This document shows, one piece after another, positions 1 through 64,000 of a stretch of DNA of 64,000 nucleotides. The stretch's first letter is position 1. Each line of letters opens with the position of its first letter. Made by a program: the position numbers and the translations under genes. The notes under the pieces are model-generated. The model did not search any database, was not told where the DNA came from, and worked only from the letters and a program-made list of their open reading frames with translations. This DNA comes from Alienimonas californiensis (GTDB lineage Bacteria > Planctomycetota > Planctomycetia > Planctomycetales > Planctomycetaceae): assembly GCF_007743815.1 (NCBI RefSeq), contig NZ_CP036265.1, positions 2,498,823 to 2,562,822 on the forward strand, read 5' to 3'.

Positions 1-307
1 TTTGAAGATCGATCTGCGGGTCGCCGAGGTGCTGGAGAGCGAGGCCGTCGAGGGGGCGGACAAGCTGCTCAAGCTCAAGCTGGGCCTGGGCGGCGGGCAT
101 ACGCGGCAGGTGTTCGCGGGGATGAAGAAGGTGTACTCGCCGGAGAGCCTGCTGGGCCGGAAGGTGATCTGCTGCGCGAACCTGAAGCCGCGGAAGATGC
201 GGTTCGGCGTCAGCGAGGGCATGGTGCTGGCCGCCGGCGCCGGCGAGCCGGACATCTACATCCTCGCCGCCGACGACGGCGCCCAGCCTGGCATGCGGGT
301 GCACTGA
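1..307 (+). CDS. metG: Methionyl-tRNA synthetase C-terminal tRNA-binding domain (3' part)
   Basis: 3' end of a gene entering from the left edge; the frame stays open back to base 1. The visible ~100 residues form an EMAPII/CsaA-type OB-fold tRNA-binding domain: the opening KIDLRVAEV, then [15 protein letters not shown] and the FGVSEGM strand typical of the C-terminus of bacterial MetRS. The family uses this domain for dimerisation and tRNA binding. A free-standing CsaA-like protein is possible because the catalytic part is outside the window, but KIDLRV normally follows a linker in MetG. A hairpin about 50 bases downstream may end the transcript. The last codons and stop (CGGGTGCACTGA) are imperfectly duplicated about 25 bases further on. 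Confidence 0.8.
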
Positions 308-357
308 CCCCACCCGCAGACGGGTGCATTGAGACGCATCAGTTCGCCATGATGCCC

Positions 358-388
358 GCGTCCTGGACCCTCACAGGGTCCGGGACGC
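358..388 (+). terminator. Hairpin downstream of metG
   Basis: Arms at 358-371 and 375-388 are complementary over 14 bases with one T:G pair and a CAC loop. Only a short T stretch (GTTTCT) follows a few bases later, so this is a probable but weak intrinsic terminator for metG. It lies just before the exported hydrolase gene. Confidence 0.5.
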
Positions 389-411
389 TCCCGTTTCTAG
401 AAGGCGCTCTG

Positions 412-1677
412 ATGACGACCCCGCTGCTGATCGCCCTGCTGACCGTCGCCCCCGCGGCCGACCCGGCCGCCGAGGATCCGGCGTGGCTGCACGTCCGCGG
501 GGGGCTGCCGTGGACGGCGGCGAAGATCGCCGGGGACGGCCCGGTGCGGGTCGCGTTTCTGGGCGGGAGCATCACCGAGGGGAACGGTTACCGGCCGCTC
601 GTCGAGGAGAAGCTGAAGGCGCGGTTTCCGGACGTCGCGTGGGAGTTCCACAACGCTGGCGTCAGCAGTACGGGGTCGACGACCGGTGTGTTCCGGTACG
701 TCGGGGACGCGTTCGGCGGCGGGGGCGACTGGCCGGTCGGGGCGAACCTCGTCGTGGCGGAGGCCGCGGTGAACGACGATCAGGATGAACAACTGCCCGC
801 CGGCGAGGCCGGGTGGGGTATGGAGGGGGTCGCGCGGATGTCGCCGCTCCCGCGGCTGGCGGGGCCGGACCTACTATTCGTGCACTTCCCGAACCCGCCG
901 ATCGTCGAGAAACTGAGGGCGGGGGAGGCGCCGATCTCCGTGGCCGCCCATGAACGGGTCGCGGAGCACTACGCGATTCCCAGCGTGAACGTCGCCGCGG
1001 AGGTCGCCCGCCGGATCGACGCCGGGACGCTCTCCTGGGAGCAGTACGGTGGGACGCATCCCGGGCCGGTCGGGCACGAACTGGCCGCGGAGATGATCGC
1101 CGAGGCGATCGCGCGGGGGCTGGTCGCGCCGGCGGACCGGCGGGAGACGCCGGCGTGGCCCAGCCGGCGGGAGCCGTTGCGGGCGGACGCGATCGACATC
1201 GCGAGCCTGCTGCGGCCCGGGGCCGAGGAGAAGGTGGAGCGGGAGTTCTTTGCCGAGACCGTCTCCGCCGACGCCGCCTGGGCGACCGGCGTCCCGGACT
1301 GGGAGGCGCTGCCCGGCTCCTGCCGCGACCGCTTTCAGCAGACCGTCCTGCTGCATACGGCCGCGCCCGGGGCGACGTTGACGGTCGACCTGGAGCACGC
1401 CGTCGCCCTTGGCCTGTACGTCCTCGCCGGGCCGGACGCCGGGGCGCTCGAGGTCAGCGCCCCCGGCGAGGCGCCGAAGGTTGTGCAGCTCTACCACGAT
1501 CACAGCAAGGGGCTGCACTACCCCCGCACCGTATTGCTTTACCGCAGCGACGAACCGCCCGCCGGCCCGCTGACGGTGAAGGTCGTGACGGGAGACCACG
1601 GCGGCGCCGCGGTGCGGATCGTCGGCGTGGGGATCGGCATCGCCGTCCCGAAGGAACTGAGGCCGGACGCCCCCTGA
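412..1677 (+). CDS. Exported SGNH/GDSL-type hydrolase
   Basis: 421-residue protein with a signal peptide (MTTPLLIALLTVAPAADPA), so probably exported. SGNH blocks are visible: the nucleophile block FLGGSITEGNGY, the NAGVSSTGS block, EAAVND (the Asn block), and GGTHPGPVGH with the catalytic His. The usual Asp three residues before that His is Gly, so the subfamily may use a dyad or another acid. A ~120-residue C-terminal beta-rich extension follows. Likely acts on acylated or sulfated carbohydrates (inference). ATG 412 is preferred over an upstream in-frame ATG at 349 because it has a GAAGG eight bases upstream and begins the signal peptide. Confidence 0.75.
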   Translation: MTTPLLIALLTVAPAADPAAEDPAWLHVRGGLPWTAAKIAGDGPVRVAFLGGSITEGNGYRPLVEEKLKARFPDVAWEFHNAGVSSTGSTTGVFRYVGDAFGGGGDWPVGANLVVAEAAVNDDQDEQLPAGEAGWGMEGVARMSPLPRLAGPDLLFVHFPNPPIVEKLRAGEAPISVAAHERVAEHYAIPSVNVAAEVARRIDAGTLSWEQYGGTHPGPVGHELAAEMIAEAIARGLVAPADRRETPAWPSRREPLRADAIDIASLLRPGAEEKVEREFFAETVSADAAWATGVPDWEALPGSCRDRFQQTVLLHTAAPGATLTVDLEHAVALGLYVLAGPDAGALEVSAPGEAPKVVQLYHDHSKGLHYPRTVLLYRSDEPPAGPLTVKVVTGDHGGAAVRIVGVGIGIAVPKELRPDAP

Positions 1678-1738
1678 TTGACGTATCGGCCGACGCCGTT
1701 CGGTAGGCTGGCGCCGTTCGTCCCCGCCCTCTTGCCGA

Positions 1739-2479
1739 TTGGTCCCGCCCGTGTTGGTCGCCCCGCTGCTCTCCTGCGCTCTCCTGGGATTCGCCCCGCC
1801 CGCCGTCGCGGAGCCCGGCGCCGTCGCTCAGCCCGGGGCCGTGCTGTTGGAGGACTCGTTCGACCGGGCCGAGAAGGACGACGCCAAAGAGCAGGTCGGC
1901 AACGGCTGGACGACGAACAGTAAGGCCCGTGCGAAGGGGAACAAGCAGGTGGATCTCGCAGACGGCGCCCTGCATATCACGATGCACGCCGAGGCCGACC
2001 ACGGCGTCTCCGTCCGCCACGACGGCCCGACCTGGACCGACGGCACGCTGTCGCTGCGGTTCAAGCTGCCGCCGAAGGGCGACTTAGGCGTGGACCTCGC
2101 CGATATGCAGGAGAAAAGCGTGCACGCGGGCCATTTGCTGATCGTCCGCGTGCGGCCGAGCGGCGTCGAACTGCGGGACCATAAGGCCGGCGGCATGGAA
2201 CTGACCCGCCGCGAACGCCGTCAGGCCGGACAGGTCACTGCCGAGGACAAACAGGTGATGAAGGACGCGGTGACCCAGGTGAAGATGAAGATCGCCCCGA
2301 ACGAGTGGCACACGTTGTCGATGACCACCGCCGGCGACCGGCTGAGCGTCTCGATCGACGGCAAGCCGGTCGGCGAACTGCAGTCCCCCGGCATCGCCCA
2401 CCCGACGAAGCGAACCGTCCGCCTCGCCGTCAACAGCGAGGCGTGGGTGGACGACTTCAAGTTGACGGCGGCGGAGTGA
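1739..2479 (+). CDS. Exported protein with concanavalin-like (DUF1080-type) fold
   Basis: 246 residues with an N-terminal signal peptide (VLVAPLLSCALLGFAPPAVA). The rest resembles a laminin-G/DUF1080-like beta sandwich: LLEDSFDRAEK at the start, a GTLSLRFKLP strand, NEWHTLSMTTAGDRLSVSIDGKPVG, and the closing WVDDFKLT. Such domains bind or process carbohydrate in planctomycetes; no catalytic motif can be assigned. The start could be TTG 1739 or GTG 1751; neither has a Shine-Dalgarno sequence. The 3' end overlaps the convergent lipoprotein gene by 23 bases. Confidence 0.65.
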   Translation: MVPPVLVAPLLSCALLGFAPPAVAEPGAVAQPGAVLLEDSFDRAEKDDAKEQVGNGWTTNSKARAKGNKQVDLADGALHITMHAEADHGVSVRHDGPTWTDGTLSLRFKLPPKGDLGVDLADMQEKSVHAGHLLIVRVRPSGVELRDHKAGGMELTRRERRQAGQVTAEDKQVMKDAVTQVKMKIAPNEWHTLSMTTAGDRLSVSIDGKPVGELQSPGIAHPTKRTVRLAVNSEAWVDDFKLTAAE

Positions 2480-2975
2480 TCTCTGGGGCATCCGCAGGCC
2501 CGTGCTGCGGACTGTCATCGCAGGGCGGCTCCGCCACGTGCGGCCCGTCGTCCTCTTCGGGATCCGGGTAGAATGCAATGTCGCGATCCGCACCGAGGGA
2601 CCACCACCCGCCGCGGGCGTAGACGCTGCTGACGGCGGGGGCGGTCCGCAGCAGGGTGGCGATCTGCTCCTCCGTCATCGCGTCCTCCGCCGGGGCGTGG
2701 ATGCGAACGACGCCGTCGAGGAGCCCGCTCGTCGACCTGGCCAGCCGGGACACCTCCTCGTCTGTGAGCGGCGGCCGTCGGTCGGGGAACCCCACGCCGT
2801 ACTCGCTGTAGAACCCGATCGGCGGCGTGAGGCTCCCGACTCTCCCGCCGAGGTCGCTCGCCGTGCGGACGAACCGCTCGTGCCCCCCGCGGGCGCTGAC
2901 CCAGCACCCGCCGACCCAGAGTCCCAGCGCCGCGGCGACGCTCCAGCCGAGCAGTCGTCGGAGCGGTCGCGTCAT
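2457..2975 (-). CDS. Small putative lipoprotein, unknown function
   Basis: 172 residues. The N-terminus (RRLLGWSVAAALGLWVGGC) is a basic then hydrophobic segment ending in a lipobox-like VGGC, so it is probably a lipoprotein. The middle (LTDEEVSRLARSTSGLLDG) and WWSLGADRDIAFYPDPEEDD match no family I recognise. It lies 22 bases after apt on the same strand, suggesting co-transcription with apt and the kinase upstream. Confidence 0.55.
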   Translation of the reverse strand: MTRPLRRLLGWSVAAALGLWVGGCWVSARGGHERFVRTASDLGGRVGSLTPPIGFYSEYGVGFPDRRPPLTDEEVSRLARSTSGLLDGVVRIHAPAEDAMTEEQIATLLRTAPAVSSVYARGGWWSLGADRDIAFYPDPEEDDGPHVAEPPCDDSPQHGPADAPEITPPPST

Positions 2976-2997
2976 GGCGGGGCGGCGGGAAAGGAGG

Positions 2998-3510
2998 TCA
3001 GTACGTGATCGCCGCGGACACCGGCAGATTGCCGAGTTTGCTGCGGCCGTTCAGGAAGGTGAGTTCGACGAGGAACGCCGCGGCGGTCACCTCGGCGCCG
3101 GCCTGGCGGGCGAGGTCGGCACAGGCGGCGACGGTGCCGCCGGTGGCGAGTACGTCGTCCACGATCAGTACCTTCTGGCCTTTGGTGAGGGCGTCGGCGT
3201 GCATCTCGAGCATGTCGTTGCCGTATTCCAGGGCGTACTCCACCGCGGTCGTCGCGGCCGGCAGCTTGCCGGGTTTGCGGACCAGCACCACGCCGCAGCC
3301 CAGTTCCTGCGCCATCGGCACGGCGAACAGGAAGCCGCGGGCCTCCACCGCCAGAATCGCCTCGGGCGGGTCGGCCCGGTACGGCTCGGCCATCGCCCGG
3401 ATCGCCTCCTGCGTCGCCTCGCGGCTGGCCAGCAGCGGCGAGATGTCCTTGAAGACGATCCCCGGCTTGGGGAAGTCCGGCACGTCGCGGATGTGATCGA
3501 ACAGGTTCAT
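2998..3510 (-). CDS. apt: Adenine phosphoribosyltransferase
   Basis: 170 residues, the normal length for Apt, which converts adenine plus PRPP to AMP (cytosolic purine salvage). The PRPP-binding loop KVLIVDDVLATGGTVAA is at about residues 113-129. FPKPGIVFKDISPLL near the N-terminus and EARGF at 56-60 are further Apt signatures. It starts with ATG 43 bases downstream of the protein-kinase stop, and a small lipoprotein gene follows 22 bases later, so the three are probably one transcript. Confidence 0.95.
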   Translation of the reverse strand: MNLFDHIRDVPDFPKPGIVFKDISPLLASREATQEAIRAMAEPYRADPPEAILAVEARGFLFAVPMAQELGCGVVLVRKPGKLPAATTAVEYALEYGNDMLEMHADALTKGQKVLIVDDVLATGGTVAACADLARQAGAEVTAAAFLVELTFLNGRSKLGNLPVSAAITY

Positions 3511-3553
3511 CGCGGGCGTCGCCGGGCAGGGCTGAGGAACGGGCGCGGGCAGG

Positions 3554-5620
3554 CTAGCGGCCGGCGGCCGGCTCCTCCATCAACCCCGGTTCCGACTCCC
3601 CCGGCTCCAGCGAGCGCCGCAGGTCCCGGGCGTCGTCCAGCAGCGTTTCGGCGGCGGGGTCGTCGGCGTACAGGCCGATCAGTCCGTCCAGCACGCGGCG
3701 GGCGGTCGCGGGGTCGCCGGTCTCGGCGGCGTCGCGGGCGTCGTCGAGGGCCTTGTCCGCCATCGCGGAGACCGCCGGCGGGGGGATTGTCAGGTCGGCC
3801 AGCATCGCCTGGGCGATCCGACGGTTCTGGGCCAGCCGCCGGTCGGGGTCGGCGGCGGAGGTGGCGTTCAGGAAGTGCCGCAGCGTCCGGGCGGCGGCGG
3901 GGCGATCGCCGGTGAGGGTGCGGTGCACGGCGAGCCGCAGGAACCGTTCCGCTTCGTTCGTCGGCGGTTCGGCCAGGTTGGGGCGCAAGACGGCCCGCTC
4001 CAGTTCGTAGCGCCGCACCCGATCCGCCAGCTTGCGGGCCTGTTCGAGCGTGTAGGCCCGGGCCTCGGGCGTCAGCGGTTCGCCGGGGTTGCCCGCCTCG
4101 GCGCTCGCCTTTTCAACCGCCTCGATCCCCTCGGGCGCCAGCAGCGGGGCGAGGTGGCGGTCCCGCGCGTCGCTCCACGCGGCGCCGGGCGATTGCTCCA
4201 ACGCGGCCCGGGCGGCGGCGAGGTGCTGGCCGACCGTCATCTCGCCCGGCGGCGGCAACTCCGGGGCCTGCAACTCGAACCACAGGACCCCCCCGGCGAT
4301 CAGCAGGGCCAGCGCCGAGATCAGCACCCAGGTCTGCTCGAAGAACCGGGCGACGGGGCCGGTCTCGTCCGTCTCCTCCAACGCCCGCACCACGCCGTTG
4401 CGGACGATCGTCGCCGGGCCCGGCCCCTCACGCGGGAAGGCGAGGGCTTCGTTCGCAGCCCCCTCCGCATCCTCCTTCGAAAGCGTCGCCCCGTGCAGCG
4501 ACGTGCCGGCGAGCGACCGTCCGATCGTCGCTCCCCCGAGATTGGAGACGGTTGAGGCGGGTTCGATCCCGGCCCGTTCCTCCTCTTCCTCCTTGGCGGG
4601 GCGGGTGGGGCGATCCGGCAGCGGGACCGCCTCGTCCGGCGGAACTCCCGTGGACTCCCCGCTTGACTCCCTGTTGGAGTCCGGGGCGGGAGTCCCGGTG
4701 GCGTAGTCCTCCCGTCGCACGGCGGCGGAGAGTCGATTGGAGACAACCCGAGCGTCGGCGGGGCGGTCGGCGGGGGACTTCGAGAGCAGTTCGCAGATCA
4801 CCGCCTCCACCGCGGGGGGGCAGTCGGGGGCGTAGCGGCGGGGGGCGTCGAACTGGCCGAAGCGGTGTTGCTGGAGCACCTCCACCGCCGACTGCCCGCG
4901 GAAGGGCGGCACGCCGCAGACGCAGGCGTACAGCACCGCCCCCAGCGAATAGAGGTCGCACTTCTTGTCGACCCGCTTGCCGGTGGCCTGCTCCGGTGCC
5001 ATGAACTCCGCGGTGCCGATCACGCCGCCGGTCTGCGTCAGCCGGCCGGCGGCGAACAGTTGGGCGACGCCGAAGTCCACCAGCGTGACGTGCCCGACGC
5101 CGCCGGGATCGTCGTTTCCCTTGGGCGTGAGGATCAGGTTGGACGGCTTGAGGTCCCGGTGTACGACCCCCGCGTCGTGGGCCGCCTTGAGGGCCGTGCA
5201 GATCTGCACGCCGAGATCGACCGCCGCCCGCCAGGGCAAGCGGCGTTCGCGGCGGAGGCGCACCAGCAGCGTCTCCCCCTCGACGTACCGCAGGGCGAGG
5301 AAGGCGAGAGCGTCGTCGGTCGGTTCCGCCTCCTCTCCGGACCCCGGGGCGCCGGGCGCCGTGTCCGGGAGGAGGTTCCCCTCGGCGTCGACTGAGCCGC
5401 TGGCGAGGTAGCCGGCGATGTGCGGGTTGTTCAGGCGGCGGACGGTCTCCACCTCCCGGGCGAAGCGTTCCCGAAAGCCCGGCTCCCGGGCCAGCGCCGC
5501 CGGCAGGATCTTCACCGCGGCGTGCTCGCCCGTCTGGTCGTGCGTGCCGAGGTAGACCGTGCCCATGCCCCCGCTGCCGAGTTTCCGCTCCAGCAGATAG
5601 GGGCCGACGCGAGGGGGCAT
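3554..5620 (-). CDS. Transmembrane serine/threonine protein kinase
   Basis: 688 residues. An N-terminal Hanks-type kinase domain (about 6-300) has the glycine loop GSGGMGTVYLG, catalytic Lys37 (AAVKIL), HRDLKPSN with Asp156, DFG at 182-184 and MAPEQ. After a low-complexity acidic/proline linker comes one membrane span (about 431-449, WVLISALALLIAGGVLWFEL) and a ~240-residue extracytoplasmic part rich in Ala, Glu and Arg helices, possibly TPR-like. No PASTA or WD repeats are visible, so the ligand is unknown. The ATG abuts a family F inverted repeat and has only pyrimidine-rich sequence upstream, so no Shine-Dalgarno. Confidence 0.9.
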   Translation of the reverse strand: MPPRVGPYLLERKLGSGGMGTVYLGTHDQTGEHAAVKILPAALAREPGFRERFAREVETVRRLNNPHIAGYLASGSVDAEGNLLPDTAPGAPGSGEEAEPTDDALAFLALRYVEGETLLVRLRRERRLPWRAAVDLGVQICTALKAAHDAGVVHRDLKPSNLILTPKGNDDPGGVGHVTLVDFGVAQLFAAGRLTQTGGVIGTAEFMAPEQATGKRVDKKCDLYSLGAVLYACVCGVPPFRGQSAVEVLQQHRFGQFDAPRRYAPDCPPAVEAVICELLSKSPADRPADARVVSNRLSAAVRREDYATGTPAPDSNRESSGESTGVPPDEAVPLPDRPTRPAKEEEEERAGIEPASTVSNLGGATIGRSLAGTSLHGATLSKEDAEGAANEALAFPREGPGPATIVRNGVVRALEETDETGPVARFFEQTWVLISALALLIAGGVLWFELQAPELPPPGEMTVGQHLAAARAALEQSPGAAWSDARDRHLAPLLAPEGIEAVEKASAEAGNPGEPLTPEARAYTLEQARKLADRVRRYELERAVLRPNLAEPPTNEAERFLRLAVHRTLTGDRPAAARTLRHFLNATSAADPDRRLAQNRRIAQAMLADLTIPPPAVSAMADKALDDARDAAETGDPATARRVLDGLIGLYADDPAAETLLDDARDLRRSLEPGESEPGLMEEPAAGR

Positions 5621-5624
5621 GGCG

Positions 5625-5743
5625 AAGGCGGAGGGAGGAAGGCGGAAGGGCGAAGGGACGGTGAAGGGGCCGACCGTCCGCCCGGTTCAGCGTACGCTGC
5701 CGAGCTGTTCCCTTCCGCCCTTCCGCCCTCCCCCTTCCGCCTT
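5625..5743. repeat. Inverted repeat F1 filling the kinase/cbiX divergent gap
   Basis: A purine-rich left arm (5625-5658, AAGGCGGAGGG repeated) pairs with a pyrimidine-rich right arm (5709-5743). It occupies almost the whole space between the two divergent start codons at 5620 and 5744. A related element is at 29303-29390. On the mRNA side of both genes the arm reads CCTTCCGCCTT, the opposite of a ribosome-binding site. Confidence 0.8.
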
Positions 5744-6103
5744 ATGAAGGCCGCCCTGCTGATCGCCCACGGTTCCCGCCGGCAGGAGGCGAACGACGAT
5801 TTACACCGATTGACCGCCCAGGTGATCGAACGCGGCGGGTTCGAGATTGTGGAGCCGGCCTTCCTGGAACTGGCCGCCCCCGACATCCCCGCCGCCGCCG
5901 CGAAGTGCGTGGAGCGGGGCGCCACCGACGTGCGAATGCTGCCCTATTTCCTCAGCATGGGCACGCACGTCGCCGGCGACCTGGAGGAGTTCCGGGCGCA
6001 GTTCGAGGAGCAGTACCCCGGCGTGCGGTTCGAGGTCCGCCCCCCGCTGGGCCTGCACCCGAAGCTGGTCGAGGTGGTCTTCGAACGGCTGGGGGCGGCG
6101 TAG
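5744..6103 (+). CDS. cbiX: CbiX-like sirohydrochlorin chelatase, single-domain form
   Basis: 119 residues, the short single-domain CbiX/SirB form. LLIAHGSRRQEAN near the N-terminus carries the metal-ligand His (residue 9), with LPYFLSMGTHV in the middle and LGLHPKL with the second His at the end. The family inserts cobalt, or iron in some members, into sirohydrochlorin for cobalamin or siroheme. No other tetrapyrrole gene is nearby, so the metal cannot be told from context. ATG 5744 directly follows repeat F1 and has no Shine-Dalgarno. Longer upstream reading extends only into the repeat. Confidence 0.85.
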   Translation: MKAALLIAHGSRRQEANDDLHRLTAQVIERGGFEIVEPAFLELAAPDIPAAAAKCVERGATDVRMLPYFLSMGTHVAGDLEEFRAQFEEQYPGVRFEVRPPLGLHPKLVEVVFERLGAA

Positions 6104-6115
6104 CCAGTTGGCCCT

Positions 6116-6176
6116 GTGAGCCCGAAGCGCAAGCGAGGCTGGACGACCCCGAACCTCGCTTGCGCTTCGGGCTCAC
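6116..6176. repeat. Inverted repeat A1
   Basis: Perfect 23-base arms at 6116-6138 and 6154-6176, beginning GTGAGCCCGAAGCGCAAGC, with a 15-base loop. Located 12 bases after the cbiX stop. The same element is at 18437-18532, and a variant is at 58179-58271. A spurious reading frame through it would encode SPKRKRG. Confidence 0.9.
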
Positions 6177-6229
6177 GAGGAAGATCGACCGGGCTGCCCG
6201 ACCGAAGATCCGGCCAGCCGCCCAACGAC

Positions 6230-6700
6230 CTACAGGCAGTTCGGGTCGAGGCGGGCGCGGTTGACGTCGATGCGTTCGAGCACCGTCAGCACCGCCTTCA
6301 TGGGCAGGCCCCATTCGCGGGCCCACAGCAGAATGTGGAGGTTTTCCCAACCGGCGTCGACGCGGTCGAGAATGCGATCGGCGAGTAAATCCCCGCTGGC
6401 GATCGCCTCATGCAGCGTCCCGAACGTCGCGGGATCGAACTGGTCCCACCTGACTCGGCCGGCGACGTGCTGCAACTGACAGGCCCGACAGAAGTGCGGC
6501 CACCGCGTCGCGTACCACTCCCGAATCGCCCCCTCTCCCGCGTCGTAGCCCTGCCGTTCGCTCACCAGCCACTTGTGCCGTTCGGCCTCCCGGTAGGCCC
6601 GCTCGTACAGGTTCATCGCGGGGCCGGCGTTCGGATCGGCGACCGGCGGGGGGGAGCAGCGGCAGGCGTAGGCCAGCGCCGCGGTCATTGACACCTGCAT
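6230..6700 (-). CDS. Conserved hypothetical protein, planctomycete type
   Basis: About 156 residues from ATG 6700, which has GGGGAGG just upstream. ATG 6616 would give a 128-residue core and ATG 6805 a longer form. The core NLYERAYREAERHKW, then GEGAIREWYATRW and NLHILLWAREWGLPM near the end, is all-helical and contains two Cys (FCRACQ). I do not recognise a named family, but the pattern of a YERAYR-AERHKW opening resembles small uncharacterised planctomycete proteins. Function unknown. Confidence 0.6.
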   Translation of the reverse strand: MQVSMTAALAYACRCSPPPVADPNAGPAMNLYERAYREAERHKWLVSERQGYDAGEGAIREWYATRWPHFCRACQLQHVAGRVRWDQFDPATFGTLHEAIASGDLLADRILDRVDAGWENLHILLWAREWGLPMKAVLTVLERIDVNRARLDPNCL

Positions 6701-7130
6701 CTCCCCCTCCCCGACATCCCAGCCCCGACAGACGGCCGGGATGGCCGTCGGCCGTCGCGGACGGCAGACCGAATCGGTTGCGGAGCGAACGGAAATAGCG
6801 GGCATCAACGCGACTTCCCCCGGGGCAGCGGCCGAAGCCGTAAGGCGAGCAACCTGGTTATAGTGCCCGCTCTCACAGCGGGACAGCCGAATCGCTAGGC
6901 AATCTGGGCGATTGTTGGGCCGTTTCCAGCGATTTCGACGGTTTTTCTGCCGCACTGCGACTGTTTGTCGCGGATCCGGCGGATCCCCCCTCTCCTCTTC
7001 GGGGGTTCTTCCCACGCTCCCCGGGAGACGAACCGGGGAGGGACTGAACAGTGGCCGCCAAACGCCCAGACGCGGCGTCACGGCGGCCAGACTGTGGTGT
7101 CGCGGCAGCCAGACGCTGGCTCGAACCCGC
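6701..7130. other. 430-base gap upstream of the hypothetical gene
   Basis: No convincing gene. On the minus strand a TATAAC near 6855-6860 could be a -10 box for the gene at 6230-6700, but no -35 stands out. An 8-base inverted repeat (TGGCCGCC / GGCGGCCA) lies at about 7050-7092. A TCGAACCC near 7130 looked tRNA-like but does not fold as a T arm. Confidence 0.4.
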
Positions 7131-7946
7131 TCAGGCAGCGGTGCGGCGGGGGGCGTCGAAGGCGTCGCGGCCTTCCAAAATGCTGCCGGCGTCGAACCGG
7201 GCGCCGAAGTACTTCTCCTGAGCCTCTTTATTGGAGAGCACCTCCCGGGCGGTGCCGCCGACGATCACCCGGCCCTCGCAGACGATGTAGCTGCGATCGG
7301 TGATCGTCAGCGTTTCCCGTTCGCGGTGGTCGGTCAGGAGGATGGAGATGCCGCAGTCCCGGAGGTCGCGGATAATGTCCTGGATGCTGTGAATCGTGAC
7401 CGGATCGATCCCGGTGAACGGTTCGTCCAGCAGGATGAGGTCCGGCTTGGAGGCGAGGCAGCGGGCGATCTCCAGCCGGCGGCGTTCGCCGCCGGAGAGC
7501 GTGCCGGCGGTCTGGCGGCGTTTGTCGTCCAGGCCGAACTGTTCCAGCAGCGCCGTGGCCCGCTTGCGCTGGGCGGCTTTGGTGATCGCCTGGAACTCCA
7601 GCACGGCGAACAGGTTCTGTTCGACGGTCAGCTTCTTGAAGACGCTGTCGTCCTGCGGGAGGTAGCCCATCCCGCGGCGGGCCCGGCGGTACAGCGGCCA
7701 GGTGGTCACGTCCGTGCCGCCGAGGCAGACGCGGCCCTCGGTCGGCACCGTCAGTCCGCAGGCCATGCGGAAGGTGGTCGATTTGCCGGCCCCGTTCGGC
7801 CCCAGCAGACCGACGATCTCCCCCCGGCCGACGTAGAAGTCGATCCCGCGGACCGCCTTCTTGCCGCCGCGGTAGGTCTTCACCAACCCGTCGCAGGCGA
7901 GCAGCGCGTCGGGCGGGGCGGGGGCGGGGACGTAGCTGTCGGACAT
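7131..7946 (-). CDS. lptB: LPS export ABC transporter ATP-binding protein
   Basis: 271 residues. ATPase of the LptBFG complex that extracts lipopolysaccharide from the inner membrane. Walker A GPNGAGKST is at 49-57, the signature LSGGERRRLEIARCL at about 150-164, and Walker B LILLDEP at about 170-176. GMGYLPQDDSVFKKLTVEQN and HSIQDIIRDLRDCGISILLTDH are LptB-specific rather than generic ABC features. The C-terminal ~35 residues (ARFDAGSILEGRDAF) extend a little beyond the usual family end. The other lpt genes are not in the window. Confidence 0.92.
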   Translation of the reverse strand: MSDSYVPAPAPPDALLACDGLVKTYRGGKKAVRGIDFYVGRGEIVGLLGPNGAGKSTTFRMACGLTVPTEGRVCLGGTDVTTWPLYRRARRGMGYLPQDDSVFKKLTVEQNLFAVLEFQAITKAAQRKRATALLEQFGLDDKRRQTAGTLSGGERRRLEIARCLASKPDLILLDEPFTGIDPVTIHSIQDIIRDLRDCGISILLTDHRERETLTITDRSYIVCEGRVIVGGTAREVLSNKEAQEKYFGARFDAGSILEGRDAFDAPRRTAA

Positions 7947-8029
7947 CGGCGTCGTGCGGGACGCGGGGACGGGGCCGCGAACCATAGTGGCTTCGCGGCG
8001 GCGGGGGGATGCCGGTTCGCAGCTCCGGA

Positions 8030-9064
8030 TCAATCCCTCCAGATGATCGGCAGCAGAACGATAAGGTCCAGCGGACCGGCGCCGCCGAGTCGGTATTTCT
8101 CCGCCCCGCTCTCGGCCAGCACGGCCAGCCGCGGGGGCCGGTCCGTCGATCCGGGGACGAAGGCGACGCCCTCGCTCATCGGGGGGAAGTCGACGGTGCG
8201 GCGATAGCTCTGCGCATCCAAGAACCACAGCGGCACGTCGCGGCCGGCGACGGTCACGGTCCGGTGCGGCGGGCCGCCGGTCGGGTCCCGGTGGAATGCC
8301 AGTTCGCTGCGGTTCGCCCGGCCGTAGGAGACGCTGAGCGCCACCTCGCCCGGCCCGCCGTCGGCTCCCGGCAGAAAGGCGAGCCCCTGCACCCGTTGCC
8401 GCACGGAGAGCAGGCCCGTCACGCGGCCGGTCGGATCGGCGGGGTCGGACCGGACGACCCAGGCGTGCTTCGCTTGGCCGGCCCGATCGGTGAGGCGATG
8501 GGACGCCGCGGTGCGATACTCCCGGGCGAACGGGTTCGTCCGCCGCAGCGCAAACTCCCCGACCCACAGCTCGTCCCCCGCCAGACCGGGGCGGGCGGCG
8601 GCGTAGTCCGCCTGCGTTTCGTCCCGCCGAACCGCGGTCGCCCGCAGCCGCGGCGGCGGGGCGTCGGCCAGAAACGGGGCCAGCGGGAACCGCAACACGC
8701 GGCCGTCGGAGGCGACGAACAGGTCGTCGGCCGTCGCCGCCAGCCCGCCGACGTGCCCGCGGTGCGGCCTGCCGTCCGGTTCCTCCAGGTCCACCACGGC
8801 AATCAGGGACCCGTTAGCCCCATCAAGCACGGACACGCACGACGCCGCCTCCCCCGGCCGATCATGGGAGACGAGGAACCGCTCTCCCGCCCCGTCCGCC
8901 CCCGCAACCCAGGCCAGCCCCTGCGGCACCGCGTCTTCCCGCAGCCCAGGGACGACCGGCCCGGCGACGTAGCCCGCCGGCAGGTTCAGCCCGTCGACCG
9001 GCCGCGGCAGCCCCTGCGTGAACGGCGGGGTTCCGACGAGAGCCAGAAGGAGGGCGACGACCAC
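8030..9064 (-). CDS. Exported beta-propeller-like protein, unknown function
   Basis: 344 residues starting at GTG 9064. The N-terminus (VVALLLALVGTPPFTQG) is a signal peptide. The body is beta-strand rich with repeated blocks such as VSVLDGANGSLIAVVDL and GGLAATADDLFVASDGRVLRF, reminiscent of a propeller-type secreted protein. No catalytic motif is recognised. It lies just downstream of the AAA+ ATPase gene on the same strand (76-base gap), so the two may be co-transcribed. Confidence 0.6.
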   Translation of the reverse strand: MVVALLLALVGTPPFTQGLPRPVDGLNLPAGYVAGPVVPGLREDAVPQGLAWVAGADGAGERFLVSHDRPGEAASCVSVLDGANGSLIAVVDLEEPDGRPHRGHVGGLAATADDLFVASDGRVLRFPLAPFLADAPPPRLRATAVRRDETQADYAAARPGLAGDELWVGEFALRRTNPFAREYRTAASHRLTDRAGQAKHAWVVRSDPADPTGRVTGLLSVRQRVQGLAFLPGADGGPGEVALSVSYGRANRSELAFHRDPTGGPPHRTVTVAGRDVPLWFLDAQSYRRTVDFPPMSEGVAFVPGSTDRPPRLAVLAESGAEKYRLGGAGPLDLIVLLPIIWRD

Positions 9065-9140
9065 GGTGGACAGGACGGTGCGAGGGCGGCGAACGGTTCC
9101 ACTGCGGAGCCCCTCCGACGATCGAACGACCGCGGCGGCG

Positions 9141-11195
9141 CTACTTCTTGGACAGCCGCACCCGGGCGAGGCGGGCGTATTCCGCCGGGGCGCCGGGCCG
9201 GGGGAGCGTTTTCAACTGCACCGGGCGCCAGTGCGGGCCGTCCGGCGGGGTCGTCCCGCCGGCCGCTTCGTCCGCATCCTCTTCGAACACCGGCAGTTTG
9301 GGGGCGGAGCCGGGCGGGTGATCGTCCGCGGAGGCGGGGTGCAGGTAGACGCGACGGTTCTCCACCAGCCGGGCGATCTCCGCGGCGAAGGTTTCGTCCA
9401 GCCCCGCCCAGACGACGGCCTTCGGGTTCGCCTTCAACGCCAGCGCCAGCGGGCCGGCGACGGGGGCGTAGGGCGCCAGCGCCTCGATCAGCGTCGGGAA
9501 GGTGGCCCCGTCCTTCGTGGCGAGGAACTCCGTAATCGCCGCCCGCAACTGGCCGCCGGCCGCCAGTCGACCCCAGGCGGGGCCCTCGGGGCCGGCGTCG
9601 CCCTCCAAATCGCCGCCGTGTCGGCGCTCCTGCTCCATCATCCGCAGCACGCGGCTGTCCGGGGTGGCGGGGCGGGTGCGGGTGCGGCACCACTCCCGCA
9701 GGGCGAAGATCTGGTCCTCCATCGTGACCGACAGCGGCACGGTCTCCTCGATCGCCCGTTTGACGTCCGCCTGGGCCGGGGCGCGGCCGTCGGTGTGGGC
9801 GTCGATCAGGGCGGTGGTCACTGCCTGGGCCAGTTCGGCGCCGCTGTGGCCCTCGCCGGCCTCGGCGAGTTCCTCCACGTCGAACGCTGCCGGGTCCTGC
9901 GCGCCGCGGGCCAGATGCACGCGGAGGATGTCCCGCCGTTCGTATTCGTTCGGCAGGTCGATGAAGAACAGTTCGTCGAACCGGCCGCGACGCAGTAGCT
10001 CCGGCGGGAGGGCGTCGACGGAGTTGGCGGTGGCGGCGACGAACACCGGGGCGGGGCGGTCCTCCATCCAGGTCAGCAGCGTGCCGGTCATGCGGCGGAC
10101 GGCGGCTTCGTTCCCGCCGCCGCCGTCGCCCGTGCTGCCGGCGAAGCCCTTTTCGAGTTCGTCCAGCCAGAGCACCGCCGGGGCGATCGCGGCGACGTTG
10201 GCGAGGGCCTGCCGCAGGTTCTTCTCGCTCTGCCCCTGCTCGGAGGCCATCAGGGCGGCGACGTCCAGCCGGACCAGCGGGAAACCGAGGATGCGGGCGG
10301 CGACGCGGGCCGTCAGGCTCTTGCCGCACCCCTGCACGCCCAGCAGCAATACGCCGCGGGGGGCCGGGACGCCGCGGGCGGCGGCCTCCGGGCTGAAGGC
10401 GGCGGCCCGCTTGGCGAGCCACTCCTTGAGGTTCTGCAACCCGCCGACGGCGTCCGCCGATTCGTCCAGCCCGCGGAACTCCAGCAGATCGCCGCCGCTG
10501 ACCAGCCGGCGCTTCTCGTTCACCACCGCCTTCAACGGATCGTCGTCCGCAGCGGAGTCGGTCAGGGCCAGCGTGAAGGCCCGCCGGGCGCTGTCGCGGG
10601 TCAGGCCGCGGGCCGCGTTCACCAACCGGGCGAGCAGGGCCTCGTCCGGGGCGTCGCGGCCGGCGGCGGCCGCGGCGGCGCGGAGGTCATCGGCCAACTC
10701 CGCCGAACTGGGCGGGGGCAGGTCGACGGTCGCCGCGTCGCTGTCCAGCGACGCCGGCAGCGGCGTGCGATGGGCGATCAGCAGCACGGCGGACTGCTTG
10801 CCCGTGAGGGCCGGCAACGCCTCCCGCAGCAGGCGGGCGCACACCGGATCGGCCAGGTGCGGACCGGCGTCGACCAGCAGGTGCAGGGTGCGGCCCTCCG
10901 CGGCGGCAAGCTGCCCCAGGTAGGCCCGCGGATCGGCGAGGCGCGGCTCGGTTCCCTCGGCGGGCGCCGTGCCCGGCGTTCGCACGCCGGCGGCGGCGCT
11001 CCACAGGGACACGGTCCAACCGGCCTGCGGTGCGGCGGCGGACAGGGCGTCGATCCAGCGGCGCTCCTCCGGCGTGTCCAGCGCCAGCAGCGGATACCCG
11101 GACCGCACCCGGGCGAAGACTTCGGCGACGGCGTGGGCGGTCGGGTCCGGGGCGGACTGGAACTGGACGGTCTGATTCGGGGACGGGACGGCCAT
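9141..11195 (-). CDS. Ycf46-like AAA+ ATPase with C-terminal extension
   Basis: 684 residues from ATG 11195; GTG 11201 is two codons upstream. The N-terminal ~230 residues match the Ycf46 pattern (an RSGYPLLALDTPEERRWI opening and a DAGPHL acid block). An FtsH-like AAA+ module follows: Walker A GVQGCGKS near 287, Walker B VLWLDELEKGF near 343, sensor-1 ATANSVDALP, and RRGRFDE as arginine finger. The last ~170 residues are not part of the usual Ycf46 core; they contain a possible winged helix (LRAAITEFLATKDGATFPTL) and an acidic linker. Substrate unknown. There is no metalloprotease HExxH, so it is not FtsH. Confidence 0.8.
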   Translation of the reverse strand: MAVPSPNQTVQFQSAPDPTAHAVAEVFARVRSGYPLLALDTPEERRWIDALSAAAPQAGWTVSLWSAAAGVRTPGTAPAEGTEPRLADPRAYLGQLAAAEGRTLHLLVDAGPHLADPVCARLLREALPALTGKQSAVLLIAHRTPLPASLDSDAATVDLPPPSSAELADDLRAAAAAAGRDAPDEALLARLVNAARGLTRDSARRAFTLALTDSAADDDPLKAVVNEKRRLVSGGDLLEFRGLDESADAVGGLQNLKEWLAKRAAAFSPEAAARGVPAPRGVLLLGVQGCGKSLTARVAARILGFPLVRLDVAALMASEQGQSEKNLRQALANVAAIAPAVLWLDELEKGFAGSTGDGGGGNEAAVRRMTGTLLTWMEDRPAPVFVAATANSVDALPPELLRRGRFDELFFIDLPNEYERRDILRVHLARGAQDPAAFDVEELAEAGEGHSGAELAQAVTTALIDAHTDGRAPAQADVKRAIEETVPLSVTMEDQIFALREWCRTRTRPATPDSRVLRMMEQERRHGGDLEGDAGPEGPAWGRLAAGGQLRAAITEFLATKDGATFPTLIEALAPYAPVAGPLALALKANPKAVVWAGLDETFAAEIARLVENRRVYLHPASADDHPPGSAPKLPVFEEDADEAAGGTTPPDGPHWRPVQLKTLPRPGAPAEYARLARVRLSKK

Positions 11196-11207
11196 CCGCA
11201 CAGCGTA

Positions 11208-11235
11208 ACGCCGAGCCGCCGCGGCGGCTCGGCGT
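11208..11235. repeat. Near-perfect palindrome upstream of the AAA+ gene
   Basis: Arms of 13 bases (ACGCCGAGCCGCC at 11208-11220 and its complement at 11223-11235) around a GC centre. It lies 13 bases before the AAA+ start and downstream of the secretin terminator, so it could act as a second terminator for the secretin transcript or a leader hairpin for the ATPase. Confidence 0.65.
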
Positions 11236-11272
11236 GACGGTTCCCCGTCCTGGCCCGCCGTGAGGGCGCACG

Positions 11273-11306
11273 AAAAACGCCGCCGCGGGGGAGCCCCGCG
11301 GCGGCG
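11273..11306 (-). terminator. Intrinsic terminator of the secretin gene
   Basis: Perfect 13-bp stem (11278-11290 with 11294-11306), 3-base loop, followed on the minus strand by five T residues (A run at 11273-11277). It lies about 50 bases after the secretin stop. This is the clearest intrinsic terminator in the window. Confidence 0.85.
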
Positions 11307-11355
11307 CGATCGGTTCTGAACGGTCGGGTTGGGATCCCGTCCTCCTCACGGAGGA

Positions 11356-14300
11356 CTAGATCTCGATGCCGAGCAGTTCCTCCTCTTCCTCCAGGATGAT
11401 GATCCGGGGGGTGACCATCAGCATGAGGGACTCGGTGCTGCGGGCGACGCCGGTGTTCTTGAACAGCCGGGAGACGTACGGCAGCTTGTTGAGGATCGGC
11501 ACGCCGGCCATGTTGCGACCCTCGCGGAGCCGCTTGATGCCGCCGAGCAACACGGTGCCGCCGTCCGGGACGGAGACGGTGGTGTTGACGGTGACGATCT
11601 CCTGCAGCGGGAGCTGAATGGTCAGGTTCTGGAACCCGCCGGTCGCTCCGCCGGTGGTGCCGGCGACGCCGCCGATGCCCGCGATGCCGCCGACCTGCTG
11701 GGGCAGGGTCTGGAGCAGAGCGTTCTGGGCGATGGCGCCGCCGCCGATGCCGCCGAAGCCGCCGGCGCCGCCGGCCACACCGGCGAGTCCGCCGGCCCCG
11801 CCCACGCCGCCGCCGCCGCCGGCGGAGGCGTAGGTGAAGCTGAAGATGTCGATCACGTTGGTGAACTCCGGGCTGACCGTCAGCCGGACGAACCGGCGGT
11901 CGGCGCTGATGACCGCGGTTACCGACATCGTGATGCCTTCCTGAATCAGCTGCACGTCCGGCTGGTAGGCCACGGAGCCGATTCCGACCACCGGGATCAG
12001 CGAGGCCACGAAGGGGATCTGCGTGGAGTTCTGCACGAAGGCCATCTGGCCGTTGTACAGCGTCACCTTCGGGGCGAACATCAGGTTGTTGCGGCTGTCG
12101 CTCTGGACGGCGTTGATGAAGAAGAAGGCTTCAATATCGCTGAGGATCGCGAAGCCGACGTTCATCCCGAGGCTCAGGTCGCCGGCGACGAAGTCGGGCA
12201 CGCCGACCGCGAAGCTGCCCTGCTCGAAGGGGATGTCCAGGTCCTGACGGAAGTTGGTGGCGCCGGTCGCCTCGCTGCCGTCCACGCCGACGACAACCCC
12301 GTCTCTGTAGTCGTCGCGGTCGCGGAGGTCGCGGCCGGGGCTCGGATCGAACAGTCCGTTCACCGCCGTGCCGGTCGGGTTCTGGTACTGGGTGGCGCCG
12401 CCCTCCTGCAGCGGCGGGAGCACCGGCAGGGCGAAGTTCGGGAAGAACGGGGCGGTGCCCGGAGCCAGCGGGCCCGGAGTGGTGCCGGCGGTCTGCGGGG
12501 AGATCGTGTCGATCGCCCCGAACGGGCTGGCGTCCACCGGGCCGGCGCCCAGGGCGTCCTGCACGTCGAAGTCGAAGTCGATGCCGATCCGCTCGAAGAA
12601 CTCGTCGGTCACCGTCACGAACCGCACCTCGACCGCCACCTGAAGGTCCTGCAGACGGCGGAGCTGGGTCAGCAGCTCGGAAATCTGCTCGTGCACGGCC
12701 TGCGTCTGACGCACCACCAGGGCCAGCGTCGTTTCGCTGGTCTGCAGCGACCCGCGGCCGCCCAGCATCTCCCAGCTTTCCGGTTCCACGGTGGTGCGGA
12801 TCAGCTCGGCGAGTTCGTCGAACCGCATGCGGCGGCTGTCGCCCTCGACGCGGCTCTCAATCCGCCCGCCGGTCACCGGGTCCACCAGGGCCCCGGAGAG
12901 GTCCATGTTCGGCGCCACGCCGCCCACGGCGGGCACGCTGAAGTTGCCCACGCCCAGACCGCCGCCGAAGGGGTTGGCCTTGGCGCCGGACTTCGCCATC
13001 GGATCGGTCCCGCCGTGCGAGCCGAAGTTCTGGATCGCCACCACCAGGTCCGTCACCGGGTAGGGCTTGGTGATCAGCTGCCCGCCCATGCGATTGCGGT
13101 TGGTCACCTTCAGCACGTCGTCGGAGATGACGTGGCCGAGGTCCAGCGGCTCCAGGATCAGGTTCAGGGCGCTTTTCAGCTGCACGCCTTCGACGTTGAT
13201 CGTCACCGGGGTGTCGATCCCGGCGCCGACGGCTTCCACGTCGGCCGGGTCGGCGACGATGTTGATGTCCGCCAGCGTCGCCAGGTGAGACAGCACCTCG
13301 GCCAGCGGGGCGTCCTGGAAGTGCAGGCTGACCGGGCGGGTCATCGCCGAGGCGATCATCTTCTCCTGGGTGCTCATGTCCCCGACCACGCCGGTCTCGC
13401 CGTAGCGGAGGCCGCGGCGGACGGTCAGGGCGTCCCAGTTTTTGGGGAACTCGAAGTCGTCGGCGAACGGGATGCTCGCCTCGTCCACGGAGGTCATCGC
13501 GGCGACGAAGCCCTCTTCCTTCGCTTCGGCGATCGCTTTGCCCTGGAACTCACGGTGCGCGAACTTCGCCTTCCAGACCATCAGCTCCGCGTGCGGGGCG
13601 TCCGGGTCCAGGGCGCGGGCCTGCTTCGCCGTGGCGAGGGCTTCGACGAACTCCCGGGCGTCCAACTGGTCGTTGAAGCGTTCCGTCAGCTCGTACATCT
13701 CCTTCTCAATCCGGGCCCGGCGGAGCTGCTCCGTGTTGATCTCGTCCTTGACCATCTTGTTCCGCTCCGCCAGCTCCAGCTTGGGGGCCATCTGCTTGGC
13801 GTAGCTCTCGACCGCGGCGCTGCTGTTGGCGATGTGCCGCAGCATCGGGGCCTTCAAGTCGTCCCGCAGTTCGGCGGTCTCGACGCTCTGCTTGGTGCGG
13901 TTCAGCACGGCGCGGGCTTCGGTGAGGTTGTCCGCTTCCTTCAGGCGCTCGGCCCGGAAGATGGCGTTCAACACCTCGCCCCGCAGCTTATCGAAGCGGA
14001 CGTTCTCGGCCTGGCTGGCGAGGGTCAGTTGCTCGGCGGGGCTCTGGGCGCCGGCGGAGCGAACGGCCGCGGACGGGTTCACCGCCGCCGCCGGGGTCAC
14101 GCCGCCGTTCATCCCGCCGGCCGGGGCCAGCGAGACGAGGAAGCTCTGCATCTGCTCGGCCCGGAAGGGGTCGAGCGGCGAACCGGCCTGCACGGCTTCG
14201 TGGGCGGCGAGGAACGCCTCCAGCGCCGTGTTGCGGTCGCCGGCCTTCAGGGCGGCCATGCCTTCGTCGTACTTCTGACGAGCGGTCGGCTCGGTCGGGG

Positions 14301-15573
14301 CGGACTTCGGCGCGGAGTTCGATTCCGCGGCCGGGGCGGCGAGTTCGTCGTCCTGAGCGGCAAGCGCGAACGGGTCGACCGGCGGGGCGGCGAACGGGCT
14401 GTCGGCGCCGGCGGCGGTGGAGACCGCTTCCGGCTGCTCGTCCGCCGTGGGCGCCTGAGCGGAGGTCGGGGTGACGCCGAAGGTGGCGTCGAAGTCCATA
14501 TCGAAGGCGGCGTTGCTCACCTCGTTCGCGGCGGGCTTCGGGGCGCCCGCGGTCTTGGCGGCGGCCAGTTCGGCCCGCACCTTCTCCGGGCTGTCGCCCA
14601 GCAGGTCCCACGCCACGCCGGCGGACTCGGCGGCGCCGACGTAGGCCTCGGCCTGCTCGAACTCACCGGCGCCCAGCGCGTTGCGGGCGGCGGCGAGGGC
14701 GTCGGCGGCGGCCCCGCGGGCCAGCTCGTCGGCGCTCGGCGCCGCGGCGGCGGCCGGCTTGGGGGACTTGGCGGTGAAGGTGACCGTCTTGGTGCGGGCG
14801 GCGACCTCGCTGATGATCCGGTCCGGGCTGTCCGCGGCGAACAGGTCCCAGTCGGCGTGGAGTTCCCACGCTTCCAGGGCCAGCGAGCGGGCCTCCTCGT
14901 AGCGGCCGGCGTCCAGTTGGACGCGAGCCTGGGCCAGCAGCTGCATCGCGGCGGCCTTGCTGGACCCGCCCTCGACGCTGTTCGGCGCGGGGGCGCCCCA
15001 GCCGTCCGTCACCGGGGCGGCGGCGGGAGCGGCGGCACTGCCGAAGTCCATGGAGGCGAACTCGTCCGGCAGGATGTCCCCGCCGGTCGGCTTCACTTCC
15101 GCCGGGCCGAGAGCGGCCAGCAGCGCGTCCGGGCCGGCGCCGTCCGGCCAGTTCGTGCCGAACGCGGCGGCGGCGGCGGCCAGCTTGCGGGCGGACGCCT
15201 TGTCGCCCCGCTGCACCGCGGCGCGGGCTTCGGCGAGGAACAGTTCGGCGGTCTCCTTGTTGCCGTCCGTGTTGTGGGCGGCGAACGGGTCGACGTCCTG
15301 CAGGCGCCGCAGCGCCTCGTTCAGCATGAGCTGTTGCTCACGGCTCAGCTTCGCCTCGCCTTTGGCGGCAAGGGCGAGGCGGTTCTGGGCAGCGACGTGC
15401 TGCCCCTCTTTCATCAACAGCAAGCCGGCGGCGAGCTGGTCCGCCGGCGAGGCGCTCGCGGCGGTGTCCACCGCCGCGGTCATCTGCTCTGCGAGCGGCT
15501 TGGCGTTCGCCAGCCACAGTCCGGCGATCACCGCCGCTGTGGACCCGGCGAGGAGTCCGATGCGTCTGGCCAA
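11356..15573 (-). CDS. Giant secretin (type II/IV-type outer-membrane channel)
   Basis: 1405 residues. A strong AAGGAGG (15582-15588) eight bases before TTG 15573 fixes the start; the signal sequence ARRIGLLAGSTAAVIAGLWL follows. The N-terminal third holds at least three helical repeats (AxxLLAxARxxLxxGxxxxA then WDLxxxDSPxxV), a TPR-like periplasmic region with acidic/Ala linkers. Next come a short STN/N-domain (VSLHFQDAPLAEVLSHLATLADINI), N1-type repeats, and the C-terminal secretin domain ending in VPDGGTVLLGGI and NKLPYVSRLFKNTG. A Gly-rich stretch (DNA about 11630-11835) interrupts the beta-domain. Most likely a pilus or type II secretion channel; partner genes are not nearby. Usual secretins are 500-800 residues. 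Confidence 0.88.
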   Translation of the reverse strand: MARRIGLLAGSTAAVIAGLWLANAKPLAEQMTAAVDTAASASPADQLAAGLLLMKEGQHVAAQNRLALAAKGEAKLSREQQLMLNEALRRLQDVDPFAAHNTDGNKETAELFLAEARAAVQRGDKASARKLAAAAAAFGTNWPDGAGPDALLAALGPAEVKPTGGDILPDEFASMDFGSAAAPAAAPVTDGWGAPAPNSVEGGSSKAAAMQLLAQARVQLDAGRYEEARSLALEAWELHADWDLFAADSPDRIISEVAARTKTVTFTAKSPKPAAAAAPSADELARGAAADALAAARNALGAGEFEQAEAYVGAAESAGVAWDLLGDSPEKVRAELAAAKTAGAPKPAANEVSNAAFDMDFDATFGVTPTSAQAPTADEQPEAVSTAAGADSPFAAPPVDPFALAAQDDELAAPAAESNSAPKSAPTEPTARQKYDEGMAALKAGDRNTALEAFLAAHEAVQAGSPLDPFRAEQMQSFLVSLAPAGGMNGGVTPAAAVNPSAAVRSAGAQSPAEQLTLASQAENVRFDKLRGEVLNAIFRAERLKEADNLTEARAVLNRTKQSVETAELRDDLKAPMLRHIANSSAAVESYAKQMAPKLELAERNKMVKDEINTEQLRRARIEKEMYELTERFNDQLDAREFVEALATAKQARALDPDAPHAELMVWKAKFAHREFQGKAIAEAKEEGFVAAMTSVDEASIPFADDFEFPKNWDALTVRRGLRYGETGVVGDMSTQEKMIASAMTRPVSLHFQDAPLAEVLSHLATLADINIVADPADVEAVGAGIDTPVTINVEGVQLKSALNLILEPLDLGHVISDDVLKVTNRNRMGGQLITKPYPVTDLVVAIQNFGSHGGTDPMAKSGAKANPFGGGLGVGNFSVPAVGGVAPNMDLSGALVDPVTGGRIESRVEGDSRRMRFDELAELIRTTVEPESWEMLGGRGSLQTSETTLALVVRQTQAVHEQISELLTQLRRLQDLQVAVEVRFVTVTDEFFERIGIDFDFDVQDALGAGPVDASPFGAIDTISPQTAGTTPGPLAPGTAPFFPNFALPVLPPLQEGGATQYQNPTGTAVNGLFDPSPGRDLRDRDDYRDGVVVGVDGSEATGATNFRQDLDIPFEQGSFAVGVPDFVAGDLSLGMNVGFAILSDIEAFFFINAVQSDSRNNLMFAPKVTLYNGQMAFVQNSTQIPFVASLIPVVGIGSVAYQPDVQLIQEGITMSVTAVISADRRFVRLTVSPEFTNVIDIFSFTYASAGGGGGVGGAGGLAGVAGGAGGFGGIGGGAIAQNALLQTLPQQVGGIAGIGGVAGTTGGATGGFQNLTIQLPLQEIVTVNTTVSVPDGGTVLLGGIKRLREGRNMAGVPILNKLPYVSRLFKNTGVARSTESLMLMVTPRIIILEEEEELLGIEI

Positions 15574-15581
15574 CGGTCCAA

Positions 15582-15588
15582 CCTCCTT
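15582..15588 (-). promoter_or_regulatory. Strong ribosome-binding site deciding the secretin TTG start
   Basis: AAGGAGG on the minus strand with eight bases to the TTG at 15573. No ATG or GTG lies in a suitable position, so the site fixes the start. A small hairpin (TGTCAG-TGT-CTGACA, 15600-15614) sits 11 bases further upstream. Confidence 0.8.
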
Positions 15589-15614
15589 GTGGGGAATCGT
15601 GTCAGTGTCTGACA

Positions 15615-16169
15615 GGGAAGCGCCGCGCCCCGGGCGGCCCGCCGCGCCGCCTCCGCCGGAGCCCCGGCGCCCGCGGCGTTCCCCCTTGTTTCCAAGGACG
15701 AAACGCACGGTGCGGCCCGGGCGGGGCGGCGATGCGGTGGGTGAGTGGTCGGCCGGAAGGGGCGAGTGCCGGGGCGGATCGCGTCGCTGCGACCCGACGA
15801 CCGGCGAAAACGGCTCGAAAACGTACGTGAAGCGGGAACTCGAGCGACCCCGACGGGCGCACCGTCCCCGCAAACTGCGGGGGCGGGGCACGGCGGGGGG
15901 GACGGCTTCGGTCGTAGGTCGCCCGGTCGAATCCGGTCAACCCGCGTGGGGCCGACATGACTCGAAAGACGCCCGGCCGGAGCCGTTCCGGGACCCGCCG
16001 CTTCAGCCTGACCGCAACAGGCGGCAGAACCGGCACGGCGGGTCCTCTCCTGTCCAATCGGAACGATTCAGGTTCTGCTCAAGCCGGATTCACCCCGGGC
16101 GCAAAGTTTCCTCAGGTTTCCCCCGGCGACGCTTTGCCCGGCCGCCCGCCCGCCGCGCTCACCCGCCCG
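15615..16169. other. Long non-coding gap between secretin and small membrane genes
   Basis: About 550 bases without a credible gene on either strand. Open frames here lack recognisable protein character. It should contain the secretin promoter (minus strand) but I see no confident -35/-10 pair. Confidence 0.4.
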
Positions 16170-16245
16170 CCCCGGTTCGCCGTCGCCGTCAGGCGGCGCG
16201 CCCGCTCAATGGCGCACGCCGCCTACCGGCGACCGCGAACCGGGG
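16170..16245. repeat. Inverted repeat B1
   Basis: Left arm 16170-16200 (CCCCGGTTCGCCGTCGCCGT...) and right arm 16213-16245, imperfectly complementary. It ends 13 bases before the ATG of the next gene. Other family B members: 27631-27661 (one arm), 58951-59061, 59718-59781. Confidence 0.75.
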
Positions 16246-16258
16246 CTAACCTGCGGGC

Positions 16259-16600
16259 ATGTGGGCCGTCGAACTCGTGATGCCGGCCGTGTTTCTGGTC
16301 TGGCTCGTGGCGACCGCCGCCCTCGCCGTGGCGGGGTTGCGGCGCTGGCGCTGGGGCACGCCCGGCGGGGCGACGGCGGCGCTCGCGGCCGGGGTGGGGC
16401 TGCTGTTTCCCTTCGCTGTGCTCGTGACGGCGGTCCTGGAGCAGGTCGCCCCGCAGGCCATGCGGTGGATGAACGACTCGGCGGCGTTTCAGGTCGGAAT
16501 GGGGGCCGCCTGGCTCGGCTCGCTGTGGCTGTCCGTCCTCGCCGCGGCCCGGGTCCTGGGAGCCGCCCGCCCTGCCGACCCGACCGAGGACTCCCGATGA
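16259..16600 (+). CDS. Small three-span membrane protein
   Basis: 113 residues, three predicted membrane spans (about 6-28, 40-62, 80-102) and a short charged tail. No family recognised. The stop overlaps the start of the next gene as ATGA, a sign of translational coupling and probable complex formation. No Shine-Dalgarno: the ATG sits shortly after inverted repeat B1. Confidence 0.6.
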   Translation: MWAVELVMPAVFLVWLVATAALAVAGLRRWRWGTPGGATAALAAGVGLLFPFAVLVTAVLEQVAPQAMRWMNDSAAFQVGMGAAWLGSLWLSVLAAARVLGAARPADPTEDSR

Positions 16601-16989
16601 GTTCTGACGACGCCTTCCTGGCGTTTTTCCTCCTGCTGACCCTGAGCTACTCGGCGTTTGCGGTCGTCGCCGGCCGCCGCCGGGGGCCCGGCCGCGGGTT
16701 CGTGCTGGCCGCCGGCGTCTGCGGGTTCGCTGGCACGCTGATCCCAGTCGCGGACAACCTGAGCGGGCGAAATGACCGCCCGGGCCTGTTGAATTCCGTG
16801 CCGGAACTGGTCGGCGGCGCGATGGTCGTCGGCTCGTTCAGCCTGTTCGTCGCCGCACAGGTCCTGCTGACGGTCGGCCTGCTCCGCGCTTGGCGGGCGC
16901 GGGAGGCGCTGCCTGCAGGTGACGAAATGGAGCCGCGACCGTCAGGGAGCGTCTCTCTCGACGCGGCGCTGCTCAGAGACGCTCCCTGA
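16597..16989 (+). CDS. Small membrane protein coupled to its neighbour
   Basis: 130 residues with about three hydrophobic spans (AFLAFFLLLTLSYSAFAVVAG, GFVLAAGVCGFAGTLIPVA, VVGSFSLFVAAQVLLTVGLL). The C-terminal ~17 codons and the stop lie inside inverted repeat C1, so the native C-terminus may have been shorter or different before the repeat arrived (inference). ATGA overlap with the upstream gene. Function unknown. Confidence 0.55.
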   Translation: MSSDDAFLAFFLLLTLSYSAFAVVAGRRRGPGRGFVLAAGVCGFAGTLIPVADNLSGRNDRPGLLNSVPELVGGAMVVGSFSLFVAAQVLLTVGLLRAWRAREALPAGDEMEPRPSGSVSLDAALLRDAP

Positions 16990-16990
16990 C
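16941..16990. repeat. Inverted repeat C1 containing a stop codon
   Basis: Perfect 16-base arms (16941-16956, GTCAGGGAGCGTCTCT, and 16975-16990); further partial pairing extends outward (GCGAC / GTCGC). The TGA ending the upstream gene is within the right arm. It also lies at the 3' end of convergent rsmB, so it may terminate both. Confidence 0.8.
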
Positions 16991-17003
16991 AGTCGCGCCT
17001 CCT

Positions 17004-18419
17004 TCAGCCTGAAGCGCCCCTCCGCACCAATAGTGCCTGAAAACCGCCGTCGCCGGGGCGGCCGGGCCAGTGCAGTACGCTGCGGACGACCTTCCAATCT
17101 TGGAACCGCGGGTCCGCCAGCGCGGCGGCGACCACACCGGCGTTTTCCTCCGGTTCCACGCTGCACGTCGAGTACACGCACCGCCCTCCGGGTTTTACCC
17201 GCTCCAGCGCCGCGGCCAACAGGTCGGTCTGGCTGGCGGCGAACAGCGGCAGGTCGCTCGCCTTCACCCGCCAGCGGGCCTCCGGGCGCTTGCCCAGCAC
17301 GCCGGTGTTGCTGCACGGCACGTCCACCAGCGCCGCGTCAAACAGGCCGCCGTCCTCCAGTCCGGGCAAATCGGAGGCGTCCGCCGCCGTCGCCTGCGTG
17401 CGGATTGAGGAAAGCCCCAACCGCTGGGCGTTCGCCGAGACCTTTTCGAGCCGTTGGCTGCTCACGTCCGCGGCGAGGATCTCCGCGGCGTCGCCGGACA
17501 GTTCGGCCAGGTGGGTCGTCTTCGTGCCGGGGGCGGCGCAGAGGTCGAGGACCCGCTCGCCGGCCCGCGGGGCCAGCAGGGCGGCGGCTCCCTGGGCGGT
17601 TTCGTCCTGCACGCTGAAGCGGCCCTCGGGGAAGCCGGGCAGGGCGACGACGTTCGCCCCCTCCGCCAGCCGGATCGACTGCGGCGTCGCCCCCGCGGTC
17701 GCCGCGACGCCGGCCTCGGCCAACGCGGCCAGCAGGGATTCGCGGTCGCCCTTCAACGGATTGACCCGCAGCGTGGGGACCGGGGGGCGGTTGAAGTGAA
17801 AGCCCAGCGCCCACAGCTCCGTCGGTTCCAGCCGCTCCGCCCAGCGCCGCGCCAGCCAGCGGGGGAAGGCGAAGGCGGCGGCGAAGTAGCCGGCCGGGTC
17901 GTCGGTGGGGTCGGGGAACACGCGGCGGCCGACCTTCCGCCAGCGGTCCGCGTCGCCCGGGCCGACCGGCAGCGGCACGGCGTCCGCGGCGGGGCCGGGG
18001 GCGGGGACGGGTTCGTCGTTCGCCGGGTAGACGGCCCGGGCGAGGCTCCGCAGCACGCCGTTCGTCAGCCCGGTCCAGCGGGGGGCGCCGCTGATCTCGG
18101 CGACGGCCACCGTTTCGTGCACCGCCGCGTGCGGGGGGATGCCGCCGGTGAGCGCCAGTTGGTAGGCGCCCAGCCGCAGCAGGGTCCGCAGGCCCGGTTC
18201 GAGGTCCGCCAACGGCCGGTTGAGATGGGCCTGGAGAACCGCATCCAGCGTCGCCCGCCGCCGCACCGTGCCGAACACGAGGTCCGAGATCAGCCGCCGG
18301 TCGACCGCCGGCACGTCGTAGTCGGCCCAGCGGCGCTCCAGCAGATCCTGGGCGAAGGTCTGCGTGGTCGCCTGTTCGAGCAACGCTTCATGGGCCAGCG
18401 CCCGGGGGGAACCGCTCAT
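17004..18419 (-). CDS. rsmB: 16S rRNA m5C967 methyltransferase
   Basis: 471 residues, two domains as in RsmB: an N-terminal NusB-like RNA-binding helical domain (about 1-130) and a SAM-dependent methyltransferase. Motifs: LDLCAAPGTKTTHLAEL (SAM site), DVPCSNTGVLGKRPEARWR with one catalytic Cys, and YSTCSVEPEEN with the nucleophile Cys. A Pro/Ala-rich linker of about 40 residues between domains is longer than usual. It modifies C967 in helix 31 of 16S rRNA. Downstream of aroA on the same strand, separated by inverted repeat A2. Confidence 0.92.
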   Translation of the reverse strand: MSGSPRALAHEALLEQATTQTFAQDLLERRWADYDVPAVDRRLISDLVFGTVRRRATLDAVLQAHLNRPLADLEPGLRTLLRLGAYQLALTGGIPPHAAVHETVAVAEISGAPRWTGLTNGVLRSLARAVYPANDEPVPAPGPAADAVPLPVGPGDADRWRKVGRRVFPDPTDDPAGYFAAAFAFPRWLARRWAERLEPTELWALGFHFNRPPVPTLRVNPLKGDRESLLAALAEAGVAATAGATPQSIRLAEGANVVALPGFPEGRFSVQDETAQGAAALLAPRAGERVLDLCAAPGTKTTHLAELSGDAAEILAADVSSQRLEKVSANAQRLGLSSIRTQATAADASDLPGLEDGGLFDAALVDVPCSNTGVLGKRPEARWRVKASDLPLFAASQTDLLAAALERVKPGGRCVYSTCSVEPEENAGVVAAALADPRFQDWKVVRSVLHWPGRPGDGGFQALLVRRGASG

Positions 18420-18436
18420 CGGGCGTCCCTTCCGCC

Positions 18437-18532
18437 GTGAGCCCGAAGCGCAAGCGAGGCCCGTGACGCCCGCTGATCGGGACGTCTTGACTCGCTCGCG
18501 GCCGTCCAGCCTCGCTTGCGCTTCGGGCTCAC
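18437..18532. repeat. Inverted repeat A2 between aroA and rsmB
   Basis: Arms 18437-18459 and 18510-18532, identical in sequence to A1, with a longer 50-base centre. The right arm contains the aroA stop codon (18529-18531). Left arm begins 17 bases before the rsmB start. Confidence 0.9.
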
Positions 18533-19836
18533 AGTTCTCTCCCCGTCAATGTTTGGAGGTCCTGCCAGAACCCCGGGTAAGTCTTCGCCACGCAGCCCGG
18601 GTCGGCGATCTGCACGCCGTTCTCGCGCAGGCCGATCAGGGCGAAGCTCATCGCCATGCGGTGGTCGTCGTAGGTGTGGACGATCGCCGGCGTGACCGGC
18701 TTCGGCACGATTGTGAAGCCGTCCGCGTGCTCCTCGCACTCCTGCCCGAGCTTGCGCAGCTCCGTCACCACCGCGGCGACGCGGTCCGTCTCCTTGTGCC
18801 GGGCATGGGCGATCCCGGTCACGGTCGTCGGCCCGTCGGCGAAGACCGCGACCGCGGCGGCCGTTTGGGCGGTGTCGGAGATCGGCCCCATGTCGAACGT
18901 CTGGCCGCCCTTCAGCCGGCCGTGCGGCGGGCCGGTCACCGTCGTCTTCTCCTCTTCTATACGTACCTCGCAGCCCATCGCCCGGAGGACCCTCAGGAAG
19001 TCCATATCCCCCTGCACGCTGCCGGTGCCGAGGCCCTCCACGGTGACGGTTCCGCCGAGGATCGCCGCGGCGGCGAACCAGTAGCTGGCGGCGCTGGCGT
19101 CCGGCTCGACGGCGTATTCGGTCGCGGTCGGCGTCTGCGGGGCGATGTGGAACAGGCCGTTCTCCTCTGACACCCGCACGCCGAACGCCTCCAACACCCG
19201 CCGCGTCATCACGACGTACGGCACGGAGACCAACTCCCCCGGCACCCGCAGCGTGAGCGGCCCGCGGGCGGCCGGGGCGGCCATCATCAGGGCGCTGAGG
19301 AACTGGCTGCTGGCCCCGCTCTCCACCGTCGCCGTGCCGCCGGAGAGGCCGGTCGTGTGCACCGTCAGCGGCGGACAGCCGTTGGCGAGGTCGCAGGTCA
19401 CCTCCGCCCCGAGCTGGTTGAGGGCGTCGACTAGGTCGCCGATCGGGCGTTGCCGCATGCGGGCGACGCCGTCGAGGCGGTAGGTCCCCCGGCCGGCGGC
19501 GGCGATCAGGGCGGTGAGGAACCGGATGCTCGTGCCGCTGTTCTCGCAGAACAGCCCGGCGTCGTTCGCCGGCAGTTCGCCGCCGCAGCCGGTGATGCGG
19601 ACCGTGGCCGCGACCGGGTTGTGATCGACGTCCAGCCCCAGCGCCGTCAGGGCGTTGAGCATCACGCGGGTATCGTCGCTGTCCAGCACCCCGGTGAGGG
19701 TGGACGTGCCCTCCGCCAGCGCCGCGACGGCGAGAGCCCGGTTCGTCAGGCTCTTGCTGCCCGGCGGCCGGAGCGTGGCGCCGCCGAAGCCCTCGACGGG
19801 CGTGATGGGCAGCGGATCGGGAAGCGAATCGAGCAC
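18529..19836 (-). CDS. aroA: 3-phosphoshikimate 1-carboxyvinyltransferase (EPSP synthase)
   Basis: 435 residues, standard length. Transfers enolpyruvate from PEP to shikimate-3-phosphate in aromatic amino acid synthesis. Signatures: LRPPGSKSLTNRALAVAAL near the N-terminus, FCENSGTSIRFLTALIA, and DDHRMAMSFALIGL near the end, then DPGCVAKTYPGFW. The TGA stop lies in the outer end of repeat A2, so the repeat supplies the last codon position. Starts at ATG 19836; a perfect palindrome (19853-19872) is immediately upstream. Confidence 0.95.
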   Translation of the reverse strand: MLDSLPDPLPITPVEGFGGATLRPPGSKSLTNRALAVAALAEGTSTLTGVLDSDDTRVMLNALTALGLDVDHNPVAATVRITGCGGELPANDAGLFCENSGTSIRFLTALIAAAGRGTYRLDGVARMRQRPIGDLVDALNQLGAEVTCDLANGCPPLTVHTTGLSGGTATVESGASSQFLSALMMAAPAARGPLTLRVPGELVSVPYVVMTRRVLEAFGVRVSEENGLFHIAPQTPTATEYAVEPDASAASYWFAAAAILGGTVTVEGLGTGSVQGDMDFLRVLRAMGCEVRIEEEKTTVTGPPHGRLKGGQTFDMGPISDTAQTAAAVAVFADGPTTVTGIAHARHKETDRVAAVVTELRKLGQECEEHADGFTIVPKPVTPAIVHTYDDHRMAMSFALIGLRENGVQIADPGCVAKTYPGFWQDLQTLTGREL

Positions 19837-19852
19837 GGGCGAACGAACCTAA

Positions 19853-19872
19853 GCCGGAGCCATGGCTCCGGC
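19853..19872. repeat. Perfect 20-base palindrome upstream of aroA
   Basis: GCCGGAGCCATGGCTCCGGC, 10-base arms with no spacer, 16 bases before the aroA start codon. Could be an operator or a degenerate repeat element. Its internal ATG is not a gene start. Confidence 0.7.
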
Positions 19873-20152
19873 CTGGGGAACCGGGGGGACGAAGAACCGA
19901 ACCCGGCAGGCTACCCGGTCCCGCCGCTTGAGGCGAATCGCCCGCCGCCGGAGGGAACGCCCGAGGTCGCCGCGGCGGCATCGGTCGTCCGGTCCACGAC
20001 GGGGGCAAACTCCGCAACCGGTGCATCTTGCCGTGTTTGCCCCAGCGGCGGAGGTCCCCGGGTCGCCGGACGGCCGATCTCTCCTCCGCGGTCCCGCCGT
20101 TTGCCCGGACCGTCCCGCCCCCGTCTCCCGCCCCGCCGACCCCGGACGCCCA
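19873..20152. other. Gap between aroA and an exported protein gene
   Basis: About 280 bases, no supported gene. Arg/Pro-rich open frames here are compositional artefacts. Probably holds the divergent promoters, none identifiable by eye. Confidence 0.35.
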
Positions 20153-21055
20153 ATGCTCGCCGGCCTCGCTCCGTTCCGCCTCCTGCGGTCCGACCTGTTT
20201 CGCCGGGCGTTGCGGCGGGCGCTGCGGCTGGGCCTGATGCTGGGGCCGATGATCGGTCCGCTCGCCTCGTCGGCCGCGGGGGCGGAGCTGTTCCCGGTCG
20301 ACCCGTGGGCCGCGGTGGCAGACGCGGCGACGCTCGAGGGGTGGACGGGCGTGGGCGACGCGGCCCGTTGGCGGCGGGCGACGGGGTGGGCGGCGTCTGG
20401 GGCGGAGTTCGCCTCCCTCTCCTCAGCCGCCGAGGCGTCGGCGGAGGCCGTGGCGGCGGCGGACCCGGCGGCGGCCGAACCGGCCCCGGCCCTGCTGGCG
20501 CTGGCGGCTCCGCAACTGGCCCCGCGGTCAGAGCCCCGCGACGAGCGGGCGGCGGCGGAGCTGGACTGGGTGAACAGCGCCGGCCTGGCGGTGCATCCGG
20601 TGCGGACGGTCGCCCTCGCCGCGACGCCGCGGCTGCCGAGCCTCGCCCCCGTGGTAGTCGTCGTCGAACCGCCGGCGCCGGTTCGGATCGCCGAGGGGCT
20701 GCCGGCGCTGGCGGCCCCGGAGCCGCCGCCCGTCTTCGCCGCCCTGCCGACGGGCGCCGCGGACGGGGCCCTGGGGAGCGAACCGGGGAGCGAACCGGCG
20801 GCGGTCCGCGTGCCGTTGGTCGCGTCCAAACCCGCCGCCCCGGCGGTGCGGGCGGCCCGGCGGGCGGACGGGACGCGGCTGGCCGCTCGCCCGGCGAGCG
20901 CGACGCAGGCGGTCTCGGACGCCGTCGCCCGGTTCCTCGCGGCCACGGCGCCGGGGGCCTGGGCGGGGTTGGGAACCGAACCGGCGGCTTCGGACCCGAC
21001 GTCCGCCGCCCGCACGGCCGGGGCAGACGGCGCAGCCGGCGCGCTCCGCCGCTAA
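20153..21055 (+). CDS. Exported Ala/Pro-rich protein, unknown function
   Basis: 300 residues. N-terminus basic then hydrophobic (LGLMLGPMIGPLASSAAGAE) is a signal peptide. The rest is Ala-, Pro- and Glu-rich, low complexity, with a short patterned part (AELDWVNSAGLAVHPVRTV). No family recognised. It could be a periplasmic linker protein acting with the STN-like protein encoded 125 bases downstream (inference). The opposite strand is also open but gives a Ser/Ala/Arg-rich product without structure. Confidence 0.45.
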   Translation: MLAGLAPFRLLRSDLFRRALRRALRLGLMLGPMIGPLASSAAGAELFPVDPWAAVADAATLEGWTGVGDAARWRRATGWAASGAEFASLSSAAEASAEAVAAADPAAAEPAPALLALAAPQLAPRSEPRDERAAAELDWVNSAGLAVHPVRTVALAATPRLPSLAPVVVVVEPPAPVRIAEGLPALAAPEPPPVFAALPTGAADGALGSEPGSEPAAVRVPLVASKPAAPAVRAARRADGTRLAARPASATQAVSDAVARFLAATAPGAWAGLGTEPAASDPTSAARTAGADGAAGALRR

Positions 21056-21179
21056 CCGGCCCCCGTGCGGCGAACCGGCCGATAGAATCGGCGTCGCCCC
21101 GCGCGTCGCCCGGTTCCCCCTCGCCCGGCTCCCATCGTTTGGGTCTCCGTCGCTTGTTCGTCCCCGCCGCCGTGTCGTC

Positions 21180-22541
21180 ATGATCGTCCGCTCGTTCCGC
21201 CGTCGCTGGTTCTCCCGTTCGGCGGGGCTCGTCCTGCTGGGCGCCGCGGCGCTCGGCCCGGCCGCGGAGACGGTCGCCCAGGAACCGATGCGGGCCGGGT
21301 ACGGGCCGACGCTGGCGGAGCGGCGGGCGGCGGTGCGGCTGGCCCAGCGGGAACGCGACGCCGCCCGGCGGCAGCGGTCCTCGTATCAGGGCGCCGGCGG
21401 CTATTCCTTCGGGGACTTCGGCGGCGGCGTGCCGGACGCCGCCCTCGGCGGGCCGCGCCTCCAGCGGAACGAACCGGACGCTAGCGGCCTCGTCACCCAG
21501 GTGAAGGTCGTCGTGCTGGTGGACGGCGCCGCCGGCGTGCTGGGATCGCGGGTCTGGCGGGAGTCGCTGGCCTCCCTCGGCGTGGACACCGCCGTCCGCA
21601 CCGGCCGGCCCACCGACGCGATCGGCGTGACGGAAACGACCGGCGTCGGCCTGCGGAGCGTCACCGCCACCGGCCGCCTGACCCCCGACGGCAGCCTCGT
21701 CTTCCCGGAGCGCCAGTTCACCCCCGGCGACCGGCGGGAACTTCGAGGATGGGTCGAATCCCTGTCGACGCACGGGGCCGCCGGCGATCCCGGCGGACAA
21801 CCGCTGTGGGGACTGGACCAGACGCAGTTCCGCATGACGTTCGAAGGGCTCTCCGCCCCGGCCCCGGCGGCGTTCGGTCCGCTCTCCGGCGGGGCGGTGA
21901 ACCCGGCGCTGCTGGCCCTCGAACTGCCGCCGACGCTCCCGCTGCGGTTCGCCCCGGAGGCCGCCGCCCGCCTGCGGAACCCGGCGAACAACGGCCGGGC
22001 GCTGCAGGACGGGCCGCTGCCGGCGTTCTCGAAGGGCGCCTCGCTGGCCGCGCTGCTGGCCCGACACGGGTTGGCCTTCCACCCGACCCGCACCCCGGCG
22101 GGCGGGTTGGAACTGGTGGTGGTCGAACGACCCGCCGACGACCCGCTGACGGCGATCCCCGGCACCGCGGACGCCGCCGAGCCGGGCGCCGTCGCCCCCG
22201 CCGGGGCGTGGCCGGTCGGTTGGAAGGTCTCCGAGGGCCCCGGCCGGCTGGCGGCGGCGGGGGGGATCTTCACGCTGACGAGCCTCGGCGTGCGGGAGAG
22301 TTCCCTGAACGACTTCGCCCGGTCCGTCGAGGCCGCCTGCGGGGTGCCGGTCCTGCTGGACGTCGCCGGGATGCGGGCCGTCGGCGTGGACCCGGCGACG
22401 GCGACGGTCTCCGTTCCCCCCGGCCGCGGGGCGTGGGACCGAGCCGTGCGGTACGCCGTCGCGGAGCACGCCCTCAAGAGCGAACTCCGCCGCGACGAGG
22501 CCGGCCGCGGCTTCCTCTGGATCACCCCGGCCCGGCGGTAG
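21180..22541 (+). CDS. Exported protein with C-terminal STN-like domain
   Basis: 453 residues. N-terminal signal peptide (SAGLVLLGAAALGPAAETVAQ). The last ~90 residues (SSLNDFARSVEAACGVPVLLDV, then GAWDRAVRYAVAEHALKSELRR and FLWITPA) resemble the secretin/TonB short N-terminal domain, in which a small beta-alpha fold contacts partner proteins. The middle (TQVKVVVLVDGAAGVLGSRVWRESLASLGV) is unassigned. No secretin channel domain follows, so it may be an accessory component or an exported regulator (inference). Confidence 0.55.
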   Translation: MIVRSFRRRWFSRSAGLVLLGAAALGPAAETVAQEPMRAGYGPTLAERRAAVRLAQRERDAARRQRSSYQGAGGYSFGDFGGGVPDAALGGPRLQRNEPDASGLVTQVKVVVLVDGAAGVLGSRVWRESLASLGVDTAVRTGRPTDAIGVTETTGVGLRSVTATGRLTPDGSLVFPERQFTPGDRRELRGWVESLSTHGAAGDPGGQPLWGLDQTQFRMTFEGLSAPAPAAFGPLSGGAVNPALLALELPPTLPLRFAPEAAARLRNPANNGRALQDGPLPAFSKGASLAALLARHGLAFHPTRTPAGGLELVVVERPADDPLTAIPGTADAAEPGAVAPAGAWPVGWKVSEGPGRLAAAGGIFTLTSLGVRESSLNDFARSVEAACGVPVLLDVAGMRAVGVDPATATVSVPPGRGAWDRAVRYAVAEHALKSELRRDEAGRGFLWITPARR

Positions 22542-22567
22542 GCGATCCGGCACGGCGAGAGATGACG

Positions 22568-22611
22568 AACGTACTGACGTTTTGGTATTTGTGAGAACGT
22601 CCGGTTCGTTC
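22568..22611. promoter_or_regulatory. Dyad sites upstream of the aquaporin gene
   Basis: AACGT-ACTG-ACGTT (22568-22581) is a perfect dyad, followed by an AT-richer stretch (TTTGGTATTTGTGAGAA) unusual for this region and a second dyad GAACG / CGTTC (22595-22611). About 20-60 bases before the aquaporin start, so a promoter/operator is likely, but no sigma factor consensus is clear. Confidence 0.4.
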
Positions 22612-22631
22612 TCCGTTCGCCTGCCGTCCCG

Positions 22632-23363
22632 TTGATCGACGTCCCTCCCCCGCGCCCGTTCCTGTGGTGCGATCCGCTGTGGCGGCGGTCCGTCGCGGAG
22701 GTGGTCGGCACGTTCGCCCTGGTGGCGATCGGCTGCGGGGCCGCCGCGGTGAACGCGGCGACCGCCGAAGCCACGGGAATCGGCGCCGTCACCCACCCGG
22801 GGGTCGCCATCGCCTTTGGGGTGGTGGTCTTCTGCGTGATCGAGACCGTCGGTCCGATCTGCGGGGCGCACCTGAATCCCGCGGTGACGGTCGCCTTCGC
22901 CCTCTCCCGGCGGCTGGCCTGGCGGGACGTGCCGGTTTACGTGCTGGCCCAGTGCCTCGGGGCGACGGCGGCGGCGTTCTGCCTAGTGGCCCTGCTGGGC
23001 GAACCGGCCGACGCCGCCGTGACCCGGCCGAACGGGGCGATCGGCGTCACCCAGATCGGCGCCCTGCTGGTCGAGGCGGGGCTGACCTGCGGGCTGATGA
23101 CGACGGTCTTCGCCGTCGCCACCGGCCCGAAGGAGAAAGGTCTGCTCGCGGGGCTGTCGATCGGCGGGGTGGTGGCGATCGAGGCGATGGCCTTCGGCCC
23201 GGTCTGCGGCGCGAGCATGAACCCGGCCCGCTCCCTCGGCCCGGCGGTGGCCACCGCGGACTACGGGGACCTGTGGCTGTACCTCGTCGGCCCGACGGTG
23301 GGGGCGGCGGCGGCGGTTCCGCTCTACCGGCTCATCCGGCCGACGTCCGTCTGCGACTCGTAG
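22632..23363 (+). CDS. Aquaporin / MIP-family channel
   Basis: 243 residues starting at TTG. Six membrane spans with both MIP half-helix motifs: HLNPAVTVAFAL (NPA at 82-84) and GASMNPARSLGPAV (NPAR at 197-200). The RSLGPA ending resembles water-selective AqpZ-type channels rather than GlpF, which has a GLP-type aspartate (DxxxR) after NPA. Conducts water, maybe small solutes, across the inner membrane. No glycerol kinase nearby, which also argues for water. The TAG stop is the first triplet of inverted repeat D1. Confidence 0.88.
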   Translation: MIDVPPPRPFLWCDPLWRRSVAEVVGTFALVAIGCGAAAVNAATAEATGIGAVTHPGVAIAFGVVVFCVIETVGPICGAHLNPAVTVAFALSRRLAWRDVPVYVLAQCLGATAAAFCLVALLGEPADAAVTRPNGAIGVTQIGALLVEAGLTCGLMTTVFAVATGPKEKGLLAGLSIGGVVAIEAMAFGPVCGASMNPARSLGPAVATADYGDLWLYLVGPTVGAAAAVPLYRLIRPTSVCDS

Positions 23364-23430
23364 GGTCCGCTCCGCGGACCGTCGACTGAGTTCGCGCCTT
23401 CTCGAGAACGGTCCGTGCGGCGGACCCTGA
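23361..23430. repeat. Inverted repeat D1 containing the aquaporin stop
   Basis: Left arm 23361-23382 (TAGGGTCCGCTCCGCGGACC...) pairs imperfectly with 23408-23430. The TAG stop codon of the aquaporin gene is the first triplet of the left arm. Probably also acts as terminator. Confidence 0.75.
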
Positions 23431-23534
23431 CAACTCTGCCGGTCGCGGCGGCGGCGAACTGTGCGGTGGGGAAGAAGGCGCGAGGCGGCCGACCGAAACG
23501 GGGTTCGCCCCACCCTTTCGGCTCCCCCGCCGTC

Positions 23535-23762
23535 ATGTCGAATCTCTCGCTGCACTCGCCGCACGTCGCTTCGCCGCTCGCCGCCTCGCTGGACCCGATC
23601 GCGGAGTTGAAGCTCCGCCGCTGGGCCCGGGAGCACCACGTGCCCGCCGCCGAACGCGATCCGCTGTGGCACCCGGTCGTGTGGCAGGAGATGGCCGCCC
23701 GCGACCGGGAACGGGCCGCCCTGGCGGAAGTGGAAGCCCGTTCGCTCCGCCGGGCCGCCTGA
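23535..23762 (+). CDS. Small hypothetical protein
   Basis: 75 residues. Middle is charged and likely helical (AELKLRRWAREHHVPAAERD, then WQEMAARDRERAALAEVEAR). No signal or membrane segment, so cytosolic. No family recognised. It sits between the aquaporin and the SulP transporter. No Shine-Dalgarno. Supported only by ordered composition (charged amphipathic helix) rather than homology. Confidence 0.45.
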   Translation: MSNLSLHSPHVASPLAASLDPIAELKLRRWAREHHVPAAERDPLWHPVVWQEMAARDRERAALAEVEARSLRRAA

Positions 23763-23919
23763 GCGGTCGGTCGGCGACGGCCTGAAGCGGCCGGAGACGA
23801 CGGCGAACGGACGGTGTGAGTTCTCGGACAATCTGCCCGGAACGCGGCGTGGGATCGGTGTCCCCCCGGTGTCGGGGGGGTACGATCGCGCCGGTATCCC
23901 GTCCTCCGCTCAGGTCGCT

Positions 23920-25974
23920 ATGTCCTCCGCTCCCAACGTCCGGCCCGCCAATGGCCCGCTTCCGAACGGGAAACCCGCTCCGCCGGGTCTGTTCGATTCG
24001 CCGGCGAGAAACTTCTCCGCCTCGGTGGTGGTGTTTCTGGTGGCCCTGCCGCTGTGCATGGGCATCGCCATCGCCAGCGGGGCGCCGGTCTCCGCGGGAA
24101 TCATCACCGGGATCGTGGGCGGCCTGCTGGTCGGCTTTTTCGCCGGGTCCCCCCTGCAGGTGAGCGGGCCGGCGGCGGGCCTGACGGTGATCGTCTACGA
24201 GATCGTCCGCGAACACGGCCTCGAGACGCTGGGCCTGTGCGTGCTGGTGGGCGGGCTCCTGCAAATGGTCTGCGGTCTCGCGAAGTTCGGCGTCTGGTTT
24301 CGCGCCGTCAGTCCGGCGGTGATCCGGGGGATGCTGACGGGCATCGGCGTGCTGATCTTCGCCAGCCAGTTTCACGTGCTGGTGGACGACGCTCCGCCCG
24401 GCGGGGGGTTGCAGAACCTCATCACCATTCCCGAGGCGGTCCAAAAAGGCCTGCCTTGGCCGAAGATGCGGCCTGAGGAGCAGCGGGTCGTCCAGGTGGA
24501 CCTGCTGAAGGCGAGCGGCGCCCTGCACGAACGCCAGGAGATTCTGCGGGAGCGCGTCGCCGAGCATGTCCCCACGGGCTTCGCCCCCGTCCTCGGCGCC
24601 GAAGACGACCCGGACGCCCTGGCGATCGCGGAGGGGCTCGCCGAGGACGCCGAGGAACTGGCCGTCACGCAGGCCGCGATCGCGAAGGACCTCGACGGTC
24701 TTCGGGACGAGTTCGACGCGGCCGCCTTGGGAGAGGGCAAACGGAGCAAAGTGCGATTCACCAGGCTGAACGAGGCGCGGGCGGCGCTCGACGCATCTCT
24801 CGCCGCGCTCGCCGCCGCCGAGCAGCCCTCCGTCGCGGCGGCCCTCGCGGTGCGGAAGAAGGTCGACGACGCGGAAAATTCGTTGTTGGACTTCGAAACC
24901 AGCCTGAAGAACCACGACGTCGCCTCCAAGCTGGGGCTGGTCACCGTCGTGGTGATCATCCTCTGGCAACTCATGGTCAAGAAGGTCGGCCCGCTGAAGT
25001 TCCTCAACGTCCTGCCGGCCGCGTTAGTGGCGGTCGTCGTGGCGACCGTGGCGGCTTGGGCGTGGGTGTTGCCGGTGATCTACGTCGAAGTGCCGCAGTC
25101 GCTGTTCGACGAGATCCGCTGGCCCACCCTGGCCGTCCTGCGGACCGCGGATTGGGGGGCGGTGATCTCCGGCGGGCTGCTGATCGGCGCCGTGGCCAGC
25201 GCCGAGTCGCTGCTGTGCGCCGCGGCGGTCGACAAACTGCACACCGGCCCGCGGTCGAACTTCGACCAGGAACTGTTCGCGCAGGGCCTCGGCAACACGG
25301 TCTGCGGCGTGCTCGGCGCCCTGCCGATGACCGGCGTGATCGTGCGGAGTTCGGCGAACGTCCGCAGCGGGGCCACCAGCCGCTCCAGCGCCATCCTGCA
25401 CGGCCTCTGGCTGCTGATCTTCGCCGCCCTGCTCGGCGGCCTGCTGTCCCTGATCCCCACCACCGCGCTGGCCGCGGTGCTGGTGTACGTCGGCTGGAAG
25501 CTGATCGACTTCGTCGCCGTCCGCGAGCTCTGGAAACTGGGCAAAGGCGAGCTGGTGGTCTTCTTCGTGACGGTCACGGGCATCGTCTGCTTCGACCTGC
25601 TCACCGGGGTGATCGCGGGCATCGTGCTGGCCGCGATCCGCCTGCTGACGAAGTTCAACAAGCTGGAAGTGCGGGGCGAACTCGAGGAGTCGCCCGAGCC
25701 CGGCGGGTCGCCGATCTACCACCTCCGCCTCCGCGGCGCCGCGACCTTCCTGAGGCTGCCGAAGCTCGCCGAGGCGCTGGAGGAGATCCCCGCCAACGCC
25801 CAGGTGCACGCCGACCTCAGGGCCCTGAGCTACATCGACCACGCCTGCGTGGAGTTGCTGGGCGAGTGGCACGTCCAGCACGAACAGACCGGCGGATCGT
25901 TGACCATCGATTGGGACGAACTGCACGACCGCTCCCGCAAGGCGGCGATCCCCGGCGCCGTGGAGCCCGTCTGA
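23920..25974 (+). CDS. SulP-family anion transporter with coiled-coil insertion and STAS domain
   Basis: 684 residues. SulP membrane core: FSASVVVFLVALPLCMGIAI opening span, GSPLQVSGPAAGLTVIV, and TGVIVRSSANVRSGATSRSS. A C-terminal STAS-like domain is present (LRGAATFLRLPKLAEALEEI ... LSYIDHACVELLGEW). Unusual: about 155 charged helical residues (DNA about 24464-24930, QVDLLKASGALHERQEILRE to NSLLDFETSLKNHD) are inserted between membrane spans and look like a coiled coil. Members carry bicarbonate, sulfate or other anions; substrate not inferable. No carbonic anhydrase is adjacent. Confidence 0.85.
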   Translation: MSSAPNVRPANGPLPNGKPAPPGLFDSPARNFSASVVVFLVALPLCMGIAIASGAPVSAGIITGIVGGLLVGFFAGSPLQVSGPAAGLTVIVYEIVREHGLETLGLCVLVGGLLQMVCGLAKFGVWFRAVSPAVIRGMLTGIGVLIFASQFHVLVDDAPPGGGLQNLITIPEAVQKGLPWPKMRPEEQRVVQVDLLKASGALHERQEILRERVAEHVPTGFAPVLGAEDDPDALAIAEGLAEDAEELAVTQAAIAKDLDGLRDEFDAAALGEGKRSKVRFTRLNEARAALDASLAALAAAEQPSVAAALAVRKKVDDAENSLLDFETSLKNHDVASKLGLVTVVVIILWQLMVKKVGPLKFLNVLPAALVAVVVATVAAWAWVLPVIYVEVPQSLFDEIRWPTLAVLRTADWGAVISGGLLIGAVASAESLLCAAAVDKLHTGPRSNFDQELFAQGLGNTVCGVLGALPMTGVIVRSSANVRSGATSRSSAILHGLWLLIFAALLGGLLSLIPTTALAAVLVYVGWKLIDFVAVRELWKLGKGELVVFFVTVTGIVCFDLLTGVIAGIVLAAIRLLTKFNKLEVRGELEESPEPGGSPIYHLRLRGAATFLRLPKLAEALEEIPANAQVHADLRALSYIDHACVELLGEWHVQHEQTGGSLTIDWDELHDRSRKAAIPGAVEPV

Positions 25975-26088
25975 CGACGGAGCGGCACGCGGAAGGTCCG
26001 GGAACGGGCGCCGCCCGGGGGCGATCGGCCTGCCGTCGCCGGGCCTCCCGGCGTAGACTGCCGCCCGCCCCCGTCCTGCCCGTCCGCT

Positions 26089-27612
26089 ATGACCGACCCG
26101 ATCCTCTCCGCCGCCGCTCCCCCCGCCGACGGGCCCGCCGTCGACGGCCCGAACCGTCGGCTGTATATCGAGACGGTCGGCTGTCAGATGAACGTGCTCG
26201 ACAGCGAGCTGGTCGTCGGCGCGTTGCGCAAACGCGGGTTCGAGGTCACCTCCGATCCCGAAGCCGCCGACACCCTGCTGTTCAATACGTGCAGCGTGCG
26301 GGAGAAGGCCGAGCAGAAGATTTACTCCTCCCTCGGCCGGCTGAAGTACCGCAAGCGGCAGCGGCCCGGCACGGTGATCGGCGTGTTGGGCTGCATGGCC
26401 CAGAAGGACAAGGACCTCGTCTTTCGCAAGATGCCGCACGTCGACCTCGTCGTCGGCACCGGGCAGTTGGCCGAGGTGCCGGACCTGATCGACGCCGCCC
26501 GCGAGAACGCCCTCCGCGGCTCGAAAAGCCGGCTGACGGCCCTGTCGCTCTCCCGCAAGGGAGGCGCCCGCAAGGAGATCGAGGCGAGCTTTGAAAGCTA
26601 CGACCCCCTGCGCGAACCGACGATGCGGCCCACGCCGTATCAGGCCTTCGTGCGGGTGATGATCGGCTGCGACAAGTTCTGCACCTATTGCGTGGTCCCC
26701 AGCACCCGCGGCCCGGAGCAGAGCCGCGCCCCCTCCGACATTAAAAAGGAGGTCGAGGTGCTCGCCGGACAGGGCGTCAAGGAGATCACCCTGCTGGGCC
26801 AGACCGTCAACAGCTACAAGCACTCCGGCGAGGGCAAAACCTACCGCCTCAGTGATCTGCTGTATCTGATCCACGGCACGCCCGGGATCGAACGGATTAA
26901 GTTCGTCACCGGGTATCCCAAGGATTTGGGGAACGATCTGCTGGAGGCGATTCGCGACCTGAAGAAGTGCTATCACTACCTTCACGTCCCGCTGCAAAGC
27001 GGCTGCGACGACGTGCTGAAGGTGATGAAGCGGGGTTATACGGTCGCCGAGTACCGCGACATGATGCACCGCGTCTGGGAAACGGTGCCGGGCTGTTCGG
27101 TCAGCAGCGACTTTATCGTCGGCCACCCCGGCGAGACCGAGGAGAGCTTTGAAAAGAGCGTCGACAGCGTGCGGGAGTTCCGTTTCAAGAACAGCTTCAT
27201 CTTCAAGTACTCCCCCCGCCCCGGCACCAAGGCGTACGAACGCCTGGCCGACGACATCCCGGACGAGGTGAAGCGTCGGCGGAACAACGCATTGCTCGCC
27301 GTGCAGAACGAGGTCGGCGAGGAGGAGAATGCCCGCAAGATCGGCGAGCAGGTCTCCGTGCTGGTCGAGGGGCCGAGCGTCCGGCAGAAGAAGGCGGACC
27401 AGTCTTCCGAAGACGTCGGGCCGGCCCCGGGGGAGGCGATTCAGCTGACCGGCCGCACGCGCTGCGACCGGATCGTAGTGTTCGACGGCAACCCCCGGCT
27501 GATCGGCAGCACGACGGAGGTACACGTGGACGACTGCACCGGCACGACGCTGCTCGGCTCGATCGTCACCCGCGAGGTCACGCACCTCGGCGGGCTGCCG
27601 GTGCTGGTCTGA
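26089..27612 (+). CDS. miaB: tRNA-2-methylthio-N6-dimethylallyladenosine synthase
   Basis: 507 residues. Methylthiolates i6A37 of tRNA using two [4Fe-4S] clusters. N-terminal MTTase domain: Cys32 (GCQMN), Cys68 (NTCSVRE) and Cys102 (GCMAQ). Radical-SAM motif CDKFCTYC at 194-201 with VVPSTRGPEQSR. A C-terminal TRAM domain from about 435, whose loop carries extra residues (PSVRQKKADQSSEDVGPAP). Start ATG 26089 has no Shine-Dalgarno. Downstream lies a single-arm family B repeat and a convergent TM2-domain gene. Confidence 0.95.
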   Translation: MTDPILSAAAPPADGPAVDGPNRRLYIETVGCQMNVLDSELVVGALRKRGFEVTSDPEAADTLLFNTCSVREKAEQKIYSSLGRLKYRKRQRPGTVIGVLGCMAQKDKDLVFRKMPHVDLVVGTGQLAEVPDLIDAARENALRGSKSRLTALSLSRKGGARKEIEASFESYDPLREPTMRPTPYQAFVRVMIGCDKFCTYCVVPSTRGPEQSRAPSDIKKEVEVLAGQGVKEITLLGQTVNSYKHSGEGKTYRLSDLLYLIHGTPGIERIKFVTGYPKDLGNDLLEAIRDLKKCYHYLHVPLQSGCDDVLKVMKRGYTVAEYRDMMHRVWETVPGCSVSSDFIVGHPGETEESFEKSVDSVREFRFKNSFIFKYSPRPGTKAYERLADDIPDEVKRRRNNALLAVQNEVGEEENARKIGEQVSVLVEGPSVRQKKADQSSEDVGPAPGEAIQLTGRTRCDRIVVFDGNPRLIGSTTEVHVDDCTGTTLLGSIVTREVTHLGGLPVLV

Positions 27613-27630
27613 CGGTTTTCAAAGCGCCTG

Positions 27631-27661
27631 CCCCGGTTCGCCGTCGCCGCCAGGCGGCGCG
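27631..27661. repeat. Solo arm of repeat family B (B2)
   Basis: CCCCGGTTCGCCGTCGCCGC followed by AGGCGGCGCGA: one family B arm, with its own small internal hairpin (CGCCGCC-A-GGCGGCG). Lies in the 66-base convergent gap after miaB, so it may terminate both genes. Confidence 0.65.
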
Positions 27662-27678
27662 ACTTCGGGGACGGACGC

Positions 27679-28026
27679 TCAGAACCATTCTTTCTTCTCG
27701 ACCATATAGGTCTGGTAGAACTCTTCGTCGGACTTGGTGAGGTAGATCACGCCCTCGATCAGGCCGATGACGGTCATCGCCACCGGCGCCAGCAGCGGGA
27801 CGAAAAACAGACAGGGGCTCGCGATCGTACTGCCCACCGTCACCGCGAGCATAATGATGCCCGGCGTGGTCATGCCGAGGACGAACTTATGGACGCCCAG
27901 CCCGCCGGCCGCGATGCCCAGCACGCCGGCAAGGATTTTCTTCTCCGCCCCCGGGTGTTTTTGAACGTAGTAGCCGTGGGGCTCGCCCGGCGGCGGGGCG
28001 GAATAGGGCGGCGGTTCAGACGTCAT
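27679..28026 (-). CDS. TM2-domain protein
   Basis: 115 residues. A proline-rich cytoplasmic N-terminus (SEPPPYSAPPPGEPHGYY) precedes two membrane hairpins: KKILAGVLGIAAGGLGVHKF with the TM2 signature G-G-x-x-x-H-K-F, and LLAPVAMTVIGLIEGVIYL. The family is small bacterial inner-membrane proteins of uncertain role. The tail TKSDEEFYQTYMVEKKEWF is charged. Preceded on the same strand by the DMT/DUF486 gene (29-base gap). Confidence 0.8.
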   Translation of the reverse strand: MTSEPPPYSAPPPGEPHGYYVQKHPGAEKKILAGVLGIAAGGLGVHKFVLGMTTPGIIMLAVTVGSTIASPCLFFVPLLAPVAMTVIGLIEGVIYLTKSDEEFYQTYMVEKKEWF

Positions 28027-28055
28027 GGCGGTTCTCCGGGGGGGGAGCCGCGATC

Positions 28056-28508
28056 CTAGTCGGTCCCGAAAGCGTCGACATCCTCGCCGCGGGCCGGCGG
28101 CGGGGCGTGCTCCGGCGCGACCTGCCGAGCCTCTCCCGGCGGCGACGCGACCTCCCGGGACGGGGCGGGCGCCCGAAACACGAAATAGACCGCCCCGCAC
28201 AGGCAGAGCCCGGCCCAAAGATAATCCAGACGCACCGGCTCCCGGAGATACAACGCTGAGAACGGCACGAACACCGACAGCGTAATGACCTCCTGCAGGA
28301 TCTTCAGTTGCCCCACGCTGAATTGCGTGTGGCCGATCCGGTTCGCGGGCACCTGGAACAGGTACTCGAACAACGCCACGCCCCAGCTCAGCAGGGCCGC
28401 GACGATCCACGGCTTGTGGTTGAGTTCCTTGAGGTGCGCGTACCAGGCGAACGTCATAAAGACGTTGGAAACGATCAGTAGACCGACCGTCTGCAACACC
28501 ACCGGCAT
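28056..28508 (-). CDS. DMT-type DUF486 membrane protein
   Basis: 150 residues from ATG 28508, chosen over GTG 28529 because GGAAGG lies eight bases upstream. Four spans of DUF486/DMT type, including VSNVFMTFAWYAHLKELNHKPW, SWGVALFEYLFQVPANRIGH and FSVGQLKILQEVITLSVF, which are highly characteristic. The C-terminal ~40 residues are a Pro/Glu-rich tail not typical of the family. Transport substrate unknown. Follows pyrH on the same strand. Confidence 0.85.
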   Translation of the reverse strand: MPVVLQTVGLLIVSNVFMTFAWYAHLKELNHKPWIVAALLSWGVALFEYLFQVPANRIGHTQFSVGQLKILQEVITLSVFVPFSALYLREPVRLDYLWAGLCLCGAVYFVFRAPAPSREVASPPGEARQVAPEHAPPPARGEDVDAFGTD

Positions 28509-28581
28509 CGAAGGCGCCTTCCAAACCACGACGAGGAACGGATCGACCGACCGCAGCGACGCGACTTGAAGGGGAGCCGGA

Positions 28582-29304
28582 TCAGGCGCCGACGCGGGTG
28601 CCGATCGGTTCGCCGGCGACGACGCGGGCGATGTTGCCGGCCCGCTGATAATCGAATACCACGATCGGGATGTTCCCTTCCATGCAGTGGTGGATCGCGG
28701 TCGCGTCCATCACCTGCAGGCCCTTGTCGAGCACCTCTTTATAGGAGATCGTCTCGTACCGTTGGGCGTGCGGGTTCTTGAGCGGGTCCTCGGAATAAAT
28801 TCCGTCGACCTTCGTGGCCTTCAGCACGGCGTCCGCCCCGATTTCCCGGGCGCGGAGGGCGGCGGCGGTGTCGGTGGTCACGAACGGGCTGCCGGTGCCC
28901 GCGGCGAGGATCACCACGCGGCCCTTTTCGAGGTGCCGTTCGCAGCGGCCTTTAATAAACGGCTCGCAGACGTTCGCCATCGGGATGGCGCTTTGCAGCC
29001 GCACGTGCACGCCGACGTTCTCCAGCGCGTCCCGCAGCGCCAGTCCGTTAATCACGGTCGCCAGCATGCCCATATAGTGGGCGGTCGGCGGGTTAATGCT
29101 GGCGGAGACCTCGCTGAACTGCTTGCCCCGCAGGATGTTTCCGCCGCCGGTGACCACGGCCAGTTCGCAGCCGGCGTTCGCCACGTCTTTAATCTGATCG
29201 GCGAGCACGCCGACCTGATCCATGGCGATGCCGCTCTCCCCCCGCCGACAGAACGTCTCGCCGGAGACTTTGAGCAGGACGCGTTTGTAGGGGGAGGAAG
29301 ACAA
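28582..29304 (-). CDS. pyrH: UMP kinase
   Basis: 240 residues. Phosphorylates UMP to UDP in pyrimidine synthesis; hexameric, cytosolic. [13 protein letters not shown] at the N-terminus, [11 protein letters not shown], and the acceptor-site run [17 protein letters not shown]. Starts at TTG 29304 (no ATG or GTG suits), with only pyrimidine-rich repeat arm upstream and no Shine-Dalgarno. Last gene of the rpsB-tsf-pyrH operon. Confidence 0.93.
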
Positions 29305-29390
29305 GGCGGAGGGCGAAAGGGGGAGGGCGGAAGGAAAAAAATCCGCGGGGGCCGGCGTCCTTCCGCCTTACGCCTTCCCCCTTCCGCCTT
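29303..29390. repeat. Inverted repeat F2 filling the tsf-pyrH gap
   Basis: Arms of about 33 bases (29303-29335 purine-rich; 29358-29390 pyrimidine-rich) similar to F1. It runs from the pyrH start codon to about six bases from the tsf stop. The TTG start is overlapped by the repeat edge. Confidence 0.8.
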
Positions 29391-29395
29391 GGAAA

Positions 29396-30232
29396 TCAGC
29401 CCTGGCCCAGCACCCAGAGGGTGAAGCCCTTGGCGGTGAGGTTCTTCTCGCCCAGCGCCTGGCTGACGGTCTTGCTGTCGTCCTTGGCGAACGGCTGCAG
29501 GTTCAACACGCCGTTTTCGACGTAATAGGCCTTCAGCCGGCCGTCGACGATCTTGTCGATAATGTTGTCCGGCTTGCCGGAGCCCTTGGCTTCCGCGGTG
29601 AGGCGTTCGCGCTCGGCCTGCACCTCGGCGGCGTCGAGGTCCTCGGCGACGGCCACCTTGGGACGCAGGGCGGCGATGTGCATCGCCACGTCCCGCATCG
29701 TCTGGCTGTCGGCCTTCTCGCCGTCGGCCTGGAACAGCACGGCGGTCTTGCCGTCGTGATGCACGTAGCCGGCGACCGGGCCGCTGAGCTTGCAGACGCG
29801 GGCGACGACGATCTTCTCGAGGATCTTGTTGCTGGTCTCCTCGTGCTGCGCCCGCAGGGTTTTGCCGGCGGAGGGGCTGGGCTGGTCGAGCAGTTCGTCG
29901 ACGGTGCCGGCGCCGGGGCCCTCGGCGAGCTGCTTGAGCAGGTCGTTGCCCAGCGTCATGAAGCCTTCGCTGCGGGCGACGGGGTCGCTTTCGCACTGCA
30001 CCTCGACCATCGCCGCGGAGCTGTGGTCGTCGGCGACCCACTGGAAGATGCGGCCCTCGGAGGTGACGTTCCCCTCGCGGGCGGCGAGCTTCTTCCCGCT
30101 CATTTCCCGCAGGATTTCGATCGCCTTCTCCTCGTCACCGCCGGCCTCCACGAGGGCCTTCTTGCAGTTCATCATCGGAAGGTCGGTGCGGTCGCGGAGC
30201 GCTTTGACCGCGGCGGCGGTGACGGTGGCCAT
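29396..30232 (-). CDS. tsf: Elongation factor Ts
   Basis: 278 residues. Guanine-nucleotide exchange factor for EF-Tu. N-terminal UBA-like helix and signature [20 protein letters not shown], where MMNCKKAL replaces the commoner [28 protein letters not shown] follows, then two core subdomains. Middle gene of the rpsB-tsf-pyrH operon. The ATG has no Shine-Dalgarno; the preceding gap to rpsB is filled by inverted repeat G1. Confidence 0.94.
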
Positions 30233-30280
30233 CGGGGGGCGTCGGAGTTGGAGGTAACGTGAATTAAGAATGACAAATGA

Positions 30281-30356
30281 GGAACGTCGAATGGCGAATT
30301 CGGCAAGACGGCGGGGGCGGCCCCTTCGTCATTCCGCATTCGCCATTCGTCGTTCC
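30281..30356. repeat. Inverted repeat G1 filling the rpsB-tsf gap
   Basis: Arms 30281-30310 and 30327-30356 match at about 26 of 30 bases (core CGAATGGCGAAT). The sequence is AT-richer than its surroundings. Spurious frames through it read as NSPF-type peptides. It sits between two essential operon genes. Confidence 0.75.
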
Positions 30357-30382
30357 GACCGGAGGGCAAATCCGAACGCGGC

Positions 30383-31129
30383 TCAGCCGTAAGACGGCAC
30401 GGCCTTGGGTTCGGCGTCCTCTTCGTTCTTTTCCGGTTCGGGCAGGTGCGACTTGCCGGAGTTAATGGCGTCGGCGAGGTAGTTGAACACCAGCCGGATC
30501 GTGCGGATCGAGTCGTCGTTGCCGGGGATCGGCAGGCTGATCAGGTCCGGGTTGCTGTCGGTGTCGATCAGGCAGACGGTTTTAACGCCCAGCAGGTTCG
30601 CCTCGTGAACGGCGTTGTGCTCTTTCTTGGGGTCGCAGATCACCATGACCTCGGGGATCCGCTCGAGCTGCCGCATACCGTTCAGGTTGCGGTAGATCTT
30701 GCGGTACTCCCGCATCAGGCGGGACTGCTGCTTTTTGGAGTAGGTGTCCAGCTCGCCGGTATCGCGGAGGTGCTCGAGCTCTTCGAGGCGGTCCAGCCGG
30801 CCGCGGACGGTGCGGAAGTTGGTGAGGGTGCCGCCCAGCCAGCGTTCGGTGACGTAGGGGCAGCCGCAGGCTTCGGCGGCTTCGCGGACGGGCTCGGCGG
30901 CCTGCCGCTTGGTGCCGACGAACAGGATCAGCTTGTTCGCGGCGGCGACGTCTTTCAGGTACTTCTCCGCCCGGAGCATCCCCCGGACGGTCTCCTTAAT
31001 GTCGATAATGTGAATCAGGTTTTTCTTCCCGAAGATGTAGGGCCGCATCTTCGGGTTCCAGTTGGCCGTGCGGTGCCCGAAGTGGGCGCCGGCCTCCAGG
31101 AAGTCGTTGGCCTTCAGCGTGGTCGCCAT
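30383..31129 (-). CDS. rpsB: 30S ribosomal protein S2
   Basis: 248 residues, normal length. [19 protein letters not shown] near the N-terminus, [27 protein letters not shown], and [20 protein letters not shown] near the end are S2 signatures. Binds the head of the 30S subunit near the anti-Shine-Dalgarno region. First gene of the rpsB-tsf-pyrH operon; the next upstream gene on the strand is the CNB/TrxR fusion, about 220 bases away with nothing recognised in between. Confidence 0.96.
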
Positions 31130-31351
31130 GCGCGTCGTCTTTCGTCAGGCACGGGGAGGAGAGAGCCGCCGCGGCTGGATTCGAGGCTCGAGGAGCCGCG
31201 AAACCCGTGTGCCTTCGCCGCGGTTCGGCGGGGTGAGAAGTCGGGAACCCCCGCGCAGGACGGGGGGCCGGGGACTGTACCGGGGCCGGTTCTGCCGGTC
31301 AAACCGAGCAATTTGCCGACAGCGGGCCCCGCGGCGGACCCGGCGGCGGGT

Positions 31352-33166
31352 TCAGACCGGTTCGGTCTGCTCCCGCAGGGCGAGGTGCAGGAACTGCACG
31401 CAGACGCTGCCCTCGCCCACGGCGCTGGCGACCCGCTTGACGCTGTCGGCCCGCACGTCGCCGACGGCGAACACGCCGGGGAGGCTGGTCTCGAACAGGC
31501 TGGGCGGCCGCTCCAGCGACCAGCGCCCGCCGGGGCCGCAGCCGTGGTCGTCGCCTTGGCTCGCGCCGGTCGGGGCGGCCTTCCGCGTGACGAGGGCGCC
31601 GGTCTTCACGAACCCCTTTTCGTCCCGTTCCAGACGGCCGGCCAGCCAGTCGCTGTTGGGGAGGGCGCCGATCATGCTGAACACGTGCCGGATCGGCCGG
31701 CGCTCGGATGCGCCGCTGTCGGCGTTCGTCCAGGTGACCTCTTCCAGCCCCTCGCGGCAGCCGTGCAGGGCGGTGACCTCGGTGCGGGGGTGCAGGGTGA
31801 TCCTACGGTTGGCGTCGATGCGTTTGAGCAGGTAGTCGCTCATGCTGTCCGCCAGGCCGCGGCCGCGGACGAGCAGATGCACGTGCTGCGCCAGGCCCGC
31901 CAGATACACCGCCGCCTGCCCGGCGCTGTTGCCGCCGCCGATCACGATCACCTCCTCCCCCTCGCAGGGGGCGGCCTCAACGGCGGTGGCGGCGTAATAG
32001 ACGCCGCGGCCCTCGAACTGGGGCAGGTTCTCCAGCGGCAGTTTGCGATAGGTCGCCCCGCTGGCCAGCACGAGGGTGCGGGCGTGGATCGGCGGGTGGT
32101 CCTCGACGTGGACCTGATAAGGCGGGCCGTTCGTCTCGCCGTCGCATTCGAGGTCGCGGGCCTTGAGCGGCAGCGAGAGCGTCGCGCCGAACTTCTGGGC
32201 CTGCACCTGGGCCCGACCGGCGAGTTCCTGCCCGCTCACGCCGTTGGGAAAGCCGAGATAGTTTTCAATCCGAGAACTGGTTCCCGCCTGCCCGCCGGGG
32301 GCCTCGGCTTCGAGGATGACGGTGTGTAGCCCTTCGCTGGCGGCGTACACCGCCGCCGCCAGCCCCGCCGGGCCGGCCCCGACGACGGCGACGTCATAGA
32401 GCGCGTCGCAGTCCGGAGCTTCGGTGATGCCGAGGCAGTCGGCCAGCTCCACGTTCGAGGGGTTCGTTAATTTTCGGGGTTCGCCGTCCTCCCCCTCGCC
32501 GCAGAGGACGAAGGGCAGCGCGTCGGGGCCGACGCCGTGCTTTTCCAGTATCAACTCCGCCTTCGCGTCCTCGCCGTAGTAATAACTTTGGTTGGGATAG
32601 CCGTTGCGGCGGAGGAACCGCTGGAGGCGGAGGGTTTCGGCGTCGTTGCGGCGGCCGGCGATCACCACGGCGCCCAGGGCGTTCTCGATCAGGCCGACGC
32701 GACGCAGGATGAACGCCCGCATCACCACGTCGCCGACGTCCGGCTCCGCGGAGAGCAGGTCGCGGAATTTCGCCCGGGGCACCCGCAGCACCCGGCCGGC
32801 GCGGGTCGTGCGGGCGGAGACGAGCGTCTGCCGGCCGCTATACAGGTCCAGTTCCCCCGTGAACTGCCGGGGGCTGTGGGTGACGAAGACGCGGTCGGAG
32901 CCGTCGCAGGCGACGTCGTAGATCTCCACTTCCGTGCAGAGCGGAATAAAAAAGTCCCGGCCGGTCTGCCCGCGGCGGAAGAGCGTCGTGCCGGCGTCCA
33001 ACTCCTCGACCTCGCCGTACTGCTTGCAGCGTTCGATCTGGTCGTCGGTCAGCTCCGGGAAGGCCCGCCGTTCCTGCCCGTCGGGCGCGGCGGGCGGCGC
33101 GTCCCGAACGGTTGGCTCGGGGGCGTCCCGAACAGACGGGGCGGGAGCGGGCGGGGCGAGGGACAT
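31352..33166 (-). CDS. Cyclic-nucleotide-binding / thioredoxin-fold / thioredoxin-reductase-like fusion
   Basis: 604 residues from ATG 33166. Order: Ala/Pro N-terminus, a CNB/Crp-like domain (about 40-160, DAGTTLFRRGQTGRDFFIPL and PRQFTGELDLYSGR), a thioredoxin-fold segment (GAVVIAGRRNDAETLRLQRF), then an FAD/NADPH oxidoreductase (VVGAGPAGLAAAVYAASEG, VIVIGGGNSAGQAAVYL, GVFAVGDVRADSVKRVASAV). The canonical TrxR CxxC is AATA (DNA 31982-31993), so classical thioredoxin reduction is unlikely. FAD and NAD(P)H motifs remain. Possibly a cNMP-gated flavoprotein (inference). A related family is known in other bacteria. Confidence 0.85.
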   Translation of the reverse strand: MSLAPPAPAPSVRDAPEPTVRDAPPAAPDGQERRAFPELTDDQIERCKQYGEVEELDAGTTLFRRGQTGRDFFIPLCTEVEIYDVACDGSDRVFVTHSPRQFTGELDLYSGRQTLVSARTTRAGRVLRVPRAKFRDLLSAEPDVGDVVMRAFILRRVGLIENALGAVVIAGRRNDAETLRLQRFLRRNGYPNQSYYYGEDAKAELILEKHGVGPDALPFVLCGEGEDGEPRKLTNPSNVELADCLGITEAPDCDALYDVAVVGAGPAGLAAAVYAASEGLHTVILEAEAPGGQAGTSSRIENYLGFPNGVSGQELAGRAQVQAQKFGATLSLPLKARDLECDGETNGPPYQVHVEDHPPIHARTLVLASGATYRKLPLENLPQFEGRGVYYAATAVEAAPCEGEEVIVIGGGNSAGQAAVYLAGLAQHVHLLVRGRGLADSMSDYLLKRIDANRRITLHPRTEVTALHGCREGLEEVTWTNADSGASERRPIRHVFSMIGALPNSDWLAGRLERDEKGFVKTGALVTRKAAPTGASQGDDHGCGPGGRWSLERPPSLFETSLPGVFAVGDVRADSVKRVASAVGEGSVCVQFLHLALREQTEPV

Positions 33167-33233
33167 CCGGCGGACCGATGCGAAGGGGCCGGGGATTGTA
33201 GCCACGCCGGTCCCCGTCGCGGATGATCGCCGC

Positions 33234-33671
33234 ATGTCCGAATCCCGTCGCCGGTCCGTTCTCCGTCACTGGCCGTACCTCGTCGCGGCGGGGTGGGCGG
33301 CGGCGGTGGCCGGCGGCGTGTATTGGGAGCGCCTGCCGGCGTGGGTCGCCTGGACGCTGCTGGGGCTGTGCGTCGTCGCCTTCGTCCTGCACGGCTGGGA
33401 CAAATGGCGGGCGACCCGGAACGGCCGCCGCGTTCCGGAACTCGTGCTGCACCTCTTCGAACTGCTGGGGGGCTGGCCGGGGGCGCTGCTCGGCCGGCAT
33501 CTCTTCCGGCATAAAACGGCGAAGGTCAGCTACCGCATCGTGTTCTGGCTGTGCGCGGCGGCGAACGCTCTCGTGCTGGCCGGGTATCTCTGGTACGGCG
33601 ACGGCCTGGACAATGTGGTGCGGGAGGACGTGTTGTCCGGCGAGGCGTTGCCGGGCTCGCTCGGCGAGTGA
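33234..33671 (+). CDS. DUF1294 membrane protein
   Basis: 145 residues. Several spans, with AFVLHGWDKWRATRNGRRVPE, HLFELLGGWPGALLGRHLFR and HKTAKVSYRIVFWL matching DUF1294 (YdgK-like) small membrane proteins of unknown function. ATG 33234 has no Shine-Dalgarno. Divergent from the CNB/TrxR-like fusion, with only about 67 bases between starts, so promoters must overlap. C-terminus charged (DNVVREDVLSGEALPG). Confidence 0.82.
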   Translation: MSESRRRSVLRHWPYLVAAGWAAAVAGGVYWERLPAWVAWTLLGLCVVAFVLHGWDKWRATRNGRRVPELVLHLFELLGGWPGALLGRHLFRHKTAKVSYRIVFWLCAAANALVLAGYLWYGDGLDNVVREDVLSGEALPGSLGE

Positions 33672-33778
33672 ACCGAGCGTTTCCGCAGCTTGCCTAAACG
33701 GCCCGCCCTGCCCCTCGGTGCGGTGTGGGGGGAGGATCCGGCGCCGACGGTTCTGCCGGACATGCCGACGGAAGCGGC

Positions 33779-35377
33779 ATGAACCGCCCCCGCACCCCGC
33801 TGACCGCCCCCGGTTACCCGCGGAAGGCTCTCCGACGGATGGGAAGCGCCGCGATCGGCGCCGTTGCGCTGGCCGGCTGCGGCACGGCGCCGACGGTCGT
33901 CACCTATTCCCCCGGCAGCGTCGTCGCCCCGCCGGCCATCGCCGGCGCCGGCGTGGCCGCGGCGGAGGCCAGTGTCACGGAGCCGATTCAGCGCGTCGCT
34001 GCCGCGGCGGCGGAGCGCGAACCGGCCCCGGTTCACCCCGCGAACTATCAAGCGGACGCTCAGGAACCGGCGGCTGCCCCCCTGCCGGCTCCGCTGCCCG
34101 CGGGTCTGGATGAGACGGACGTCGCCGCGGACGAAGCTCACGCCTTCGAATCGCTCACCCTGGCGGAGGCCGAGGGAACGGCGCTGGCTCAGAATCCGAC
34201 GCTCGCCGGGGCGACGGCGGCGGTTCGCAAAGCCCGCGGCCTGTACACGCAGGTCGGACTCCGCCCCAACCCGACGGTGGGCCTGATGGGCGAGGACATC
34301 GGCGAGGGCGGCGAAGCCGGTCAATATGGCGTGTTCGCCTCTCAGACGTTCGTCCGCGGCAACAAGCTCGAACTCAGCCGGGCCGTCGAGAGTTGGGAGG
34401 TGCGGGGGCTGGAACTGCGGGCCGAGGCCCAGCGATTGCGGACGCTGACGGACGTGCGGCAGCGGTTCGTCCGCCTGCTCGCCGCCCAGCGGCGGGTGGA
34501 GATCGCGGACGAACTGGTCACACTGGCGGAGGCCGGCGTGCAGCTCTCCGAGGACCTGCTGGAGGCCGGCGAGGTCGCCCGGCCGGACGTCCTGCAAACC
34601 CGCATTCAACTCGGCGAGGTGCGGATCGCTCAGCAGAACGCCCTCGTCGCCCGGGACGCCGCCTGGCGTGATCTCATGGCGGCGGTGGGCACGCCGGGCC
34701 GGCCGGTGCGGCCGGCGGCCGGCACGCTGGAGGGCGAGCCGCTGGCGGCGGACTTCGAGGAACTGCTGGCCGGCATCCTCGCCGCCAGCCCGGAGGTCGC
34801 CGCCGCCCGCGTCCGCATCGAGCGGGCCAAGGCCGCCGTCTGCCGGCAGCAGGTCCAGCCGATTCCCAACCTCAACGCCCAGGCGAGCCTCGCCTACGGG
34901 GTGGAGGGCGAGGAGCCGATCGGCGGGTTCCAACTCGGCATGCCGCTGCCGGTGCACAACGACAACCGCGGGAACATCGCCGCGGCGATCGCCGACGTGC
35001 ACCGGGCCGCCGCCGATCTGGCCCGGCTCGAATTGAACCTGCGGTCCCGCCTCGCCGCGGCGCTGTCGGACTACGAGGCGGCCCAGAACCGGGCGACGCT
35101 ATTGGCGGACGACGTGCTGCCGGCCGCCCGCGAGAACCTGGACCTCAGCGAGCAGGGTTACCGGCAGGGCGAGTTCGACGCGATCCGTCTGGTGACGGCC
35201 CGCCGCAGCCTGTTCGAGGCGGAACTGGCTCAGGTGACCGCCGCCGCCGACCGTCAGGAGGCCGCCGCCCTGATCGACGGCCTATTGCTCTCCGGCGCCC
35301 TGGACGACCTCCCCGACGCCGGCGGCGCCAACCTGCAAGGCGTCGGCCTGCGGGACGAAGCGCTCGGCGGGGAGTAA
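33779..35377 (+). CDS. TolC-like outer-membrane efflux lipoprotein
   Basis: 532 residues. Signal with lipobox VALAGC (about 27-32), so lipid anchored. A linker of Ala/Pro precedes the OEP domain: LTLAEAEGTALAQNPTLAGA and LGEVRIAQQNALVARDAAWR, with the second half starting FEELLAGILAASPEVAAARV and ending LDLSEQGYRQGEFDAIRLV. These are the two coiled-coil OEP halves. It probably forms the exit duct of a tripartite (CzcC/RND-like) efflux pump, but membrane-fusion and RND genes are not in the window. Confidence 0.88.
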   Translation: MNRPRTPLTAPGYPRKALRRMGSAAIGAVALAGCGTAPTVVTYSPGSVVAPPAIAGAGVAAAEASVTEPIQRVAAAAAEREPAPVHPANYQADAQEPAAAPLPAPLPAGLDETDVAADEAHAFESLTLAEAEGTALAQNPTLAGATAAVRKARGLYTQVGLRPNPTVGLMGEDIGEGGEAGQYGVFASQTFVRGNKLELSRAVESWEVRGLELRAEAQRLRTLTDVRQRFVRLLAAQRRVEIADELVTLAEAGVQLSEDLLEAGEVARPDVLQTRIQLGEVRIAQQNALVARDAAWRDLMAAVGTPGRPVRPAAGTLEGEPLAADFEELLAGILAASPEVAAARVRIERAKAAVCRQQVQPIPNLNAQASLAYGVEGEEPIGGFQLGMPLPVHNDNRGNIAAAIADVHRAAADLARLELNLRSRLAAALSDYEAAQNRATLLADDVLPAARENLDLSEQGYRQGEFDAIRLVTARRSLFEAELAQVTAAADRQEAAALIDGLLLSGALDDLPDAGGANLQGVGLRDEALGGE

Positions 35378-35435
35378 CGCGGGATTGCTCGTCCGATCGG
35401 CGCCGACTCGGCGACGACCGTGTTGATTTGACCCT

Positions 35436-36215
35436 TCACGGCCGATGGCGAGTAATTCCCCCCGGCGTTGCCGAACGGCCTGCAATCCTCTGCATCCGTT
35501 GTCGAGCGAGCCGAAGGCATCGGATCGCCCAGATCCAGGAAAACAGCGCCGCCGCGCAGGCGCCCAGCATCGGGATAAGCGAGGCCAGGCCGACGTCCTC
35601 CTGCGGATGAGTCTTCGCTGAAACGCCGGTGACCGGCGGCTCCAGAACGTCCACCACAAAGATCATCGCGTCCATGAGTCCGTGCAGCAGAATCGACGGC
35701 ACGAACGCCCACAGCGCCTTCCAGAACCGCCCGGGCGGCGTCTCAAGCGCCCATTGAAGCAGGCGGCCCGTCACGGCGCCCCACGCGCCATGACTCATCA
35801 CGGCGAACCCGCGCCATTCCTCCACGGTTGCCGCGTATGCCAGATTCTCCCGCATTGAGAATCCTAGCCCGATCAGCGCACCGGCGAACGCCCCGTGCGG
35901 CGAGAACTCGTTCCGCCAAATATAGAGGAATAGAAGAATCCATCCTCCCTTGGCGAACTCCTCGGGAACGGCCGCCTCCACGAACGCGCTTGTAAACGCC
36001 TGACCGAGCGTGGCGGCGTAGAACTGGTCCGGGGGCAACACGGGGGGCACGCTGCGCAGGATCGCAGAATGCAGAAGGAAAGCGCCCCAGCCCCCGATGA
36101 AGAACGCGGCCGTTACGCGCCGGGGCGGCGCCGACCGTCGAAAAAAGAACGCCAGAACGATCGCCGACGCCAGCGGAATAAAAATCGCTTTGACGACGGC
36201 CGCGGCGGTGAGCAT
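35436..36215 (-). CDS. PrsW-family intramembrane protease
   Basis: 259 residues, about eight spans. The PrsW/CPBP-like metalloprotease motifs are present: AAVPEEFAKGG (Glu85-Glu86), FSMRENLAYAA (Glu123-Asn124), His142 (SHGAWG) and His178 (LHGLMDAM). Cleaves membrane-bound substrates such as anti-sigma factors in other bacteria; substrate here unknown. Codon use looks slightly less GC-rich than neighbours (e.g. ATT, TTT, AAT), which may mean recent acquisition. Confidence 0.85.
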   Translation of the reverse strand: MLTAAAVVKAIFIPLASAIVLAFFFRRSAPPRRVTAAFFIGGWGAFLLHSAILRSVPPVLPPDQFYAATLGQAFTSAFVEAAVPEEFAKGGWILLFLYIWRNEFSPHGAFAGALIGLGFSMRENLAYAATVEEWRGFAVMSHGAWGAVTGRLLQWALETPPGRFWKALWAFVPSILLHGLMDAMIFVVDVLEPPVTGVSAKTHPQEDVGLASLIPMLGACAAALFSWIWAIRCLRLARQRMQRIAGRSATPGGITRHRP

Positions 36216-36500
36216 CGGCGTCGACGACCTCGCTACGGGGAGTGGTTTGCGGAATTGGGGTGCACGTCCGACGTCTCCCCGATCAGTCGCGAGCCGTCCG
36301 CGGGGAACGAAGCGAGACTCAATCGGTTCGCCGAGCCGCGCGTCGCTGGCCGACCGCGGCGCCGGGCGCCTGGAGCGCCGATTTTACTCGATTCTTCTTC
36401 AACCGGGGTGGCTGGGGCAGAAGCGGGGCGGACGGCTCGGAACCGGTTGCGTGCGCCTGCCGGGGGAGTGATCGGCTGTCGCCGGTTCTGGGGCGTTCGG

Positions 36501-37166
36501 TCATTTCACAGGCGTTTCATTCCCATCTGCCCCAGCCACTCGACAAGCCGGCCGGCCGAACCACCTTGCCAGCAGAAGGTGCGTGGGCAGATAGATGCCG
36601 ACCGGCAGCAGGATCGACTCCGCGATCAGCCACCACGGCTGCGGAATTGGGGGCCGGGGCGGCTCGCCGAACCCGGACACGAAGTTGATGCTCTCCGCCG
36701 GGTCGGTGAAGAAATAGCAGGCCGGCAGGACCAGCCAGGCGAGCAGCGTCTGGGCGGCCAGCCCGCGACCGTCGTAGCCGAGCCGGTAAACCATCCAGAC
36801 CAAGAGCGGGGGCACGACCGCGTGAAATAACGACAGGCCGCGGACGAACAGCGGGATCTGCTCGTTGAACATATAGCCGGATTGCTCCAGCAGGCCCGTA
36901 TCGACGATCAGGTCGGCGAGGAAGTGGAGCGTCCAGGCCAGGTCGGGCAGCAGGATGCCGACCGCCGTCATGCTTGCGAGAAGCCGACTCTCCAGCCACA
37001 GAGCCAGGCACGTCGCCAGAAAGGCAATGTCCGAGAACCAGAGGAAATTATTCCACCCCTGGTAATGCACCCAGACCGGGATCAGGACGATTACCCAAAG
37101 CGTGTAGGGGATCTTGATCCAGAGCGACAGGCGATGTGGGCGGGTGAGAGTCACGACTCCCTCCAA
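36501..37166 (-). CDS. Multi-span membrane protein, unknown function
   Basis: 221 residues with five or six hydrophobic spans (e.g. IPYTLWVIVLIPVWVHY, LESRLLASMTAVGILLPDL, GLSLFHAVVPPLLVWMVYRL). Conserved-looking soluble motif DPAESINFVSGFG and PPRPPIPQPWW between spans. I do not recognise the family. It is followed by the PrsW gene at a 285-base distance that holds no feature I can support. Confidence 0.6.
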   Translation of the reverse strand: MEGVVTLTRPHRLSLWIKIPYTLWVIVLIPVWVHYQGWNNFLWFSDIAFLATCLALWLESRLLASMTAVGILLPDLAWTLHFLADLIVDTGLLEQSGYMFNEQIPLFVRGLSLFHAVVPPLLVWMVYRLGYDGRGLAAQTLLAWLVLPACYFFTDPAESINFVSGFGEPPRPPIPQPWWLIAESILLPVGIYLPTHLLLARWFGRPACRVAGADGNETPVK

Positions 37167-37271
37167 AACGAAGGCCGCGGGCCGGGACGGTCTGATGCTC
37201 GGGCGGGGTGGCCGGGGCCGGCTGGCGGAGGATTTCGGGAGAACGGGCGGGCGTCGATCGGCCGCCCGCCG

Positions 37272-37952
37272 TTACGCGTTGCGTCGGTACGTCACGTCGT
37301 AATACGCGCCGCCCTCGGCACGGCGGGCGAAGGGGGTCTTCGAGTACGTCTTGAACCCGTGCCCGGTCATGAACGCGTCCAGATCGGCAAGCTGGCAGCA
37401 GCCGGCGTAGGCTTCAAAATCGGCGACCTCGGCCTTGATGAATTGAAACTGCGGGAGCAGCGCCTCGGCCCCCTGGAGCACCAGCAGCTCCGAGCCCTGG
37501 GTGTCCATGATCAGGGCGTCGTAAGCGGCCGGATCAATCTCGTGCCGTTGAAGCAGCGAGGGCAGCGTGACGCCCTGCAGGGACAACGTCTTGGTATATT
37601 GGACGCCGGGCCAGATGTCCCGATGCTCTTTCAGGTCCAGGATCGACGACGATTTGCCTTCGTTGTTGGAAATATGGAACTCGTACGCCCGGTCGTCGCG
37701 GTCCGTCACGAGGGCCTGAACCGCCCTTTGTTTCGGAAACGGCGCAAGATTGGACTCCAACTGTTCAAAGACGGTCGGGATCGGCTCGACCCACAGCACC
37801 CGCAGTCCGAATTTGTCGTAGGCGACTCGCTCTTCCCCGTCGTTGGCCCCAACGTGGATCACTCCGGAAACGGAACGCAGAAATCCGTCCGGCTCCCGGC
37901 CGAGCAGCCGTTTGACGCGGCGATAGACGGCTCGCGGCCACGATGACTTCAT
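37272..37952 (-). CDS. FkbM-family methyltransferase
   Basis: 226 residues from ATG 37952, with GGGAG about nine bases upstream. SAM-dependent O-methyltransferase of FkbM type: GVIHVGANDGEERVAY as motif I, LRVLWVEPIPTVFEQL, and the C-terminal IMDTQGSELLVLQGAEALL (the family's D-x-Q-G-x-E-L-x-x-L block), then IKAEVADFEAYAGC. Members methylate sugars or lipids of surface polymers. No sugar biosynthesis cluster is adjacent, so substrate is unknown. Confidence 0.88.
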   Translation of the reverse strand: MKSSWPRAVYRRVKRLLGREPDGFLRSVSGVIHVGANDGEERVAYDKFGLRVLWVEPIPTVFEQLESNLAPFPKQRAVQALVTDRDDRAYEFHISNNEGKSSSILDLKEHRDIWPGVQYTKTLSLQGVTLPSLLQRHEIDPAAYDALIMDTQGSELLVLQGAEALLPQFQFIKAEVADFEAYAGCCQLADLDAFMTGHGFKTYSKTPFARRAEGGAYYDVTYRRNA

Positions 37953-38206
37953 TGAGCTGACTCCCTGCGGGGCATGACCGGCGTGACTTCGACAGACCGC
38001 ACGGGCAGGCGGTCCCTGGCGAATTGACGAAGCGGATGAACGAAGAACGACGTGGGCGAGGTCGCCTCTTCGCCGTCGGCTCCTCGGCTCACGGTGTCGC
38101 GACGCGGCGGCCGCGTCAATCCGCCGGCCGGGTTCCTCGGGGCCGAGACGAGCGTTCGGCGGCTCGCTCCAGCCGATCGCCGGGAGCGGGTCGCCGGGAG
38201 CCGGGC

Positions 38207-39283
38207 TCACTCCAGCAGGTCGCTGATCGAGCCGCCTTCCTCGTGGGTGCGGCGGAGGGCGGAGCCGAACATTTTAGCCGTCGGGATGACGTGCAGCCGC
38301 TTCGCCGTGGCGGCGCCGTCGAGGCGGAAGGGGCGGATGGTGTCCGTCACCACGATGCGCGGGACGTCCGCGAGGTTCTCCGCCGCCTTGCCGACGAACA
38401 GGCCGTGCGTGGCGCAGGCGGCGAAGACTTCCCCGCCGTGCCGGTCGATCGCTTCGGCGCAAAGCCGAATCGTGCCGCCGCTGGCGATCATGTCATCGAG
38501 GATGATGACCCGCTTGCCGCGGATGTCGCCCACCACGGTGTTGCCGCGGACCGTGCCGCCGTCGACGCGTTCCTTGTCCAGATAGGCCACGCCGATCGCG
38601 TTCTTCGTCTGAAGGCGGGTTTCGAGGGCGTTGCGGAAGCGGCGGGCCCGGCCCATGCCGCCGCTGTCGGGGGCCAGCACGGCCAGTTGCCCGTCCTCGC
38701 AGCCGGCGTCCTTGAGGGGCTCGGGCAGGTGATCGTCCACCGGTTGCGGCTGGCCGGTCGAGTTCCGGCCGGCGTCCAGGCCGCACAGGTAGTCGGCCAG
38801 CAGGTTCTTCGCTTCGAGGTTGTCCGTCGGGATTCGGAACGCGTTTTGGAACGCGCTGAGGTTGTGCACGTCCATCGTGAGGATGCGCGTGACCCCCACG
38901 CTCTCCAGGCACTGGGCGAGGTACTTGATGGAGATCGGCGCCCGGCTCTCCGTCTTACGATCCTGCCGGGCGTAGCCGAGGTACGGGCAGACGACCGCCA
39001 CCCGCTTGGCGCTGGCGTCCTTCAGGCTGCCGGCGAAGAACAGCAGCTTGACGAGCTTCTCCGGAACCGATTGCTCCGGGTCGGCGAACAGGCTGGTGAT
39101 GACGTACACGTCGCAGCCGCGCACGTTCACGCCGCTACGGACGTAGGTCTCGCGGTCTTCGAAGAACGTCTCCACGTGCCGGCTGCGGGGCACGTCGAGA
39201 TGGTCGGCGACCCGGTCGGCGTAGGTTTTGGAGCCGTCGAGCCCGAACAGCCGGAAGTTGTGCACGGCGGGCGGGATCGTCAA
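38207..39283 (-). CDS. prs: Ribose-phosphate pyrophosphokinase
   Basis: 358 residues against the usual ~315. Makes PRPP from ribose-5-phosphate and ATP for nucleotide, His and Trp synthesis. DGGTVRGNTVVGDIRGKRVI followed by LDDMIASGGTI is the PRPP-binding loop; ARQDRKTESRAPISIKYLA is the ATP-binding flexible loop. The N-terminal LFGLDGSKTYADRVADHL replaces the common F-x-G-x-x-x-x-x-L-A. The extra length is mostly an insert at about 168-200 (CGLDAGRNSTGQPQPVDDHL). TTG start at 39283 without Shine-Dalgarno. Confidence 0.92.
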   Translation of the reverse strand: MTIPPAVHNFRLFGLDGSKTYADRVADHLDVPRSRHVETFFEDRETYVRSGVNVRGCDVYVITSLFADPEQSVPEKLVKLLFFAGSLKDASAKRVAVVCPYLGYARQDRKTESRAPISIKYLAQCLESVGVTRILTMDVHNLSAFQNAFRIPTDNLEAKNLLADYLCGLDAGRNSTGQPQPVDDHLPEPLKDAGCEDGQLAVLAPDSGGMGRARRFRNALETRLQTKNAIGVAYLDKERVDGGTVRGNTVVGDIRGKRVIILDDMIASGGTIRLCAEAIDRHGGEVFAACATHGLFVGKAAENLADVPRIVVTDTIRPFRLDGAATAKRLHVIPTAKMFGSALRRTHEEGGSISDLLE

Positions 39284-39398
39284 AAAAGAGGAAAGCGGGT
39301 CGTCGTCCCCTCGTCGGGGTTCGGGCGGCCCCCAGCCTAACGCCGCTCGCCCGTCGGTTCACCCGGCGATCGGGCCGACACCGCAGTCCTTCCGCCGC

Positions 39399-40100
39399 AT
39401 GTCCCCGGACGTCCTCACTCTCGAACCGACCGACCAAACCGCACCCGTCGGGACGTTCGAGGCCGAACCGCTTGGCGACGGGCCGGAAGCCGGGGTGAAG
39501 CTGAAGGGCAGCGATTCCTGGTGCGGGCTCGGCTGCGGGCTGGTGGGCATCCTGTTCGCCACCGGCGTGCTGACGGCGATCGCCTCCCAGTTCTTTCCGG
39601 AGTTCGGCTGGCCGGACTGGACGTTGGGGCTGATCCTCGTGCCCGGGGGGGCGGCGTTTCTGGCGCTGCTGGGGTACGGGCTGATGGTCCGCTGGGCGGT
39701 GCATCCCGGGGAAGCGGCGATCTCCCCCTGGCCGCTGCGGCCGGGCGACGTCGGGGAGGTGCGCTTCGCCCAACGCCTGAAGAAGGGCCTCGCCCTGCGG
39801 GAGCTGCGGGCGGAGCTGAAGTGCGTGGAATCCGCCCGCTACCGCGTCGGCACCAACACCCGCACGGAAACCGCCGACCGCTACGCCCTCGCCCTGCCGC
39901 CGATCGACCTGTCCCCGGAGGGCGGCGCCTTCGAGCCGGCCCGGCAGGCCGTCACCGCCGTCTGGGAAATCGCCCTCCCCGCCGACGCCCCGCCCTCGCT
40001 GGACACCTCCAACAACGACGTGAACTGGACCCTCACCGTCACCTTGGTGATCGACCGTCACCCGGACGCCCATTCCACCTTCAAGCTGCACGTCGTCTAA
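39399..40100 (+). CDS. Membrane protein with arrestin-like domain
   Basis: 233 residues. A cytoplasmic N-terminus, then two spans (LGCGLVGILFATGVLTAIAS and LGLILVPGGAAFLALLGYGL), then a beta-rich domain (LRPGDVGEVRFAQRLKKGLA, RELRAELKCVESARYRVG, AVWEIALPADAPPSLDT, NDVNWTLTVTLVIDRHPDA). This pattern fits an arrestin/Vps26-type sandwich. It is followed 81 bases later by a second arrestin-like gene, suggesting a pair. Function unknown. Confidence 0.6.
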   Translation: MSPDVLTLEPTDQTAPVGTFEAEPLGDGPEAGVKLKGSDSWCGLGCGLVGILFATGVLTAIASQFFPEFGWPDWTLGLILVPGGAAFLALLGYGLMVRWAVHPGEAAISPWPLRPGDVGEVRFAQRLKKGLALRELRAELKCVESARYRVGTNTRTETADRYALALPPIDLSPEGGAFEPARQAVTAVWEIALPADAPPSLDTSNNDVNWTLTVTLVIDRHPDAHSTFKLHVV

Positions 40101-40181
40101 CGCCCGTTTGACTCCCGTGGGAGCCTTTTGACTCCCCGCGACTCCCGGTTCCCGCTGCGCAACGCCCGTTTCGGAGACAAG

Positions 40182-40616
40182 ATGTTCTCGATTGAGTTGG
40201 ACGCCCCCGAGGCGGCGCCCGGCGGCGTCGTCCGCGGGGCGGCGATCTTCACCACGGAGAAAGAGGTCACGCCCAAGCACGTTCGGCTGGAACTGCTGTG
40301 GAGCACCCGCGGCCGCGGCGACGTGAGCAGCGGCGTGGTTGCCCAGGCCGACGGCCAGACCGGCCCCGTCGCCGCGGGGCAGACGGTCCGCGTGCCCTTC
40401 GCCGCGACCCTGCCGAAGGACGCCCCGCGGTCGTTCGCCGGGGAGTTGATCGAGTTGTACTGGTGCGTCCGCGGCCGGGTCGATCTCCCCTGGGCGTTTG
40501 ACGAGAAGGCGCAGGCAGAATTCGTCGTCGTGGGCCCTGGCGCCGACAGTCCCGGCGTTGGCGGTGCGGGCGCTGACGAAGGGGACCGGGACGGGTCGGA
40601 CCACTGGCCCGAGTAG
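40182..40616 (+). CDS. Arrestin-like (Spo0M/Vps26-type) small protein
   Basis: 144 residues from ATG 40182, preceded by GGAG six bases away; an upstream TTG in frame at 40128 lacks a site. Beta-rich: MFSIELDAPEAAPGGVVRG, PKHVRLELLWSTRGRGD, TVRVPFAATLPKDAPRSFAG, IELYWCVRGRVDLPW, matching arrestin-like N domains. The tail after VVVGPGADSPG is disordered and acidic. No membrane span. It probably partners the preceding membrane gene. Confidence 0.6.
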   Translation: MFSIELDAPEAAPGGVVRGAAIFTTEKEVTPKHVRLELLWSTRGRGDVSSGVVAQADGQTGPVAAGQTVRVPFAATLPKDAPRSFAGELIELYWCVRGRVDLPWAFDEKAQAEFVVVGPGADSPGVGGAGADEGDRDGSDHWPE

Positions 40617-40626
40617 GGCGGTTCCC

Positions 40627-41883
40627 TCAGGTCTCCTCATCCACGAACAGCACGCCGCGGACCAGATCGCGGCTGTCGGCCCGCCCGCCCAGCGAGCCGG
40701 CCAGCGTGGCGATCGCGGCGACGAACAGGCTCAGCTTGAGGTGGTCCGCCGTCCGCACCGCCGGGTCGACCGTGGGCCAGGTTTCCATCAGTTGGCGGGG
40801 GAAGACCGTCGCGGCGCCCAGCCAGACCAGCCCCGCCAGCGCCGTGAACAGCAGCGCCATCGTCGCCCCCAAGCTCAGCAGCGTGGCGGCGGCGGTGACG
40901 ACGGCGCTCTCGGACAGCGCCCGAGTCCGATCCCGCACGGCTCCGAATCCGAACGCCCGATACAGCGCCGCCGTCGCGCCGATCACGGCCACGGCGCTGA
41001 ACAGGGCTAATTGATAGAGCTCCACCGTACTGCCCACGTCCCACGGCTCCGGGCTGAAAAACAGGACCAGCAGCACGCTGAGGGCGGTGGTGACGAGCGT
41101 CGGCAGCCGACCGAGCAGCCGGATCGGGTTCGCCCGCAGCGCCGCCCCGACGATCCCGCCGGCGTTCGAAAATGCGACTTTCAGGGCGAATCGCCACCGC
41201 GCCAGGCGCCCCGCCCGGCTCGCGGTGGTGCGTTCACGGGCCTCCCGCGGCAGGGCGCGTCGCACGCGGGCCCGCTGGGTCTCGGTGAGTTCGGTCATCG
41301 CGGCCAGCTCGTCGACCTGGGCGAAGTCGTACATCACGTTGTTCGGCCCGGGATGATGCGGCAGGTTCAGCAGATGGCCGAAGCAATGCCGCAACAGCGC
41401 CGTCAGGGCGGCCGCCGCGGCGTCCGGGTCCGGCGGCTCGCCCCGATAGGCCGGGTCCAGCCGCTTAGTGGAAATCACCGCCACGTTCGTCAGCCGGCTG
41501 GGCAGCGCGACGGTGGAGGTGAACGCCGCGGAGGACAGATCCACCTCCGTGACGATTAATAGGAAGTGCACGCCGCGCTCCAACTTCTCCGTCAATCCGA
41601 TCCGCAGAAAGTCCAGCGGCCGGTACGCCCCCTCCGTCGGCGTCAGGTGCGGCCCGCGAAAGGCGAGCAGCTCCACCGAGACCCCCGCCGCCCCCTCGCC
41701 TGTCCCGTCGGATTGAATCGTCGCGTCAAATTGATCGACCGCCGACCGCACCAGCGCCGCGAAGGCGTCCGGCCGATCGCCCTCCACCTCCATCGTCATC
41801 ACCCCCACCCGATAGCGGCCGGGCGCCTTCTTGGCGCGGGAGCCCGGGGGCGAATCCGGGGCGGGCGTCGGGGCGGGCGTCAC
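40627..41883 (-). CDS. Membrane protein with degenerate metzincin-like domain
   Basis: 418 residues. An N-terminal soluble half (about 1-205) contains RHCFGHLLNLPHHPG (DNA about 41347-41388), which matches HExxHxxGxxH with Glu changed to Cys and Gly to Asn. NNVMYDF follows as a possible Met-turn. The C-terminal half has about four spans (LLGRLPTLVTTALSVLLVLF, LALFSAVAVIGATAALYR, ATLLSLGATMALLFTALAGL, SLFVAAIATLAGSL). The domain resembles archaemetzincin-type zinc proteases but lacks the catalytic Glu, so it may be inactive or use an altered mechanism. Convergent with the arrestin-like pair. Confidence 0.65.
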   Translation of the reverse strand: MTPAPTPAPDSPPGSRAKKAPGRYRVGVMTMEVEGDRPDAFAALVRSAVDQFDATIQSDGTGEGAAGVSVELLAFRGPHLTPTEGAYRPLDFLRIGLTEKLERGVHFLLIVTEVDLSSAAFTSTVALPSRLTNVAVISTKRLDPAYRGEPPDPDAAAAALTALLRHCFGHLLNLPHHPGPNNVMYDFAQVDELAAMTELTETQRARVRRALPREARERTTASRAGRLARWRFALKVAFSNAGGIVGAALRANPIRLLGRLPTLVTTALSVLLVLFFSPEPWDVGSTVELYQLALFSAVAVIGATAALYRAFGFGAVRDRTRALSESAVVTAAATLLSLGATMALLFTALAGLVWLGAATVFPRQLMETWPTVDPAVRTADHLKLSLFVAAIATLAGSLGGRADSRDLVRGVLFVDEET

Positions 41884-42050
41884 GGGCGGGGCGGCGTCGG
41901 ACTGCGGGAACCGTGGGAGCGATCATGACGATACGCGAGCGCGTCCCCGTTCCCGATCGTCGCCGCCGCGCCGCCGCACGAAGTCGTCTCGTGCGCCAGC
42001 GGCCCCCGCCAGGGTAGGCGCTTCCGTCCCGCCGCGGCGTTCAGAGTTCG

Positions 42051-42446
42051 TCAGTCCCGCTTCTCGACGGGCGGCAGAACTTCGTACCACTCCGGATAGA
42101 GGCCCTCGTTCCGGCCGTCCTTGCCGACGATCCACACCCGCAGGCGGAAGCCGGCCGGTTTGTAGCCCGCGTGCCCGCCGGCCCCGGTCGTCGGGACCGG
42201 CCCCATCCGATTCTCGAAGGTGGAGAGGTAAAGGAACCGGCCGGGGACGAGGTCGCGACCGCGTTCCACTTCCTCGACCTCCAGCAGCGTGACCCGTCGC
42301 ACGTTTTGCGTGCCGGCGCCGGAGGTGAAGACGTCGCGGACCGTGCCGACGGCGACGATCGACACTTCGGAACGCGGCATCCCGGGGCGTTCGACGTTCG
42401 GCGCGATCGGCAACAGCAGGGCGGAGAGGAGCAGCGGGGCGGTCAT
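42051..42446 (-). CDS. Small exported protein, unknown function
   Basis: 131 residues. Signal peptide (MTAPLLLSALLLPIAPNVE), so exported. The body is beta-rich (SEVSIVAVGTVRDVFTSGAG, RRVTLLEVEEVERGRDLVPG, FRLRVWIVGKDGRNEGLYPE), an OB-like pattern, but no family is certain. It lies downstream of the GH43 gene on the same strand with a 133-base gap that includes a tandem duplication of the GH43 3' end. Confidence 0.55.
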   Translation of the reverse strand: MTAPLLLSALLLPIAPNVERPGMPRSEVSIVAVGTVRDVFTSGAGTQNVRRVTLLEVEEVERGRDLVPGRFLYLSTFENRMGPVPTTGAGGHAGYKPAGFRLRVWIVGKDGRNEGLYPEWYEVLPPVEKRD

Positions 42447-42579
42447 TGGAGGGATTTCCCGGTGAGGAGCAGCGGTCGGCGCCGTGCAGCGGGCGACGCT
42501 CAGAGCGCCCGCCGCCGGTCGGTCGGAGCGTTGGAATTCTCCCGCCCCCGCGGGGCTCGCTCGGCGTCAACCGCGGGGT

Positions 42580-43566
42580 TCACTCAGCGTCGACCGCGGG
42601 GGCGGGTTGGGGCGTGCCCCGGGTGGCCCGGCCATGCAGGACGCCGTCGTCGTCGAACCACAGCGGGTCGAGACAGAGGAAGCGGTTCCACTGCCGCGTC
42701 CCGTCTTTCTGCTGATGATAAACGTGCCACAGCTCCCCGGCGGCGTCCCGCACCACGGAGCCGTGCCCCGGGCCGTACACGCCGTCGCCGCGGGAAATGA
42801 TGGGGTTCCCTTCGTACTTTTTAAACGGCCCGGTCGGGCTGTCCGAGGTCGCATAGCCGACGGCGTAGTTCAAGGTGGCCGCCCCCGTGCCGGAATAGAT
42901 CAGATAATACGTCCCGTCGCGCTTGAGCATCACGGGGCCTTCGTTGACGACGCCGCTTTTGGTTTCCCACGGCTCGGTCGGTTCCAGCAGCAGCGTGGAT
43001 TCTCCGAGCTTTTCGGTGGGCGAGGCCATCGGCTGCACGCGGATGCGCAGCCTGAACGGGTCGGCGCCGCGCACGTCTTCAACGTAGTACAGGTAGTACC
43101 GGCCGTCGTCGTCGCGGAACATCTCCGCGTCGATCGCCCGCTCGAACAGGTCGGCCTTTTTCTTGAACGGGCCGAGGGGGCCGTCGCCGACGGCGACGCC
43201 GACCGTGAAGTCCCAGGTGTAATACAGATAGAACTTGCCGTCGGTCGGATCGCGGAAGACGTCCGGGGCCCACAGGCGCCGCGCCCCGTCCGGTTCGAAG
43301 ACTTTCGGCCCCTTCATCCAACGGACCAGGTCGGTGGAGGTGTAAACGTCGTAACTCCGGCCGTCGTCGGTCGGGTACAGGTAATACGTGCCCTCGTGCT
43401 GAATCACGTCCGGATCGGCCGGGCCGATGGCCGGGATGATCGGATTCGTATAGGTCGGCTGCTCGGCCGCGTCCGCCTCCTGAGCGGACGCCGAATCGGG
43501 ACGAGGACCGAGCAGCGTCGCCAACGCGATTGCGGCGGTCAGCAAGGGGCGAATTCCGATCGGCAT
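42580..43566 (-). CDS. Exported GH43-family glycoside hydrolase
   Basis: 328 residues from ATG 43566, with signal peptide (LLTAAIALATLLGPRPDSASA). Five-bladed propeller GH43 with the three acidic residues in place: Asp51 (ADPDVIQHEGTYYLY), Asp146 (RAIDAEMFRDDDGRYYLY) and Glu209 (VVNEGPVMLKRDGTYYLIYS). Typical activities are arabinofuranosidase or xylosidase on plant or algal polysaccharide; the exact one is not readable. The stop is followed by a ~23-base near-duplicate of the gene's end. Downstream of an O-acetyltransferase gene. Confidence 0.88.
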   Translation of the reverse strand: MPIGIRPLLTAAIALATLLGPRPDSASAQEADAAEQPTYTNPIIPAIGPADPDVIQHEGTYYLYPTDDGRSYDVYTSTDLVRWMKGPKVFEPDGARRLWAPDVFRDPTDGKFYLYYTWDFTVGVAVGDGPLGPFKKKADLFERAIDAEMFRDDDGRYYLYYVEDVRGADPFRLRIRVQPMASPTEKLGESTLLLEPTEPWETKSGVVNEGPVMLKRDGTYYLIYSGTGAATLNYAVGYATSDSPTGPFKKYEGNPIISRGDGVYGPGHGSVVRDAAGELWHVYHQQKDGTRQWNRFLCLDPLWFDDDGVLHGRATRGTPQPAPAVDAE

Positions 43567-43628
43567 AACGATGTGAGAACGGGGACGGCGATTTCCTCCA
43601 GGCGCCTGCAAGTCTAGCGATTGCGGCG

Positions 43629-44240
43629 TCACGCCCACCCCCCCTCCGCCGAGCCGCCCGCGTTCGATTCGCCGGGGGCCGGCCGGAGCACGCGGCAGGG
43701 ATTGCCGGCGGCGATCACCCCGGCTGGAACGTCCCGCGTCACCACGCTGCCGGCGCCGATCACGGCCCGGTCCCCGATCGTCACCCCGGGGCAGAGGATC
43801 GCCCCGCCGCCGATCCACACGTCGTCGCCGATCGTCACCGGCGCCGCCGACTCCCACCCCTCCGACCGCGTTTTCACGTCCAGCGGATGCGTCGCCGCGT
43901 AGATCTGCACCCCCGGGCCCAGCAGCACGCGATCGCCGATCGTGACCGCGGCGCAGTCCAGAATCACGCAGCCGAAGTTGGCGTAGAACCGTTCGCCGAC
44001 CGTGACGTGGGCGCCGTAGTCGCAGCGAAAGGGCGGCGTGACCTCCGCCCCCGGCCCCAGCGAGCCGAACAGGTCGGCCAGGATCGCCGTCCGTCCTGAG
44101 GCGTCCGCCGGATCGGTCGCGGCGTGGGCGGCGCACAGCCGCGTCGCCCGTTGCCGGAGCGCGACCAGTTCCGCGTCGTTCGCCAGGTACAGTTCGCCGG
44201 CGAGCATTCGCTGCCGCATGGAGCGGGGAGCATCGGACAT
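43629..44240 (-). CDS. Maltose/galactoside-type sugar O-acetyltransferase
   Basis: 203 residues. MQRMLAGELY-like start (RSMRQRMLAGELYLANDAEL), then a left-handed beta-helix of hexapeptide repeats: VTVGERFYANFGCVILDCAA, VTIGDRVLLGPGVQIYAATH (catalytic His in ATHPLD), VTIGDDVWIGGGAILCPGVT and AVIGAGSVVTRDVPAGVIAA. Transfers acetyl from acetyl-CoA to sugar. Its position directly upstream of GH43 suggests a sugar-processing transcript, but it could be a general maltose acetyltransferase (Maa). Ser/Gly tail after residue 188. Confidence 0.9.
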   Translation of the reverse strand: MSDAPRSMRQRMLAGELYLANDAELVALRQRATRLCAAHAATDPADASGRTAILADLFGSLGPGAEVTPPFRCDYGAHVTVGERFYANFGCVILDCAAVTIGDRVLLGPGVQIYAATHPLDVKTRSEGWESAAPVTIGDDVWIGGGAILCPGVTIGDRAVIGAGSVVTRDVPAGVIAAGNPCRVLRPAPGESNAGGSAEGGWA

Positions 44241-44289
44241 TGTCAGTCTCGGAAAGCCGTCGGCCAGGGAAGCACGTCGCGGCTGCTCC

Positions 44290-44889
44290 TCACAGCGGTC
44301 CGAGGAACGGCAGCAGGACGAGGGCCACGATTGCCAGCATGATCCCCGCGGTGAGGGCCTTGCCGATCGGGGTGTCGAAGAATGATTCGACTCCCGCCTC
44401 CCAAGAGCGTCCCGTTTCAAACTCGAACCGATAGTTCCCGTCCTGCACCGCGGCGACGGTCGGTTGAGCGGTCGCGAGCGTGTCCGAGAGGATCGCGTCT
44501 CGTTCGCGAAGATCCACGGCGACCACCTCCGCCAATGCGACCGGGGGCGCCGCCTCCCATCGCAGCCCGTCGACGGCCGAACGGTCCGGCTTCACCCCCA
44601 ACGACCGATGCTCGAACAGCCTGCGACCTCGCAACACGATTTCGTAGTCCGGCAGTGCCTCCGTCTGCCGCACAAGGGGGAGGGCGTGGTCGCGCGGTTC
44701 CTGCGCCGCATCGAGGGCGGTCACGGTCACGGCCGTCAACGCCGTGCTGCGGACGAACGCCAGGGCCACGCAGACGACGATCCCGCTCGCAATTAGTAGG
44801 CACAAGCTCCACGCCGCCGCGCGGAGGGGCGGCATGGCGGAACGACGTCTGGACGGCTCGACGGAGGGAGGCGGGGTGTCGTCGCTCAT
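44290..44889 (-). CDS. Membrane protein coupled to a TPM gene
   Basis: 199 residues. One span near the N-terminus (AAAWSLCLLIASGIVVCVAL) and one at the C-terminus (LTAGIMLAIVALVLLPFLGPL), flanking an extracytoplasmic domain of ~110 residues (AVDGLRWEAAPPVALAEVVA, YRFEFETGRSWEAG). No family is recognised. The start overlaps the stop of the TPM-domain gene upstream (ATGA-like), so the two are co-translated. Confidence 0.6.
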   Translation of the reverse strand: MSDDTPPPSVEPSRRRSAMPPLRAAAWSLCLLIASGIVVCVALAFVRSTALTAVTVTALDAAQEPRDHALPLVRQTEALPDYEIVLRGRRLFEHRSLGVKPDRSAVDGLRWEAAPPVALAEVVAVDLRERDAILSDTLATAQPTVAAVQDGNYRFEFETGRSWEAGVESFFDTPIGKALTAGIMLAIVALVLLPFLGPL

Positions 44890-45587
44890 CGCCCCGGCTC
44901 CTCAAGCAACACCAGCGCGTCGGAGAGTTCGTCCCGATCGTCGGCCGTCCGCGGCAGGACCGCGGCGAGGCGGGCGGCGGCGGCGGCGATCGCGGCGCAC
45001 AGGGCGTCCGCCGGGTCTCCGCCCGCTGACCCCTCGCCCCGCAGGCCGGCGGTCAGCGTGGCGCAGACCTCGCAGGTGAAGCCCTCGCCCAGTGCCTCCA
45101 CCACGGCCCGGTCCGCCAGCACGGCGGCCCTGTGTTCGTAGAGGGAGACGTACAGCAGCACGCCGGTCGCCCCGGCGGTGTGGTGCACACGGCGGTCGAA
45201 GAAGGCTCGGCGGGCGGCGGCGTCCACCTCCTCGGCCGCCTGATCGGCCGGGACGAACGGCCGCCGCAACCCGCCGAGGCGCCCCGCCAGCCACGCCCCG
45301 AGGCTGAAGGCGAGGAGGATCGCCGCCAGCAGCGCCAGCGCCCCGAGCCACGCCGGCGAGGCGTCCCACTCCCCCGGCCCCGCCGCGTGCGGCCAGAGCA
45401 GCCAGACGGCGAGCGCCGCGGCGCAGGCCAGCCACAGGCCGACCACGTCCTCGGCCCGGTCGTAGCGGCCGGAGGCGGTCGCCACCACCGGGACCAACTC
45501 GCAACTGGTCGACTTCTCCGCCGCGGCGACCGCAGCCCGCACCCGTTCCCGGGCGGCGGCGTCAAAGAGATCAGCGGCGCGTTTCAT
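44886..45587 (-). CDS. TPM-domain membrane protein
   Basis: 233 residues. TPM (Repair_PSII/phosphatase-like) domain with AARERVRAAVAAAEKSTSCE, ELVPVVATASGRYD and FFDRRVHHTAGATGVLLYVS. Two spans (VVGLWLACAAALAVWLLWPH, WLGALALLAAILLAFSLGAW) interrupt the domain, as in some two-part TPM proteins. Family members include Psb32 and YgcG; function in bacteria is uncertain, possibly membrane stress. 21 bases downstream of a second TPM gene and overlapping the next. Confidence 0.8.
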   Translation of the reverse strand: MKRAADLFDAAARERVRAAVAAAEKSTSCELVPVVATASGRYDRAEDVVGLWLACAAALAVWLLWPHAAGPGEWDASPAWLGALALLAAILLAFSLGAWLAGRLGGLRRPFVPADQAAEEVDAAARRAFFDRRVHHTAGATGVLLYVSLYEHRAAVLADRAVVEALGEGFTCEVCATLTAGLRGEGSAGGDPADALCAAIAAAAARLAAVLPRTADDRDELSDALVLLEEPGR

Positions 45588-45608
45588 CAGGTCATCCGGG
45601 GAAAAACG

Positions 45609-46445
45609 TCACCACGAACCGCTCGCTCCGCCGCCGCCGGAGAACCCCCCGCCGAACGACCCGCCGCTGAACCCGCCGCCGCTGCTTGAACTGCTGTTCG
45701 TCGCGGCCTGGTACAGGAACCAGCCGATGCCCGCGAACACGACCGCCCAGAGGGCCCACGCCCAGCCGCTCGACCCGCTGCGGATCAGCGACAGCGCCGT
45801 GAAGACACCCAGCCCGGCCGCCGCCGCCGCCAGAGCCCAGACCCACCAGGGCGTCGGCTGAGCCGGCAGTTCGAGTTTCCGAGCCATCGCGTCCAGGGCT
45901 TCGACGCCCTGCTCGATCCCTTCCGCGTAGCGTTCGCGGCGGAAGTTGGGGACGAGGTACTCGTCCATGATTCGCTGGGCCGTCGCGTCCTCCCGATAGC
46001 CCCAGCCGGCGCCCAGTTCAATGCGGGCGGCCCGATCGCCGGGGGAGACGAGCAGCAGGATGCCGGTGTTCCACTCCTGGCCGTTGATCTCCGCCTGCCC
46101 CACGCCCCAGCGGTTGAACAACTCCCGGGCGAAGCGATCGACCGCCACGCCGCCCGACCCGCTCCCGCCCGCCTCGTCCACGGACGGCACGGTCACGACC
46201 ACGATCGGCGTCGCGGTGTCCGTGAGCAGCTTGTCGGTCCGCTCGTGAATGCGGGCCTCGGTCTCCTCGTCCAGCAGATTGGCCGTGTCGAGGATGAACT
46301 CCCGCGGGCCGGGCGGCTCCAGTCGGTCCTGCCGGGCCCACGCCGTGGACGGCCCCCAAACCGTCGCGGCGAACGCAGCGAACAGCGTTCCCCAAAGGAT
46401 GCGGACGGCAGGTGCGGAGCGGGTCGACATGGGCGCAAGCAGCAT
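45609..46445 (-). CDS. Exported YgcG-like TPM-domain protein
   Basis: 278 residues. Signal peptide (RILWGTLFAAFAATVWGPSTAWA), then a TPM domain (FILDTANLLDEETEARIHER, TATPIVVVTVPSVDEAG, NTGILLLVSPGDRAARIELG, QRIMDEYLVPNFRRERYAEG), two spans, and a Ser/Gly-rich C-terminus (SSSSSGGGFSGGSFGGGFSG) typical of YgcG. ATG 46430 (MSTRSAP), five codons in, is an alternative start. Upstream partner of the second TPM gene; the two probably form one membrane-associated module. Confidence 0.88.
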   Translation of the reverse strand: MLLAPMSTRSAPAVRILWGTLFAAFAATVWGPSTAWARQDRLEPPGPREFILDTANLLDEETEARIHERTDKLLTDTATPIVVVTVPSVDEAGGSGSGGVAVDRFARELFNRWGVGQAEINGQEWNTGILLLVSPGDRAARIELGAGWGYREDATAQRIMDEYLVPNFRRERYAEGIEQGVEALDAMARKLELPAQPTPWWVWALAAAAAGLGVFTALSLIRSGSSGWAWALWAVVFAGIGWFLYQAATNSSSSSGGGFSGGSFGGGFSGGGGASGSW

Positions 46446-46466
46446 ACCGCCGGGCCGGCGAGGGCG

Positions 46467-47366
46467 TCAGCCGGCGGCGTCGCGGCAGATCCAGACGGAA
46501 CTGGCGCTGTGCCGCAGCACGTAGCGGGACGTACTGCCGAGCAGGAACTTCATCGCGGCGCTGCCGCCGTGATCGCCGACGGCGACGAAATCCGCCTTAT
46601 GGACTCGCGCCCGGCGGCAGAGCGTCTCCCCCACGTGGGCCGCGGTTTGCAGGTCGGTCGTCACCTCCAGCCCCGCGGCCTCGAAGGGGGCGGCGGCCTC
46701 GGCCAGGCGGCGTTCGCTGGAGACCCGCAGCTCGTCCCACAGCGTCGGCAGCGTGTTCGTGAAGTCCGGCACGAAGGTGTCGAAGGTCTGCATCACCGAG
46801 ACCAGCGCCGCCGTCGTGCCCGCCGGCCACCGCAGCGCCGCCAGGCACGCCGCGGCCCGGGCGGAGGCGGGGGTCTCGTCGACGGCAATCAGCAGCCGCG
46901 GCGGGCGGCCCTCGTCCGGCCAACCCGTCGGTCGCACCACCAGGCAGGAACTGCCGACCGAGCCGGCGACGCGGTCGGAGACTGACCCCAACAGCAGGCG
47001 CTCCAGCGCCGACTGCCCCACCGCCCCCAGCACGACGAGATCCGCGTGCGCCTCCGCGGCCGCCGCGACGATCGTGTCGGCCGGTTTGCCACGGCGAATC
47101 TCCGACGAAACCGTCAGGCCCGCAGCTTCCAGCGGCCCGGCCTCCGCGGCCTGGGCCTCCTCCGCCGCGGACTGCATCCGTGCGATCGCCGCGTCGGGGA
47201 TCGGCCTTGGGCCGGTGCCGGTGGAGACCGTCGGCACCGCCAGCGCGTGCAGCAGCGTGACCTCCGGCGGGGACGGGAACGGCAACGCGGCCAGCGTCCG
47301 ACCGGCGGCGTGCGATTCGTCGGAGTGATCGGTGGCCAGCAGGACGCGGCGGGGGGCGGCGCTCAT
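46467..47366 (-). CDS. Tandem universal stress protein
   Basis: 299 residues from ATG 47366, two UspA domains (about 1-147 and 148-299). First domain: RVLLATDHSDESHAAGRTLA then DLVVLGAVGQSALERLLLGS, VSDRVAGSVGSSCLVVRP. Second: RLLIAVDETPASARAAACLA, FVAVGDHGGSAAMKFLLGST, SRYVLRHSASSVWIC. The G-x2-G-x9-G(S/T) ATP-binding pattern is only partly conserved in each. Cytosolic stress or nucleotide sensing; the regulator is not visible. Confidence 0.9.
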   Translation of the reverse strand: MSAAPRRVLLATDHSDESHAAGRTLAALPFPSPPEVTLLHALAVPTVSTGTGPRPIPDAAIARMQSAAEEAQAAEAGPLEAAGLTVSSEIRRGKPADTIVAAAAEAHADLVVLGAVGQSALERLLLGSVSDRVAGSVGSSCLVVRPTGWPDEGRPPRLLIAVDETPASARAAACLAALRWPAGTTAALVSVMQTFDTFVPDFTNTLPTLWDELRVSSERRLAEAAAPFEAAGLEVTTDLQTAAHVGETLCRRARVHKADFVAVGDHGGSAAMKFLLGSTSRYVLRHSASSVWICRDAAG

Positions 47367-47459
47367 CGGAGAGGTCTCGGCTTGAGGCGAACGCCGCACA
47401 GCGTACCCCCCCGCCCCCCCGCCCGCCGCCTGCGCCGGGCTCACCCCTCCGTCGGTCGG

Positions 47460-48746
47460 TCAGCGATCGGGCCGATCCGCCCCGCGGCCGGTCGGTTCGT
47501 AAAAGGTCCGCGGCTCCGGCAGGTAGTCCTGCTCGATGCGCCCGCCGGGATAATTGTGCGGATAGAGATATCGTCCCTTCGCCGGCTCCTGCCGACTGCC
47601 GCCGCTGCGCGGGTCCTTGAGGTGCGGCGGCACGGGCAGGATCCGCTTGGTGCGAACCTCCTCCAGCGCCGCGTCGATGGCCTTATAGGAGGCGTTCGAC
47701 TTCGGCGCCGTGGCGACGTACACCGCCGCCTGGGCCAGCGGGATGCGGCCCTCCGGCATCCCCACAAACTCCAAGGCCGCCGCAGCGCTCTGGGCCAGAA
47801 CGAGCGCCTGCGGGTCGGCGTTCCCCACGTCCTCCGCGGCGCAAATCACGATGCGGCGGGCCAGAAACCGCGGGTCCTCTCCGGCGTTCAGCATCCGGGC
47901 CAGCCAATAAATGGTGGCGTCCGGGTCGGAGCCCCGCATGCTTTTAATGAACGCGGAAATGACGTCGTAGTGCTCGTCCCCCGCGGCGTCGTGGTGCAGG
48001 CTTTTCCGCTGCACGCTCTCCTCGGCGTCCGCCAGCGTGACCGTCGCCCGGCCCGGTTCGTCGGGAGCCCGGACGCTGCGGACGGCGACCTCCAGCCCCG
48101 TCAGCGCCCGGCGGGCGTCGCCCTCGCAGATCTCCGCCAGAAACCGCAGCGCCGCCGGTTCGACCGTCACCCCGGCGTCCGCCAGACCGCGGTCCCGGTC
48201 GCGCAACGCCCGCTCCAGAACCGCGACGATTTCGTCGTTCGTCAGCGGTTTTAACTCGAAGATCGTCGACCGACTCAGCAACGGCCCGACGAGGGCGAAA
48301 TACGGGTTCGCCGTCGTCGCCCCCACCAGCGTCACCCGGCCGGCCTCCACGTCCGGCAACAACACGTCCTGCTGGGAGCGGCTGAAGCGGTGAATCTCGT
48401 CGAGGAACAGCACCGTGCGGGCGCCCACCGCGGACAGGCGATCCGCGGCGGAGTTCAAGACCGCCCGGACCTCCTTTACCCCGATCGCCGCCGCGTTCAG
48501 GCTTTCGAAATGCGCCTTGGAATGCTTGGCGATCAACCGGGCCAGCGTCGTCTTGCCGGTGCCCGGCGGGCCGAACAGGATCACGCTGCCGACCCGGTCC
48601 GCCGCGAGCATCCGCCGCAGCAGTTTGCCCTCGCCCAGCAGGTGCGATTGCCCGGCGAACTCCTCCAGCGTGCGCGGCCGCATCCGGGCCGCGAGCGGCT
48701 GGGCGGCGTCCGCACGAGCGGCTTCGGCGGCGGCGAACAATGACAT
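47460..48746 (-). CDS. rarA: Replication-associated recombination AAA+ ATPase
   Basis: 428 residues, standard for RarA/MgsA. Clamp-loader-like AAA+ that acts at stalled replication forks. PLAARMRPRTLEEFAGQSHL opening, Walker A GPPGTGKTT (about 59-67), Walker B VLFLDEIHRFSRSQQD, sensor GATTANPYFALVGPLLSRS, and the RarA C-terminal MRGSDPDATIYWLARMLNAG and RRIVICAAEDVGNADP. Divergence from a DnaX-type protein is shown by this tail. Cytosolic. Confidence 0.93.
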   Translation of the reverse strand: MSLFAAAEAARADAAQPLAARMRPRTLEEFAGQSHLLGEGKLLRRMLAADRVGSVILFGPPGTGKTTLARLIAKHSKAHFESLNAAAIGVKEVRAVLNSAADRLSAVGARTVLFLDEIHRFSRSQQDVLLPDVEAGRVTLVGATTANPYFALVGPLLSRSTIFELKPLTNDEIVAVLERALRDRDRGLADAGVTVEPAALRFLAEICEGDARRALTGLEVAVRSVRAPDEPGRATVTLADAEESVQRKSLHHDAAGDEHYDVISAFIKSMRGSDPDATIYWLARMLNAGEDPRFLARRIVICAAEDVGNADPQALVLAQSAAAALEFVGMPEGRIPLAQAAVYVATAPKSNASYKAIDAALEEVRTKRILPVPPHLKDPRSGGSRQEPAKGRYLYPHNYPGGRIEQDYLPEPRTFYEPTGRGADRPDR

Positions 48747-48795
48747 GCGGGCAGTATAGCGGTCCCCGACGCGGTTCCGGCGCTGCGGCGACGGT

Positions 48796-49590
48796 TTATG
48801 TCGCCGGTTCCAGCGCCTCGCGGTACTTCCGGGGCGTCGCCGCGAACGCAGCGGCGTAGCTGTCGGCGAGGGGTAGTTCGACGTATCGGGTCCGCGAGAG
48901 GAACAGCGGCATCACCGGCGGGGCAGCCCCGACCCGCAACGGTTCCACGAAGCTGGTCGTCGCCGATTCCGCCGCCCGGTACGACGCACAGGTGAGCGGT
49001 TCGCCGTCCGGCGGCCGGTACTCGACGCCGAACCGCTCCGCGACAGCCCCGTGCATCCCTGTCGGGAGCAGCGGATTGGACGGGAACAGGTCGATCATCA
49101 GGACGTGAACGCCGGCCAGGATCGCCGCTTCGACCTTGTTGCAGAACGCCGTTGCCTTCGCCCGCCCGTCCCGATTGCCGGGAGAGACCAGTTCGATCAG
49201 CGCCACAATCCGGTCGGCGGAACCGTACCGAACCGCGATCCGGCGGGCTCCGGGCGGCGAAGGAGTGAGCGGAGCGGTCAATCGGACGCGCGGGGCAGCG
49301 TCCGCCAGCAGGACCCCGCCGTCCGCCGCTTCGTCGCTCTCGTGCAGGGCGAGCAGATCCGCCTCGAACCGCCGCGGCTCCGTCGACGGACCCCCGGTCG
49401 TTCCCCGGTCGCCTGCCGCTCCCTCCTCCACGGTAAATCCGCCCTGCGGCTCCGCGAGGGCGTAGTACGGGGCCGGGAGGACGCCTCCGTTCAATTCCTT
49501 ATTAATCTCCGCGATCCACTGGAGGTGGAAGCTGTGCCAGATTCCCGCATCCACGCGGGTCCAATCATGGATCGTCGCGGCGTTCGACAT
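48796..49590 (-). CDS. DUF4058-family protein
   Basis: 264 residues from ATG 49590. TIHDWTRVDAGIWHSFHLQW, RRFEADLLALHES, DRIVALIELVSPGNRDGRAK, and LMIDLFPSNPLLPTGMHG. The IELVSPGNRDGR strand, with acidic residues near it, has the look of a PD-(D/E)XK-like core, the fold suggested for DUF4058. No nuclease activity is established. Common in planctomycetes and cyanobacteria. Starts 30 bases before the lpd stop on the same strand side. Confidence 0.85.
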   Translation of the reverse strand: MSNAATIHDWTRVDAGIWHSFHLQWIAEINKELNGGVLPAPYYALAEPQGGFTVEEGAAGDRGTTGGPSTEPRRFEADLLALHESDEAADGGVLLADAAPRVRLTAPLTPSPPGARRIAVRYGSADRIVALIELVSPGNRDGRAKATAFCNKVEAAILAGVHVLMIDLFPSNPLLPTGMHGAVAERFGVEYRPPDGEPLTCASYRAAESATTSFVEPLRVGAAPPVMPLFLSRTRYVELPLADSYAAAFAATPRKYREALEPAT

Positions 49591-49619
49591 GCGGGCAGCA
49601 TACCGCGCCCGTGGTTCCG

Positions 49620-51488
49620 TCACCGCTTCTTCTTGAAGTAGTGGGTCGCCTGGCCGAACACCGCTTCGCCGCCCTCCATCAGCGTTTCGGAGAGCGTCGG
49701 GTGGGCGTGGATCGTCTCGGCGAGGTCGGCGGCGACGGCGCCCATCTCCACGGCGAGCGTGCCCTCGGCGATCAATTCGCCGGCGTTGGCGCCGACGATG
49801 CCCACGCCGAGGATGCGGCCGCTTTCGGGATCGCAGATCAGCTTCGTCAGGCCGTCGGTGCGGTCGATCGTTTGGGCCCGGCCGCTGGCGCCCCAGGGGA
49901 AGCGGGCGACCGTCACCTTCACGCCGTCGCGCTGGGCCTCCGATTCGGTCAGGCCGACCCAGGCCAGTTCGGGGTCGGTGAAGACGACGGCGGGGACGCC
50001 GCGGTTGTCGAATACCGCGTCCTCGCCGGCGATCGTTTCAACGGCGATCTTGGCTTCGCGGGTCGCCTTGTGGGCCAGCATCGGCTCCCCGGCGACGTCG
50101 CCGATGGCGAGAATATTCGGGTCGGCGGTCTCCATGCGGCGGTTGACGACGACGAAGCCGCGGTCGTCGACCTCGGCCTTCGTCGTCTCCACGCCGCAGG
50201 TCTTGCCGTTGGGGCGACGGCCGATCGCGATCAGCACGCGGTCGAAGCTCTCCGTACGGCTGCCGCCCTCGATCTGTTCGCCGGAGAGCGTCGCTTTGAT
50301 GCCGCCGTCGGTCGCTTCGAGGGACTCCACCTTCGTGTTCAGCAGCACGCGGTCGAACGCCTGCTCAATGCGGGTTTGCAGCGGTTTGACGAGGTCGCGG
50401 TCCGCCCCGGGCAGCAGGCCGTCGGTCATTTCGACCACGGTCACCTTCGAGCCGAGAGCCGCGTAAACGCTGCCCATTTCCAGCCCGATATAGCCGCCGC
50501 CGACGACCAGCAACTTCTCCGGCACGTCCTTCAATTCGAGGGCGCCGGTGCTGTTCATCACCCGATCGTCGCCGATGTCGAAAATCTTCGGCACCGCCGG
50601 CTGACTCCCGACGGCGACGATGCAGCGGGCGAAGTGCAGTTCCCGCTCCTTGCCGTCCGGCCCCTTGACCGTGAGGCTGTTCGACCCGGTCAGCGTGCCG
50701 CGGCCCTCGATCATCTCCACGCCGCGGCCCTTGCCCAATTGGGAGACGCCGCCGGTGAGTTTATTGACGACGCCCGATTTAAAGTCCCGCAGCTTGGCGA
50801 GGTCGATCGTCGGCTTCTCGAAATGAATGCCCCACTGCTCGGCCTCTTCCGCCTCGTGCAGCAATTTGGCGACGTGCAGGAGGGTCTTGGAGGGGATGCA
50901 GCCGACCCGCAGGCAGACGCCGCCGAACTTGGGGTTCTCGTCGATCAGGGCGACCTTCATGCCGCGGTCGGCAGCCTCGAAGGCGGCGGGGTAGCCCCCG
51001 GGGCCGCCGCCGAGCACGACCACGTCGTAGGCGCCCTCGGGCAGCTCGTTTTTCGGGGTGGGGGCGCCCTCGGGCCGCACGTCGTCGAAGGGGTCGGCGG
51101 CGGTGTCGTAGTCGCCGGTGCGGGCTTTGTCGCCGTCGCCGGGCGCCGCGGCCTCGGCCGGCGTGTTGGCGGCGGTCGGCTGCTCGGCCTTCTGCGGGGC
51201 CGCAGCGGCGTCCGGGGTCGCGTCGCCGCCCCCGTCCCCCTTCGAGACGCCGGACGGCTCGACGGTCATCAGCGGGGCGCCAATCTTCACCGTGTCGCCG
51301 GGGGCGACGTGCACTTTCGTCACCTTGCCGGCGAAGGGAATCTCGACCGGGGCGACGGCCTTCTCCGTTTCCACCTCCACGACGACCTGATTTTCCTCGA
51401 CCGTATCCCCTTCGGCGACGAGGACTTCGGACACGTCGGCCTCGGTGACGCCCTCGGAGACTTCGGGGAGGACAAAATCGCGGGCCAT
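49620..51488 (-). CDS. lpdA: Dihydrolipoyl dehydrogenase with N-terminal lipoyl domain
   Basis: 622 residues from ATG 51488. Lipoyl domain (1-80, [11 protein letters not shown] with Lys43), Ala/Pro linker, then the E3 flavoprotein: FAD motif [20 protein letters not shown], redox disulfide [13 protein letters not shown] (Cys192, Cys197), NAD motif [19 protein letters not shown], and the C-terminal [10 protein letters not shown] with catalytic His. It reoxidises lipoamide in the pyruvate dehydrogenase complex (aceE, aceF upstream). The fused lipoyl domain occurs in some Neisseria- and Gram-positive-type E3 enzymes. Confidence 0.94.
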
Positions 51489-51606
51489 CGGGGCGGGGTC
51501 GGTCGAGCGGGGCGAGGCGGGAGGAACCGGGATACTACGGCGGCACGCCCGGCGTCCCAACCGCAGCGGACCCGTGCGGCGCCCCGGCGCCGTGCCGGTC
51601 GAGCGG

Positions 51607-52185
51607 TTAGCGGAACGCCGCTTTGACCTGCGGATCGAACAGCACGATCAACACCCAGATCCCGATCGGGAATCCGATCAGGGCCGTGAAGTTGCAGCAG
51701 GGCACCATCGCCGCGAGCGTTCCGGTCAGTGCCCAGCCCCAGGACTGCACGTTGAGCATCTGATAGCCGCCCATCAGGATCAGACCGGTGAGCGTGAGGG
51801 TGGCGAGGGGAAACCCGATCGCCCCGATGTAGAAACCGGCCTTCCGACCCGCGGCTTCGGCGGGGGCCAACCCCGGCTCGGGCGGCGGCGGGCCGTTCAG
51901 GGCGGCGACGCCGGTCAGCGCCGAATAGCCGAGCGAACTCAGCAACGAGAGCCCGCCGACGACCAAAAGGGCGATGGCCGGCGACTTCACCCGATCGGCC
52001 GCCCGGCCCCGCCCGCCGCTGCCGGAGCGTCGCGGTCGCTCCAGCGCCGTGCCCCCGCCGACGTCGTCCCCGTCCGATTCGAACACCTCGCCGCAGACGC
52101 CGCACTTGGCCCGGCCGGTCGAGCGGGACAGCTTGAAGTGGCTTCGGGAACTGCCGCACATCGGGCAGGCGTCGGGAATGGACAT
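51607..52185 (-). CDS. Zinc-ribbon membrane protein
   Basis: 192 residues from ATG 52185. N-terminal zinc ribbon [12 protein letters not shown] then [13 protein letters not shown] (CxxC...CxxC), a Ser/Gly/Arg linker, and three spans ([60 protein letters not shown]) of a type common in planctomycete membrane proteins. Function unknown. It lies between an ART-like gene and lpdA inside the PDH gene run, so may be co-transcribed. Confidence 0.7.
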
Positions 52186-52267
52186 CGAGAGCTTTCGGGG
52201 GAACGACGGACCCCGCGACGATACCCCCGGCGGGCTTGGCAATCAGCCGAACGCCGACTCCGGACGC

Positions 52268-52909
52268 TCAGCCGAACAGCGGTTCCCAGTCACTCTCGCT
52301 GCGAACGGCCGTGGATGTCGGCAGGGCGACGGGACCTCTGTCGAAGGCGAGTTCCTGAACGCGGCCGGGGGTGAAGTCGCACTCGTTCGCCGGGCGAAAG
52401 GTCGAGTCGCCCCGCGGCGAGCCGCCGGACGGTTGTGCCCGCGGGCCGCCGCTGTTGTACCGGCAGAACAGCGGCATGAGCGAGGGATTCGCGGCGAGCG
52501 CGTCGGCGAACGGGACTCGCAGTAGAACCGGGGCTGGGCCACCCCCGGCGGCCTGTCTGTCGTACTTTTCGCCGTGTGCCTTCGCATATCCCCGCGGACC
52601 GTGTTCGTCGCCGGGCCAGAGGAACACCAGCGTATCCAACCGCCGTAGCCAACGGGCCGCGTCCCAGCCCTCTTCCCATGCGATCGCCCCGAGGGCGAGC
52701 GGCTTCTGGTCGGTCAGATACAGCATCCGGCCGTCACGAGTCACTTCCTCCATCGCTCGTCGCGGCCGGAGTTGGCCTGCCGGCCCGCCGCGGACATCGT
52801 CCGCACACCGCAGCGCCCCGTCCCGCCGGATCGCCGGAAGGTTCGGAGCGTGCGACCGGTGATAGAGAAACGGCCGAAGCCGTTCGTAAGTCGAGAGATC
52901 GAACGCCAC
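52268..52909 (-). CDS. ADP-ribosyltransferase-like (DarT/DUF7002-type) protein
   Basis: 213 residues. RPFLYHRSHAPNLPAIRRDG is the opening strand-loop seen in DarT-like and DUF7002 enzymes (Y-H-x-[ST]-H-x-x-N-L). MLYLTDQKPLALGAIAW, LDTLVFLWPGDEHGP, LMPLFCRYNSGGPRA, and a small C-terminal DFTPGRVQELAF follow. Such folds bind NAD and modify nucleotides or other targets, but a catalytic Glu cannot be located by eye, so activity is unproven. It begins 17 bases after the aceF stop and therefore is probably transcribed with the PDH genes. Confidence 0.6.
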   Translation of the reverse strand: MAFDLSTYERLRPFLYHRSHAPNLPAIRRDGALRCADDVRGGPAGQLRPRRAMEEVTRDGRMLYLTDQKPLALGAIAWEEGWDAARWLRRLDTLVFLWPGDEHGPRGYAKAHGEKYDRQAAGGGPAPVLLRVPFADALAANPSLMPLFCRYNSGGPRAQPSGGSPRGDSTFRPANECDFTPGRVQELAFDRGPVALPTSTAVRSESDWEPLFG

Positions 52910-52925
52910 GTCTTAGGCCGGTCGT

Positions 52926-54278
52926 TCAGGCGTTGACCAGCAGCGCCATGAAGTCGCTGAGGGCGATGTTCAGGCTGCGAATGAACCGGGCGCCGTCGGC
53001 ACCGTTGATCACGCGGTGGTCGTAGCTCAGGGAGAGCGGGACCATCAGCTTCTGGACCGGCTTGCCGGAGGCGTCCAGCTCCACCACGTTTTTGCCGCGG
53101 GAGACGCCGAGGATCGCGACCTCCGGGTGGTTGACGATCGGGGTGAAGTGCCCGCCGCCGATGCCGCCGAGGTTGCTGATCGTGAAGGTGCCGCCGCGCA
53201 TCTCCTCCAGACCCAATTTGCGATCGCGGGCGCGGCCGGCGATCTCCGTGAGGTCGGCGGCGATCTCCAGGATGGACTTCTGATCGACGTCCCGGATCAC
53301 CGGGACGACCAGACCGGCGTCGGTGTCCACCGCGATGCCGATGTTGATGTACTCTTTATAAATGATCTCGCCGCTGCCGAGGTCCAGCGAGGAATTGAAG
53401 ATCGGGTGCTCCTTCAACACCCCGGCGACGGCCTTGGCGAGGATGGCCGTCATCGTGACCTTCGGGCCGTTCTTGCCGGCGCCGGCGCCGTAGGCCTTGC
53501 GGGCGGCTTCGAGGGCGGTGATGTCCGCTTCGTCGTGCTGGGTGACGTGCGGGATCGAGTGCCAGGCGTAGGAGAGGTGGGCCGCGGCCGTCTTGGCGAT
53601 CTTGTTCATCCGCTCCCGCCGGATCACGCCGTACTGGCTGAAGTCCGGCAGGTCCGGGGCGGTCATCGCGCCGGCGCCGGCGGCGGGGATCAGGGCGGAA
53701 TCGACGCCGCCGCGATCGGAGGCGATCAAACGGTTCGCGCCGCCGGCCTTGGCGCCGCCCTCGGCGTGGGCCTTCACGTCCTCGGCGAGAATCCGCCCGC
53801 CGCGGGCGCTGCCGGAGACGTCGTACAGGTTCACGCCCAATTCACGGGCCAGCCGCCGCACGCTGGGGGCGGCGGGGGCCGGCGGGCGATCGCCGTCCGG
53901 CGCCGTGGAGACCGTCGCTGCGGGCTTCGCCGGGGCCGCAGACTTGGCCGGGGCGGCCTCCGCGGATGCCTGCTTCGCCGCGGGCTGTTTCGCCGCAGGG
54001 GCGTCGGACTTGGGCTCTGCCGCCGGGGCGGCGGCGCCCTCGCCCTGCTCGACGTTCAGCAGCGGGGCGCCGATCTTTACGGTGTCGCCCTCGCTGACGA
54101 GGATCTCCGTAATTGTGCCGGCGAAGGGGATCTCGACGGCGGCGACGGCCTTTTCCGTCTCCACCTCCATCACCAACTGACCCTTCTCCACCTTGTCGCC
54201 GACGGCGACGAGGATCTCGGAAATGTCCGCCGCCTCGACCCCTTCGGAGACTTCGGGCAGATTAAATGCGGTCGCCAT
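52926..54278 (-). CDS. aceF: Dihydrolipoamide acetyltransferase (PDH E2)
   Basis: 450 residues. One N-terminal lipoyl domain (Lys43 in [11 protein letters not shown]), an Ala/Pro/Lys linker, an E3/E1-binding domain ([20 protein letters not shown], about 135-167), and the catalytic domain ending in [20 protein letters not shown] with the catalytic His and Asp. Transfers acetyl to CoA in the pyruvate dehydrogenase complex. Reaches the E1 gene upstream across an 84-base gap that contains a perfect palindrome (54310-54333). Confidence 0.94.
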
Positions 54279-54309
54279 GCGGGACGGGGGAGCTATCTGT
54301 GGACGTAAA

Positions 54310-54333
54310 GCCGAGGCCCCGCGGGGCCTCGGC
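54310..54333. promoter_or_regulatory. Perfect palindrome between aceE and aceF
   Basis: GCCGAGGCCCCG and its complement, 12-base arms with no spacer, 31 bases before the aceF start. On the minus strand it is followed by CTTTAC, a weak U tract, so it could attenuate or process the aceE-aceF transcript. It could equally be a DNA operator. Confidence 0.6.
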
Positions 54334-54362
54334 GTTGCGGGGGAGTGATGAATCGGGGGGCG

Positions 54363-57092
54363 TCAGGCGCCCATCGGGTCGACCTTGTCCGGGTCGATGC
54401 CGAGATCCTTGAGCACGCCGGGCAGCTTCTTCGCGTCGAAGTCGCCGTCGGCGGCGAGGGCCGACAGGGCGGCGTAGGCGACGCACTCCGCGTCGATCTC
54501 AAAGTGCCGACGCAGGGCCGAGCGGGTCTCGCTGCGGCCGAAGCCGTCGGTGCCGAGGGCGACGTAGCGGCCGGGCACCCACTCGCGGATCTGGTCCTGC
54601 ACCAACCGCACATTGTCGCTGCTGGCGACGAACGGCCCGCCGTCGGTCGGCAGGACCTGCTCGAGGTAGCTCTGCTGCGGCGTCTCGCCGGGGTGCAGGC
54701 GGTTCTGCCGGGTGACGGCGCGGGCTTCACGGGCCAGTTCGCTGTAGCTGGTCACGCTCCAGACGTCGCTGCCGACGCCGTAGTTCTCCGACAGAATCGC
54801 CTGCGCCCGCAGCACGTACGGCAGGATCGGCCCGCTGCCGAACAGCTGCACGCGACCGTTCTTGCCGTCGACGGATTTGACCTTGTAGAGGCCGCGGAGG
54901 ACGCCCTCCTCGCAGCCTTCCGGCTTGGCGGGGTGGCTGTAGCTGTCGTCGTTATAGACGGACAGATAGTAGAAGCAGTCCTCGCCCTCCGCGTACATCC
55001 GGCGGAGGCCGTCCTGCACGATAATGGCGAGTTCGTAGTTATACGCCGGATCGTAGGCCCGCAGGTTGGGCACGGTGGAGGCCATCAGCGGGGAGTGGCC
55101 GTCCTGGTGCTGGAGGCCCTCGCCGTTGAGGCTGGTCCGTCCGCTGGTCCCGCCGCACAGGAAGCCTTTGGCGCGGCTGTCGCCGGCCAGCCAGATCAGG
55201 TCGCCGACCCGCTGGAAGCCGAACATGCTGTAATAGACATAGAACGGGATCATCGGCACGCCGACGTTGGCGTACGCGGTGCCCGCGGCGACGAAGCTGC
55301 TCATGGCGCCGGCTTCGTTGATGCCCTCCTCCAGCATCTGGCCGTTCTTCGACTCCTTGTAATACATGGAGACCTTACGGTCGACCGGCTCGTACAGCTG
55401 ACCCTTGGGGGAGTAGATGCCGATCTGCGCGAACAGCCCCTCGAACCCGAAGGTGCGGGCTTCGTCCGGAATAATGGGGACGATGCGCTCGCCGAGGGCT
55501 TTATCCTTCAGCAGCGTCCTCTGGAGTAACTGACCGAGGACGAAGGTCGTGCTGACGGTTTTGTCGCCGGTGCCGTCGAAATAGGCCTTGAACTTCTCCA
55601 GGCCGGGGACGTTGAGCTTTTCGTGCTCCGCGAGGCGGCGGGGCATGGAGCCGCCGAGCTTCTCCCGGTGCTCCGTGAGGTATTTCATCTCCGGCGAGTC
55701 GGCGTCCGGTTTATAGAACGGGGCCGTTTCGCACTCTTTGTCGCTGACGGGCACGCGGAAGCGGTCGCGGAACGCCTTGAGCTGCTCCGTGGTCATCTTC
55801 TTGGCGTTGTGGGCGACCATCTTGCCCTCGCCGGCCTCGCCCAGGCCGTAGCCCTTGATGGTCTGAGCCAGCACGACGGTCGGCCGACCGTTCCGCTCGG
55901 TGGCGGTTTGATAGGCGGCGTAGACCTTCTTCGGATCGTGGCCGCCGCGGCGGAGGCGTTCGATCTCCTCGTCCTTCATATCGGCGACGAGGGCCTGCAG
56001 GTCCGGGTCGGGGCCGAAGAACTCCTTGCGGACCACGGCGCCGGGAGCCGTGGAGAGGCGCTGGAACTCGCCGTCGACGGTGCCCTCCAGCTTGGCCACC
56101 AACTTGCCGGTCTTGTCCTTGGCGATCAGTTCGTCCCAGCCGGTGCCCCACAGGCACTTCACGACGTTCCAGCCGGCGCCGCGGAAGATGCCTTCCAGTT
56201 CCTGCACGATCTTGCCGTTGCCGCGAACCGGGCCGTCGAGGCGTTGCAGATTGCAGTTCACGACCCAGACGACGTTGTCCAGCCCCTCGCGGACCGGCAG
56301 CGTGAGGGCGCCGAGGGATTCCGGCTCGTCCATTTCCCCGTCGCCGAGGAACGCCCAGACGGTCGATTTATCGTTTTGCAGCAGGCCGCGGTTCCCCAGG
56401 TACCGCAGGAATCGGGCGTGATACAGGCTGGTGATCGGTCCCAGGCCCATCGAGACCGTGGGGAACTGCCAGAAGTCCGGCATCAGCCACGGGTGCGGAT
56501 AGCTGGACAGGCCGGTGCCGCGGGGCAGTTCCTGACGGAAGTTGTCGAGGTGCGATTCGTCGAACCGGCCTTCCAGGAAGGCCCGCGAGTACATCCCCGG
56601 GGCGGCGTGGCCCTGGAAATAGATGAAGTCCCCGGGGTGATCCTTGGTCCGTGCGTGGAAGAAGTGGTTGAAGCCGACTTCGTACAGCGTGCAGGAGGAC
56701 GCGTAGGTCGAGATGTGCCCGCCGACGCCGGTGTCGCCCTTATTGGCCCGCACGACCATCGCCGCGGCGTTCCAGCGGATCAGGCTACGGATCGTGCGTT
56801 CGAGCTCCTCGTCGCCGGGGTAGTCCGGCTGGCGCTCCGGGGAGATCGTGTTGACGTAGGGGGTGGTCGGGTCGAACGGCAGTTCGACGCCGTGCTTCCG
56901 GGCGTAGTCGTCCAGACGGCGGAGCAACCGCGTCGCCTCGGTGGAGCCGTGCCGGTGCAGCACGTCCTCGAGGGACTCGAACCAGTCCCGCAGTTCGGCG
57001 TCGTCCAGGCTTTGCTCTCCGGCTTGACCGTTGCGGGAATGCGGCGCGTGGTTGGCGCGGGCTTCGGGCGTGGCGAGGGAGCCGGAGGCCAT
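54363..57092 (-). CDS. aceE: Pyruvate dehydrogenase E1, homodimeric type
   Basis: 909 residues from ATG 57092. Homodimeric E1 (AceE), which decarboxylates pyruvate with thiamine diphosphate. NTISPERQPDYPGDEELERT and NKGDTGVGGHISTYASSCTL are AceE hallmarks, with ThDP motif GDGEMDEPESLGALTLPVRE and NCNLQRLDGPVRGNGKI. C-terminal half: GRTSLNGEGLQHQDGHSPL, then YVALGTDGFGRSETR. N-terminal ~20 residues are not conserved. First gene of the PDH run; downstream of fmt with a 129-base gap. Confidence 0.95.
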   Translation of the reverse strand: MASGSLATPEARANHAPHSRNGQAGEQSLDDAELRDWFESLEDVLHRHGSTEATRLLRRLDDYARKHGVELPFDPTTPYVNTISPERQPDYPGDEELERTIRSLIRWNAAAMVVRANKGDTGVGGHISTYASSCTLYEVGFNHFFHARTKDHPGDFIYFQGHAAPGMYSRAFLEGRFDESHLDNFRQELPRGTGLSSYPHPWLMPDFWQFPTVSMGLGPITSLYHARFLRYLGNRGLLQNDKSTVWAFLGDGEMDEPESLGALTLPVREGLDNVVWVVNCNLQRLDGPVRGNGKIVQELEGIFRGAGWNVVKCLWGTGWDELIAKDKTGKLVAKLEGTVDGEFQRLSTAPGAVVRKEFFGPDPDLQALVADMKDEEIERLRRGGHDPKKVYAAYQTATERNGRPTVVLAQTIKGYGLGEAGEGKMVAHNAKKMTTEQLKAFRDRFRVPVSDKECETAPFYKPDADSPEMKYLTEHREKLGGSMPRRLAEHEKLNVPGLEKFKAYFDGTGDKTVSTTFVLGQLLQRTLLKDKALGERIVPIIPDEARTFGFEGLFAQIGIYSPKGQLYEPVDRKVSMYYKESKNGQMLEEGINEAGAMSSFVAAGTAYANVGVPMIPFYVYYSMFGFQRVGDLIWLAGDSRAKGFLCGGTSGRTSLNGEGLQHQDGHSPLMASTVPNLRAYDPAYNYELAIIVQDGLRRMYAEGEDCFYYLSVYNDDSYSHPAKPEGCEEGVLRGLYKVKSVDGKNGRVQLFGSGPILPYVLRAQAILSENYGVGSDVWSVTSYSELAREARAVTRQNRLHPGETPQQSYLEQVLPTDGGPFVASSDNVRLVQDQIREWVPGRYVALGTDGFGRSETRSALRRHFEIDAECVAYAALSALAADGDFDAKKLPGVLKDLGIDPDKVDPMGA

Positions 57093-57221
57093 CGGGGTCG
57101 TTTCGCAGCGGGGACGGGGGCGCAAACCGTAACCGACAGACCCCGCGTTCGGATTGGAACGCGCGCAGGGCGGCCGGTCGCGCAGTGTAGTGGGGCGGCG
57201 CGGGGCGGCCAAGCTGAGCCG

Positions 57222-58166
57222 CTAACTGACGAACCGCCCGGCGCCGCGGCCGCGGAGGAACTCGGCGCCGCTCATCGAGCGTTTGCCCGCGGGCTTGATG
57301 GAACGCACCCGCACGGCGCCGGAGCCGCAGGCTACCACCAGATCGCCGCCGCGGTCGGAGGCCTCGCCGGGGCGACTGCCGTCGCCGGGCACGGTGTCCA
57401 CCGATTCGAACACGCAGCGGGCCGGTTTGCCGCCCTTCGTCTGCAATCCGCCGGGCTCGAAGATCGAGAACGCCCCCGGCCAGGGGCTCATCCCGCGGAC
57501 GTGCCGGCTGACGGCGCCGGCGGAGCGGGTCCAGTCGATCTGCCCCTCCGCCTTCTCCATCTGCGGGGCGTAGGTGGCGAGGTCGTGATCCTGTCGCACC
57601 GGCACCGCGGTGCCCCTCTCCAGGGCGTCCAGCACTTCCAGCGTGAGCGGCGCCGCGAGGCGGGCGAGGCGGTCGTGCAGCTCCCCGGCGGTTTCGAACC
57701 GGCCGATCGCCGTGGCCTCCGCCCCCAACACGGGGCCGGCGTCCAGTTCGCGGACGATCTGGAAAATCGTGACGCCTGTCTCCTCTTCTCCCCCCCGGAT
57801 TGCGGCGTGGATCGGGGCGGCGCCGCGGAACTTCGGCAGCAGCGAGGCGTGCAGGTTGAACGCCCCCTTCGGCGGGATCGCCAGCAGCTTTTCGCTGAGG
57901 ATCTGCCCGTAGGCGGCGACGACGTACGCATCCGCCTTGAACTCCCGCAGGCGCTCGAGGCTGTCGGCGACGTTGACCCGCGGCGGCTGAAAGACCGGCA
58001 GGTTGAACTTCTCCGCGGCGGCCTTCATCGGCGGGACGGAGGTGTGCTTCCCCGTCCCCCCGCGGTCCGGCTGAGTGACGAGGCCGACGAGCTTGTGCCG
58101 CGACTTGGCGATCGCCCGCAACGCGGGCTCGCCGAAGGCGCCGGTGCCGAGAAAAAGAACGCGCAT
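57222..58166 (-). CDS. fmt: Methionyl-tRNA formyltransferase
   Basis: 314 residues, standard length. Formylates Met-tRNA-fMet with 10-formyl-THF. GTGAFGEPALRAIAKS start, then AFNLHASLLPKFRGAAPIHA with catalytic Asn104 and His106, and REL-Asp142-AGPVL. C-terminal OB-like tRNA-binding domain (SRHVRGMSPWPGAFSIF) follows. Adjacent to def, as in most bacteria, with inverted repeat A3 in the gap between them. Followed downstream by the aceE gene. Confidence 0.95.
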   Translation of the reverse strand: MRVLFLGTGAFGEPALRAIAKSRHKLVGLVTQPDRGGTGKHTSVPPMKAAAEKFNLPVFQPPRVNVADSLERLREFKADAYVVAAYGQILSEKLLAIPPKGAFNLHASLLPKFRGAAPIHAAIRGGEEETGVTIFQIVRELDAGPVLGAEATAIGRFETAGELHDRLARLAAPLTLEVLDALERGTAVPVRQDHDLATYAPQMEKAEGQIDWTRSAGAVSRHVRGMSPWPGAFSIFEPGGLQTKGGKPARCVFESVDTVPGDGSRPGEASDRGGDLVVACGSGAVRVRSIKPAGKRSMSGAEFLRGRGAGRFVS

Positions 58167-58178
58167 GGGGTCGACAGG

Positions 58179-58271
58179 GTGAGCCCGGAGCGCAAGCTCC
58201 GGAAGTGCGGAGTCGTTTCGGAGGGCCCGCGTCGGCAGGGCCGACGGCCGGAGCTTGCGCTCCGGGCTCAC
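58179..58271. repeat. Inverted repeat A3 between def and fmt
   Basis: Arms 58179-58202 and 58248-58271, perfect over 24 bases, beginning GTGAGCCCGGAGCGCAAGC. Compared with A1 and A2 the arms differ, and every left-arm change is mirrored in the right arm. That covariation supports a selected stem. Confidence 0.88.
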
Positions 58272-58281
58272 GCGCGACCGT

Positions 58282-58908
58282 TTACAGCTTGAACGCCTCG
58301 AACTCTTTGAGCAGAGCCCGGTTCGACGGGATCTCGCCGTTTTTCTGGGCCTTGGTCCAGGCGTGCTCGAAGTCCGCCAGTTTGGGGGCGGCCTTGGCTT
58401 TTTCGGCGGGGGTCATGCGGTCGGGGAACATCACCCCGTCCAAATGGTCGAACTCGTGCAGGACCACCCGGGCGGGCAGGTCCTCCAGATCCATGGCGAA
58501 CAATTTGCCGTTCAGGTCGAACGCCTCCACGACGATCCGCTGGGCGCGACGGACGTCGCCGAAAAGTTGGGGCAGGCTCAGGCAGCCTTCCTCGGCCGTC
58601 TCGCTGCCGGTGCGGCGGACGATCTCGGGGTTGATGAAGACCTGTTCCTGGTCCTTTTCCTCCGCGTCGCCGGTCGGGTTGGCGACGAACAGCCGCCACG
58701 GCCGGGCCACCTGGGTGGCCGCCAGACCGATGCCCTCGTGGGCGTACATCAGCTCGAACATCTCCGAAACGTGGCGCCGCAGGGCGGCGTTGATCTCGGT
58801 GACGGGTTGCGCTTTGCGCCGCAACGCAGGATGCGGGTGCGGCACGATCTTCAGGGCGTCCGCGGCGGACGAGACCGAAACAGTGTCAGGTGCGGTCGTC
58901 GCGGACAT
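58282..58908 (-). CDS. def: Peptide deformylase
   Basis: 208 residues from ATG 58908. Removes the formyl group from nascent proteins. Three PDF motifs: GIGLAATQ (59-66), EEGCLSLP (106-113, Cys109) and HEFDHLDG (151-158, His151, Glu152, His155), so metal ligands and catalytic Glu are intact. N-terminus has ~18 residues before the conserved IVPHPHPALR, and the C-terminal tail (about 175-208) is longer than in E. coli. Upstream of fmt. Confidence 0.95.
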   Translation of the reverse strand: MSATTAPDTVSVSSAADALKIVPHPHPALRRKAQPVTEINAALRRHVSEMFELMYAHEGIGLAATQVARPWRLFVANPTGDAEEKDQEQVFINPEIVRRTGSETAEEGCLSLPQLFGDVRRAQRIVVEAFDLNGKLFAMDLEDLPARVVLHEFDHLDGVMFPDRMTPAEKAKAAPKLADFEHAWTKAQKNGEIPSNRALLKEFEAFKL

Positions 58909-58950
58909 CAGGCAGGAGATCGAGGTGCGAAAACGGGTTCGCATCCTACG

Positions 58951-59061
58951 CCCGCTTCGCCGTCGCCGACAGGCGGCGGGACCGCCGAGGGGCGGCAGGA
59001 CCGCCGAGGGGCGATCCAATCGCCGGATCGGGGTGCGATCTCGGCGACGGCGAGGCGGGGC
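58951..59061. repeat. Inverted repeat B3 with internal tandem duplication
   Basis: Left arm CCCGCTTCGCCGTCGCCG near 58951-58968 pairs with 59043-59061 (CGGCGACGGCGAGGCGGG). A 16-base unit GGACCGCCGAGGGGCG occurs twice in the centre (58979-58994 and 58998-59013). Fills the gap between def and the lipoprotein gene. Confidence 0.65.
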
Positions 59062-59082
59062 GGTCCCCCGGCCGGGGCCGAC

Positions 59083-59424
59083 TCAGTAGGTCGGCACGCA
59101 GTTGACGGGGGCGGCGGCGGTCTGCGTCGGGGCGACGTAGTAGGCCTGCGGGGCGGCGGCGGTCTGGTAGTAGACCGGGGCGGAGGCGGTGGGGCCCATC
59201 GGGGCGGCCATCGCGCCCTGCGGGTAGATCGGGGCGCCGTAGCCGGAGCCGTAGCCGGGGCTGCACTGGCCGCTCTCGCAGCCGCCGCCCGGGGCGCCGT
59301 AGTAGCTGCCGTACCCGCCGCCGGCGCCGCAGCAGCACCCGGTGGACAGGGCGAGAACGCCGGCGCCGGCCAGGGCCGGGGCGACGCGCTTCAGGGAACG
59401 AGCCAGAGTCGTGAACCGGGCCAT
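59083..59424 (-). CDS. Small Tyr/Ala/Gly-rich lipoprotein
   Basis: 113 residues. Signal peptide with lipobox LALSTGC; two more Cys follow (GCCCG). The mature part is Gly/Tyr/Pro/Ala rich (GGGYGSYYGAPGGGCESGQC, PVYYQTAAAPQAYYVAPTQT) and looks structural. Such low-complexity small lipoproteins are common in planctomycetes. No function assignable. ATG 59424, no convincing Shine-Dalgarno. Confidence 0.65.
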   Translation of the reverse strand: MARFTTLARSLKRVAPALAGAGVLALSTGCCCGAGGGYGSYYGAPGGGCESGQCSPGYGSGYGAPIYPQGAMAAPMGPTASAPVYYQTAAAPQAYYVAPTQTAAAPVNCVPTY

Positions 59425-59717
59425 GGGAGCAGTCCTTGCGTGGTCCGGCCGCCACCGGCCCCGGGGGGGAACCGACGAAGTCCGGTGAGAAACGGAAATG
59501 GGTTGTGCCGAGGGAAAGCGGGCGACGACCGATTCGGGCGGGCGGGTCGGGGGTGACGAGCCGCGTCGAACCGTGTTGGAGAGTGACGTCGCCGTGCGGG
59601 CGGGGGTGTAGTGCTTCGCAGCCGAAGCCCCAAGAGGGACTTGAAGGAATTTTTGCAACCGGGTGCAAAATCCTTCCGAACGATCCTTCGCGCGCCCTGT
59701 TTCTTGGCTCGCCCTGC
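59425..59717. other. Gap upstream of the lipoprotein gene
   Basis: No gene supported. Contains an AT-rich hairpin at 59643-59676 (GAAGGAATTTTTGCA pairing with TGCAAAATCCTTC, 13 pairs with two unpaired bases), conspicuous in GC-rich surroundings. It may be a leader structure of the lipoprotein gene or a degenerate terminator of cstA. Confidence 0.45.
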
Positions 59718-59781
59718 TTCGCCGTCGCCGCCAGGCGGCGCGAGAGCTCAGAAACACGCGCCGCCTAACGGCGACGGCGAA
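59718..59781. repeat. Inverted repeat B4
   Basis: Arms 59718-59742 and 59757-59781 pair at 23 of 25 positions (TTCGCCGTCGCCGCCAGGCG at the left). 24 bases downstream of the CstA-family stop; likely terminates that gene. Confidence 0.8.
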
Positions 59782-59805
59782 TTGGGGGCGCTCAGGCGGG
59801 ATGCC

Positions 59806-61614
59806 TCAGGCGGCGGTGGCGCTGGGGGCCACTTCGGCCCGGGGGACGCGCGGCCACATCCGCACGGCTTCGATCAGCACCCAGCCTTCCAGCAGCAACA
59901 CGGCCACGCCCATCGCGGTCAGCAGCCAGTTTTCCTGAGCGATCCAGCCGGTCTCCGGGGCGAAGACCTGCACCGCCATCGCCCAGGCCGGCACCGCGAC
60001 CATCAGCAGCGCCGCGGGCACGAGCCACAGCACCGGCTTGCGGCGACGGTGCAGGTAGAAGGCGATCACCAGGAACGCCAGCCCGGCCAGCAGTTGGTTC
60101 GTCGCCCCGAACAGCGGCCACAGGATCAGGCCGCCGGTGCCGTAGCCCAGACCCGGCGCCCGGATCAGGGCGATGGCCCCGCCGGCCAGCACCGCGATCA
60201 GCGTCGCCGGGTGACGGCCGGTGAAGACGCTGAAGATCGGGGCCTTCTCCGCCAGTCCGCCGGCCAGTTCCTGCACGACGTAGCGCTGCAAGCGGGTGGC
60301 GCTGTCCAGCGTGGTGGCCGCGAAGCCGGCGACGGTGGTGGCGATCAGGCCCACCCCGAACCAGGCCGGGATGCCGATCTCCTGTAAAAAGTTCGCCCCG
60401 CCGGCGACGAACGCCCCGATCATCTGGGGCAGCCGGAAGCTCGCCCAGCTCCCGCCGGGCACGTAGGTGGCTTCCCACGCCGCCCGGCCGGAGGCGAACG
60501 CCTCGCCCGTCGGCCCGACCGCGTTCATCCCCAGCCCCGCGGTGCAGGCCAGGATCACCAGCACCGCCAGGAACGCCTCGCACAGCATTGCCCCGTAGCC
60601 GACCGGGCGGGCGTCCAGTTCGCTCTTCACCTGCTTGCTGCTGGTCCCGCTCGCCACGAGGCAGTGGAACCCGCTGCACGCCCCGCAGGCGACGGTGACG
60701 AACAGGAACGGCAGGATTGCGGGGGCGTCGAACGGGCGGGCCTCCGCGGTGACGATCATCGGGGCGCTGTCCAGGCTGGCGTCGCCCGTGACGCCCGCAA
60801 CCCCGGCGCCGACGACCAGCGCCGCCATCGTCAGGAACAGCAGGCCGCTGTTGAGCAGGTCGCGCGGTTGGAGCAGCAGACCCACCGGCATCACGCTCGC
60901 CGCGTAGCAGTACGCCAGCAACAGCACGGTCCAGACGACCACCGGGTTCCAGGAGTCCAGCCCCATCGCCGGCAGGATCTCGGCGAGGTCCACCGGGAGA
61001 TAGGTCGCCCCCAGCCAGACGCAGCCCAGCAGGATCGCCAATCCGCCGACGACCGGCACGGTCAGGCTCCCGCCGCTTTTCAGGGAGCGTCCCAGCAGGA
61101 TCGCCAGCGGCATCGCCGCCCACACCGGCAGCACGCTTTCCGGGTACAGACCGAACACGCTGGCGATCACCAGGCCGAACACGCCCAGCACGACGGTCAG
61201 GGCCAGCCAGAGCACCGACAGGAACAGCCACCGCGCCCGCGGGGAGATCAGCCGACCGGCCGCCTCGCCCACCGTGGCCCCGCCGTTCTTCAAGCTGACC
61301 ACCAGACTGCCGAAGTCGTGCACCGCCCCGACCAGCACGCTGCCCACCAGCACCCAGACCAGCGCCGGCAGCCAGCCCCAGAACACCGCCACCGCCGGCC
61401 CCACGATCGGCCCGGTGCCGGCGATGCTGGTGAAGTGGTGGGCGAACACGACCCAGCGGCGGGTCGGCACGAAGTCCTGCCCGTCCTCCTTGGCGATGCT
61501 GGGCACCACGGCGTTGGCGTCCACGCCGAACACGTGGCTCAGCCAGCGCCCCAGCACGACGTACGCCAGCCCCAAGCCCGCCGCGGACCCCAACAGCACC
61601 ACGAGGACGGACAT
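59806..61614 (-). CDS. cstA: CstA-family peptide/carbon-starvation transporter
   Basis: 602 residues from ATG 61614, about 16 spans. Begins with VLVVLLGSAAGLGLAYVVLG, then VFAHHFTSIAGTGPIVGPAV (the conserved CstA motif), VHDFGSLVVSLKNGGATVGE, and GTSSKQVKSELDARPVGYGA with a cytoplasmic segment. It is in the 600-700 residue range of CstA/BtsT proteins, which import peptides or pyruvate. The divergent csrA start is 323 bases away. Confidence 0.88.
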   Translation of the reverse strand: MSVLVVLLGSAAGLGLAYVVLGRWLSHVFGVDANAVVPSIAKEDGQDFVPTRRWVVFAHHFTSIAGTGPIVGPAVAVFWGWLPALVWVLVGSVLVGAVHDFGSLVVSLKNGGATVGEAAGRLISPRARWLFLSVLWLALTVVLGVFGLVIASVFGLYPESVLPVWAAMPLAILLGRSLKSGGSLTVPVVGGLAILLGCVWLGATYLPVDLAEILPAMGLDSWNPVVVWTVLLLAYCYAASVMPVGLLLQPRDLLNSGLLFLTMAALVVGAGVAGVTGDASLDSAPMIVTAEARPFDAPAILPFLFVTVACGACSGFHCLVASGTSSKQVKSELDARPVGYGAMLCEAFLAVLVILACTAGLGMNAVGPTGEAFASGRAAWEATYVPGGSWASFRLPQMIGAFVAGGANFLQEIGIPAWFGVGLIATTVAGFAATTLDSATRLQRYVVQELAGGLAEKAPIFSVFTGRHPATLIAVLAGGAIALIRAPGLGYGTGGLILWPLFGATNQLLAGLAFLVIAFYLHRRRKPVLWLVPAALLMVAVPAWAMAVQVFAPETGWIAQENWLLTAMGVAVLLLEGWVLIEAVRMWPRVPRAEVAPSATAA

Positions 61615-61839
61615 CGGCGGGGACCTGACTCGGCAAAGAACACGGGGCGAACGCAGGCAGCGTGAACGCCCTCCCCCCCGGACGCAACCGCGGCGGCCCG
61701 CCCCCCGACGGCGCGCCCGCACGCCGGCGCCCGCACGACCGGCCGAGCCGTCGCCGCCGATCGACTCGGCAGGATCGGCGGGTTGGGTTGTTGTGGGAAG
61801 ATATTCCGGCACATGGCATCCCCCCAGGTTGCCCGAACT

Positions 61840-61856
61840 GCCGAAATCATTTCGGC
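61840..61856. promoter_or_regulatory. Dyad GCCGAAAT-C-ATTTCGGC in the cstA/csrA gap
   Basis: Perfect 8-base arms around one base, with a looser outer pair (CGAAC / GTTCG). Lies 82 bases before csrA and 226 bases before cstA. A transcription-factor operator or the base of a hairpin is likely. The rest of 61615-61839 holds no feature I can support. Confidence 0.5.
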
Positions 61857-61880
61857 GGACAGGTTCGCCTGACCGCCCAA

Positions 61881-61903
61881 CTCGCCCGGAGGAGCCGGGC
61901 GAG
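61881..61903 (+). promoter_or_regulatory. Hairpin with AGGAG loop in the csrA leader (candidate CsrA site)
   Basis: CTCGCCCGG (61881-61889) pairs perfectly with CCGGGCGAG (61895-61903) around a five-base loop AGGAG. GGA exposed in a hairpin loop is the hallmark of a CsrA/RsmA binding site. The second GGA is in the csrA ribosome-binding site 38 bases downstream, so dual-site binding is possible. Confidence 0.6.
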
Positions 61904-61925
61904 GTTCATACAGCCCCGCCCACCG

Positions 61926-61932
61926 TAAGGAG
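61926..61932 (+). promoter_or_regulatory. csrA ribosome-binding site
   Basis: TAAGGAG, five bases before the csrA ATG. One of the few strong Shine-Dalgarno sequences in the window. It contains GGA and may itself be bound by CsrA. Confidence 0.85.
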
Positions 61933-61937
61933 ACGCC

Positions 61938-62123
61938 ATGTTGGTTTTAAGCCGTCAGAAGGAACAGACGATCGTCATCGGGGACAACATCCGGATCACG
62001 ATCGTGGAAGTGAAAGGCGACAAAGTTCGCCTGGGCATCGACGCCCCGCGGGACGTGACGGTGCACCGGGAAGAGGTGTTCCTCGCCCTGGCCGCCGGCG
62101 AACCCGCCCGCCGGGCCGCCTGA
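61938..62123 (+). CDS. csrA: Carbon storage regulator CsrA
   Basis: 61 residues. RNA-binding translational regulator; dimer of five-stranded sheets. MLVLSRQKEQTIVIGDNIRI is the family opening, with VRLGIDAPRDVTVHREEVF next. Arg6 and the VHREE RNA-binding segment are conserved. The next gene on the same strand is flagellin, its classical target. FliW, the usual antagonist, is not in the window. Confidence 0.95.
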   Translation: MLVLSRQKEQTIVIGDNIRITIVEVKGDKVRLGIDAPRDVTVHREEVFLALAAGEPARRAA

Positions 62124-62134
62124 CCGATTTGCCG

Positions 62135-62160
62135 AAGCGGTCCGCCGATGCGGGCCGCTT
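62135..62160 (+). terminator. Terminator-like hairpin after csrA
   Basis: AAGCGGTCCGC (62135-62145) pairs with GCGGGCCGCTT (62150-62160), with one T:G pair, loop CGAT, followed by only TAT. It starts 11 bases after the csrA stop. A short T tract makes it a weak intrinsic terminator. Confidence 0.5.
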
Positions 62161-62162
62161 TA

Positions 62163-62489
62163 TGGCATTGAGGGCGGCGGTCGCTCCCGGGTTCGACGAC
62201 GACGTCGACCCGCGTTACGCCCCCGAGGAGCCCGCCGAGGCCGGGGGGACCCCGAAGCGGGTCCGCAACGTGCCCGCAGGACCCGCACGGCCGGCGCCAA
62301 ATACGCGATCACGTCGGTTCGCGAGGGATTTCCGCCGTTGCATCCGAGGCGGTCGCTGATCCGGACCGATGGTTTGTCCGGGCCCGTCAGGATGACCTCG
62401 CCCCACCCGTAAGCCGGCACGACGCCGCGCGTCGCGGGTCCCCGCTCCGCCGGGGCGTTCCCCCTCACCGTCGGCCGTGTCGTCTCCCC
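62163..62489. other. Non-coding leader region before flagellin
   Basis: No gene supported; probably the flagellin promoter and leader. No sigma-28 or sigma-54 consensus is evident. GTC-AGGAT-GAC at 62386-62396 is a small hairpin with GGA in the loop, another possible CsrA contact. Confidence 0.4.
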
Positions 62490-62520
62490 CCGGGGAGCGA
62501 CCGCCGATGCCGCTCCCCGG
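62490..62520 (+). promoter_or_regulatory. Hairpin in the flagellin leader
   Basis: CCGGGGAGC (62490-62498) pairs perfectly with GCTCCCCGG (62512-62520), 13-base loop, about 40 bases upstream of the ATG. It may affect flagellin mRNA stability or present the downstream GGA motifs. Confidence 0.5.
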
Positions 62521-62542
62521 CGGCTCCCCTCCCAAACTCGTT

Positions 62543-62556
62543 GAAGGAACCCGGGA
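62543..62556 (+). promoter_or_regulatory. Flagellin ribosome-binding site with paired GGA motifs
   Basis: GAAGGA at 62543-62548 is the Shine-Dalgarno, eleven bases before the ATG. A second GGA follows at 62554-62556. GGA overlapping the ribosome-binding site is how CsrA blocks flagellin translation in Bacillus subtilis, but the loops needed for strong binding are not obvious here. Confidence 0.5.
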
Positions 62557-62559
62557 CCC

Positions 62560-64000
62560 ATGACCCGTATCAATACCAACGTCGCTTCGCTGCGCGGCCA
62601 ACGCTCGATGGCGAAGAGCGACAAAATGCTGGCGTCCGCGATGACGCGGTTGTCGACCGGCGTCAAAATCAACAACGGCAAGGACGATCCTTCCGGCCTG
62701 ATCGCCGGCGAGACGCTGGGGTCGCAGATTTCGACGATCGAGAAGTCGATCTCGAACTCCAACCGGGCCAACAACGTTCTCACCACCGCCGACGGCGCGC
62801 TGGGCGAGATCGGCGGCCTGCTCAACCAGGTCCGCGGCCTGGTTCAGGAAGGCCTGAACGACGGCGCCCTCTCCCAGGAAGAGCGCGACGCCAACCAGCT
62901 GCAGATCGACAACGCCCTCACGGCGATCAACCGGATCTCGTCCAACACGAGCTTCGCCGGCGACAAACTGCTGGACGGGTCGAAGGCCTTCACGACCACC
63001 ATCAGCTCCGCCGACAACGCGAAGCTCAGCAGCTACTCCATCAACCAGGCGTTGCTGGGCAGCGCCTCCAAGCTCGACCTCGACGCGACCATCGACAGCG
63101 CCGCCGAGCAGGCGTCGCTGGTGTACTCCGGCGGGGACTTCACCTCCGCCGCCACGCTGGAGATCGGCGGCCGCAACGGCACCGAGGTGGTGCAGTTGGG
63201 CGACAGCGCCTCCATGGAGGACGTCACCACCGCCGTCAACGCCCTCACCGACGCCACCGGCGTGTCCGCCCGCGTCCTGGACGGCACGGTCGCGTCCGGC
63301 AACCAGGTCATCGCCGTCAATAGCCAGGACGTCGAGTTCGCGCTGACCGAAGCCGGCCGCAAGCTGGTCGACGGCGGCGGCCTGTCGATCGAGATCGTGG
63401 CCCCCTCCGCGGATACCACGGAGTCCATCGAGCTGATCGACAACGAGGACGGCACCTTCACCGCCAAGATGACGCTGGGCTACGGCTCCGGCGCCATCAC
63501 CTCGGACATCGACGCCATCGTCACCGCCTTCGACGGTCTGACCAACAGCGACGGCGACACCCTGTTCGACGTCGCCGCCGCCGCCGACGCCGTCGGCGCC
63601 ACCCTGGGCACCGCCCTGGCCGAGACCGATCTCGATAAGGGTGCCCTCCGGATCGACGACGTCCGCGGCCCGAACAACCGGGGCGGCGTCTCCCTCGCGT
63701 TCACCGCCACCGGCACCAGCCAGGCGCTGGGGATCTCCGTCAGCGGCGACGACATCACGATCCAGCTCGCCACCGACGCCAACGACGTCGTCACCAGCAC
63801 GCTGGAGGACATCAAGGACCTGCTGGACTCCAGCGGCCTGACCCTCTCCGACGGCACCAGCATCGCCGAAGCCCTCAACATTGAGATCGACGGCGACAAG
63901 GACCTCCTCGCCAACGGGCTGAGCGCCTCCGAGCTGGACACGACGAACGGCACCTCGCTGGTGCTGGAAAGCGAAGCCTACGGCTCCGACGAGTTCGTCT
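62560..64000 (+). CDS. fliC: Flagellin (5' part, runs off the window)
   Basis: At least 480 residues; the frame is still open at the right edge. MTRINTNVASLRGQRSMAKS and RLSTGVKINNGKDDPSGLIA are the flagellin D0/D1 N-terminal helices. ANNVLTTADGALGEIGGLLN, NQVRGLVQEGLNDGALSQEE and NTSFAGDKLLDGS follow. A long, acidic and Thr/Ser-rich D2/D3-like region fills the rest, so the full protein is probably over 600 residues. The C-terminal D0 helix is beyond the window. Extracellular filament subunit. Confidence 0.93.
   Translation, partial: MTRINTNVASLRGQRSMAKSDKMLASAMTRLSTGVKINNGKDDPSGLIAGETLGSQISTIEKSISNSNRANNVLTTADGALGEIGGLLNQVRGLVQEGLNDGALSQEERDANQLQIDNALTAINRISSNTSFAGDKLLDGSKAFTTTISSADNAKLSSYSINQALLGSASKLDLDATIDSAAEQASLVYSGGDFTSAATLEIGGRNGTEVVQLGDSASMEDVTTAVNALTDATGVSARVLDGTVASGNQVIAVNSQDVEFALTEAGRKLVDGGGLSIEIVAPSADTTESIELIDNEDGTFTAKMTLGYGSGAITSDIDAIVTAFDGLTNSDGDTLFDVAAAADAVGATLGTALAETDLDKGALRIDDVRGPNNRGGVSLAFTATGTSQALGISVSGDDITIQLATDANDVVTSTLEDIKDLLDSSGLTLSDGTSIAEALNIEIDGDKDLLANGLSASELDTTNGTSLVLESEAYGSDEFV

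Follow-up and report, generated by a model that had tools for sequence, protein, structure and literature searches.

The csrA locus

The DNA analysed here, referred to as the window, is a stretch of 64,000 nucleotides from the 5.48 Mb genome of Alienimonas californiensis (G000), which carries five csrA genes. The csrA gene in the window is flanked by a divergent cstA-like gene and by a flagellin gene. The sole other genome of the genus available for comparison is termed G001. The genes and leader elements are as follows:

59806-61614, minus strand: cstA-like gene, divergent from csrA (Pfam CstA, 1.6e-113); start probably at 61614, as judged from the translation
61798-61833, plus strand: upstream conserved block containing ATGGCATCCCC (61813-61823), from the two-species alignment with G001 and complementarity to the SD region
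61881-61903, plus strand: upstream hairpin CTCGCCCGG-AGGAG-CCGGGCGAG, possible second (tether) CsrA site, from sequence and fold; 22 of 23 bases kept in G001
61924-61935, plus strand: SD hairpin CGT-AAGGAG-ACG, which covers the ribosome-binding site and is a putative CsrA site, from sequence and a class-wide covarying shape; identical in G001
61938-62123, plus strand: csrA, 61 amino acids (Pfam CsrA, E 2.4e-25)
62560-63999, plus strand: flagellin gene, 3' of csrA (Pfam Flagellin_N, 5.3e-24); continues past the window edge

Residues 1-57 of the window CsrA can be aligned with the solved CsrA and RsmE chains. The VHREE stretch, which we take to hold the RNA-contacting arginine, is retained. Among the matches listed, the best named relatives of the gene come from Fuerstiella and from Planctomycetaceae assemblies. 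A search of the window against Rfam gave no matches above the gathering score. The cstA gene is named as a CsrA target in E. coli in a passage of PMC7652899; reading of the 20 bases ahead of the probable start of the cstA-like gene in the window found no GGA.

A second inverted repeat, GCCGAAA-TCA-TTTCGGC, is located at 61840-61856, between the conserved 5' block and the csrA upstream hairpin. According to the two-species alignment, its outer five pairs are retained in G001, and its inner pairs are altered.

The upstream hairpin

A sequence-only reading that preceded this work had reported a perfect 9-bp stem with an AGGAG loop in the csrA leader, and a second GGA in the csrA SD sequence 38 bases further on. 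Direct reading of the sequence confirms both. The 5' arm CTCGCCCGG occupies 61881-61889, the loop 61890-61894 and the 3' arm CCGGGCGAG 61895-61903, and all nine pairs are perfect. The hairpin lies 47 nt ahead of the csrA start codon. The leader thus contains two GGAs 38 nt apart, one in the upstream loop (61891-61893) and one over the SD sequence (61929-61931), as in the glgC type of target. The minimum free energy (MFE) structure of 61860-61990 predicted by RNAfold contains the upstream stem, and the stability of this 131-nt stretch as a whole does not exceed that of its shuffles (z -0.11).

Perfect stems of at least 9 bp with GGA in a loop of 4-9 nt occur three times in the window, counting both strands and including the upstream hairpin, and a further 80 kb from other parts of the genome contain another three. 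The rate, from 144 kb of genome scanned, is about 0.02 per kb of strand, or about 0.003 per 125-nt leader. A chance origin of the hairpin is therefore unlikely in a leader that was named beforehand, even though such stems are not unique in the window.

The same reading had called the site textbook-shaped, and this description does not hold. The GGA does lie within a hairpin loop, as judged from sequence and fold, but the loop is a pentaloop and not an ANGGAN hexaloop, the base at -2 from the GGA is G and not A, and the stem consists of nine GC-rich pairs. For comparison, a passage of PMC7652899 describes CsrA-selected ligands in which ACA and GGA are invariant, loops have mostly 6 nt and contiguous pairs number mostly four or fewer.

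The G001 leader can be aligned with that of the window. The hairpin is conserved at 22 of 23 bases and its loop at 5 of 5, compared with an identity of 74/100 just upstream of the hairpin and of 9/18 between the hairpin and the ribosome-binding site. The single change places a C opposite a C in the stem without compensation, and the fold is weakened from -18.2 to -11.0 kcal/mol. The alignment of relatives that had been proposed as a check thus finds the loop GGA kept, while a stem pair is broken and covariation is absent. Presence of the hairpin in close relatives, the other point raised, is borne out for G001; a DNA search of 170 family genomes, with both Alienimonas genomes included, found no other alignable leader. 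The next match covered 21 bases (E 0.002), in a search that strongly diverged leaders would escape. In addition to this search, leaders of relatives were read or scanned directly.

Between -120 and -20, csrA leaders show no enrichment of GGA hairpins over control ORFs (20/120 versus 24/186), in a comparison that is weakened by the higher GC content of the control ORFs (0.65 versus 0.57). The hairpins mildly exceed the shuffles of the same 120 leaders (p 0.012 at -5 kcal/mol). Because no alignable leader was found elsewhere in the family, and because there is no enrichment over controls, the upstream site can be regarded as a feature of the genus at most. It appears to be a local extra, and as such a candidate second or tether site for CsrA.

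A covarying hexaloop over the SD sequence

The SD sequence AAGGAG (61927-61932), which holds the second GGA, can itself form the loop of a hairpin with a stem of 3 bp. By sequence, it fits the ANGGAN hexaloop, with six loop nucleotides and an A two bases before the GGA, and we see no difference from the ANGGAN hexaloop RNA of RsmE and CsrA, which the upstream hairpin fails to match in loop size and in the A. Contacts of RsmE with such a hexaloop are mentioned in a passage of PMC7652899 (citing Schubert 2007). Judged by sequence, the SD hairpin is the stronger putative CsrA site of the two.

The leaders used for comparison were collected in stages, and their genomes are grouped by inferred class and family names. 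The first 120 came from CsrA-family and CsrA-protein matches, and AAGGAG was present in 33 of these 120, against 13 of 186 SD-bearing controls. The enlarged collection holds 237 leaders, 147 of them with AAGGAG, a proportion that is not a frequency, because many of the later leaders were gathered by a pattern that requires AAGGAG. Collapsing near-identical sequences reduced the 147 AAGGAG leaders to 139 unique ones, and clustering of the 147 at 60% flank identity gave 112 clusters. The csrA starts were chosen by a hand-set sequence motif; some csrA genes, L090 and the paralogue L005 among them, were absent from the early tests and were included after this motif had been loosened.

In the 112 non-redundant AAGGAG leaders, the observed and expected numbers of Watson-Crick pairs flanking the hexaloop are 64 and 30 for pair 1 (p 2e-11), 58 and 28 for pair 2 (p 6e-10), and 50 and 29 for pair 3 (p 1e-5). 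Beyond the third pair there is no excess (28/27, 23/28 and 26/29), so that exactly three flanking pairs stand out. When G-U pairs are allowed, stems of at least three pairs are formed by 42 of the 139 unique leaders, and the remaining 97 lack three full pairs. Dealing out the 3' flanks at random among the leaders gave a mean of 8.3 and a maximum of 21 in 5000 permutations. The 42 leaders use 20 different three-pair stems. With one random leader per cluster, 37 of 112 have at least three pairs, against 6.7 in permuted sets (maximum 17). The signal is also specific for the register. The next non-nested register accounts for 14 leaders versus 42 in the hexaloop register, and the pairing excess is lost when one side of the loop is extended by one or two bases, a change that leaves the relatedness of the leaders as it was.

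Stems of at least three pairs are found in 25/91, 5/22, 4/9 and 10/25 AAGGAG leaders of the individual family samples, which were not tested one by one and of which the sample labelled f1 also includes some leaders from other families. The 25 non-redundant csrA leaders in which the ANGGAN is not AAGGAG gave no clear signal (only pair 2, p 0.03). In the phylum outside the class, 16 AAGGAG leaders gave 10 observed versus 6.8 expected for pair 1, 11 versus 6.8 for pair 2, and 3 versus 4.1 for pair 3, which is suggestive of two covarying pairs only. The sample from outgroup phyla comprises 22 csrA starts, too few for judgement.

For the class, the three covarying pairs in the 112 leaders point to selection that keeps the short closing stem. 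The copy in the window is invariant with respect to G001. As the two hairpins are identical, they add no covariation, and the assignment of the window hairpin to the ANGGAN hexaloop sites rests on the class-wide evidence. We regard the covariation of the SD hairpin across planctomycete csrA genes as the notable result of this analysis. Within the genome of the window, three of the five csrA genes (that of the window, L004 and L005, not L002 and L003) have the SD hexaloop with at least three pairs.

Comparison with control ORFs

Controls were mechanically called, unannotated ORFs from the window and from 20-kb stretches, 20 at first and 40 later. ORFs could overlap in all control sets except a stricter one. 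In the first test of the precise shape, on 120 leaders, at least three pairs were present in 18 of 62 ANGGAN csrA leaders versus 2 of 35 controls (p 0.005). The difference persisted in the enlarged test (27/89 versus 27/332, p 3e-7) and in the largest one (50/169 unique csrA leaders versus 27/332, p 1e-9). For AAGGAG alone, the numbers are 42 of 139 unique csrA leaders and 2 of 31 controls (p 0.003).

Among the 31 AAGGAG control ORFs, pairs 1-3 do not exceed expectation, with observed and expected numbers of 6/7, 8/8 and 7/8.5. A slight excess is seen at pairs 2 and 3 in 328 control ORFs with any ANGGAN (89/88, 100/84 and 108/88). The stricter, non-overlapping set consists of 561 ORFs, of which 206 have ANGGAN before the start. 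Here the excess is confined to pair 3 (53/53, 54/52 and 65/55), and 13 of the 206 ORFs have at least three pairs. With AAGGAG, none of 18 stricter controls has at least three pairs, compared with 37 of 112 csrA leaders (p 0.0014). It is the precise shape that distinguishes csrA leaders from controls: once any GGA loop of 4-9 nt is admitted at the SD sequence, the hairpins are not enriched, with at least four pairs in 31 of 77 csrA leaders and 61 of 186 controls.

A model for csrA autoregulation

It is likely that CsrA represses the translation of its own mRNA through the SD hexaloop, since the SD stem covaries across csrA genes and no comparable signal is found in control ORFs. Repression of csrA by its own product had already been proposed in the sequence-only reading. 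The proposal stands, with a change of basis: its support comes mainly from the SD hexaloop covariation, rather than from the upstream hairpin on which it had chiefly been built. From the sequence, we infer that CsrA binds the SD hairpin, that binding represses, and that the transcript spans both sites.

In this model, one RNA-binding face of the CsrA dimer would bind the CGT-AAGGAG-ACG hairpin. CsrA on the hexaloop would then exclude the 30S subunit and so block initiation. The 3-bp stem is weak by itself. In Alienimonas, the GGA in the upstream loop could be held by the other face of the dimer, in the manner of E. coli glgC. Whether the upstream hairpin takes part in repression at all is more doubtful than the role of the SD hexaloop; we consider its participation possible, with the balance somewhat against it.

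A base-paired, putative CsrA site over the csrA SD sequence that covaries across several families would be a concrete target of CsrA in bacteria whose genomes each carry many csrA paralogues. The SD hexaloop could also serve as an RNA motif in the search for the rest of the CsrA regulon. Among the open-licence PMC papers listed, judged by titles, the beginnings of abstracts and passages of PMC10729762, PMC4682653 and PMC12316311, none on a CsrA RNA target in planctomycetes was found.

Alternative roles of the leader elements

The upstream inverted repeat may have been kept for reasons other than CsrA, either as a DNA element (an operator or part of a promoter in the divergent cstA-csrA intergenic region) or as an mRNA protector. 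Its location in a divergent intergenic region would suit such a role, and the presence of a second conserved block (61798-61833) in the same region makes its conservation less singular. Against this, scans of the leader region found neither a sigma-70-like promoter nor a terminator-like tail, and the best sigma-54-like site upstream of csrA matches at only 6 of 10 positions, in the window and in G001. On balance, a DNA or mRNA-protecting role appears rather unlikely.

Sigma-54-like sites are found in some other leaders. Matches at 9 or more of 10 positions, located at -66 to -130, are present in 16 of 237 csrA leaders and in 1 of 332 control ORFs, which fits a passage of PMC12316311 reporting that sigma-54 sites are enriched at csrA in Planctomycetia. 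Sites at these distances would give transcripts that begin some 40 to 100 nt ahead of csrA and so include the SD hexaloop in those relatives.

The two putative CsrA sites could also have the opposite ranking, with the upstream hairpin as the principal site and the SD sequence as a weaker partner. This would be in the style of glgC, for which a passage of PMC7652899 describes an SD site preceded by a high-affinity hairpin. The upstream hairpin is indeed strong, presents the GGA in its loop, and has kept this loop in G001. However, the pentaloop, the absence of A at -2 and the 9-bp stem are not what CsrA is expected to prefer, and the broken stem pair in G001, the lack of any other alignable leader in the family and the lack of enrichment over controls also argue against a leading role, which we consider unlikely.

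Another alternative is specific for the genus and involves the conserved 5' block. Its element ATGGCATCCCC can form 9 of 11 Watson-Crick pairs with the SD/start region GGAGACGCCAT, a degree of complementarity that was reached by 64 of 3000 shuffles. The G001 counterpart ATGGCGTCCCC forms 10 of 11 pairs with the SD/start region at the matching place (1 of 3000 shuffles as good). In the MFE folds of both 170-nt leaders, from the window and from G001, the SD sequence is paired with the 5' element and is not presented as a hexaloop. The ability of the 5' element to pair with the SD sequence is a real complication for the SD hexaloop reading in this genus. The 5' element might mask the SD/start region, and CsrA might act by shifting this fold, as passages of PMC7652899 describe for leader refolding in ymdA and psl. 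Yet the sole difference between the two species replaces a mismatch by a pair and is not compensatory, and the two genomes are not independent. Moreover, the transcript would have to start at or before 61813, and the pairing is not seen outside the genus. We judge this alternative to be fairly improbable.

Finally, it is very unlikely that the SD hairpin works independently of CsrA, by simply tuning access to the start site or by acting as a thermometer: SD hairpins are common (61 of 186 control ORFs have at least four pairs around any 4-9-nt loop) and the SD stem has only 3 bp, but the combination of ANGGAN, hexaloop and three pairs sets csrA leaders apart from control ORFs that have the same SD sequence, and it is the CsrA/RsmE shape in the gene for CsrA itself.

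The block at 61798-61833 may be a promoter, an anti-SD element or a short reading frame. A frame of 19 codons, MASPQVARTAEIISADRFA, extends over 61813-61872. It begins with ATG, lacks an SD sequence, and starts 7 bases after GATATT. The counterpart in G001, translated by eye, begins MASPQVAR-AE--SADR and shows several synonymous or conservative changes. The frame may encode a leaderless leader peptide, or it may be a side effect of the block's conservation.

Comparison with known CsrA systems

To our knowledge, most of what is established about csrA autoregulation comes from Gammaproteobacteria. Our proposal that CsrA represses its own translation through the SD hexaloop resembles the E. coli case, in which CsrA acts on its own leader at four sites, one of them over the SD sequence (Yakhnin et al. 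2011, as cited in a passage of PMC7652899), in that a putative site covers the SD sequence of the csrA leader. Unlike E. coli with its four sites, planctomycetes appear to have one class-wide covarying SD hexaloop as a putative site, to which the genus may add the upstream hairpin. The arrangement in Alienimonas is similar to that of E. coli glgC, as outlined in PMC7652899, in combining an upstream hairpin-loop GGA with an SD site that one dimer could bridge. Unlike in glgC, the well-formed hairpin is that of the SD site, the upstream hairpin departs from the usual form, and the GGAs are 38 nt apart.

A further parallel is provided by the flaA leader of Campylobacter jejuni. According to passages of PMC4894983, CsrA represses flaA via two GGA hexaloops, the second of which lies over the ribosome-binding site and is backed by compensatory changes. 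The planctomycete csrA leaders share with it the GGA hexaloop over the ribosome-binding site and the support from compensatory changes. As far as these passages describe it, the C. jejuni system has flagellin as the target, GGAs 21 nt apart and FliW as the antagonist, whereas the target here is csrA, and FliW was not found in 37 genomes of the family.

FliW, flagellin and csrA paralogues

The 37 family genomes without a FliW (PF02623) match include that of the window, whereas 14 of 22 genomes from elsewhere in the class have one. A flagellin match is present in 30 of the 37. For a CsrA-FliW-flagellin switch in the window's genome, the fliW component was thus not found. A passage of a survey (PMC4682653) names Planctomycetes among the groups that may use FliW. 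The link between csrA and flagellin is seen beyond Alienimonas: in at least 16 family genomes, csrA directly precedes a flagellin gene of the same orientation. Five further flagellin regions (L083, L086, L088, L091 and L096) yielded no csrA.

Flagellin leaders were found via a hand-set start motif, which missed others. In 9 of 11 family leaders read, the flagellin SD sequence is GAAAGG, without GGA; in the window and in G001 it is AAGGAA. In other families, L094 and L095 (FliW present) have AGGAGG, L093 (FliW not found) has AAGGAA, and L317 lacks GGA. The window's own flagellin leader yielded no hairpin of at least 5 pairs with GGA in its loop. A flagellin SD sequence without GGA could possibly be an escape from CsrA.

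With the SD hexaloop present in three of the five csrA genes of the genome, mutual regulation among the paralogues is conceivable. In genomes that lack FliW, autoregulation may be of greater importance. A more far-reaching scenario, which we regard as speculative and quite improbable as a whole, is that in planctomycetes without FliW the csrA mRNAs themselves set CsrA homeostasis: the paralogues would repress themselves and one another, their leaders would soak up CsrA, and the flagellin SD sequence would have moved off GGA to escape.

A strong hairpin is also present at about -40 of L031, a flagellin-linked csrA of another genome (G002). It consists of CTGCCGCGG-ACGGAAGC-CTGCGGCGG, has a fold energy of -15.5 kcal/mol and carries ACGGA in its loop. 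It is possibly a second site of independent origin.
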